34,842 nucleotides of DNA, taken from the NCBI GenBank assembly GCA_903835065.1, contig CAILLO010000019.1, forward strand, positions 1 to 34,842, in the 5' to 3' direction. The DNA is from an uncultured Eubacteriales bacterium. Its GTDB lineage: Bacteria; Bacillota; Clostridia; Saccharofermentanales; UBA5734. Under the pieces are notes generated by a model. That model worked only from the letters and a program-made list of their open reading frames with translations. It made no database searches and was not told the origin of the DNA. Of this stretch, positions 1 through 34,842 are shown one piece after another. Position numbers and translations under genes: made by a program. The first letter of the stretch is position 1, and each line of letters begins with the position of its first letter.

Positions 1-62
1 AGCACCTCTACTTCACGCAGTTTCACGATGATCTGCTCCGTCGTGTACTTGACTCGTGCCAT
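1..62 (-). mobile_element. IS3-family transposase OrfA, N-terminus only (runs off the window)
   Basis: The reverse strand begins with ATG at 62 and reads MARVKYTTEQIIVKLREVEV before leaving the window. This is the usual start of IS3-family OrfA proteins, whose N-terminal helix-turn-helix binds the element's ends. A good ribosome site (AAGGAGGG) lies 7-14 bases upstream of the ATG. Reading outwards, the element probably ends near position 107, where the reverse strand reads TGTTAG (IS3 elements end in TG...CA). That boundary is inferred, because the other end is outside the window. Immediately beyond it begins the 5'-truncated permease, so the element probably interrupts that gene. Only 20 codons are visible, so group assignment within IS3 is not possible. 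Confidence 0.75.
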
Positions 63-107
63 GACCCTGTCCCTCCTTGTCGGGCATCCCTGCCCTCTAT
101 ACTAACA

Positions 108-545
108 AGGAACCTGGACCAGTTCTCGGGGGAGACACCATTCCTGTACGCCGGCTTCGGCGCCCCGATGTCGGTCTTCATCTACCACGGCTTCATCAAG
201 AGCATCCCCCTCGAGCTCGAGGAGGCATCGCGCATCGACGGCTGCACGCAGATCCAGACGTTCTTCAAGATCGTGCTGCCGATGCTGAAGCCCACGACGG
301 TGTCGATCTTCATCCTGAACGTCCTGTGGACCTGGAACGACTACCTGCTTCCGTCCCTCGTCCTCACGAAGTCGCAGGTCTTCACGATGCCGATCCAGAT
401 GAAGCAATTCAACGGAACCTACTTCACCGACATGTCCATGCTGATCCCCGCCATGCTGATGACGATCCTGCCGCTGGTCTTCGTGTACCTGTTCGCGCAG
501 AAGTCGATCATCGAAGGCGTGACGCAGGGGTCCGTCAAGGGCTGA
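108..545 (+). pseudogene. ABC sugar transporter permease, MalG type, 5'-truncated
   Basis: The reading frame carries the C-terminal half of a binding-protein-dependent sugar permease. It has the cytoplasmic EAA loop (EEASRIDGC...F..IVLPMLKP), which contacts the ATPase, then a hydrophobic segment with WTWNDYLLPSLVL and a last membrane span ending in FAQKSIIEGVTQGSVKG. These are hallmarks of MalG-like inner-membrane subunits for oligosaccharide uptake, which are normally about 270-300 residues. Here only about 130 residues of homology remain. The N-terminal spans are missing exactly where the IS3-type transposase sequence begins. An internal ATG at 168 exists, but a product from it would lack half of the membrane domain. 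The gene reads straight into the glycosidase remnant and was probably one operon with it. Homology start is approximate (about 108-140). Confidence 0.8.
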
Positions 546-579
546 CCCCCACCGCGATGGAGGACTCCCGGGAGGCACC

Positions 580-818
580 ATGGAGCAGCGCAGTCACGAC
601 TGGTGGAAGGAAAGCGTCGTCTACCAGATCCGGGCGTGCGATGCGCGCGGGATCCGGGTCCTGATGGACCTCGTGGCGAACCACACCTCCGACGAGTGCG
701 CCTGGTTCGTGGCGTCGCGGTCGGACCGGAACGGCCCGAAGCGCGACGGGTACCTCTTCCGGACAATCCGGCGCTCATGGGGAAGCGGGTCGTGCTGGGG
801 CCTCCGGAACCGGGGTAG
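580..818 (+). pseudogene. GH13 alpha-glucosidase (oligo-1,6-glucosidase type) remnant with large internal deletions
   Basis: A ribosome site (GGGAGG, 570-575) precedes ATG 580. The first 17 residues end in WWKESVVYQI, the standard start of GH13 alpha-glucosidases. The frame then jumps directly to ARGIRVLMDLVANHTSDE, which is conserved region I plus its approach, and continues to about FVASRSDRNGPKRDGYLFR. Roughly 70-80 residues normally lie between these blocks. After codon 62 or so the homologous frame shifts, and the +3 frame gives NPALMGKRVVLGPPEPG before TAG at 816-818. This could be the extreme C-terminus of such an enzyme, but that part is less certain. Staying in the first frame, the ORF ends at 852. 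The regions with the catalytic Asp and Glu are gone, so no enzyme can be made. It sits between malG and lacI in what looks like an alpha-glucoside operon. Confidence 0.78.
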
Positions 819-833
819 GCCGCGATTGCGGAA

Positions 834-847
834 GGGAAGCGCTCTCG
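834..847 (+). promoter_or_regulatory. Candidate LacI-family operator upstream of the regulator
   Basis: GGGAAGCGCTCTCG contains the perfect core AGCGCT. It fits the LacI/CcpA-type pattern G-N-A-A-N-C-G-N-W-N-N-C. It lies 45 bases before the LacI-family start codon, between the glycosidase remnant and the regulator, where autoregulation would be expected. A related site is at 9031-9042. This is pattern recognition only. Confidence 0.4.
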
Positions 848-891
848 AGTAGAATGCATCATCGGGCTACGGCAGAAGAAGGAAGGTCGAC

Positions 892-1869
892 ATGGCAAAC
901 ATCAAGGATGTCGCCGAGAGGGCGGGTGTCACGGTGACCACGGTGTCCCGCGTCCTGAACAACCGGGGCTACATCAGCGCGAAGACCCGGGAGAACGTCG
1001 TCCGCGCCATGGAGGACCTGCACTACCAGCCGAACGAACTGGCCCGGGCGCTCTTCCGTCGCCGCTCCAACGTGCTCGGACTCCTCCTTCCCAGCATCTC
1101 GCACCCCTTCTTCGCGGAACTGACGGACCGCGTCGAGTCCTATGCGTACCGGAGCGGCTACAAGATCCTGATCTGCAACTCCCAGCAGGACAGCGCCAAG
1201 GAACAGGACTACATCCACATGCTGAGGAGGAACCAGGTCGACGGCATCATCATGGCCAGCCACACGCTCGACGTGTCCGCCTACGCGAGCATCGCGATGC
1301 CGATCGTCGCGATCGACCGCTTCCTGTCCGACTCCATCCCCTACATCGCCTCCGACAACTACGCGGGCGGCCGGCTGGCGACGGAACTGCTGATCGCGAA
1401 GGGCTGCCGGCACCTGGCCCACATCAGCGGCCCCCTCAAGCTCAACACGCCTGCGAACCTGCGCTGCTCCGCCTTCGTCGACGTCGTGAAGGAGAAGGGG
1501 ATCCCCTACAAGGTCCTGGAGACCCAGCTGAACAACTTCGAGCGGGAGGAATACGAGAAGCTGATCCACATGCTGTTCGATGAATACCCCGACGTGGACG
1601 GCATCTTTGCCAGCAGCGACGTGATCGCGGCGTGCATCATCGAGGTGTGCGTCAGTATGGGCAAGCGCATCCCGCAGGACATCAAGGTGGTCGGCTACGA
1701 CGACATCTTCCTGGCCGCCATGTTCGTGCCCGCGATCACCACGATCCGCCAGCCGATCGAGGAGATTGCCCGTCTCGCGGTCGGGATCATCGACAAGCAG
1801 TGCGCGGGCGAGGAGATCTCCATGGAGAACATCCTGCCCGTGGAACTGATCCAGCGCAGATCGACCTGA
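892..1869 (+). CDS. LacI-family transcriptional regulator
   Basis: A 325-residue protein with the full LacI/GalR architecture. An N-terminal helix-turn-helix covers about residues 3-25 (IKDVAERAGVTVTTVSRVLNN). The hinge helix region follows at about 45-60, then a periplasmic-binding-protein-like effector core. The core begins LGLLLPSISHPFFAELTDRVE and contains VDGIIMAS, DGIFASSDVIA and VVGYDDIFLA. The GAAGGAAGG ribosome site is well placed before ATG 892. The protein should be a cytoplasmic repressor that responds to a sugar or sugar phosphate. Its neighbours (permease, glycosidase remnant, kinase, phosphorylase) suggest an alpha-glucoside effector. It is the only gene of the left part of this locus without visible damage. 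The kinase gene starts 14 bases downstream, so the two are probably cotranscribed. Effector identity is inferred from context only. Confidence 0.93.
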   Translation: MANIKDVAERAGVTVTTVSRVLNNRGYISAKTRENVVRAMEDLHYQPNELARALFRRRSNVLGLLLPSISHPFFAELTDRVESYAYRSGYKILICNSQQDSAKEQDYIHMLRRNQVDGIIMASHTLDVSAYASIAMPIVAIDRFLSDSIPYIASDNYAGGRLATELLIAKGCRHLAHISGPLKLNTPANLRCSAFVDVVKEKGIPYKVLETQLNNFEREEYEKLIHMLFDEYPDVDGIFASSDVIAACIIEVCVSMGKRIPQDIKVVGYDDIFLAAMFVPAITTIRQPIEEIARLAVGIIDKQCAGEEISMENILPVELIQRRST

Positions 1870-1883
1870 TAGGAGTACGGACC

Positions 1884-2822
1884 ATGAAGATCGACCGGAG
1901 CGCCGTCGAGAGCGCCTTTTCACAGCTCTCCGTCCCGATCGCGATTCCCGGAGGCGACGCGCCGGGCGCTGAGGTTCGGATCGGCCAGGACCGCCTGCGG
2001 AAGGCGAAGACGATCCTCCCCCTCCTGCTGGACCGGATCGCGGACGCGCAGCCCCGCAACCCGCCCGGCCGCGTCGTCGTGTCCGTTTGCGGCGGCTCGG
2101 GCGTCGGGAAATCCGGCGTCGCGGCCCTGCTCGCGTATGCGCTGAAGCATCTCGGGGTCGGGACCTACCTCCTGTCGGGCGACAACTACCCGCACCGGGT
2201 CCCGCCGGTGAACGACGCCGAGCGCGTGCGCCGGTTCCGCGAAGCCGGATACAAGGCGCTCGTCGGGCTGGGCGGCTACGGGCCCGAGATGGACGCGGTC
2301 GTGAAGGTGCTGTGGGCGAAGGACGCGGACGCCGATCCGTCGCTCGTCGCGTCGCTCCCGTGGCTCTCGTCTTACCAGTCGGCCGGCGCAGACGCGCTGC
2401 GCAGCTACCTCGGCACGCCGGAGGAGATCGACTTCGCGGAACTGAACCGAATCCTGGCGGCCTTCCACGCCGGCGCCCCTGCGCTCCGGCTGAAGCGGTT
2501 CGGCCGGAAGGAGACCGCGATCTGGTACGACGAGGTCGATTTCCGCGACACGGAAGTGCTCCTCGTCGAATGGACGCACGGGAACAGCCGGTATCTGGAC
2601 GGCGTCGACGTTCCGGTCTTCCTGTACTGCGCACCGGAGGAGACGCTCGCGCAGCGCCTCGAGCGAAACCGCGACGGCGCCGCCGACAGCCCGTTCGTCA
2701 CGCGGGTCCTCGGCATCGAGCAGGAAAGCCTCGTGGCTCAGGCGCACCGGGCGGCGATCCTCGTCCTCCTGTCCGGTGAAGTCGTCTCCTACGAGTCGTT
2801 CCTCGCGCACATCGCCACCTGA
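1884..2822 (+). CDS. P-loop sugar/polyol kinase-like protein (uridine kinase / APS kinase-like fold), substrate unknown
   Basis: A 312-residue protein. ATG 1884 is chosen because TAGGAG lies just upstream (1870-1875). It has a Walker A loop GGSGVGKS (residues about 71-78), followed by LLSGDNYPHR, where the Asp-containing substrate-site motif of the uridine kinase/phosphoribulokinase fold is expected. VLLVEWTHGNSRYL occupies the Walker B position, and LAQRLERNRDG supplies a basic lid. Proteins of this type are often annotated adenylylsulfate kinase. From memory, close relatives sit beside sucrose-phosphorylase-like GH13 genes in other anaerobes, as here, where the phosphorylase starts 18 bases downstream. 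I infer that it phosphorylates the acceptor released by that phosphorylase (a polyol, glycerate or sugar), sparing transport and kinase costs. The substrate cannot be read from the sequence. Confidence 0.72.
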   Translation: MKIDRSAVESAFSQLSVPIAIPGGDAPGAEVRIGQDRLRKAKTILPLLLDRIADAQPRNPPGRVVVSVCGGSGVGKSGVAALLAYALKHLGVGTYLLSGDNYPHRVPPVNDAERVRRFREAGYKALVGLGGYGPEMDAVVKVLWAKDADADPSLVASLPWLSSYQSAGADALRSYLGTPEEIDFAELNRILAAFHAGAPALRLKRFGRKETAIWYDEVDFRDTEVLLVEWTHGNSRYLDGVDVPVFLYCAPEETLAQRLERNRDGAADSPFVTRVLGIEQESLVAQAHRAAILVLLSGEVVSYESFLAHIAT

Positions 2823-2840
2823 GGCGGGAAGGGAACCGAC

Positions 2841-4540
2841 ATGGCGACGATGGGCTCCGGCCCGATGCTCAATGCCTACCCCGACAGCCTCGGAGGGCGT
2901 CTTTCGGACGCCGTCGACTTCCTCTCGCTCCCGGAACTCAAGGACTGCTTCCAGTCCTTCTACGTCCTCCCGAGCCTGTTTCATTCGGACCTCGACCGGG
3001 GCTTCTCGGTCGTCGACTACGGGCTCGACGAGTCCACCTCCCGGCGGGAGGATCTGGAAGCCCTGAAGGCGCTCGGCATCGACCTGAAGCTGGACTTCGT
3101 GCTCAATCACATGAGCGTGAGGTCCCCGCAGTTCCGGGACATCCTCGCGAACGGCCGCGACTCCCGCTACGCCGACTTCTTCATCGACTGGAACCGATTC
3201 TGGGCCGGGCACGGTCGCATGACGTCCGCCGGGTACGTCCGACCCGACCCGGAAATGCTGGTCGGCATGTTCTTCCGCAAGCCGGGACTTCCGCTCCTGA
3301 TGGTGCGCCTGCCCGACGGCTCGGAAGTCCCGTACTGGAACACGTTCTACCAGGAGATCCGGTACCCGCGGCCGACGCCGCACGAGCTGGCGGACCTGCC
3401 GGACATGACGCGCACCGCTGCGGAGCCGATCGCCCGCATCGTCCGGGACGCGCTCGACGCCGGCACCGCTCCCAAGGAAATCGACTTCGGACCCTGCGCG
3501 CCGTTCGCGCGCGCGTCGTCGACTGGCTCGAGTCGCGGCGCTCGTATCTCGGCCAGATGGACCTCGATATCCGCTCGCCGCTCGTCTGGGAGTTCTACGA
3601 GGAGACGCTGCGCACGCTGGCGGACTACGGAGCCGGCATCGTGCGGCTGGACGCGTTCGCCTACGCGCCCAAGGCGCCCGGCGCGAAGAACTTCCTGAAC
3701 GACCCCGAGACGTGGAACCTGCTCGCGAGAGTGCGGCGCATCGCCGACCGATACGGACTCGACCTCCTGCCCGAGATCCACGCCCGGTATGCGGAGGGAA
3801 TCCACGAGCGCATCGCGATGGAAGGCTACGCGACCTACGACTTCTTCCTCCCGGGCCTCCTGCTCGACGCCTTCGACCGGAAGGACTTCACCGCGCTGGT
3901 CCAGTGGATCCGCGAGATCCGCGCGAAGGGCCTGCGAACGGTCAACATGCTCGGCTGCCACGACGGCATCCCGCTGCTCGACCTCGAGGGACTGCTGCCG
4001 ATGGACCGCATCGAGGCGCTCGTCCGCACACTCGTGGCCCGCGGCGGACACGTCAAGGACCTGCACGGGCAGAAGAACATATACTACCAGGTCAATTCCA
4101 CCTACTACAGCGCCCTCGAGGAGTCGGACGACCTCCTGCTGCTCGCGCGCGCGCTCCAGCTGTTCATGCCCGGCAAGCCGCAGGTCTGGTATCTGGACCT
4201 CTTCGCGGGGCGCAACGACCACGAGGCCGTCGCGAAGGCCGGTCCAGGCGGGCACAAGGAGATCAACCGCACGAATCTGGACCGGGAGGCGATGCGCCGG
4301 GGACTCCAGCGCCCGGTCGTCCGGAAGCAGCTCGAACTGCTGCGCTTCCGCAGCACGTTCCCCGCCTTCGGCTTCGACGCCGACCTGGCGGTCCTCGACG
4401 CGTCGCCCGGCCGGCTGGGCCTGGAGTGGACGAAGGACGGCTGCATGGCCCTGCTCGAAGCCGATCTGGGAACGAGCCGCTTCTCGGTCCGCGCGACGGA
4501 CGCGGACGGGCGGGAAGCCTTCGCGATGAAGAACCCGTAA
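2841..4540 (+). pseudogene. GH13 subfamily 18 phosphorylase (sucrose/glucosylglycerate phosphorylase type), one frameshift
   Basis: Two overlapping frames join into one protein of about 566 residues. The first runs from ATG 2841 (GGGAAGGG upstream) through LDFVLNHMS to EIDFGP. The second resumes with LRAVRARVVDWLESRR. The switch near 3489-3495 looks like loss of a single base. The catalytic pieces are present after correction: nucleophile Asp in GIVRLDAFAY (about residue 271), acid/base Glu in LLPEIHARY (about 312), and the transition-state Asp in NMLGCHDGIP. The loop IYYQVNSTYYSAL is typical of GH13_18. These enzymes split an alpha-glucoside with phosphate into glucose 1-phosphate and an acceptor. 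The length favours the glucosylglycerate/glucosylglycerol phosphorylase branch over classical sucrose phosphorylase (about 500). Everything else looks intact, so a sequencing or assembly error is as likely as true inactivation. Confidence 0.85.
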
Positions 4541-4544
4541 GGCC

Positions 4545-5315
4545 CTAGGGGACGTCGGGTCCCTTTCCTGAAGGCTCGTCGAGTTCCGGGCCGGCCTGCA
4601 CGCCTGCGCCCCCGTGCTTCCGAACGAAGCCGAGGATCCTGCGCCGAAGCAGGACGACGCCGATCGACAGCACGGCCAGGACGCCGGAGACCAGCAGGGC
4701 GACCGTGAGATTCCCCTTCGCGAGTTCTTCGCCGACCAGGATGCTGAGGATGATGGTGGGCGTCCCCGCGACGCTGCAGAGCAGAAAGCGGGGGAGCGAG
4801 ATTTTCGTGTTCGCGAACAGGTAGGGCAGGATCGCGTTGGGGAAGCCGGGAATCAGGTAGAGGACCAGGGCCAGGAACGCGGCATTGTCCGTGTCGCGCA
4901 GGAAGGACAGGTCCCAGCGGAACCGGCGCTTCCGGGGGGAAGGCGGGGACAGGGCGGGCCGCAGCGTCAGCTTGAACTGGCGGACCAGGATGAAGACCAG
5001 CGTGTTGCCGATCAGGTAGCCGGCGAAGCAGGTCAGCAGGCCGCCGAAGAACCCGTAGCAGAGGCCGGCGAGGATCTGGATCGCGACGGCGGGGAAGACC
5101 GTGACGACGATCTGCAGCGCCTACATCGTGGCGAGGATCAGGATGCCCCCCAGCCCGTAGCCGTTGATCTTCGAGACGACGTCGCCTTCGTTCAGGATGT
5201 GGTCCGCGACGTTCTCCATCAGGGGGGCCATGTCGTACAGCAGCACGGCGACCAGGACGAGGATCGCGGCGAACAGCGCGCCGGAAAGGAATCGGGAACG
5301 GTTCGGAAGTTTCAA
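4545..5315 (-). pseudogene. TVP38/TMEM64 (VTT/DedA-like) membrane protein with an in-frame amber codon
   Basis: The reverse strand encodes a 256-residue multi-span protein. It starts at TTG 5315, chosen because GAGGAGG lies just upstream and no ATG fits. It has an N-terminal span, the VTT-domain core AIQILAGLCYGFFGGLLTCFAGY, and LIGNTLVFILVR. The family re-entrant block LVLYLIPGFPNAILPYLFA comes next, and two C-terminal spans end in basic RRRILGFVRKH. TAG at 5123-5121 falls between LILATM and ALQIVV. Relatives usually have Gln there (QALQ), so one C-to-T change would explain it. Downstream coding is clean to the natural TAG at 4547-4545. Family members act in membrane homeostasis or lipid/selenite handling; no specific role is evident. 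The stop codon lies 4 bases from that of the convergent phosphorylase. Confidence 0.8.
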
Positions 5316-5364
5316 GCGGACCTCCTCGAAGGGATTCGTGGGCGCCGTTGCGACGCGCCTAAGG

Positions 5365-5370
5365 ATTATA
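5365..5370 (-). promoter_or_regulatory. -10 element for the TVP38-type gene
   Basis: The reverse strand reads TATAAT about 50 bases before the TTG start at 5315. No convincing -35 hexamer lies 16-18 bases upstream, so only the -10 is called. Confidence 0.45.
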
Positions 5371-5409
5371 GACCAAACCGGGCATCCGCGGAGACCCTGG
5401 CGCGACGAT

Positions 5410-5438
5410 TTGCTTCGGTCCGGCGCCGCCCGTATAAT
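5410..5438 (+). promoter_or_regulatory. Sigma-A/sigma-70 promoter of the ABC-F gene
   Basis: TTGCTT (5410-5415), a 17-base spacer and a consensus TATAAT (5433-5438) precede the start codon at 5479. Leader length is about 33-35 bases. Confidence 0.75.
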
Positions 5439-5478
5439 CAGCGGGCACGCATCCCGCCCCAGGAGGGAACCCTCGCCC

Positions 5479-7452
5479 ATGAATCTGCTTACCGCCGAAC
5501 GCGTCTCCAAGACCTATGCGGACCGCCTGATCCTGCAGGACGTCTCCTTCAGCATCGGCGAGGGCGAGAAGGTCGGCGTGATCGGCGTCAACGGCACGGG
5601 CAAGTCGACGCTGCTCAAGATGATCGCGGGCCGGGAGCCGCTCTCGGGCGGCACGATGACCCGCGCGAAGGACCTGCGCATCGGCTATCTCCCCCAGCAG
5701 CCCGAGTTCCCGCCGTCCGCCACCGTCCTGCAGGCCGTCCTGCACGGCGAGTCCCCGGTGATGCGGCTCATCCGCGAATACGAGGCGGCGGCCGACGCCC
5801 TGTCGGTCCGGCCCGACGACGCCGGGCTGCAGGACCGCCTGATCCGCCTCTCCGTCCGCATGGACGCGGCCGGTGCGTGGAACCTCGACAGCGAGGCGAA
5901 GAGCGTGCTGACCCGCCTCGGAATCGTCGATTTCCGCAAGTCCGTCGACACCCTCTCCGGCGGTCAGAAGAAGCGCGTCGCCCTCGCGTCGGCGCTGGTC
6001 CACCCCGCCGACCTGCTGATCCTGGACGAGCCGACCAACCACATCGACCCGGCGACCGTCGACTGGCTCGAGCAGTACCTCGTCGCGTACAAGGGCGCCC
6101 TGCTCATGGTGACCCACGACCGCTACTTCCTCGAGCGCGTGACCGGGGTGATGCTCGAGATCGACCACCAGCACCTCTTCCGCTACGAAGCCAACTACGA
6201 GCGCTGGCTCGAGCTCAAGGCCGAGCGCGTCGAACGGGAGCAGGCGAGCGAACTCAAGCGGCAGAACCAGCTGCGACGCGAACTCGCCTGGATCCGCCAG
6301 GGGGCGCCGGCGCGCTCCACCAAGCAGCAGGCGCGCATCGACCGCTTCGAGGCCCTGAACGAGCGGGACGCGCCCTCCGAGACCGGGTCCGTGTCGATGT
6401 CCTCCGCCGCCACGCGGCTCGGACGCAAGATCCTCGAACTGGACCGCGTCGGCAAGGGCTTCGAGGGGAGGACCCTCTTCCGCGACTTCTCGTACCGCAT
6501 CGCCCGCCGCGAGCGGCTCGGCCTGATCGGCCCCAACGGCTGCGGCAAGACGACGCTGCTGAACCTGATCGCCGGCCTCCTGCCGCCGGACGACGGCGCC
6601 CGGGAAATCGGCAGCACCGTGCGCCTCGGCTTCTTCACCCAGGAGAACGAACCGATCGACCCGGAACTGCGGGTCATCGACTACATCCGCGCGACCGCCG
6701 AAGTCGTGCGGACCGAGGACGGCGAGCTTTCAGCCGCCCAGATGCTGGAGACGTTCCTGTTCCCGCCGACGCTGCAGCGGACGCACGTCCGCCTGCTGTC
6801 GGGAGGGGAGAAGCGCAGGCTCTTCCTGCTGAAGGTCCTGATGGACGCGCCCAACGTCCTGCTGCTGGACGAGCCGACCAACGACCTCGACATCGTGACG
6901 CTGTCGGTCCTCGAGGAATATCTCGAGGGGTTCCCGGGAGCCGTCGTGGTCGTCTCGCACGACCGCTACTTCCTCGACCGTGTGGTCGAGCGGCTCCTCG
7001 TCTTCGAGCCGGGGCAGGGGATCCGTCAGTACGAGGGGAATTTCCAGGACTACCGCAGGCAGGCGGGGCTGGCCGGATTGGCCGAGGGACAGGCGGACGC
7101 CGCGCAGGGCGAGGCCCGCCCGAACGCGCGGAAGCCGCAGCCGCAGGCGCAGGCTCCTCAGGACGCCCCCCGCAACCGCGCGTCGCGGACGGACCCGAAC
7201 GCCCCGCCGCCCCCGAAGAAGATGAAGACCGGCGAGCGTATCGAGCTCGGCTCGATCGACGCCCGCATCGCGGACCTGGAGACGCGGCTGGCGCAGCTCC
7301 GGACCGACCTCGAGGCCGCCTCGAGCGACTACCTCCGCCTGCAGGAGCTGACTGCGAAGATGGATGCGCTGATCGCGGAACACGACGGCGCCGTCGAGCG
7401 CTGGGTCTACCTGAACGAACTGGCCGAAAAGGAAGACGAACGGAAGCCGTGA
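5479..7452 (+). CDS. uup: ABC-F family ATPase, Uup-like
   Basis: A 657-residue soluble protein with two ABC domains and no membrane spans. ATG 5479 is chosen because AGGAGGG precedes it; the frame is open further upstream, but that stretch includes the promoter. The first domain has Walker A GVNGTGKST (about 36-44), signature LSGGQKKR (about 158) and LDEPTNHID. The second has GPNGCGKTT (about 351), LSGGEKRR (about 441) and LDEPTNDLD. The interdomain linker is charged and helical (about 240-300). After a Pro/Gln/Ala-rich stretch, a coiled-coil tail (about 585-655) begins KKMKTGERIEL, resembling the C-terminal domain of Uup. ABC-F proteins act on ribosomes. Uup-type members also affect DNA branch processing and precise transposon excision. 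A role in antibiotic protection is less likely given this tail. Confidence 0.9.
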   Translation: MNLLTAERVSKTYADRLILQDVSFSIGEGEKVGVIGVNGTGKSTLLKMIAGREPLSGGTMTRAKDLRIGYLPQQPEFPPSATVLQAVLHGESPVMRLIREYEAAADALSVRPDDAGLQDRLIRLSVRMDAAGAWNLDSEAKSVLTRLGIVDFRKSVDTLSGGQKKRVALASALVHPADLLILDEPTNHIDPATVDWLEQYLVAYKGALLMVTHDRYFLERVTGVMLEIDHQHLFRYEANYERWLELKAERVEREQASELKRQNQLRRELAWIRQGAPARSTKQQARIDRFEALNERDAPSETGSVSMSSAATRLGRKILELDRVGKGFEGRTLFRDFSYRIARRERLGLIGPNGCGKTTLLNLIAGLLPPDDGAREIGSTVRLGFFTQENEPIDPELRVIDYIRATAEVVRTEDGELSAAQMLETFLFPPTLQRTHVRLLSGGEKRRLFLLKVLMDAPNVLLLDEPTNDLDIVTLSVLEEYLEGFPGAVVVVSHDRYFLDRVVERLLVFEPGQGIRQYEGNFQDYRRQAGLAGLAEGQADAAQGEARPNARKPQPQAQAPQDAPRNRASRTDPNAPPPPKKMKTGERIELGSIDARIADLETRLAQLRTDLEAASSDYLRLQELTAKMDALIAEHDGAVERWVYLNELAEKEDERKP

Positions 7453-7489
7453 ACCTCCTCGGCCGTCCGCGCTGCGGCGTCCGGCGCGC

Positions 7490-8473
7490 CTATAGCTTCG
7501 ACAGGATACTCTCCTGCATCGCGATGTGCCGCGCGACCTGCTCTTCGGCGTCGTCGAGATTGTACGAGTGTCCTTCGTATTCGGTCATCATCGTCCCGCG
7601 GAACCCGGACTCGACGACCAGCCCGAGCAGCCGGTCGTAGTCGATCGCCGTCTCGACGAGATTCTCGTCGACATGATAGAACTTTCCGTGGAAATACAGG
7701 GTTCTCCGAAGGACGCTCCGGAACCCGTCGAAGTCGGCGGGACCGAACGACTGATGGCCGAACAGCTGGCTGACCGCGATGTGGTCCCCCTCGCCCGCGT
7801 GCCCCATCGCCTGGACCTCCTGCCACACCTGCTCCTCGGTCTTGCCGACGTGCCGGTTGGCGATCGCGTGTTCGACGGTCTCGCGGTGCGCCCCGCGTCG
7901 TTCGAGATTCTCCTTGAGCGTCGGGCTGGGCCGTTCGATGAAGATGCCGAAGTCCGGTACGAAGCCGAGCCAGGGCGAGTCGAGCTTGTCGAAGGCCTCC
8001 AGGTACTGCTGGATCTTCGCGTCGGAGGGCCGGGAGGGCGCGTGGATCTCGAAGCCGATCCGGATCCCGAAGCGCTCGGCGAACTCGGCCAGGCGAGGAA
8101 GGTAGTCCAGCGGGAGCATCGTCCCGCGCAGATGCTTCGCGCCGATCCGCTGCGCGACCCGGAGGTCGTTCAGGGACTCGCGGAAGATCTCCTCGTCGTC
8201 CATGTCCCGTCCGGTGATCTTGCCCATGTCGACGCCGCCGCCATAGGAGAAGGGCGTCATCCCGTAGCGCTCGTTGAGCTCGAGCAGTCCGCGGACGGTC
8301 TCGGGCCGCGGCACCGGGTACTGGTCGAAGCTCTGGGCTCCGACGATCTCGTACTGGGAGATGCCGAGCTTCCGGAGGAAGGCGAACATGTCCGCGATTC
8401 CATAGCCGGGCCGCTCGTACCAGGGCTGCGTGAAGGAATAGAGGGAGACGCCGAAGTCGATCCGCCGGTCCAT
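7490..8473 (-). CDS. Sugar phosphate isomerase/epimerase-like TIM barrel; candidate C-glycoside deglycosidase alpha subunit
   Basis: A 327-residue AP-endonuclease-2-type TIM barrel starting at ATG 8473. Candidate divalent-metal ligands are Glu142 (RIGFEIH), Asp174 (GFVPDFG), a His in FHGKFYHVDE (about 262-267) and Glu298 (MMTEYEGH). These lie on successive barrel strands, as in C-glycoside deglycosidase alpha subunits such as DfgA, DgpC and CarC-type proteins. The key context is the gene two bases upstream, a DUF6379 protein, the beta subunit of those enzymes. The complexes cleave the carbon-carbon bond of 3''-oxo-C-glycosides, with a metal and a catalytic His, after oxidation of the sugar by a separate oxidoreductase. 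No such oxidoreductase is in this window. The general fold is certain. C-glycoside specificity is inferred, and related 3-keto-O-glycoside lyases are an alternative. Confidence 0.82.
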   Translation of the reverse strand: MDRRIDFGVSLYSFTQPWYERPGYGIADMFAFLRKLGISQYEIVGAQSFDQYPVPRPETVRGLLELNERYGMTPFSYGGGVDMGKITGRDMDDEEIFRESLNDLRVAQRIGAKHLRGTMLPLDYLPRLAEFAERFGIRIGFEIHAPSRPSDAKIQQYLEAFDKLDSPWLGFVPDFGIFIERPSPTLKENLERRGAHRETVEHAIANRHVGKTEEQVWQEVQAMGHAGEGDHIAVSQLFGHQSFGPADFDGFRSVLRRTLYFHGKFYHVDENLVETAIDYDRLLGLVVESGFRGTMMTEYEGHSYNLDDAEEQVARHIAMQESILSKL

Positions 8474-8475
8474 CG

Positions 8476-8925
8476 TCAGACTCCCGCTTTCTCGATCGTG
8501 CGCAGGACCATCGTCTTGCGTGCGGAGCCGTCGATCGTCGCGTAGACGCCCGGCGCGAACTTCATGTAGGGAGACCGGAAGCGCAGGGTCAGGTCGACGT
8601 CGTGCCCGCCTTCCGCGACCGGGCCGAGGAAGCACTCGAGCGTCGCGCGGTCCTTGACGCCCCAGAACTCCGTGTACTGGTCGGACAGCTCGTCGATCGC
8701 GAACTCCTTGCCGTGCAGGGAGAGGATCACGTTGCCGGACGGCACGACCCGGCCGTCGAGCCGCAGTTCGAACTCGGAGATGCAGGAGAGGTGGAGCCCG
8801 CGGTAGTAGTTGAGTCGGACGTCGAGCATCAGGGACTGGTGCTTCGCACCATGGCGGACCAGGCGCAGGCTGTCGTCGCACAGCACGTGGTCGCCGTATC
8901 CGAGAATCATGTACTTCGTCGGCAT
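8476..8925 (-). CDS. DUF6379 protein; candidate C-glycoside deglycosidase beta subunit
   Basis: A 149-residue protein starting at ATG 8925 behind GGAAGGAG. It is predicted all-beta, with alternating strands such as LRLVRHGAKHQSLMLDVRLNYYRGLHLS, rich in charged and aromatic residues. There is no signal peptide. The sequence MILGYGDHVLCDDSLR...GRVVPSGNVILSLHGKEFAIDEL fits the DUF6379 family, the small beta subunit that pairs with a TIM-barrel alpha subunit in bacterial C-glycoside deglycosidases. It is needed for stability of the complex. The alpha gene follows after 2 bases, so the pair is translationally coupled and likely made in equal amounts. The 119-base upstream gap carries a LacI-type operator candidate. 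The family call rests on recognition of sequence pattern and neighbour. Confidence 0.78.
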   Translation of the reverse strand: MPTKYMILGYGDHVLCDDSLRLVRHGAKHQSLMLDVRLNYYRGLHLSCISEFELRLDGRVVPSGNVILSLHGKEFAIDELSDQYTEFWGVKDRATLECFLGPVAEGGHDVDLTLRFRSPYMKFAPGVYATIDGSARKTMVLRTIEKAGV

Positions 8926-9030
8926 GGTGTCGCTCCTTCCGGGCACGGCTCGAAGCGAGCCGGCCTCCACGGGCGGAACCGGCGACCTGCGCCGGGACCA
9001 TGCCCATTCTGCGCCGGGTGAGCGTCCCGG

Positions 9031-9042
9031 GGAAGCGGTTTC
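9031..9042 (+). promoter_or_regulatory. Candidate LacI-family operator upstream of the deglycosidase pair
   Basis: GGAAGCGGTTTC is a near-palindrome matching G-N-A-A-N-C-G-N-T-T-N-C, the LacI/CcpA operator pattern. It shares GGAAGCG with the site at 834-847. It lies about 106 bases before the DUF6379 start, between korB and that gene. On the reverse strand a weak promoter (TTCCCC, 17 bases, CAGAAT) would overlap it at the -35, as expected for repression. Confidence 0.4.
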
Positions 9043-9044
9043 AG

Positions 9045-9902
9045 TTACAGAAACGACTCCATCCGCGCACGGAGGGCGTCCGGGTCCGGCGGCACGTCGA
9101 CCAGCGGCGGGCCATCGCGCAGCAGCGCGAGGTGGTCCGGATACGTGGGCTTCGCGACGTCGTAGAAGATCCCGAGGGGGATCCGGTCGCCCCACTCGGA
9201 GGCGCGGCGGTAGGCCGCCTCGCGGTCGGTCGCGTCGTGCGTCTCCTCGAGCGGGTAGACGCGCTGGCCGTACCACGGGAACGTATTGACCTTGTTGAAG
9301 CTGACGCAGGGCTGCAGGATGTCGACGAGCGCATAGCCGCGGTGGCGGATCGCGGCCGTCATGATGCGCGTCAGCATCGGTCTGTCGGCGCAGTAGGCGC
9401 GCGCCACGAACCCGCACCCGAGGCTCAGCGCCACGAGCAGGGGGTTCATCGGCTGGTTGGCGCTGCCGTGCGTCTGCACCGCCGTGACCTGCCCCTCCGC
9501 GGTCGTGGGCGAGGCCTGCCCCTTCGTGAGGCCGTAGATCTGGTTGTCGTGGACGAAGTGGGTGATGTCGACGTTGCGTCGGATGTTGTGCAGGAAGTGG
9601 TTGCCGCCTTCGCCGTAGGAGTCGCCGTCGCCCGTGTCGACGATCACGGTGAGCTTCGGGTTGACGAGCTTCGCGGCGACCGCGGGCGGGAGGGAACGGC
9701 CGTGCAGGCCGCAGAAGGCGTTCGCGCCGATGTACTGCGGCGTCTTGGCCGCCTGCCCGATGCCGCCGACCACGAGCACGTCGTGCGGGGCGAGGCCCAG
9801 TCCGTCGAGCGTCTCCTTCAAGGCGGCCAGAATCGCGAAGTCTCCGCAGCCGGGGCACCAGGCGGTCTCGTAGGTCGGGAACCCGTTCACCGTCTCACTC
9901 AT
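9045..9902 (-). CDS. korB: 2-oxoacid:ferredoxin oxidoreductase, beta subunit
   Basis: A 285-residue protein with the thiamine pyrophosphate domain of two-subunit 2-oxoacid:ferredoxin oxidoreductases. CPGCGDF at residues 16-22 is the conserved N-terminal motif. GDGDSYGEGGNHF (about 91-103) and DNQIYGLTKGQ (about 119-129) form the Mg-TPP site. This subunit catalyses decarboxylation of a 2-oxoacid to acyl-CoA and passes electrons to ferredoxin. ATG 9902 overlaps the end of korA by 8 bases (alpha stop TGA at 9897-9895), indicating coupled translation. Whether the substrate is 2-oxoglutarate, pyruvate or a branched-chain acid cannot be decided from motifs. The length and two-gene form favour the KorAB type. 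No separate ferredoxin-like subunit is adjacent. Confidence 0.92.
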   Translation of the reverse strand: MSETVNGFPTYETAWCPGCGDFAILAALKETLDGLGLAPHDVLVVGGIGQAAKTPQYIGANAFCGLHGRSLPPAVAAKLVNPKLTVIVDTGDGDSYGEGGNHFLHNIRRNVDITHFVHDNQIYGLTKGQASPTTAEGQVTAVQTHGSANQPMNPLLVALSLGCGFVARAYCADRPMLTRIMTAAIRHRGYALVDILQPCVSFNKVNTFPWYGQRVYPLEETHDATDREAAYRRASEWGDRIPLGIFYDVAKPTYPDHLALLRDGPPLVDVPPDPDALRARMESFL

Positions 9903-11622
9903 CTCCGCCCTCCAGCCTTTCCGCGATCCACTCGCCGCTCAGGGGCCGTCCGTCGTACTTCAGCAGCTTCCGGTCGCACACGAGACCGGTCGTCTCGCGC
10001 ACGAGCGCCGCGAACTGCCCCGTCGCGTTCTGTTCCACGTCCACGAGAGACTTCGCCTGCGCGAAGCGGCTCAGCAGCTCCTTCTGCGGCAGGGGCCACA
10101 CGTCGCCGAAGGCGAGCGCGGCGTAGCGCGGCGCCGGGGCGTCCGGCCCGCGGGGCGCGTCCTTCTGCCGCGCGAGGCGCGCCAGCGCGTCGACGACCGG
10201 CTCGCGGGTCGAGCCCCAGCACAGCAGAAGGATATCGTAGTCCGGGTCGCCGAGGAATTCGGGCTCCTCGAGGAACGCGGCCAGTCCCTCCTCCTTGCGC
10301 ATGCGCTTGCGGGTCATCGCGACGCGGTCCTCCGCCGACTCGGTGATCCGCCCGTATTCGTCGTGTTCGTCGCTGTCGACGCACACGCGGACGCCCGGCG
10401 TCCCGGGGACCCGGCGCGGGGAGATCCCGTCCTCGGTCAGGGCATAGGTGCGGAATCCGCCGGTCTCGTCGGGCGTCCCGAAGTGCCGGTCGACGACGAT
10501 TCCGTCCACGTCGAAGGGCGGCACCGTGACGGTCGTGTCGGCGAGGAACTGGTCGCCGAGGAGGATCACGGGAATGCGGAAGCGGTCGGCGAGGTCGAAG
10601 GCGCGGACCGTCTGGCGGAAGGCGTCGGCCGGCGAACGGAGGGAAACCACGAGGCGCGGGAACTCGCCGTGGGAGGCCGACACGACGAAGCGCAGGTCGC
10701 CCTGCTCGGTGCGCGTCGGGAAGCCCGTGACCGGCCCGGGGCGCTGGATGTCGGCGACGACGAGCGGCACCTCGAGCATGCCGGCGAGTCCGAGCGCCTC
10801 GACCATGAGGCAGAAGCCGCCGCCGGAAGTGCCGGTCATGGCCCGCACGCCGGCGTAGGAGGCGCCCACGGCCATGTTGATCGCGGCGATCTCGTCCTCG
10901 GCCTGCTCCACGAGGATCCGGCCGGAATCCATCCAGCCCGCCAGCGCGTTCATGATGCTGGTCGAAGGGGTCATCGGGTAGGCGGAGTAGAACCGGCAGC
11001 CCGCCGCGAGGGCTCCGAGCGCAACCGCCTCGTTGCCGTTGACCAGGATACGACCCTTCGGGTCGACGCAGCAGGGCGCGTCGCGGTGGACCGGCGCGAG
11101 CGCGGCGCCGGCTTGCAGCGCGGAGACGTTCTTCTCGGCGATCTCGGGCGGGAAGTGGCCGGCGAGGATCGGGGCGAGACCCTCCAGCGGAAGGCCGAGG
11201 CTGGCGAGCAGGGCACCGAGCGCCACGGTGCCTTCGGTCTTCGGGGACCCGCTGGCCGTGGCGGTCTCCTTCAGCGGGAGGCGATGGACGCGCGCATCGC
11301 CGGCCGCGGAGAGAGGCAGGGCGACGGCCGCGTCGACGAGCAGCAGGCCGTCGGGGGCGAGGTCGCCGAGGTGGAGCTCCACGGTGGCGGCGTCGAGCGC
11401 GATCACGGCATCGGACCCCTTCGAGGGGGAGTGAAGCGGCGACGTGCCGAAGAGCGTCTGGTTGAAGTTGTGCCCTCCGCGGACGCGCGACATGTAGTCG
11501 CGCGTCGTGAAGGTCCAGTAGCCGATCCGCTGCAGGTGCTTCTCGAGGACCGCCGTGAGGGAGTCCATTCCCTGTCCGGCGGAGCCTCCGATCAGAATGG
11601 CGAGACGGTCCGGTCGTTCCAT
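9895..11622 (-). CDS. korA: 2-oxoacid:ferredoxin oxidoreductase, fused gamma-alpha subunit
   Basis: A 575-residue protein starting at ATG 11622 behind GGGAGGTG. Residues 1 to about 190 form the gamma domain (GGSAGQGMDS, then YMSRVRGGHN, for coenzyme A handling). From about 195 the alpha domain begins with GNEAVALGALAAGCRFYSAYPMTPST. It contains EDEIAAINMAVGASYAG and TGTSGGGFCLM, the pyrimidine-binding part for thiamine pyrophosphate. The C-terminal domain includes LLCWGSTREPVVDAL. The fused layout is that of KorA-type enzymes of anaerobes, in cytoplasmic low-potential electron metabolism. korB overlaps the 3' end. The gene diverges from the sensor kinase with a 149-base intergenic region that carries back-to-back extended -10 elements. 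Confidence 0.92.
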   Translation of the reverse strand: MERPDRLAILIGGSAGQGMDSLTAVLEKHLQRIGYWTFTTRDYMSRVRGGHNFNQTLFGTSPLHSPSKGSDAVIALDAATVELHLGDLAPDGLLLVDAAVALPLSAAGDARVHRLPLKETATASGSPKTEGTVALGALLASLGLPLEGLAPILAGHFPPEIAEKNVSALQAGAALAPVHRDAPCCVDPKGRILVNGNEAVALGALAAGCRFYSAYPMTPSTSIMNALAGWMDSGRILVEQAEDEIAAINMAVGASYAGVRAMTGTSGGGFCLMVEALGLAGMLEVPLVVADIQRPGPVTGFPTRTEQGDLRFVVSASHGEFPRLVVSLRSPADAFRQTVRAFDLADRFRIPVILLGDQFLADTTVTVPPFDVDGIVVDRHFGTPDETGGFRTYALTEDGISPRRVPGTPGVRVCVDSDEHDEYGRITESAEDRVAMTRKRMRKEEGLAAFLEEPEFLGDPDYDILLLCWGSTREPVVDALARLARQKDAPRGPDAPAPRYAALAFGDVWPLPQKELLSRFAQAKSLVDVEQNATGQFAALVRETTGLVCDRKLLKYDGRPLSGEWIAERLEGGDE

Positions 11623-11661
11623 GCCTGCACCTCCCGGTTGCGCTCAGATCCCACACCTTGA

Positions 11662-11670
11662 ATCATAGCA
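11662..11670 (-). promoter_or_regulatory. Extended -10 promoter for korAB
   Basis: The reverse strand reads TGCTATGAT (TGn plus TATGAT) 40 bases before the korA start. No clear -35 is present, which extended -10 promoters do not need. The same nine bases occur on the opposite strand at 11713-11721. Confidence 0.55.
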
Positions 11671-11712
11671 CGATTCGCGCGCCAGCCGGAAACCGGGAAG
11701 CAGCGGGCGTTA

Positions 11713-11721
11713 TGCTATGAT
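11713..11721 (+). promoter_or_regulatory. Extended -10 promoter for the sensor kinase and HD-GYP operon
   Basis: TGCTATGAT lies 50 bases before the GTG start at 11772. It is the exact counterpart of the korA element on the other strand, 42 bases away. Confidence 0.5.
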
Positions 11722-11771
11722 GGGAACCGGAACCCCTCGGTCGGGGAATCATGCCATTGGAGGTGGATTTC

Positions 11772-13043
11772 GTGCGAATGCATGGATTTTCACGTATCAG
11801 TTCTGCATTCCTCCTGGTCTCCCTCCTGCTCCTCCTTCCCGCAGTTACGTCCGCCGTGACATTGACGCCGGATCCCGTGCCGGTCCCGAAGAACGTCCTG
11901 GTCCTGCACGCCCAGGACCAGTTCCAACCGGCCAACCTCGTCGACTTCACGGATCTCAGCCAGGATGCGGCGCAGAAGGCCGTTCAGGTCCTCGAAGGCG
12001 CGTCGGCGTCCGACACCCCGACCGCGGTGATCGCGAACCGGGACATCTTCGATTGGAATCAGATGGTCCGCTGGGGCATCTCGGCCAGGGATCTGCCCGC
12101 CGGCAGCACGGTCTTCGGGAAACCCACGGACATCTGGACGCGCTACCGATGGGAGATCGTCGGGGCGGCCGTCTTCGTCGTCACCGAAGCGCTGCTGATC
12201 TTCCTGCTCTTCCTGCAGCTCCGGCTGCGCCGGAAGGCCGAACGGAAGCTCATCCGCGCGAACGAGAGGATCCGGAGCATCCTCGAGGCCACCGACACCG
12301 GGCCCTGGTCCCGGCTCGTCCAGCAGCAGAAGCTCGAGTCCATCGGGACACTGGCGAGCGGAGTCGCACACGAAATCAACAACCCCATCTTCGGCATCAT
12401 CAACTACGCGCAGATCGTCCTCGAGGACCTCGGCACGGAGAGCACCGACGCGACGTATCTCCAGGGCATCGTCGACGAAGGGAGGAGGATCTCGGACATC
12501 GTCCGGAACCTCCTCCAGTTCTCCCGCCAGGATCAGCAGTCCACGACGTTCGCGCGCATCGAGGACATCGTCGAGCGGTCGCTGTCGCTCATGAAGGTCG
12601 TCCTGAGACGGGACGGCATCGCTGTTCTGACCGAATTCGAACCCGGGCTCCCCGATCTCGCGTGCCGCAGCCAGCAGATCCAGCAGGTCGTGATGAACCT
12701 GCTGTCCAACGCCCGCGACTCCCTGAACGCGCGATTCGCCGGCGCTGACCCGGAAAAGCACCTCCACATCCGGGCCAGCCGATTCCGCGAGGACGGCAGG
12801 AGCTGGATCCGCCTGTCCGTCGAGGACCACGGGACCGGCATCCCTTCCGACGTCCTGCCGAAGATCTTCGAGCCCTTCTATTCGACCAAGCCCAAGGAGA
12901 GCGGCACGGGACTCGGACTGTCGATCAGCTACGGCATCGTCCAGAACCACGGCGGCCGCATCGAGGTGACGTCCGAACCCGGCTCGGGAACGACCTTCCG
13001 CGTCCTCCTTCCCGTGGAAGTTGTGCAAACGCCCTTGGATTGA
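11772..13043 (+). CDS. Membrane sensor histidine kinase with shortened sensor and PAS regions
   Basis: GTG 11772 is preferred because GGAGGTG (11759-11765) is 6 bases upstream; ATG 11778 is an alternative. The protein has 423 residues. A signal/first span covers about 6-28. KNVLVLHAQDQFQPANLV starts an ABC-substrate-binding-type sensor (about 40-57). It then jumps to DLSQDAAQKAVQVLEG...MVRWGIS, which is normally the end of that domain about 200 residues later. A second span lies at about 127-150. ERIRSILEATDTGPW starts a PAS domain but joins at once to RLVQQQKLES. The kinase core is complete: phosphoacceptor His200 in GVAHEINNP, N box NLLSNARDSL, DHGTGIPSD and GTGLGLSISYGIV. It should still autophosphorylate, but probably cannot sense its original ligand. 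Both junctions keep the frame. The cognate regulator follows 57 bases downstream. Confidence 0.86.
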   Translation: MRMHGFSRISSAFLLVSLLLLLPAVTSAVTLTPDPVPVPKNVLVLHAQDQFQPANLVDFTDLSQDAAQKAVQVLEGASASDTPTAVIANRDIFDWNQMVRWGISARDLPAGSTVFGKPTDIWTRYRWEIVGAAVFVVTEALLIFLLFLQLRLRRKAERKLIRANERIRSILEATDTGPWSRLVQQQKLESIGTLASGVAHEINNPIFGIINYAQIVLEDLGTESTDATYLQGIVDEGRRISDIVRNLLQFSRQDQQSTTFARIEDIVERSLSLMKVVLRRDGIAVLTEFEPGLPDLACRSQQIQQVVMNLLSNARDSLNARFAGADPEKHLHIRASRFREDGRSWIRLSVEDHGTGIPSDVLPKIFEPFYSTKPKESGTGLGLSISYGIVQNHGGRIEVTSEPGSGTTFRVLLPVEVVQTPLD

Positions 13044-13100
13044 TAGCATGGAGGGGGCGCCTCGATATCCGTTGCCCAGCGAAGAAGGCGAGGGGAACTC

Positions 13101-14162
13101 ATGACACGAATCCTGGTGGTCGACGACGAACCCAGCATCCGCGTGACGCTCAAGGTGTTCCTCGAGAAGGAGGGCTACCACGTGGACGTCGCGCCGGACG
13201 CCTTCCAGGCCTTCGCCCTCCTGAAGGAGAATACCTACGACATCGTGATGACCGACATCGTGATGCCCGGCATGACGGGCATGGAACTGCTCGCCTTGCT
13301 CCGGGCCCAGGAAACGAAATCGCAGGTCATCGTCATGACCGGTGAGCCCACGGTCGAGACCGCCGTCGAAGCCGTGCGCGGCGGCGCGAGCGACTACCTG
13401 ACCAAGCCCATCGACCGCGGATCCCTGGTCCGCGTCATCCGGCACGCCGTGGAGATCCGGACGCTGCAGGCCGAGAAGGAGGCTCTCGAGCGCGAACGGC
13501 TCGAATACCAGTCGAACCTCGAGCACCTCGTCGCGGCGCGGACCGAGTCGCTGCAGCGCACCATGCAGGGCGCCGTCGAACTGATCTCCTCCGCCGTCGA
13601 ACTGCGCGACCCCTACACGGCCGGACACCAGCACCGGGTCGGGAACCTCTCCGCCCGCATCGCCGAGACGATGGGCAAGACCCAGGAGTTCGTCGACCGG
13701 ATCCGGATCTGCGGCTACCTGCACGATATCGGCAAGATGGTCGTGCCGGCCGAGATCCTGACCAAGCCCGGCCGTCTCAACGAGATGGAGATCGGCATCA
13801 TCCACCTGCACGCCCAGCGCGGCTTCGAGATGATCTCCCACGTCGACTTCCCCGGCCAGATCGCCGAAATCGTCTACCAGCACCACGAACGGCCGGACGG
13901 CAGCGGCTATCCCAGGGGCCTGAAGGGGGCGGAGATCCTCGAGGAGTCCCTGATCCTCGGCGTCGCCGACTCCGTGGAGGCCATGATGTCCCACCGGCCC
14001 TACCGCGCCGCCCTGGGGCTCGACCACGCGATGGCGGAGATCGAGCATTACAGCGGGACCTACTACGCCCCGGAGGTCGTCTCGGCCTGCACCCGCCTTC
14101 TCATGGAAGAAGGCTACCTGCTCGAGGACCGGGTCCACGGCGTCGTCTTCCGCGTCGAATGA
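13101..14162 (+). CDS. Response regulator with HD-GYP output domain
   Basis: A 353-residue protein. ATG 13101 is preceded by GAAGGCGAGGGGAAC. The receiver domain (1 to about 120) has the acidic pair DDE at 8-10, phosphoacceptor Asp52 (IVMTDIVMPG) and Lys in YLTKPID. A short coiled linker leads to an HD-GYP domain (about 150-345) with YLHDIGKMV near 207-215 and HHERPDGSGYPRG near 261-273. All metal-binding and GYP residues are present. The expected activity is hydrolysis of cyclic di-GMP (or cyclic GMP-AMP) controlled by phosphorylation from the upstream kinase, with which it is probably cotranscribed. No other cyclic di-GMP gene is in the window. Its stop lies 28 bases from that of the convergent ChrB-domain gene. 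Confidence 0.92.
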   Translation: MTRILVVDDEPSIRVTLKVFLEKEGYHVDVAPDAFQAFALLKENTYDIVMTDIVMPGMTGMELLALLRAQETKSQVIVMTGEPTVETAVEAVRGGASDYLTKPIDRGSLVRVIRHAVEIRTLQAEKEALERERLEYQSNLEHLVAARTESLQRTMQGAVELISSAVELRDPYTAGHQHRVGNLSARIAETMGKTQEFVDRIRICGYLHDIGKMVVPAEILTKPGRLNEMEIGIIHLHAQRGFEMISHVDFPGQIAEIVYQHHERPDGSGYPRGLKGAEILEESLILGVADSVEAMMSHRPYRAALGLDHAMAEIEHYSGTYYAPEVVSACTRLLMEEGYLLEDRVHGVVFRVE

Positions 14163-14190
14163 AAACCCCTCGCCGAACGGCTCCGGCCCG

Positions 14191-14616
14191 CTAGCGGACC
14201 TGGCCGCGGAAGAATGCGTACAGCGCGTCGTACACCTCGAACTGGGCCTCGAGGTTCTCCCGGTCGTCGGGGAACCTCAGCGAGTAGCCCTGGGCGATCG
14301 CCTCCAGCCCCGCGGCGAAGGGGTTCGAGGAAGTCCTGCCCGTGTCGGCGGCGTCGACGACCTCGGACAGGGCCAGCAGCGCCGGGTCCTTGAGTCCGTA
14401 TTTCCGCAGGATCGTCACGAAGCTGCAGTGCCCGTCGACGTGTCTCAGTTCGACGCCCGGCGCGTCGAAGGGGATCGCGCCCTCCTTTTCGGCGATTTCA
14501 GGGACGAGCGCCGCCGCGACGAAGAGGAATTCGGCCTGGGCGTCGATGAAACGGGAGATCAGCCAGGGGCAGGCGACGCGGTCGACATGGACGTGGGCGC
14601 GCGTGATCCATTTCAT
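14191..14616 (-). CDS. Stand-alone ChrB C-terminal domain protein
   Basis: A 141-residue protein starting at ATG 14616 behind GAAGGAGG. KWITRAHVHVDRVACPWLISRFID and the following FDAPGVELRHVDGHCSFVTILRKYGL match the C-terminal domain of ChrB, known from chromate-resistance operons. Full ChrB proteins are about twice as long and carry an N-terminal regulatory part that is absent here. The conserved Asp, Arg, Cys and His residues may bind metal or haem-like groups. No chrA transporter is nearby, so chromate resistance should not be assumed. Single-domain copies are common, and their function is not established. There is no signal peptide. Confidence 0.82.
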   Translation of the reverse strand: MKWITRAHVHVDRVACPWLISRFIDAQAEFLFVAAALVPEIAEKEGAIPFDAPGVELRHVDGHCSFVTILRKYGLKDPALLALSEVVDAADTGRTSSNPFAAGLEAIAQGYSLRFPDDRENLEAQFEVYDALYAFFRGQVR

Positions 14617-14675
14617 GGGGCCTCCTTCGGGTCCGTGGCCGCCCGGATTCCGTTCGGGTACCTGCGGATGAGTCC

Positions 14676-14681
14676 ATTATA
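14676..14681 (-). promoter_or_regulatory. -10 element for the ChrB-domain gene
   Basis: The reverse strand reads TATAAT 60 bases before the start codon. ATGTGA 17 bases further upstream is a weak -35 candidate. Confidence 0.5.
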
Positions 14682-14795
14682 CAAATTTCGGACTTCGCTC
14701 ACATTTCCTTCCCACCCGCTTCATATCCTTGGCCCATGATGACCTCGTCGGCGGGTTCCGCCGCGGGTTCCCGACCGGGAAAGGAAGGAAAAGGC

Positions 14796-15530
14796 ATGAA
14801 GACGAACGTACCCTTGAAGAGGTTCATCCCCTGGGTCATCGCCCTGCTCGTCGTGGCGTTCTCCACCGCAGGACTGGTTTCGGCCGATGCATCGGCTCCC
14901 CCGGGCATCGACGCCGTGCTCGCCGAGATCCGGCAGACGCAGGGCATCGGCGCCACCGACGCGATCGACGTCTCGAAGATCGATGCCGCGCTCTTCGTGG
15001 AACTCGGCGATTCGGTCATGGAGACCGTCATCGGCGACTCCGCCCTGCACGACCGGATGGACGCCGCGCTCGGCGGCGACGGATCGGCCACGCTGGACGC
15101 GTACCACACCCGTCTCGCGCTCAAGTACCTGAGCGGCGCGACGGTCTCCTGGTCGGACCTCATGGGACCCGCCATGATGGGCGGGACGGCGGGCGGCTAC
15201 CGAAGCGGCATGATGGGCGGGTTCCGCGGCGGCATGATGGGCGGATCCGGCACGTCGGTCACCTACGACCCGACCGGGACGAACCGGGCCGTCTCCTCGG
15301 CCACGCCCTGGTACGGGTGGGTCGGCATGGGGCTCGTCGCGCTGTTCGCGCTCGGCCTGCTCGTGCTGCTGGCCGTCTTCCTCGCCCGGACGTCGAGGCG
15401 CACCGCCGCGGCGGAGTCCACGGAGCCTGGAAGCCGCGAGGCGCTGGGCCTGCTGGCCGCCCGCTATGCGAAGGGCGAGATCGGCGACGAGGAATACCGG
15501 AAGAAGCGCGACGCGATCGGCGGGAAGTGA
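14796..15530 (+). CDS. Membrane protein with Met/Gly-rich linker and C-terminal SHOCT domain
   Basis: A 244-residue protein. ATG 14796 is chosen because AAGGAAGG is just upstream. An N-terminal signal or span (FIPWVIALLVVAFSTAGLV, about 10-28) is followed by an acidic helical extracytoplasmic region. Next is a Met/Gly-rich repeat stretch (about 128-152) with three MMGG copies. A second span follows (about 175-200), and the end is a SHOCT motif (EALGLLAARYAKGEIGDEEYRKKRDAI). SHOCT helices are oligomerisation tails found on many small membrane proteins. The Met-rich segment could bind Cu(I), as Met clusters do in some copper proteins, but this is speculation. No copper genes are adjacent. Confidence 0.78.
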   Translation: MKTNVPLKRFIPWVIALLVVAFSTAGLVSADASAPPGIDAVLAEIRQTQGIGATDAIDVSKIDAALFVELGDSVMETVIGDSALHDRMDAALGGDGSATLDAYHTRLALKYLSGATVSWSDLMGPAMMGGTAGGYRSGMMGGFRGGMMGGSGTSVTYDPTGTNRAVSSATPWYGWVGMGLVALFALGLLVLLAVFLARTSRRTAAAESTEPGSREALGLLAARYAKGEIGDEEYRKKRDAIGGK

Positions 15531-15600
15531 GGCCGGAGCGCGCATCGCGCTCGATTCCAATCCTTCCAGGGTGGATCTCCGGGCGACCGGGGATCCGCTT

Positions 15601-15616
15601 CCATTCCGGGGAATGG
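15601..15616 (+). terminator. Small hairpin after the SHOCT gene
   Basis: CCATTCC-GG-GGAATGG forms a 7-bp stem followed by GATTGTCCATATTTT, a modest T-rich tail. It is a possible weak intrinsic terminator between 15530 and the next gene. Confidence 0.35.
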
Positions 15617-15743
15617 GATTGTCCATATTTTCCCTCCATGCCGGCCCGAAAAATGCTAGACTTGTCTGCAGATGGTCCCTTCCAGGCGGGACGTCGAATC
15701 CAGGATCTCCCACCCGGAGAATGCAAGGAGTGCTAGGGACTGC

Positions 15744-17885
15744 ATGAATGTCCAGATATTCCTCATCCTTTCCATTTCACTTAGTGGAGCCGTAGCCTAT
15801 CTTTTCAAGACGACCCGTGTATTTTCGACGCGCCTCGAAAAAGTGGAGCACCGGCTGATCGCCGGGTTCCTGTCCGGAATCGCATTGGCCAGCTGCCTGC
15901 CCGAACTCGTCAAGACCCAGGTCGCCGATTCGAACCATACGTTCTACCGGGCCATGGTGATTCTCGGAATGGTGGCGATCGCCTATTTCGTCGTCGACCG
16001 GTGGTTCCGCGACTGGAAGGCCGGTTTCAGGAAGCTGGTGGACTCGCAGCGGGCGAGCTTCTGGATCGGACTGTCCGTGACCGTCCTCGCGGCGGTCGCG
16101 CTGGCCGTGATCCTGTCCTTCAGGACGTTCCCCATTTCGGAAGGCTGGTATTCCGTCTACGCGAAGTACATCAACGACGGGAAAATCCCTTACAAGGACT
16201 TCGAACTCCTCTTCATGCCGCTCTATTCCTACCTCATCGCCCTGATCACCCGGGTCTTCGGATATGACCTCTACGTCCTGCGCATATTCGGAGTCCTCGT
16301 CTTCGCCGGCATCGCGGCCGTCGCCTATACGATCCTTTCCCGTCTCTTCCACCCCTGGGTATCCGTGATCGCCGCGATTACGGCGCTCTACTATCTCCAG
16401 TCGGAAGTCGTGCAGGTATTCTACGACTACATCCGCGTCTTCGATTTGCTGACCTACGCGGCCACGCTCCTGCTGATGATCCATATCGGATCGCGCGCCT
16501 CGCGGGAATCGGAAAAGGGGGGATATCGGATCCCCTGGCCCCTGGTCGCGAGCGGAGCCCTCGCATCCTTCGCCTTCCTCGTCCGGCAGAGCAGCGGCGC
16601 CCTCGTCCTGGCCTACGGCGGATTGCTGCTGGTCTTCCTGGTTTTCCTGGAACGGGGTCGGCAGGGAAGAAGACGCGCGCTGCTGGACACCGCAGGATAT
16701 GTGGCGGCCGCCGTACTCCCCGTCGCCTTGCTTCTCGGGTACATGGCGTTGAATGGTTCTCTGGGCTATTTCTATTCCGAGACCGTCGGCTCCGCCATCG
16801 GTGCGAAGGGTGGAATCGCCACCGTACTGTTCGCCTGGATCCCGCGCTGGTTCGTGTCCTTGCAATCGCAATCCCTCTACCTTGTCGCCTTTGTTCTGGG
16901 AATAGGTATCAACTACACGCTGTACAAGACCCACGGGGCCAGCGCGGAGAGCGGCCGCAGGAACTTCGCCGCTTCCGCCGTCTTTCTGGTGGCGGTCTTC
17001 GGGGGCCTCGCCTTCTGCTATATCAACAAAGGAACGACACTCGCATTCGCCAAGCTCTCGTTCACTTCGATCATGAACCAGCTCTTCGTGATTCCCATCC
17101 TGGTCTTCCTGTTCCTGGGATATCGCGCGATTTCCGATGCCGGCAAGCCGTCTCCGTCCCCGAAGCGCCTTGAGATGCTCGCGTTATCCGGAATGATCAT
17201 CGCGATCGGGTACGGCAGCGGCACATCCGCCGGATTATCCCAAGGGCAGACGGCGCTCGCGCTCGCGCTCCTCCTGGGTCTTCTCCTCGAGTTCTCGCGT
17301 CATCGCTTCGGAACGCCCACCCGGGTCGTGGTCCTCGTGCTGTCGGTCACTCTGTGCCTCGGCATCGTGTCGAGCAAGTACACCGACCCGTATTCCTGGT
17401 GGGGCTTGCAGGAAGGCGACATCCGGGCCGCGGACCAGGTGCTCGACGTGCCACACATGAAGAACATCACGGTCTCCGCCTCGACCAAGACGGGAATCGA
17501 GAAGGTCGTCTCCCTCATCGAAGCCCATTCGAAGCCCGGAGACAGGATCTTCTCGTTCCCGCAGATTCCCGTCTTCTACCTCCTGTCGGACCGGTATCCG
17601 GCCACATATACCCTCGTTCAGTGGTTCGACGTCTCGAACGACCAGAATGTCGTGAAGGACATCGATGTCCTGAAGAACGACCTTCCGAAGGTGATCGTGC
17701 ATCTCCGCGTGGACGAATTCGTGATTTCGAGCCACGAAACTCTTTTTAGGAACGGTACGATTGCGAGCGGACTACGCCGGATGTCCGAGGCGCTCGACAA
17801 GATCGAGAAGCAGAGCTACGTGAAGGCCACGTCGCTCGTCATCCAGAACTGCAAAGTCGACGTCTACTATCTGAAGGGGCAGTGA
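15744..17885 (+). CDS. Large polytopic membrane protein, GT-C glycosyltransferase-like (GT39/ArnT type)
   Basis: A 713-residue protein. ATG 15744 (MNVQIFLI) is chosen because the hydrophobic first span follows directly; AAGGAG lies 13 bases upstream, a loose spacing. About 12-13 hydrophobic segments are visible up to residue about 560. A short loop FPISEGWYSVYAKYINDGKIPYKDFELLFMPLYSYLIAL (residues about 130-170) resembles the first acidic outer loop of GT-C enzymes that use polyprenyl-phosphate sugars. A soluble C-terminal domain (about 580-713) contains KPGDRIFSFPQIPVFYLLSDRYPATYTL. Such proteins transfer sugars or mannose to lipids or proteins at the outer face of the membrane. Acceptor and donor are unknown. 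Slightly lower GC than its neighbours suggests separate ancestry. The ATP-grasp gene follows 41 bases downstream. Confidence 0.72.
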   Translation: MNVQIFLILSISLSGAVAYLFKTTRVFSTRLEKVEHRLIAGFLSGIALASCLPELVKTQVADSNHTFYRAMVILGMVAIAYFVVDRWFRDWKAGFRKLVDSQRASFWIGLSVTVLAAVALAVILSFRTFPISEGWYSVYAKYINDGKIPYKDFELLFMPLYSYLIALITRVFGYDLYVLRIFGVLVFAGIAAVAYTILSRLFHPWVSVIAAITALYYLQSEVVQVFYDYIRVFDLLTYAATLLLMIHIGSRASRESEKGGYRIPWPLVASGALASFAFLVRQSSGALVLAYGGLLLVFLVFLERGRQGRRRALLDTAGYVAAAVLPVALLLGYMALNGSLGYFYSETVGSAIGAKGGIATVLFAWIPRWFVSLQSQSLYLVAFVLGIGINYTLYKTHGASAESGRRNFAASAVFLVAVFGGLAFCYINKGTTLAFAKLSFTSIMNQLFVIPILVFLFLGYRAISDAGKPSPSPKRLEMLALSGMIIAIGYGSGTSAGLSQGQTALALALLLGLLLEFSRHRFGTPTRVVVLVLSVTLCLGIVSSKYTDPYSWWGLQEGDIRAADQVLDVPHMKNITVSASTKTGIEKVVSLIEAHSKPGDRIFSFPQIPVFYLLSDRYPATYTLVQWFDVSNDQNVVKDIDVLKNDLPKVIVHLRVDEFVISSHETLFRNGTIASGLRRMSEALDKIEKQSYVKATSLVIQNCKVDVYYLKGQ

Positions 17886-17926
17886 CGCGTAGCCTCGAAC
17901 CCCGGGCGGCTCCGGGAGGTGACCGA

Positions 17927-20545
17927 ATGGGCGACATCGCGCGCGCGACGACCGGCATGGCCGGCCTCGACGAGATCCTCGACGGGCTTCGGACCGGCGA
18001 CAACGTCGTGCTCCAGGTCGATTCGGTCGACGACTACCGCACCTTCGCCCGCGCCTTCGCGGACGCCAGCCTCACGGCCGGCAGGCGCCTCGTCTACGTC
18101 CGCTTCGCGCAGCACCCCGAGATCCTGGCGCCGGACGACGAGGTCGCCCGATGCACGCTCGACGCCTCCGCAGGCTTCGAGGCCTTCACGGTCGCGCTGC
18201 ACGGCGTGATCGAGCGGGAGGGGACCGGCGTCCACTACGTCTTCGACTGCCTGTCCGAACTGCAGCTCGCCTGGGCCACCGACCTGATGACCGTCAACTT
18301 CTTCCAGGTGACGTGCCCCTACCTTTACCGGCTCGACACGATCGCCTACTTCGCCCTGCTGCGCGGGCGGCACTCCTACGACACGATCGCCCACATCCGC
18401 GAGACGACGCAACTGCTGCTCGACGTCCATCGCGTCTCCGACCGGCTGTTCGTCCACCCGCTCAAGGTCTTCGAACGGTACTCGCCGACCATGTTCCTGC
18501 CCCACGTCCAGCGGGGCGGGAAATTCGACCCCATCACCGGCAGCTCGGAGACGGCGCGCCTCTTCAGTGCGCTGCCCCTGCGCGGCGACGCCGGCGGGCA
18601 GCGGCGGATCGACTACTGGGACCGCCTCTTCCTGCAGGCGCAGGTGCTGCTCGACGAAGTCCCGGGGGACGAGGACGCGTCGCAGTCGGTGCGCGCGATG
18701 CATGAGAAGTTGTGCCGGCTGGTCGTCGGCCGCGAGGACCGCATCCTCTCCCTGGCCTTCCGCTATCTCACGCTCCGGGATCTCCTCGCCGTCAAGTCGC
18801 GCATGGTCGGCACCGGATTGATCGGCGGCAAGGCGGCCGGCATGCTGGTCGCCCGCGGCATCCTCCGCGACGCCGGACCCGCCTTGCTGGACCGCCTGGA
18901 GCCGCACGACTCCTTCTACATCGGCTCGGACGTCTTCTACACGTATCTCGTCCAGAACGGGTGGTGGGGTCGGCGCATCGACCAGCGGAAGCCTGAGGGG
19001 TACTTCTCCGAAGCCACGGGTCTTCGGGAAGCCATGCTCCATGGCGCCTTCCCCATGGAGATCCGGGAGCAGTTCCAGCAGCTGCTGGAGCATTTCGGAC
19101 AATCCCCGGTCATCGTCCGGTCGAGCAGTCTGCTCGAGGACGGCTTCGGCAACGCGTTCGCCGGAAAATACGAGAGCGTCTTCTGCAGCAATCAGGGCGT
19201 TCCGGCCGAGCGCCTCGCCCGCTTCGAGGAGGCGGTCCGACGTGTCTATGCAAGCACCATGGGCGTCGATGCGCTGGCCTACCGCAAGCAGCGGGGACTC
19301 GACGCCCGCGATGAGCAGATGGCCCTGCTCGTCCAGCGCGTCTCGGGCGACCGGCATGGCCGCTGGTTCCACCCGCAGGCGGCGGGCGTCGGCTATTCGC
19401 GCAACGCCTATACGTGGCGCGACGACATGGATCCCCAGGCCGGCCTGATGCGCATCGTCTACGGTCTCGGCACGCGCGCCGTCGACCGCGCGGAGGGCGA
19501 CCACCCCCGCGTCGTGGCGCTCGACCAGCCCCTGAAGCGCACCTTCGACGGGGAGGTCGAGGAGCGCCAGTACTCGCAGCGCTTCGTGGACGTCGTCGAC
19601 CTCGACGGCGAGGGGCTGCGCACCGTGACCGTCGACCAGCTCGCCGAACGGGAGGCGTGGACCACGGCCGACCCTACCGTCGCCCTGTTCGCGCGGCAGA
19701 GCCGCGAGATGGCCCTCCGCATGCGGGAACTCGGGATCGCCGGCGCCGCGCCCTGGTTGCTCGACTTCGACGGATTCCTGCAGCGGACGGACGTCGTCCC
19801 GCTGCTGCGGCGCATCCTGTCGACACTCGAGACGGTCTACGAGAATCCCGTGGACATCGAGTTCACGACGCACCTGCCGGAGGACGGCGGCCCCCTCCAG
19901 GTCAACGTGCTGCAGTGCCGGCCCCTGACGCTGAGCGGCCGCGGCTCCTTCGCGGAGTCGATGCCGCTGCCGGGCCGCATTCCACCCGGGAAGCGGCTGA
20001 TCGAGTCGGACGGACCCATGATGGGATTCCCCGCGACGCTACGCCTGGCGCGCCTCGTCTGGGTCGATCCGTTGGGTTATTCGGACCTGCCCGAGCGCGA
20101 CAAGTACGAGATCGCGCGCATCGTGGGCCGCATCGGGCGCCTTACGGCCGACCGCGGGGCCGAGCCGCTGCTGCTCGCCGGGCCGGGCCGGTGGGGGACC
20201 AGCACCGCCTCGTTCGGCGTGCCGGTCACGTTCTCCGAGGTGTCCAGCGCCCTCGTGCTGTTCGAGATGGCCTTCCGCACGGCCGGGCTCATGCCCGACC
20301 TGTCCTTCGGATCGCATTTCTTCCAGGACCTGGTGGAGGCCGACATATTCTACGGGGCCATCTACCCCGAGCGCGACGGCACGACGGTCGACCCGTCCGT
20401 GCTCGACCGCTACGAGAACCGCCTCGCCGAACTCCTGCCGGGCGCGGCGAAATACGCGGGCGTGGTCCGGGTCGCAGAACCGCAGGGCCGGCTCGTCTTC
20501 ACGGCCGACCCTGCGCGCAGGCGACTCCTGCTCTACGAGGTCTGA
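17927..20545 (+). CDS. PEP synthase/PPDK-type ATP-grasp protein with degenerate KaiC-like N-terminus
   Basis: An 872-residue protein. ATG 17927 follows GGGAGGTG. Residues about 8-230 resemble KaiC/RecA-like domains (TTGMAGLDEILDGLRTGDNVVLQ), but where a Walker A loop would follow there is VDSVDDYRTF, so ATP binding there is unlikely. From about 298 (GLIGGKAAGML) it has the PEP-synthase/PPDK ATP-grasp domain: SPVIVRSSSLLEDGFGNAFAGKYESVF (about 393-420), then QVNVLQCRPLTL and GRWGTSTASFGVPVTFSEVSS near 754. The swivelling phosphohistidine domain and the PEP/pyruvate TIM barrel of true PEP synthases are missing. It therefore cannot be a complete PEP synthase. It may phosphorylate or ligate another partner. 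Proteins of this layout are found in several anaerobes without assigned function. Confidence 0.8.
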   Translation: MGDIARATTGMAGLDEILDGLRTGDNVVLQVDSVDDYRTFARAFADASLTAGRRLVYVRFAQHPEILAPDDEVARCTLDASAGFEAFTVALHGVIEREGTGVHYVFDCLSELQLAWATDLMTVNFFQVTCPYLYRLDTIAYFALLRGRHSYDTIAHIRETTQLLLDVHRVSDRLFVHPLKVFERYSPTMFLPHVQRGGKFDPITGSSETARLFSALPLRGDAGGQRRIDYWDRLFLQAQVLLDEVPGDEDASQSVRAMHEKLCRLVVGREDRILSLAFRYLTLRDLLAVKSRMVGTGLIGGKAAGMLVARGILRDAGPALLDRLEPHDSFYIGSDVFYTYLVQNGWWGRRIDQRKPEGYFSEATGLREAMLHGAFPMEIREQFQQLLEHFGQSPVIVRSSSLLEDGFGNAFAGKYESVFCSNQGVPAERLARFEEAVRRVYASTMGVDALAYRKQRGLDARDEQMALLVQRVSGDRHGRWFHPQAAGVGYSRNAYTWRDDMDPQAGLMRIVYGLGTRAVDRAEGDHPRVVALDQPLKRTFDGEVEERQYSQRFVDVVDLDGEGLRTVTVDQLAEREAWTTADPTVALFARQSREMALRMRELGIAGAAPWLLDFDGFLQRTDVVPLLRRILSTLETVYENPVDIEFTTHLPEDGGPLQVNVLQCRPLTLSGRGSFAESMPLPGRIPPGKRLIESDGPMMGFPATLRLARLVWVDPLGYSDLPERDKYEIARIVGRIGRLTADRGAEPLLLAGPGRWGTSTASFGVPVTFSEVSSALVLFEMAFRTAGLMPDLSFGSHFFQDLVEADIFYGAIYPERDGTTVDPSVLDRYENRLAELLPGAAKYAGVVRVAEPQGRLVFTADPARRRLLLYEV

Positions 20546-20558
20546 GGGTCCCGGGCGG

Positions 20559-20822
20559 TCAGTTTCGGCGGCTTCCGCGCGAGAACAGGTTGATGATGGT
20601 CAGGAGGACGACCGAGCCGCCGATGGCGATCAGGAAGCTGCGGAAGTCGAAGACCATCAGGGTGCCGATGCCGAGGAGCGAAGCGATCCAGCCGCCGATG
20701 AAGGCGCCGAGCAGACCGACGACGATGTTCGCGATCAGGCCCATGCGGGCGTTGTTTCCGGTCAGCATGCTGGCGATCCAGCCGGCGATGGCGCCGAAGA
20801 TGATCCATAGTAGAATTCCCAT
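20559..20822 (-). CDS. GlsB/YeaQ/YmgE-type small membrane protein
   Basis: An 87-residue protein starting at ATG 20822 behind AGGAAAAC. It has three hydrophobic segments with the family pattern LLWIIFGAIAGWIASMLTG, then NIVVGLLGAFIGGWIASLLG and a last span FLIAIGGSVVLLTIINLF. This family (transglycosylase-associated or stress-response membrane proteins) is induced by envelope or acid stress in other bacteria; the biochemical role is unknown. It is the last gene of a minus-strand run of five small envelope/stress genes that starts at 22004. Confidence 0.9.
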   Translation of the reverse strand: MGILLWIIFGAIAGWIASMLTGNNARMGLIANIVVGLLGAFIGGWIASLLGIGTLMVFDFRSFLIAIGGSVVLLTIINLFSRGSRRN

Positions 20823-20876
20823 GAAGTTTTCCTGCCTTTCGAATCCACCGCGCCTTCCGGCGTCGATGGGGGACGG

Positions 20877-21098
20877 CTACCGGCGATTCCTGAGGTCGCG
20901 TTTACTCGCCCGTGCCAGCTTCCGCGCCGGACTCCGCCAACTCAGGACCAGCAGCGCGACGCCGGTCGCGAGGAAGAGCACGAGGAGGTCGAGGTCGACC
21001 GGCGTGGCGCGGCCCATGAAGCGGGTGGCCCAGTTCACGACGGGGCCGGTGCTGAATTGGAAGTCCGTGAAGGACTTCCCGCTGACGAGCGCCCACAT
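20877..21098 (-). CDS. Small single-span membrane protein, unknown
   Basis: A 73-residue protein, ATG 21098, 7 bases after the stop of the upstream 51-residue gene. The first 35 residues (WALVSGKSFTDFQFSTGPVVNWATRFMGR) are amphipathic. One span (LDLLVLFLATGVALLVLSW) follows, and a strongly basic tail (RSPARKLARASKRDLRNRR) is probably cytoplasmic. I do not recognise a named family. The ribosome site is weak, so translation may depend on coupling. It is supported by position in the run of stress genes and a plausible membrane topology. Confidence 0.65.
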   Translation of the reverse strand: MWALVSGKSFTDFQFSTGPVVNWATRFMGRATPVDLDLLVLFLATGVALLVLSWRSPARKLARASKRDLRNRR

Positions 21099-21105
21099 GG
21101 CAGGA

Positions 21106-21261
21106 TCACTTGCCGAACAGGAGCAGGACGCCGGACGCGATCGCGAGGATGGCCATGATGACGCCGAGGCCCGGGATGTTGAGGCTCACGAGAGACAGGA
21201 CACCGGTCGCGATCAGCCAGATCGCGAGGAGAATCATTCCGAGATTGCGAGGAAGTTTCAT
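21106..21261 (-). CDS. 51-residue membrane protein, unknown
   Basis: The reverse strand from ATG 21261 to TGA 21108-21106 encodes MKLPRNLGMILLAIWLIATG, then VLSLVSLNIPGLGVIMAILA and IASGVLLLFGK. Two spans are joined by a short Asn-Ile-Pro-Gly turn. A ribosome site (AAGGAAAGGGGTGG) precedes it. Similar tiny two-span proteins beginning with a basic RNLGM-type start are widespread and uncharacterised. It lies between the CsbD-like gene (24 bases away) and the 73-residue membrane protein, in the same direction. Confidence 0.78.
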   Translation of the reverse strand: MKLPRNLGMILLAIWLIATGVLSLVSLNIPGLGVIMAILAIASGVLLLFGK

Positions 21262-21285
21262 CTGTTCCACCCCTTTCCTTGAGAA

Positions 21286-21504
21286 CTAGGAATCGACCTT
21301 CTTGTTGACGGTGCCGGCCGCCCGCTCCTTGAGGCCTTCGACGACGTGAGCGGGATCCAGCTTGTGCTTGAGGTCTGCCTTGGCGACCTTGACGTGTCCC
21401 TTCAGTTCCAACTGCTGGTTGCCGGTAATCTTTCCGGCGGCGATTTCGACCTTGCCGGTGAACTTGTCGCTGGCGAATTTGGAGTCCTTGTATCTGTGCG
21501 TCAT
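21286..21504 (-). CDS. CsbD-like stress protein
   Basis: A 72-residue hydrophilic protein from ATG 21504. DKFTGKVEIAAGKITGNQQLELKGHVKVAKADLKHKLD follows the CsbD pattern (GK..E..GK.TG...LE..G...), then a Lys-rich helix. CsbD is a general-stress protein in Bacillus, small and of unknown mechanism. The start overlaps the YggT stop as ATGA (21504-21501), so translation is coupled to the membrane protein before it. Confidence 0.85.
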   Translation of the reverse strand: MTHRYKDSKFASDKFTGKVEIAAGKITGNQQLELKGHVKVAKADLKHKLDPAHVVEGLKERAAGTVNKKVDS

Positions 21505-22004
21505 TTCGGCTCGTTTCCGTCCGTCGTGGCCGTGGTCGGGGCGCTCTGGGGCTGCGTGGCCACGGGCTGCGCGGCCTGGGGCTGCGTCGTCTGGGGCTGG
21601 TTCACCTGGATGTTCTGGGGCTGGGTCGGCGGCACGGCCTGGGGGACATCGTTCCGCGTGACCTGGGTCCGCTCGGTCTGCTGGGTGGAGCCGCCCATGA
21701 TCTTGAGGACGCCGAGCGCGATCAGGCCGACGACGACGAGGGCGATCAGGGTCGCGGGTTCGAGAACGGAGCCGGAGGTCGAAGCTTTCGGGAAGATGCC
21801 TTCGAAGAGGCCGACGAAGGGCTGCGTGACCGCATAGAGCGCCTTCACGAAGCCGTTGGAGCCGCTGGCGCCGAACAGCTTGAAGACGAGCCGGAAGGCG
21901 AAGACGATTTCCACGAAGCTGAACAGGACGGCGACGATCCGCCTTCCGAGGCGTCCTTCGGAACGGGAATCGCGGGTTTCGGTCTTTTTCGAGATCGGAT
22001 CCAT
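21501..22004 (-). CDS. YggT-family membrane protein with Gln/Pro/Thr-rich tail
   Basis: A 167-residue protein from ATG 22004 behind GGAGGTACAGAC. The YggT core occupies about 20-105. A first span (IVAVLFSFVEIVFAFRLVFKL) leads into FGASGSNGFVKALYAVTQPFVGLFEGIFP. A second span is ATLIALVVVGLIALGVLKI. The last 60 residues are low-complexity, built from repeated Q-P-T-A units (QPQNIQVNQPQTTQPQAAQP), which is unusual for YggT proteins and is probably a disordered cytoplasmic or surface tail. YggT homologues are linked to cell division and osmotic tolerance. It is first in the stress run and has a palindrome 31 bases upstream. Confidence 0.85.
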   Translation of the reverse strand: MDPISKKTETRDSRSEGRLGRRIVAVLFSFVEIVFAFRLVFKLFGASGSNGFVKALYAVTQPFVGLFEGIFPKASTSGSVLEPATLIALVVVGLIALGVLKIMGGSTQQTERTQVTRNDVPQAVPPTQPQNIQVNQPQTTQPQAAQPVATQPQSAPTTATTDGNEPK

Positions 22005-22034
22005 GTCTGTACCTCCAATGGATTGGCGACCACA

Positions 22035-22056
22035 CCTTTCCGGAATTCCGGAAAGG
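22035..22056. promoter_or_regulatory. Perfect 22-bp palindrome upstream of the yggT-csbD run
   Basis: CCTTTCCGGAA (22035-22045) is followed at once by its exact reverse complement (22046-22056). It lies 31-52 bases before the yggT start. It may be an operator for a dimeric regulator, or a leader hairpin with no loop to spare. No T-run follows on either strand, so it is not a terminator. Confidence 0.6.
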
Positions 22057-22149
22057 CGTCTGCGCTGGAAATAGAATGAAACATGCGAAGCGGGTCATCG
22101 AAGGTCAATGAGAAAGAGTCTCATTGCAAACACATTGTATCACAAATTG

Positions 22150-22178
22150 TTGCATATGTATACTCAATGTCGTACAAT
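22150..22178 (+). promoter_or_regulatory. Promoter of the first antitoxin-type gene
   Basis: TTGCAT (22150-22155), 17 bases, TACAAT (22173-22178), in an AT-rich stretch unlike the flanks. The inverted repeat TTGT-ATC-ACAA at 22135-22145 just upstream, and the palindromes CATATG and GTATAC in the spacer, are possible autoregulatory operators. Confidence 0.65.
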
Positions 22179-22196
22179 GCTCTTAGAGGTGAAGAC

Positions 22197-22460
22197 ATGA
22201 CGAAAACGGACATGCTGCATATACGGATCGAACATGAAACGAAGCTGCGCGTCGAGAAGACGTTGCGGATTCTGGGACTTTCCGTCGCGGACGCCGTCAA
22301 CATCTTCCTGAGCCAGATCGAACTCAATAGGGGAATCCCGTTCGACGTGCGCCGGCCTCGACCGAAGGACGAACTGCTCGCCGCCGCCGCGGAAGCCCGC
22401 CGTCTGGGCGTGGAGGACGTGGGGCTGATCCACGTCGAAGCGCTCCTGAAGGACCTGTAG
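22197..22460 (+). CDS. RelB/DinJ-family antitoxin, no adjacent toxin
   Basis: An 87-residue protein from ATG 22197 behind AGAGGTGAAG. The N-terminus TDMLHIRIEHETKLRVEKTL gives the beta strand and first helix of a ribbon-helix-helix DNA-binding domain. LGLSVADAVNIFLSQIELNRGIPFDVRRP is the RelB/DinJ hallmark. Such antitoxins repress their own promoter and neutralise a RelE-type ribonuclease encoded directly downstream. Here the next 95 bases are empty and the following gene is ytxH-like, so it is an orphan, perhaps acting only as a regulator. A paralogue at 23702 shares about half of its residues. Confidence 0.88.
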   Translation: MTKTDMLHIRIEHETKLRVEKTLRILGLSVADAVNIFLSQIELNRGIPFDVRRPRPKDELLAAAAEARRLGVEDVGLIHVEALLKDL

Positions 22461-22555
22461 GAGCTTGTTCCGGAAGCGCTGATTCACAGAGAAATCCGTT
22501 GCCGTCGCCGCCATCCGGCGACATGTCCGGCGATCCGCCGAAGAGGAGGTCCACC

Positions 22556-22831
22556 ATGTTCCAGGAATACAGAGACGTCATGAACGGCACGTACCGGCGC
22601 CGCGCATCGCGCAATACCCTGATCGGCGCCCTGGCCGGTCTGCTGGCGGGAGCCGCGGCGGGAATCCTGCTCGCGCCCAAGTCGGGCAAGGAGACCCGTG
22701 AGGACATCGCGACCGGGGTGAAGAAAGGCGCAGCGAAGGTCAAGGAAGTCGTCGGGGATGCGGCCGAAGCGGCCAAGGAGAAGGTGGAAGGGAAGACGCC
22801 GCAGCCAGAAAAGGGCGCCAGGAAGGAATGA
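22556..22831 (+). CDS. YtxH-domain protein
   Basis: A 91-residue protein from ATG 22556 behind GAGGAGG. One membrane span (LIGALAGLLAGAAAGILLAPKSGKETRE) has the typical YtxH Gly/Ala-rich stretch ending in LLAPKSGKETR. It is followed by an Ala/Lys/Glu-rich helix (KKGAAKVKEVVGDAAEAAKEKVEG) like late-embryogenesis-type repeats. YtxH is a general stress protein in Bacillus of unknown mechanism. The DUF948-like gene starts 9 bases downstream, a pairing seen in Bacillota. Confidence 0.88.
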   Translation: MFQEYRDVMNGTYRRRASRNTLIGALAGLLAGAAAGILLAPKSGKETREDIATGVKKGAAKVKEVVGDAAEAAKEKVEGKTPQPEKGARKE

Positions 22832-22840
22832 GGCGAGGCC

Positions 22841-23242
22841 ATGCTGATCACGATTGATCTGATGCAACTCCTCACCGCCCTCCTCATCCTCGTGGGCCTC
22901 GCGGTCCTCGTCGCCTTCTTCGTCGTGCTGCTCCGCCTGCTCGGACTGCTGAAGCGGGCGAACGGACTCGTGAAGGACACTTCGGTCGTGATGGCTTCCG
23001 CCAGCCGATCCGTCCCTCCCATCCTCAAGGATGCGGAAGTGATCTGCAGTTCGGCCCGCAGCGGCGTGGAGGCGATCGGCGGGGCGGCGAGCAGCCTCGG
23101 CGAGGGTGTGTCTTCCATCTTCGGAGCCGACGATTCTTCCACGGGCGGCACGGTGGAGACGATCTTCGGCATCATCGACCGCGTTCTCGCGATCATCGGC
23201 CTCTTCACGGACGGCAAGAAGAAGCGCCCGCGGAAACGCTGA
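22841..23242 (+). CDS. DUF948-like membrane-anchored protein
   Basis: A 133-residue protein from ATG 22841. One N-terminal span (LLTALLILVGLAVLVAFFVVLLRLLGLL) is followed by a helical region (LKRANGLVKDTSVVMASASRSVPPILKDAE), as in DUF948 proteins that accompany YtxH. The C-terminal part is Ser/Gly-rich with a second weakly hydrophobic segment (IFGIIDRVLAIIGLF) and ends in a basic KKKRPRKR tail. It has a short GAGGCGAGGCC ribosome site and is probably cotranscribed with the ytxH-like gene. A strong terminator follows. Confidence 0.75.
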   Translation: MLITIDLMQLLTALLILVGLAVLVAFFVVLLRLLGLLKRANGLVKDTSVVMASASRSVPPILKDAEVICSSARSGVEAIGGAASSLGEGVSSIFGADDSSTGGTVETIFGIIDRVLAIIGLFTDGKKKRPRKR

Positions 23243-23265
23243 CGCAGCACGAAGGCCGACATGAA

Positions 23266-23301
23266 AAGAGGGCGCACCGATCGCGATCGGCGCGCCCTCT
23301 T
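23266..23301 (+). terminator. Strong hairpin terminator after the ytxH/DUF948 pair
   Basis: An 18-bp stem (AAGAGGGCGC, one A-C mismatch, CCGATCG) is directly followed by its complement ending GCGCCCTCTT. The tail TCTTCCT is only modestly T-rich. On the reverse strand the leading AAAAGAGG gives a CCTCTTTTC tail, so it may also work against the minus-strand 33-residue gene. Confidence 0.75.
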
Positions 23302-23342
23302 CCTATGCGGGGCGCGCGTTCAATGTCGGAGCCCCGCGAACG

Positions 23343-23444
23343 CTAGACGATCTTCCTGCCTTTCAATGGATTGACTATGATGACGATGAGTGCTATCAAA
23401 AGGAGGACAATAATCAATCCTCCTCCGGTGATCGTCCACAACAT
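23343..23444 (-). CDS. 33-residue single-span membrane peptide
   Basis: The reverse strand from ATG 23444 to TAG 23345-23343 encodes MLWTITGGGLIIVLLLIALI, then VIIVNPLKGRKIV. One long hydrophobic span is followed by a basic end, and AAAGGAAG is correctly placed upstream. There is no known family. Its hydrophobic and basic layout resembles small stress peptides, type I toxin peptides, or subunit-like peptides such as KdpF. It lies between two orphan antitoxin genes and opposite in direction to them. Coding is probable but not certain. Confidence 0.55.
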   Translation of the reverse strand: MLWTITGGGLIIVLLLIALIVIIVNPLKGRKIV

Positions 23445-23620
23445 GAAGGTCTTCCTTTCTTCCGATGGCCATTCTGGGATGCGTTCGGTCTTCTGCTGCA
23501 GGTCGAAGACACCGCCGTTCCGATGGCCGGAACGACTCCCTCAGCGGACCGCGAATGGAGCATGCGGAGCTGGAATTGCATAATAAAAGCAGAATCAAAT
23601 ACGTTGCATGCACTTAGTAT

Positions 23621-23639
23621 CACTTTTGTGTTCACTTTT
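23621..23639 (+). repeat. Direct repeat CACTTTT x2 upstream of the second antitoxin promoter
   Basis: CACTTTT occurs at 23621-23627 and 23633-23639, a 12-base period, in an AT-rich region (about 23580-23700). It is a possible operator for a ribbon-helix-helix protein; otherwise 23445-23649 shows no gene. Confidence 0.35.
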
Positions 23640-23649
23640 ATACACGGCG

Positions 23650-23678
23650 TTGCTATTATTCCGACAATGGGATACAAT
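23650..23678 (+). promoter_or_regulatory. Promoter of the second antitoxin-type gene
   Basis: TTGCTA (23650-23655), 17 bases, TACAAT (23673-23678). Same spacing and identical -10 as the promoter of the paralogue at 22150-22178. Confidence 0.65.
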
Positions 23679-23701
23679 AGCGGGGAGAGGTAGTTGCAAT
23701 C

Positions 23702-23974
23702 ATGAAAACAGATATCCTGCATATCCGAATCGAGCCGGAAAAGAAGAAACGCGTCGAAGTCACGCTGAAGTCCCTCGGACTGACGATGACCGATGCAATC
23801 AATATGTTCCTCAGCCAGGTCGACCTGACGGGGGGGATTCCCTTCGAAGTGCGCCTGCCGAAGGTGAAGCCCGAACTCGTGACGGCGCTGATCGAAGCGC
23901 GACGGATCGGGCTGGTCGGCAAGGAAGGCAAGGAATTCTCGAGCGCCGATGAAGGGCTGAAAGAGGAACTCTGA
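23702..23974 (+). CDS. RelB/DinJ-family antitoxin paralogue, no adjacent toxin
   Basis: A 90-residue protein from ATG 23702 behind GGGGAGAGG. It has the same layout as the gene at 22197: TDILHIRIEPEKKKRVEVTL, then LGLTMTDAINMFLSQVDLTGGIPFEVRLP. The C-terminal region KPELVTALIEARRIGLVGKEGKEF would normally wrap a RelE toxin. The coding region ends at 23974 and a terminator follows, so no toxin is cotranscribed. The two paralogues flank the ytxH/DUF948 genes. Confidence 0.88.
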   Translation: MKTDILHIRIEPEKKKRVEVTLKSLGLTMTDAINMFLSQVDLTGGIPFEVRLPKVKPELVTALIEARRIGLVGKEGKEFSSADEGLKEEL

Positions 23975-24012
23975 CCGAATCCGTCCGACGGATCGAATCG
24001 ACGGCTCCGCAA

Positions 24013-24043
24013 GCGGACTTCCGGAAACGGAAGGTCGCTTTTT
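24013..24043 (+). terminator. Intrinsic terminator after the second antitoxin gene
   Basis: GCGGACTTCCG-GAAA-CGGAAGGTCGC forms a stem with a GAAA tetraloop, one wobble and one mismatch, followed by TTTTT. Confidence 0.85.
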
Positions 24044-24096
24044 CGTTTCTGCCGACCCTCGGGATCCGCAGGCTGAGGTTCGGTTCTACTAGAGGC

Positions 24097-24125
24097 TTGA
24101 TTCCGGCGGCAGGTCATGGTACTAT
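24097..24125 (+). promoter_or_regulatory. Promoter of the aminotransferase and alanine dehydrogenase operon
   Basis: TTGATT (24097-24102), 17 bases, TACTAT (24120-24125), about 65 bases before the chosen start codon. Confidence 0.65.
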
Positions 24126-24190
24126 TTATTTAGGCAATGGATAAATTGACGCAGCGCTTCGGCTCCTATGATAGAAAGGACGGCATCCCC

Positions 24191-25501
24191 ATGAAAAAAG
24201 CCAGTTCGGACTTCCGCTACAACACCGGTGCCTCGCGCGTGCCGTGGGCCGCGGTCGGAGAGAACTACAACGAATCCGACACCCTGGAGATCGTCAAGTT
24301 CCTGATGCAAGGCGAAGGCGACGAGTACAAGAAGGCCCTGAAGACCGTCCAGGAAAGCCTCCACGGTCTCAACGCCGTGGCGAACGCCCCCGGCAAGCTG
24401 TCGCTCGGCTCCCAGGTCGAGAAGGCCGAAAAGGCCGTCGACAAGTACCTCGGCACCGAGGGCAGCCTCTTCGTCACCAACGCGACCGCTGGCTTCGAGA
24501 TCGCCTTCAAGTACGCCAACCTCGGCCCGGGCGACGAAGTGATCGTCCCCGCGATCACGTTCATCGCGACGATGGCCTACCCGCTGTCCGTCGGCTGCAA
24601 AGTCGTCTTCTGCGACATCGACCCGATCACGCTCAACATGGACCCGAAGGACCTCGAGAAGAAGATCACGAAGAAGACCAAGATGGTCGTGCCGGTGCAT
24701 ATCGGCGGCTACCCCTGCGACATGGACGCGATCAACGCGATCGCGAAGAAGCACGACATCCTGGTGCTCGAGGACGCCGCCCACGCCTTCGGCGCCTCCT
24801 ACAAGGGCAGGAAGATCGGCACGATCAGCGACTTCACCTCCTTCAGCTTCCACGAGGTCAAGAACATGACCTCCTTCGGCGAAGGCGGCATCCTCACCAC
24901 GAACATCGAGGAGTTCCGCCCCGAGCTGAAGCGCGCGCGCTTCCTCGGCCTGAACTTCACCCGGAAGATCAAGGACTGGCTGTACGACATCACCGCGATC
25001 CCCGGCAAGTACGGTCCCGCCGTCGCCGGCAACAGCTCGACGACCGAGATCCAGGCCCTGGGACTCACCCTGCAGCTCCACCGCTACGACCGCATCATCC
25101 AGGACCGCACCGAGGCCGCGAAGTACATGACCTCGCGCCTGGCCGGAAATCCCGCTGTCATCCCGCAGGCCATGGGCTCGAAGGACGTCGTCCCCTCGTT
25201 CCACCTCTACACGCTGCAGATCGACCCGAAGAAGGCCGGCGGCGACATCCAGGTCCTCAAGAAGAAGCTCGAGGAGAAGGGCGTGACCAACATTCCGCAC
25301 TTCGGCCCCCTGTACCGGTTCGACGTCCTGCGCTCGCTCGGCTACGACGAGAACGCGATCGCGGCGACCTGCCCGGTGACCGAAGAGGTGTTCTACCACC
25401 GCTTCACGCACCTTCCGATCTACGGCCTGTCCAAGGACCAGCTCGAGTACATGGCGGACGCGGTCCTCGCGTCCATCGATGAAATGCAGAAAGGGAAGTA
25501 G
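24191..25501 (+). CDS. DegT/DnrJ/EryC1/StrS-type PLP-dependent aminotransferase
   Basis: A 436-residue protein. ATG 24191 is chosen over ATG 24137 because AAAGGA lies upstream of it and the first 18 codons of the longer form overlap the likely leader. Fold-type I PLP motifs: [44 protein letters not shown] with the PLP-nitrogen Asp near 195, and [15 protein letters not shown] with the Schiff-base Lys near 224. DegT enzymes aminate keto-sugars or act on other ketones. This one is longer at the N-terminus than the usual 370-400 residues, with an inserted segment (about 25-60). It is followed after 4 bases by alanine dehydrogenase. Sugar-nucleotide genes are absent nearby, so the substrate is open. 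Confidence 0.88.
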
Positions 25502-25505
25502 GAAA

Positions 25506-26642
25506 ATGAGCAACAGGGTGGTCGGCGTCGCCAAGGAGATCAAGAACAACGAGAATCGGGTCGGCCTGACCCCGGCGGGTGCGTATGCGCTCGTCAGGGC
25601 GGGCCACAAGGTCCTGTTCAGCCAGTCGGCGGGAGAGGGCAGCGGGTTCTCCGACGAGGAGTACCTCGCGGTCGGCGCGACGAAGGTCGCGGACAATGCG
25701 CAGGTCTACGCGCAGTCCGACATCGTCGTCAAGGTCAAGGAACCCCTCGAATCCGAATACGCGCTGATGAAGGAAGGCCAGACCCTGTTCACGTACCTCC
25801 ACCTGGCGCCGAACCCCGGACTCACGAAGGCCCTCGTCGCGAAGAAGATCACCGGCGTCGCCTACGAGACCGTGCAGCCCGCGGACGGCTCCCTTCCGCT
25901 GCTCGCTCCGATGAGCGAGGTCGCGGGCCGCATGTCCGTCCAGGTCGGCGCGACGATGCTCCAGAAATACAACGGCGGCATGGGTGTCCTGCTCGGCGGC
26001 GTGCCCGGCGTCAAGCCGGCCAACGTCCTGATCGTCGGCGGCGGCGTCGTCGGCACGAACGCGGCCAAGATGGCCGTCGGCCTCGGCGCCCGCGTCACCG
26101 TCATGGACGTCAACAAGTCCCGCCTCGCCTATCTCGATGACATCTTCCACGGACAGGTCACCACCCTGATCTCCGATGAGTACGGGATGGCCCAGAACGT
26201 CAAGGAAGCCGACCTGCTGATCGGCGCCGTGCTGGTCCCCGGTGCTCGCGCTCCGAAGACCGTCACCGAGGCGATGGTCAAGAGCATGAAGAAGGGCGCC
26301 TGCATCGTCGACGTCGCGATCGACCAGGGCGGCTCGATCGAGACGATCGACCACGTCACGACCCACGACCAGCCCTGCTACATCAAGCACGACGTCGTGC
26401 ACTATTCCGTCGCCAACATGCCGGGCGCGGTCCCGAAGACCTCGACCCTCGCGCTGACCGCCGTGACGCTGCCCTACCTGCTCCAGTTGGCGAACAAGGG
26501 TCCGGAAGCCGCGATGCTCGAGAACCCCGCGCTGCGCAAGGGCCTCAACACCTATGCCGGCCAGGTCGCGTACAAGGGCGTCGCCGACGCGCTGGGATAC
26601 GCCTGCGCGGACGCCGAGGCCCTCCTGAAGGCCGCGAAGTAA
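25506..26642 (+). CDS. ald: Alanine dehydrogenase
   Basis: A 378-residue protein from ATG 25506, 4 bases after the aminotransferase stop. The N-terminal domain carries [17 protein letters not shown] and the catalytic-side motifs YLHLAP and [18 protein letters not shown] leads to the NAD-binding fold [22 protein letters not shown] with Asp of [18 protein letters not shown] and [15 protein letters not shown] are strict alanine dehydrogenase signatures. It reversibly converts pyruvate, ammonia and NADH into L-alanine. In the operon it may regenerate alanine or pyruvate for the upstream transaminase, or serve as a redox sink. Length is close to the family norm of about 370. Confidence 0.96.
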
Positions 26643-26684
26643 CGCGCATCCCCGATTGCAATCCCCGCCTCGCAGGCGGAAAAT

Positions 26685-26716
26685 GGGACGGTGACGGATT
26701 CTTCCGCCACCGTCCC
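26685..26716 (+). terminator. Hairpin after alanine dehydrogenase
   Basis: GGGACGGTG (26685-26693) pairs with CACCGTCCC (26708-26716), with an inner CGGA/TCCG stem. There is no T-run afterwards, so it may act Rho-dependently or protect the 3' end. Confidence 0.55.
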
Positions 26717-26761
26717 TGCATGTCGGACGTCGCGGGGACCGGCCTCGGGAAGGAGACCTCG

Positions 26762-27316
26762 ATGCGCTACGTCGCCCTGCTCCGCGGCATCAACGTCGGC
26801 CCGTCGAAACGGATCCCCATGGCCGACCTGAAGCGCCTCTTCGAGGAGCTTCGCTTCGCGCGCGTCTCGACCTTCCTCCAGAGCGGCAACGTCCTGTTCG
26901 ACGCGGACCGGCCCGAGGATTCCCTTTTGCCTGAACTCGAGCGGGCCATCGCCGACCGCTTCGGCTTCGCCGTCCCGGTCCTGCTGCGCACGGCGGAGGA
27001 GTTCCGGCAGGCGGTGGCGTCCTGCCCGTTCCCGCCGGAGGAGATTGCCGCGGCCGAAAGCGCGGCCGAAGGGGACAGCTACTACGTGGCGTTCCTGCGC
27101 ACGCCTCCGACGCCGACCGACCTCGCGCGCCTTGCGTCCGCGGCCGCGGTCGACGGGGACCGGTTCCAGGCCGGGAACCGGGAACTCCACCTGCTCTTCC
27201 GCCACACGTTCCGGACCTCGAAGCTCGCGGCCCAGCTCGACCGACTGTCCTCGCCGGCGACCACGCGCAACGGGAGTTCCGCCGCGCGCATCGCCGCGCT
27301 GTTCGACGACGCCTAG
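26762..27316 (+). CDS. DUF1697 family protein
   Basis: A 184-residue protein from ATG 26762 behind GGGAAGGAG. The start RYVALLRGINVGPSKRIPMADLKRLFEELRF and the later FLQSGNVLF are characteristic of DUF1697, a small alpha/beta family of unknown function. The C-terminus TTRNGSSAARIAALF corresponds to the usual T-R-N-W-x-T-V motif with the Trp replaced by Gly. Its TAG stop lies inside CTAG (27313-27316), which is also the stop of the convergent gene. Confidence 0.9.
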   Translation: MRYVALLRGINVGPSKRIPMADLKRLFEELRFARVSTFLQSGNVLFDADRPEDSLLPELERAIADRFGFAVPVLLRTAEEFRQAVASCPFPPEEIAAAESAAEGDSYYVAFLRTPPTPTDLARLASAAAVDGDRFQAGNRELHLLFRHTFRTSKLAAQLDRLSSPATTRNGSSAARIAALFDDA

Positions 27317-28164
27317 AGCAGCGGGAAGAGCGGTACGACGGAATCCGACAACCCCTGCAGTTCCGCGAGCTCGCCCGGATCCAGCGGGCGGACGCCGTCG
27401 CGCACCGCGCGGACGGCCATGCGGAACCAGTCGACGTGGCCCGGCGGAATCGCCGCGACGACGGTCTGGGACAGCGAATAGCGCAGGGCGAGCGACGCGA
27501 GGCGCTCGTCCCGGATCGGCTCGTACCAGGCCTTCGGGACGTCGTGCGGAGCGTCGGTCGTCCAGGCGGCGCGGGCCATCGCCTTCAGGGCGAGGCACGA
27601 GGCGCCCCGCCGGCGCGCGGCTTCGAAGATGCGGCCGCCGAAGGCGCCCTTGAGCAGGGACGCATAGTTGACGGGGAAGAGGACGGACTCGAACGCGAAG
27701 GCCTCGAACAGGGCTTCGGCGGCATCCTCGGAATGCGCCGAGAATCCGATGTGACGGATCAGCCCGGCCTCCTTCGCCTGTTGGAACACCTCGAGCGCCC
27801 CGCCGGGTGCGAGAATCCGGTCGATTTCCTCGCGCGTCGTCACGCCATGCAACTGGTACAGGTCGAACCGGTCGGTCCTCATCGTCTGGAGCGACCGCTC
27901 GAGCTCCGCGCGCGCCTCCTTGCCGTCCCGCATGCCGGTCTTGCAGGCGAGGAACACCCCGTTGCGACGGGCCTGGAGTGCCGGCCCGAGGCGGTCCTGG
28001 GCATTCCCATAGGACGGGGCGACATCGAAGTAGTCGACGCCCGCGTCCAGCGCCTCCGCGACATAGCGGTCCGCGTCGGCCTGGGTCTCGTCCATCGTCA
28101 CGATGGCCCCGAACCCGATCACCGAAAGACGCTCTCCGCTGGACCCGTAGACCCGATGTTCCAT
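27313..28164 (-). CDS. Aldo/keto reductase
   Basis: A 283-residue TIM-barrel oxidoreductase from ATG 28164 behind AAGGAGGAAC. Motifs include VIGFGAIV near the start, AGVDYFDVAPSYGNAQDRLG with catalytic Asp and Tyr, and FLACKTGMRDG with the catalytic Lys. FDLYQLHGV follows with the active-site His, then IRHIGFSAHSEDA. It is expected to reduce aldehydes or ketones with NADPH. Third and last in a minus-strand run after a HAD phosphatase and a GH3 enzyme. The true substrate is unknown. The stop codon is shared in CTAG with the DUF1697 gene on the other strand. Confidence 0.9.
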   Translation of the reverse strand: MEHRVYGSSGERLSVIGFGAIVTMDETQADADRYVAEALDAGVDYFDVAPSYGNAQDRLGPALQARRNGVFLACKTGMRDGKEARAELERSLQTMRTDRFDLYQLHGVTTREEIDRILAPGGALEVFQQAKEAGLIRHIGFSAHSEDAAEALFEAFAFESVLFPVNYASLLKGAFGGRIFEAARRRGASCLALKAMARAAWTTDAPHDVPKAWYEPIRDERLASLALRYSLSQTVVAAIPPGHVDWFRMAVRAVRDGVRPLDPGELAELQGLSDSVVPLFPLL

Positions 28165-28192
28165 GACGTTCCTCCTTGCCGCGCGCAGCGGC

Positions 28193-29449
28193 CTAGTCGG
28201 GGACGATGCCCCGCGAGATCTTCCAGGCGAGAACCCGGAACACGGCGTGCTCCAGGGTCGGCAGAGGCAGGTCGCCGTCTCGGACGGCCGTGAGCAGGGC
28301 GTCGCACCCCTGCCGGGCCGTCGTCGTGCACAGCAGGTCGTTGCCGGCGAGCAGCGCCTCGACGTGGGGGTCCCGGCCCTCCGTGAAGTCCGAGATCGCA
28401 CCCATGTCGAGGGAGTCCGACACGATGATCCCGGTGAAACGGAGGCGGTCGCGCAGGTACGCGTGGACGGCGGGGGACAGGGAGGCCGGGCGCACGGGGT
28501 CGAGGCAGGCGACGATCAGGTGGGAGACCATGACGCATTCGGCGCCCGCGTCGATGCCGGCCTGGAACGGGAGGAAGTCGCTGGACTCGAAGGTCGAGAG
28601 AGGCCTGGAGTCGACCGCGCCGGCGACGTGGGTGTCCGGGTTGTTCCCGTAGCCCGGGAAGTGCTTGAGCGTGGAGGACAGGCCGGCCGCACGGTCCACC
28701 CCGACGACGCGGGCCACGAACTGCGCGGTGAGGTCCGCGGGCCGGTCGAGTGCGCGCGGATACATGAAGTCCGTGGCGACCGTGGACACGTCGGCGACGG
28801 GCGCGAGGTTGAGGTTGATGCCGAGGGCTAGGAGCAGCGCGGCCTTCGCGTCCGCGTCGGCGGCGAGCGCGTCGAAGCCGCCCTTTGCATACAGGGCGCT
28901 CGGGGAGGCGAACGGCGTCGCGGCGAGCAGCGGGAACCCGCTGACCCGCACGACCGTGCCGCCCTCCTCGTCGGTCGAGATGGCGAGCGGGATCCGGGCC
29001 GCGGCCTGGTCGGCGGCGATCGCGGCGACGACCTGGTCCTTCGTGCGGTCCTTGAAGTCGACGGCGAAGAGGGTCAGGCCGCCCAGGTGGAGGTCGGCGA
29101 TCACGGTCGTCTGGTCGGCGGGCGCGATGCGCGCGAGGAGGACCTGGCCGACCAGCTCCTCGAGGGTCATCGTGCGGAGCAGGGCGTAGGCCTGCGGATA
29201 GGAGGCCGAGAAGACGCCGCCGTCCAGCCAGGCGGGAGGAATCTCGTCCGGGAGCGGAGGCGGGGTGACCGTGGGCGGAACGGGCGAGAGGGAGGGCGTC
29301 GGGAGAGCCGTCGGAACCGCCGTCGGCGAAGGGGTCGCGGAAGGCGTGGGAAGGGCGGAGCACCCCACGAGGAGGAGAGCCAGTGCCAGCGCCAGCGTCG
29401 TCGCGAACGCCGGTGGGGCGCCACGGGTCCACGCGGTTCTCGTACGCAT
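28193..29449 (-). CDS. GH3 beta-N-acetylhexosaminidase-like lipoprotein (NagZ type)
   Basis: ATG 29449 is chosen because it gives a proper lipoprotein signal (Arg-rich start, hydrophobic core, lipobox LVGCSA) about 30 residues in; ATG 29482 would add 11 residues overlapping the HAD gene. After Cys comes a Pro/Thr/Ser-rich spacer of about 35 residues. The GH3 domain then has TDEEGGTVVR, the NagZ-type KHFPGYGNNPDTH loop with the catalytic Asp-His pair, and ITGIIVSDSLDMGAI-like FTGIIVSDSLDMGAI with the nucleophile Asp. It should remove N-acetylglucosamine from muropeptides or chitin fragments outside the membrane. It is about 418 residues, within the normal single-domain range. Confidence 0.9.
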   Translation of the reverse strand: MRTRTAWTRGAPPAFATTLALALALLLVGCSALPTPSATPSPTAVPTALPTPSLSPVPPTVTPPPLPDEIPPAWLDGGVFSASYPQAYALLRTMTLEELVGQVLLARIAPADQTTVIADLHLGGLTLFAVDFKDRTKDQVVAAIAADQAAARIPLAISTDEEGGTVVRVSGFPLLAATPFASPSALYAKGGFDALAADADAKAALLLALGINLNLAPVADVSTVATDFMYPRALDRPADLTAQFVARVVGVDRAAGLSSTLKHFPGYGNNPDTHVAGAVDSRPLSTFESSDFLPFQAGIDAGAECVMVSHLIVACLDPVRPASLSPAVHAYLRDRLRFTGIIVSDSLDMGAISDFTEGRDPHVEALLAGNDLLCTTTARQGCDALLTAVRDGDLPLPTLEHAVFRVLAWKISRGIVPD

Positions 29450-29456
29450 GCCGCGC

Positions 29457-30230
29457 CTACTTAGGGACGATGTCGCCGACACCGTCGATGATGTGGTCCG
29501 GCCGGTAGGGGTATCGCTCGATGTCCTCGCGGCGGGTGACGCCGCTCAGGACCAGTACCGTCTCGACCTCCGACTCGATTCCGGCGATGATGTCCGTGTC
29601 CATCCGGTCGCCGACGATCACGGCATCCTCGCGTTTCACGCCGAGCACGCGCACCGCGTGCCGCATGATCAGGGGGTTGGGCTTGCCGATGAAGTAGGCC
29701 GTCCGGCCGCTCGCGAGTTCGATCGGGGCGATCAGCGCGCGCGTCGCGGGCACGATGCCGATTTCGGACGGGCCGGTCAGGTCGGGGTTCGTGCCGACCA
29801 GGCGGGCGCCCTTGAGCACGAGCTGGGCGGCGTGCGTGATCCGTTCGTAGGAATAGGACTTCGTCTCGCCGACGACCACGTAGTCGGGGTTCACGTCGTT
29901 CATCGAGAAGCCCGCGTCATACAGAGCCTTCACGAGGCCCGGCTCCCCGATCACGTAGGCGCTGCCGCCCGGCATCTGGGAGGACAGGAAGGCGGCGGTC
30001 GCGAGGGCGCTGGTATAGAAGTTCTCCTCTGGCACCTCGATGCCCATGCGGCCGAGCTTCTGCGACAATTCGCGCGGGGAGCGTTCGCTGCTGTTGGTGA
30101 GGAACAGGAAGGGCTTGCCCTCCCGCTTCAGCCAGCCGACGAACTCCGTGACGCCGGGCAGCAGGCGGTTGCCGTGGTAGATCACGCCGTCCATGTCGCA
30201 GATGAAAGCCTTCTTGTGGCTCAGGTCCAT
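29457..30230 (-). CDS. HAD-superfamily sugar phosphatase, NagD/PNPase-like (subclass IIA)
   Basis: A 257-residue protein from ATG 30230 behind GGAGGGAG. HAD motifs: FICDMDGVIYHGN (nucleophile Asp and acid/base Asp), LFLTNSS, Lys in FIGKPNPLIM, and VGDRMDTDIIAG. The cap insertion of subclass IIA lies between LTNSS and GKPNP. NagD-like enzymes remove phosphate from nucleotides or sugar phosphates. Co-transcription with the GH3 enzyme 7 bases downstream suggests an amino-sugar salvage setting, inferred from context only. The C-terminus HIIDGVGDIV is typical of the family. Confidence 0.92.
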   Translation of the reverse strand: MDLSHKKAFICDMDGVIYHGNRLLPGVTEFVGWLKREGKPFLFLTNSSERSPRELSQKLGRMGIEVPEENFYTSALATAAFLSSQMPGGSAYVIGEPGLVKALYDAGFSMNDVNPDYVVVGETKSYSYERITHAAQLVLKGARLVGTNPDLTGPSEIGIVPATRALIAPIELASGRTAYFIGKPNPLIMRHAVRVLGVKREDAVIVGDRMDTDIIAGIESEVETVLVLSGVTRREDIERYPYRPDHIIDGVGDIVPK

Positions 30231-30377
30231 GGGGACTCCCTCCGGCCGGAGCGCGTCTCGGGTCATCGGCTCCGGGTCCATTCCCATTCTATCACGCCGA
30301 AGTCGCGCACGTTGTCCGGTGCACCGGGTCGACAGCGGATGGAGCCTGCATCAAGATGAGGTGGGAGGTGGAGTCGC

Positions 30378-30983
30378 ATGGAGCAGGGAAAGACCCCGAA
30401 CGAAAGGAACCCGCAGGACGAGCTCGGCTTCTACGTCGCGGCGAACGACCGCGAGCTGGTCCGCCAGATCACGGAACTTTTCGGCCGCCGCGGCTTCGTC
30501 GGCGTGGCGGACGGGTACGGCCGCATGCGGTACCTCGTCGACGGCCGGGACGGACCGGTGACGGCCTCCTCCCGGATACTCGGGACGGCCGACGAGGCGA
30601 TGCGGCGCAAGACCGAGCACGACGAACGACTGTTGCCGTACGAGTCGGCCGCGATCACGGCCGTCCTGGACGAGAGCCGGATCCAGCCGTCCCTCAAGGG
30701 ATACCGCTTCCTCCGCTTTATCCTGTCGCTCGCCTACCGCGACGACTCGCTGCTCCGGCCGATCACGAAGACGCTCTATCCCGCGGTCGCCGAGCGGTTT
30801 CACAACAAGACCGACCATATCGAGCGCGATGTGCGGTACGCGATCCGCACGTCCGGGTTCAAACCGGCCGGCGTCAGCAGCAGCACCGCGATCTGCCTCC
30901 TGCACGACCGGATCCAGGTCCTGGCGGAGGCGATGTACCAGCGGGACCGGGCGGCGCAGCGGGGAAACGCCCCTCCTTCGTAG
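30378..30983 (+). CDS. Spo0A C-terminal-domain-like protein without a functional receiver
   Basis: A 201-residue protein from ATG 30378 behind GGGAGGTGG. Residues about 100-175 match the Spo0A DNA-binding domain: SLKGYRFLRFILSLAYRDDS, then LLRPITKTLYPAVAERFHNK and DHIERDVRYAIRTSG. This corresponds to the six-helix domain that binds 0A boxes. The N-terminal 70 residues (LGFYVAANDRELVRQITELFGRRGFVGVADG) look like a receiver remnant, but the acidic pair and phosphoacceptor Asp expected in such a domain are not seen. It therefore is probably a phosphorylation-independent regulator. It is single-gene, facing HU. No sporulation gene is in the window, so spore formation should not be inferred. Confidence 0.75.
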   Translation: MEQGKTPNERNPQDELGFYVAANDRELVRQITELFGRRGFVGVADGYGRMRYLVDGRDGPVTASSRILGTADEAMRRKTEHDERLLPYESAAITAVLDESRIQPSLKGYRFLRFILSLAYRDDSLLRPITKTLYPAVAERFHNKTDHIERDVRYAIRTSGFKPAGVSSSTAICLLHDRIQVLAEAMYQRDRAAQRGNAPPS

Positions 30984-31042
30984 GCGGTGCGGGAGCTGCG
31001 TCCGGCCGCGGGCCGCGAAGGAAGTGCGTTCCGGGCAAAAGA

Positions 31043-31070
31043 GAACGGAGTCCCTTTCGGGACTCCGTTC
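31043..31070. terminator. Bidirectional terminator between the Spo0A_C-like gene and HU
   Basis: GAACGGAGTCCC (31043-31054), four-base loop, GGGACTCCGTTC (31059-31070) is a perfect 12-bp stem. Read on the minus strand it has a GAAA loop and is followed by TCTCTTTTG, fitting termination of the HU transcript. On the plus strand the tail is not T-rich. Confidence 0.85.
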
Positions 31071-31094
31071 GATACGGAAGAGCAGGAAGGATTC

Positions 31095-31385
31095 CTACTT
31101 CTTCTTGGCGTGCGGGTTGACCTTCTCCTTGAGCCCCTTGCCGGCCTTGAAAACCGGGGCCTTGGAAGCCTTGATCGTGATTTCCTTCTTGGTCTGCGGG
31201 TTGCGGCCCTTGCGCGCCTTGCGGCTGCGGACTTCGAACGTGCCGAAGCCGACCAGGACGACCTTGTCGCCCTTCACGAGCGCCTCGGTCACGGATGCGA
31301 CCAACGCGTTCAGAGCGCCTTCGCTGTCCTTCTTGCTGAGTTCGGTCTTTGCAGCGATTGCAGATACCAGATCGTTCTTGTTCAT
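31095..31385 (-). CDS. hup: HU-family DNA-binding protein
   Basis: A 96-residue protein from ATG 31385 behind GAAGGAGG. The N-terminus [28 protein letters not shown], the core [24 protein letters not shown] (with the DNA-intercalating Arg-Asn-Pro arm) and [12 protein letters not shown] are the full HU/IHF pattern. HU bends and compacts DNA non-specifically as a dimer. The last residues HAKKK are a short Lys tail. A near-consensus promoter lies upstream and a perfect-stem terminator downstream, so it is a monocistronic, strongly expressed gene. Confidence 0.97.
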
Positions 31386-31425
31386 GTATGTGCCTCCTTC
31401 TATCAAAAGAATTGGGTCCACCGCC

Positions 31426-31454
31426 ATTATCCACCCAGGATTTTGCCCTGTCAA
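31426..31454 (-). promoter_or_regulatory. Near-consensus promoter of the HU gene
   Basis: The reverse strand has TTGACA (31454-31449), a 17-base spacer and GATAAT (31431-31426), 41 bases before the start codon. This is the strongest promoter in the window. Confidence 0.9.
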
Positions 31455-31575
31455 TATGCACAAGACAGGAAATCCGCTTCCCGTGCGCATTTCAAGTCGC
31501 ATGTTACAGAAAGCGGCAGTATTCGGACTTCGGGGCCGTCATTGTGCCTTCGACGCGCCCGGATGCCGTAGAGCG

Positions 31576-31584
31576 TGTTATAAT
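31576..31584 (+). promoter_or_regulatory. Extended -10 promoter of the fumarase genes
   Basis: TGT followed by consensus TATAAT (31579-31584), 42 bases before the ATG at 31627. No -35 is evident. Confidence 0.65.
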
Positions 31585-31626
31585 GTGTCTTCTCGCGAAA
31601 AGTCGAGGGAAAGGAGGCCTGCCGCC

Positions 31627-32469
31627 ATGAAGGAGATCGACGTGTCCGTCGTCCGGAAAACGGTGGCCCGCCTCTGCATCGAGGCCAATACTCTCCTGCC
31701 GCAGGACCTCCGGAAGGCGCTCGGCGACGCGGCCGCCGCAGAGCCGTCCCCATACGGGAGGGCCCTGCTCGAGGAACTCGTCGAGAACGCCGACCTCGCC
31801 CGCCGGACAGGTCTGTCGATCTGTCAGGATACCGGGATGGCCGTCGTCTTCCTGACCGTCGGCCAGGACGTCCGCTTCACGGGCGGTTCGCTCGAGGAGG
31901 CCGTCGACGCCGGCGTCGCGGACGGGTACCGGGAAGGCCGGCTCCGCGCCTCCGTCGTGTCCGATCCGCTGCTCCGGAAGAACACCGGCGACAACACCCC
32001 CGCCGTCGTGCACGCGAGGATCGTCCCCGGTGACGCCGTGGAGATCGAAGTCGCGCCGAAGGGCTTCGGCAGCGAGAACATGAGCGCGCTCCGCATGCTC
32101 AGCCCGTCCGACGGCGTGGACGGCGTGAAGCGCTTCGTCCTCGAGACCGTCGAGGCGGCCGGGCCCAACCCGTGCCCGCCCGTCGTGATCGGAATCGGCC
32201 TCGGCGGGACGATGGAGAAGGCCGCCCTGCTCGCGAAGCGGGCGCTGCTGCGGCCGGTCGGCTCGCGCAGCCCCCTCCCGCACATCGCCACGCTGGAGCA
32301 GGAGCTCCTCGACGCGGTCAACCGCTCCGGCATCGGCCCGGGCGGTCTCGGCGGGCGCACGACCGCGCTGTCGCTACAGATCGAGACCTATCCGACGCAT
32401 ATCGCGGGCCTGCCCGTCGCGCTCAACATGAGCTGCCACGCGACCCGCCATGCGCGTGCGGTGCTGTAG
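31627..32469 (+). CDS. Class I fumarate hydratase (or L-tartrate dehydratase), alpha subunit
   Basis: A 280-residue protein from ATG 31627 behind AAAGGAGG. The three cysteines that hold the [4Fe-4S] cluster are visible: Cys66 (SICQDTGM), Cys183 (GPNPCPPVVIGIGLGGT) and Cys270 (NMSCHATRHA). The layout FVLETVEAAGPNPCPP and GRTTALSLQIETYPTHIAGLPVAL is typical of the alpha subunit of two-subunit class I hydro-lyases. The enzyme hydrates fumarate to malate; the oxygen-labile cluster suits an anaerobe. The beta subunit starts directly at the next base after the stop. Tartrate dehydratase is the main alternative, but fumarase is more common in this arrangement. Confidence 0.93.
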   Translation: MKEIDVSVVRKTVARLCIEANTLLPQDLRKALGDAAAAEPSPYGRALLEELVENADLARRTGLSICQDTGMAVVFLTVGQDVRFTGGSLEEAVDAGVADGYREGRLRASVVSDPLLRKNTGDNTPAVVHARIVPGDAVEIEVAPKGFGSENMSALRMLSPSDGVDGVKRFVLETVEAAGPNPCPPVVIGIGLGGTMEKAALLAKRALLRPVGSRSPLPHIATLEQELLDAVNRSGIGPGGLGGRTTALSLQIETYPTHIAGLPVALNMSCHATRHARAVL

Positions 32470-33027
32470 ATGGAACGCGTGAAGCTGACCCTTCCGCTCG
32501 ACCGCGCCGCCGTCGCGGGCCTCCGCGCCGGAGACCTCGTGCTGCTGTCCGGCCCCGTCTTCACGGCGCGCGACGCCGCACACAAGCGGATGGTCGAGGC
32601 GCTCGACCGGGGCGAGGAACTGCCCTTCCCGCTGGACGGGCAGACGATCTACTACGTCGGCCCCTGCCCGGCACCCCCGGGACGACCGGTCGGTTCCGCC
32701 GGCCCGACGACGAGCGGCCGGATGGACCGCTACGCCCCGAAGCTGCTGCGTCTCGGGCTGCTGGGCATGATCGGGAAAGGCAAACGCACCGAGGAGGTCC
32801 GGCAGGCGATCGTCGACGCCGGCGCCGTGTACTTCGGCGCGACCGGCGGGGCGGGCGCCCTGATCGCGACCTGCGTCGAGTCGGCGGAGGTCGTCGCATA
32901 CGAGGACCTGGGCACCGAGGCGGTGCGCCGGATGGTCGTGAAGGACCTGCCGGCCGTCGTGCTGATCGACCCGACGGGCGCGGACCTGTACCGGATCGGA
33001 CGGGAGCGCTGGCGGATCCCGGGGTGA
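32470..33027 (+). CDS. Class I fumarate hydratase, beta subunit
   Basis: A 185-residue protein whose ATG abuts the alpha stop codon (TAG-ATG), so translation is coupled. Family motifs: GDLVLLSGPVFTARDAAHKRM, YYVGPCPAPPGRPVGSAGPTTSGRMD and MIGKGKRT. VYFGATGGAGALIA comes next, followed by VVLIDPTGADLY. This swivelling domain completes the active site of the alpha subunit. The usual KGTT-like start of the first motif reads GPVF here. No own ribosome site is visible. Confidence 0.93.
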   Translation: MERVKLTLPLDRAAVAGLRAGDLVLLSGPVFTARDAAHKRMVEALDRGEELPFPLDGQTIYYVGPCPAPPGRPVGSAGPTTSGRMDRYAPKLLRLGLLGMIGKGKRTEEVRQAIVDAGAVYFGATGGAGALIATCVESAEVVAYEDLGTEAVRRMVVKDLPAVVLIDPTGADLYRIGRERWRIPG

Positions 33028-33079
33028 ACCGGGCGGCCGCGGAAGGCGGGATGCGTTCCGGCTTCTTCCGTCAGGAAGA

Positions 33080-33108
33080 TGGATAGGGGCCGGTGCCTGT
33101 AGTATGAT
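33080..33108 (+). promoter_or_regulatory. Promoter of the DUF1858-purA operon
   Basis: TGGATA (33080-33085), 17 bases, TATGAT (33103-33108), about 50 bases before the DUF1858 start. The -35 is weak. Confidence 0.5.
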
Positions 33109-33156
33109 GGACATGGAGGCGCGAGTGCGCCCGACAAGGAAAGAGAGGAAATTCAA

Positions 33157-33372
33157 ATGACCACAGTCACCAAGGACATGATCATCGCGGACGTTCTCAA
33201 CCTGGACCGGGGAACGGTGCCGATCTTCTTCAAGAACGGACTGCACTGCCTCGGCTGCGTGATGGCTTCGGGCGAATCGATCGAAGAGGCCTGCGCCGTG
33301 CACGGCATCGACACCGAGACCCTGATCGTGGAACTCAACAAGTACTTCGCCGCCGCGAAGGCCGCCGAATAA
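33157..33372 (+). CDS. DUF1858 protein with CxxC motif
   Basis: A 71-residue protein from ATG 33157 behind AAAGAGAGGAAA. VTKDMIIADVLNLDRGTVPIFFKNGLHCLGC is the DUF1858 pattern, with the redox-type pair Cys-Leu-Gly-Cys, then SIEEACAVHGID. Such domains are often found alone or fused to redox enzymes in anaerobes (prismane-associated group) and may bind metal or act in thiol exchange. Function is unproven. purA follows after 9 bases with its own AAGGAGG, so the two share a transcript. Confidence 0.9.
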   Translation: MTTVTKDMIIADVLNLDRGTVPIFFKNGLHCLGCVMASGESIEEACAVHGIDTETLIVELNKYFAAAKAAE

Positions 33373-34656
<1,284 letters not shown>

Positions 34657-34737
34657 GCCCCGAGGGGCGGAACCCGTCGGCGGGAACGCCACGGTGCCCG
34701 CCCGCACGGACCCGCCGCGAACGACACGAAGAAGCCC

Positions 34738-34762
34738 TGCGCCCGCGCCCGTCGCGGGCGCA
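34738..34762 (+). terminator. GC-rich hairpin between purA and tRNA-Thr
   Basis: TGCGCCCGCG-CCCGT-CGCGGGCGCA is a perfect 10-bp stem ending 4 bases before the tRNA. It has no T-run. It may end purA transcripts or take part in tRNA 5' processing. Confidence 0.5.
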
Positions 34763-34766
34763 TCGC

Positions 34767-34842
34767 GCTGATGTAGCTCAGTTGGTAGAGCAGCTGTTTT
34801 GTAAGCAGCAGGTCGTGGGTTCGAATCCCACCATCAGCTCCA
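34767..34842 (+). tRNA. tRNA-Thr (anticodon TGT), CCA encoded
   Basis: A complete cloverleaf: acceptor GCTGATG/CATCAGC, D stem GCTC/GAGC, anticodon stem GCTGT/GCAGC with loop TTTGTAA (anticodon TGT, 34800-34802), T stem GTGGG/CCCAC with TTCGAAT. The discriminator is T and CCA (34840-34842) is the last sequence in the window. Confidence 0.97.

Follow-up and report, generated by a model that had tools for sequence, protein, structure and literature searches.

The gene pair and its neighbourhood

In the window, i.e., the whole analysed stretch of 34,842 nucleotides from an uncultured Eubacteriales bacterium, two genes were found side by side on the minus strand. The beta subunit gene (CGDB / DUF6379; 8476..8925) encodes 149 aa, of which Tyr41 is the counterpart of Tyr39beta of PuCGE. 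The alpha subunit gene (7490..8473) encodes 327 aa, a xylose-isomerase-like TIM barrel with E142, D174, H262, K264, and E298 as metal residues and H144 and E300 as catalytic residues. Only two bases separate the beta stop (8476-8478) from the alpha ATG (8473). A sequence-only reading of this DNA had placed a DUF6379-type gene and a metal-site TIM-barrel gene two bases apart, and both were recovered at these coordinates and on this strand.

The beta start used here is backed by the beta relatives, which begin alike (MPT or MST, then ..M.L), and the alpha start by the alpha alignments. The ORF lists give longer frames for both genes because the first possible start was taken. Both frames are intact, and all catalytic residues are present. 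As read from the sequence, a Shine-Dalgarno-like AAGGAG (8933..8938, minus strand) lies 7 nt before the beta ATG, and a Shine-Dalgarno-like GGGAG (8481..8485, minus strand) lies before the alpha ATG, within the end of the beta gene. The position of the latter suggests translational coupling of alpha to beta. Downstream of alpha, a weak terminator-like hairpin (7442..7458, minus strand) overlaps the end of an ABC-F gene on the other strand.

The genes at 9045-11622 encode a korAB-type 2-oxoacid:ferredoxin oxidoreductase (POR_N, POR, TPP_enzyme_C, and PFO_beta_C domains). The korAB neighbours described in the sequence-only reading were therefore confirmed, and the location of the pair behind korAB, called unusual there, looks incidental. 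A survey of the neighbours of C-glycoside deglycosidase (CGD) loci, limited to those 56 of 80 that span at least 12 kb, detected KorB at no locus (0/56). When the window korB was compared with six relatives, one of them of the same genus, no match reached E <= 1e-60. The korAB neighbour is thus probably incidental, and a functional link to the pair was not supported by these two results.

In the gap that separates the korB stop from the beta start, a weak LacI/CcpA-like operator was found, TGAAACCGCTTCCC (9030..9043, minus strand), with one mismatch to a LacI/CcpA-like consensus. The LacI-type site reported earlier for this gap is hence present, and it is suggestive only, since 0.22 matches with one mismatch are expected by chance in the window. 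No regulator was identified for this site. A LacI-like regulon was also rejected: at <=1 mismatch, the genome gave 19 hits versus 5 in the reversed control, and only two were near CGD genes, i.e., the window site and C9:13767. Elsewhere in the window, a Spo0A-type gene was observed. The G+C content dips to 51-54% at two places in 21750-24000, and among the chunks of the contig the one at 20-25 kb deviates most in its tetranucleotide profile, perhaps because of a foreign insert.

Family membership and active-site residues

In the profile search of 8476-8925 against the beta-subunit family, Pfam PF19906 CGDB was matched with E 2.6e-22 and 79.2 bits, well over the cut-off of 27.6. In the PDB sequence search, the beta subunit matched DgpB (7bvr_B) with E 9e-27. 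The alpha subunit matched Pfam PF01261 (AP_endonuc_2) with E 3.9e-12, and its best PDB sequence matches were 9m3a_A (E 1.5e-42) and DgpC, 7bvr_A (E 2.7e-42). Matches of this strength lie well outside what chance would give. Eight distinct PDB sequences matched alpha at E <= 1e-3, and each was a CGD-type alpha chain. All eight were at most 149 bits, whereas the matches in two related genomes, G001 and G020, reached 318 and 280 bits.

A model of the window alpha was built with 17 relatives (pLDDT 91.8). It was compared with known structures by VIA-align 2, which re-ranked the 1000 chains ranked highest by Foldseek. Rows 1-13 were all CGD alpha chains (Z 38.5-30.0), and the next row had Z 26.5. 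The top row was DgpC, 7exz_A (Z 38.5, 2.2 Å over 319).

In AgCGD2, the metal ligands are reported as Glu147, Asp179, His269, Lys271, and Glu305, and the catalytic residues as His149 and Glu307 (PMC8563793). By alignment, E147/H149/D179/H269/K271/E305/E307 of AgCGD2 correspond to E142/H144/D174/H262/K264/E298/E300 of the window alpha. These seven residues were identical in 108/108 alpha sequences, four of which are PDB chains. The ligands named from the sequence alone, i.e., Glu142, Asp174, an unnumbered His, and Glu298, were right; the His is His262, and Lys264 is also in the site. In the beta subunit, the counterpart of Tyr39beta is Tyr in 132/135 distinct rows (2 gaps, 1 Trp). As reported for PuCGE, Tyr39beta to Phe removed >99% of the C-glycoside activity and lowered the 3-keto-phlorizin activity only 2.4-fold (PMC10628242). 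Because this Tyr is near-universal in the family, Tyr41 of the window is a kept feature and not a sign of a special pair. The same set of residues would be expected in a CGD that cleaves O-glycosides, since PuCGE is reported to perform both reactions (PMC10628242).

The window pair is solidly predicted, from sequence and modelled structure, to be a CGD-type alpha/beta pair. The earlier reading as such a pair was borne out by the CGDB match, the PDB matches, the metal ligands, the catalytic His and Glu, and the beta Tyr. The kind of enzyme is known; what is new here is the place of the pair in a clade without a solved member and with natural fusions.

Clade, lineage and the probable oxidoreductase partner

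The loci were taken from a genome-contig profile scan, in which a single-sequence query found none and an alignment query did. The best 80 of 159 relatives were used, so that the clade may well be larger than counted here. The alpha tree held 108 sequences, including the window and four PDB chains, from segments in which 240 or more residues were matched, after removal of exact duplicates from 157 alpha hits; 9m3b, 7bvs, and 8qrz are absent from it. The window grouped with 12 others (support 1.0), joined next by L051 (support 1.0), giving a clade of at least 14 alpha subunits. Its members come from four phyla, i.e., Bacillota (Bacillus, Lachnospiraceae, Eubacteriaceae, Anaerobium, and a same-genus MAG), Bacteroidota (Paraflavisolibacter), Pseudomonadota (Aestuariicella), and Actinomycetota (Agromyces, Subtercola, Nanchangia, and Bifidobacteriaceae). 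The identity to the window alpha was 43-51% in the clade and 33-35% in other aligned relatives. The beta subunit follows alpha, with its best matches in loci of this clade. The distribution of the clade across four phyla suggests horizontal transfer.

Of the PDB chains included in the alpha tree, four in number, none fell inside this clade. In the literature searched, no study was recognised as treating it, and a text search of that literature for DUF6379 returned no paper. As far as checked, the clade has no characterised member; this is firm for the PDB only, with the PurBC, MiCGD, and AgCGD1 sequences outside the comparison.

Alpha and beta in one open frame were found in seven distinct proteins among the loci. 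Four are in the clade of the window (L050, two in L072, and L074; L050 and L070 have identical frames), and the others are in L060, L142, and the own genome (C9:20343-21755, alpha first). These natural fusions support a physical pair. Both orders, alpha-beta and beta-alpha, were observed within one genus, i.e., at C9:20343-21755 and at contig C189 of G001 (L060). The same-genus fusion L050 was modelled (pLDDT 88.3, pTM 0.87). Against the solved fused CGD 8un2_A, the whole chain gave TM 0.50 and rmsd 18 Å over 509 columns. Each domain alone fits CGD chains closely, and the domain placement of 8un2_A was not reproduced.

The genome is a fragmented draft of 2.51 Mb in 82 contigs (98% complete, 3.85% contamination). 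It encodes seven CGDB (beta) genes and 29 Gfo/Idh/MocA (GFO) genes. CGDB over the cut-off was found in 5/58 close genomes: seven genes in the own genome, 10 in G001, 8 in G008, 5 in G014, and one in G020, which has one more below the cut-off. In a class-wide sample, 7/391 genomes had a CGDB match at E <= 1e-3, six of them over the cut-off, and those besides the own genome and G008 had one CGDB gene each. Three genomes of this lineage have 7, 10, and 8 such genes, versus none or one in all others of the 391, so the lineage is unusually rich. The six further CGDB genes of the own genome were observed on C9 (L043-L047) and C25 (L048), beside LacI regulators and GFOs. Their neighbours also include GH43-like and GH35/DUF5597-like genes and MFS transporters, named by eye from the translations, and C25 has a compact LacI-beta-alpha-GFO row. 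A tRNA-Arg (ccg) was seen near CGD genes in the own genome and G001 (L048:12961-13035, L060:12-86, and L063:2633-2707), possibly an insertion spot.

Of the 29 Gfo/Idh/MocA matches, none is on the window contig, and no GMC oxidase was found anywhere in the own genome, consistent with the earlier statement that the oxidoreductase is not in the window. The arrangement of the DgpABC operon, in which a DgpA-type oxidoreductase lies in the same cluster, was not found at the window. A DgpA-like gene lies on contig C9 (C9:18042-19136, minus strand), and its full protein matched DgpA (7xr9) with E 5e-147 and 493 bits. The gene for the helper oxidoreductase thus probably lies at another place in this genome, one of the two options given in the sequence-only reading.

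Four GFOs beside clade pairs point to the same gene. C9:18750 was the best own-genome match for 4/7 GFOs tested, i.e., those beside the clade pairs of Bacillus (61%), Anaerobium (68%), Bifidobacteriaceae (53%), and Nanchangia (53%); the GFOs of L067, L069, and L076 matched other genes best. Among 58 genomes, proteins at least 77% identical to the C9 DgpA-like protein were found only in G000 (own), G001, and G020, at 86% and 77% in the two relatives. Other full-length matches were <=65%, and two partial ones in G008 were 66 and 70%. These three genomes are also the ones with the alpha type of the window (alpha matches of 48 and 43%, in two of 57 relatives). As two of the three belong to one genus, the co-occurrence represents no more than two independent events. 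At E <= 1e-60, DgpA-like genes were present in 19/58 genomes, many without CGD, so that GFOs of this type are not confined to the pathway; in G014, which has CGD genes, there was no GFO match at E <= 1e-60. In G001 and G020, the short flanks of the DgpA-like gene (about 1 kb) showed no CGD gene, consistent with an oxidoreductase that acts in trans. A detached dgpA together with several dgpBC is reported in Catenibacillus (PMC11170127).

The survey of neighbours used four GFO and two GMC queries, chosen by us. Of the 56 CGD loci surveyed, 13 had neither gene type (0/7 in the clade, 13/49 in the others), so that pairs detached from an oxidoreductase are common in the CGD family. The lack of an adjacent oxidoreductase, stressed in the sequence-only reading, is not unusual, being shared by those 13/49 other loci and by Catenibacillus, as reported (PMC11170127). 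Within its clade, the window pair is the only one seen in this state. Of the seven clade loci surveyed, two have another GFO type (L067 and L069), and three have GMC oxidases, a type that the own genome lacks.

A GMC-type FAD oxidase was rejected as partner of the window pair, the own genome having none, and so was a FAD_binding_3 partner, for which the own genome has short, weak matches only (best 27.7 bits). A FAD_binding_3 monooxygenase-like gene was observed near the clade pairs L065, L066, and L071, three of the seven long loci, possibly for the aglycone. Two neighbour types were more frequent in the clade, i.e., FAD_binding_3 (3/7 clade loci vs 1/49 others, p 0.005) and DUF5597/GH35-like (4/7 vs 7/49, p 0.02); these post hoc, uncorrected values come from few related loci and were given no weight.

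Proposed function and comparison with known systems

The pair likely acts as a CGD-type 3-keto-glycoside lyase (3-keto-glycoside beta-eliminase), an alpha/beta enzyme with a presumed DgpA-like partner elsewhere in the genome. Two other readings of the locus were given very little credence. That the genes are a non-functional or contaminating remnant, on a foreign contig or in decay, is very improbable. The draft is fragmented and partly contaminated, and the korB lacks a close match in six relatives. Against this, PurA on the contig is the single copy of the genome and 89% identical to PurA of G001, a same-genus genome, and five of six contig chunks are within the reference range of tetranucleotide distances; on these grounds, the contig is native to the genome, and a contaminant contig was rejected. 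The intact frames with complete catalytic residues also argue against decay. Even less probable is that the barrel, together with its small partner, is not a lyase but a conventional epimerase or isomerase of sugars (tagatose-3-epimerase/xylose-isomerase-like). The barrel does belong to AP_endonuc_2, a xylose-isomerase-like family, and has a weak NCBIfam match to L-ribulose-5-phosphate 3-epimerase, far below the cut-off. However, in VIA-align 2, CGD alpha chains had Z 30.0-38.5 and every epimerase <= 26.5, and the beta subunit exceeds the cut-off of CGDB. As CGD chains rank above all epimerases, this candidate was rejected.

A weightier alternative concerns the substrate, i.e., that the pair is mainly a 3-keto-O-glycoside lyase of a general non-hydrolytic glycoside pathway, with C-glycosides as a side activity. 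PuCGE is reported to cleave 3-keto-phlorizin at a rate like that of 3-keto-nothofagin, its authors suggest a generalist role, and O-glycosides are described as far commoner in plants than C-glycosides (PMC10628242). The many CGDB and Gfo/Idh/MocA genes of the own genome fit a general glycoside diet. On the other side, the window keeps the beta Tyr, reported as needed for C- and hardly for O-glycoside cleavage; it also keeps a beta subunit, which AtOGE is reported not to need, and has Glu142 where AtOGE is reported to have a His metal ligand (PMC10628242). A natural C-glycoside substrate is somewhat favoured for the window pair, and a mainly O-glycoside one is judged rather unlikely.

In the proposed mechanism of the CGD-type lyase, the DgpA-like oxidoreductase (best candidate C9:18042-19136, minus strand), presumably acting in trans, would oxidise the C3 hydroxyl of the glycoside. 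The 3-keto sugar would then bind the Mn2+ site of the barrel (Glu142, Asp174, His262, Lys264, and Glu298), with Tyr41 of beta holding the aglycone. His144, aided by Glu300, would take the C2 proton, and beta-elimination would break the aglycone bond to give the aglycone and 1,5-anhydro-D-erythro-hex-1-en-3-ulose. The CGD reaction is described with this beta-elimination of the 3-keto glycoside and with the same two products (PMC8563793; PMC10628242). The chemistry is thus that published for homologues; the family, the residues, and the DgpA-like gene were found here, and the activity of the pair itself is inferred from them.

It is also conceivable, and put forward tentatively, that the clade is a separate, horizontally spread group of lyases with its own substrate class, and that in this lineage one stand-alone DgpA-like oxidoreductase serves many pairs (seven beta genes in 2.5 Mb). 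If true, the breakdown of many C- and O-glycosides would start with a common oxidation step and then branch to different specialised lyases. In plant C-glycosides, the sugar is held by very stable bonds. These compounds resist ordinary glycosidases, and to our knowledge few lyases acting on them have been characterised. The clade, found in four phyla, could widen the known substrate range or supply catalysts, and the lineage makes the idea of one oxidoreductase and many lyases directly testable. In reverse, PuCGE is reported to make aryl-C-glycosides (PMC13273386).

Among known systems, DgpBC / PuCGD (PuCGE) of strain PUE (7bvr, 7exz) is like the window pair in its two subunits, barrel length, metal and catalytic residues, and Tyr39beta, with about 27% structural identity between the alpha subunits. 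In our alignment reading, the window has His302 in place of Tyr303alpha of PuCGD, a residue modelled to exclude C6-glycosides (PMC8563793). In strain PUE, dgpA is reported as adjacent (PMC11170127), whereas in the window it is not. DgpB2/C2 of W974-1 (9m3a), the best PDB sequence match of the window alpha, has the same fold (Z 38.1) but lies outside its clade in the alpha tree. AgCGD2 (AgCarB2-C2), CarBC, and PurBC of soil Actinomycetota are two-subunit lyases like the window pair, and AgCGD2 shares its residues; CarBC and PurBC are described with FAD oxidases CarA/PurA (PMC12724307), unlike the own genome, which is without GMC oxidase. The fused CGD of Microbacterium testaceum (8qrz/8un2) is a beta-alpha fusion as in four clade members, whereas the window genes are separate.

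AtOGE and the 3-keto-beta-glucopyranoside-1,2-lyases (8tcd, 8tct) share the chemistry type and barrel fold of the window pair. AtOGE is described as single-subunit with His for one Glu metal ligand (PMC10628242), whereas the window has beta and Glu142, i.e., not the AtOGE type. With the L050 fusion model, the AL1/BT1 lyases ranked far below CGDs, with TMt of about 0.63 (0.62 for 8tcd_D) versus 0.93; such lyases were not among the listed structural rows of the window alpha, which excludes nothing. In genome organisation, Catenibacillus scindens and C. decagia, reported as Lachnospiraceae gut isolates (PMC11170127), differ from the draft genome of about 2.5 Mb studied here in their source, and they are alike in having several dgpBC pairs with dgpA elsewhere in the genome, as described for them (PMC11170127).
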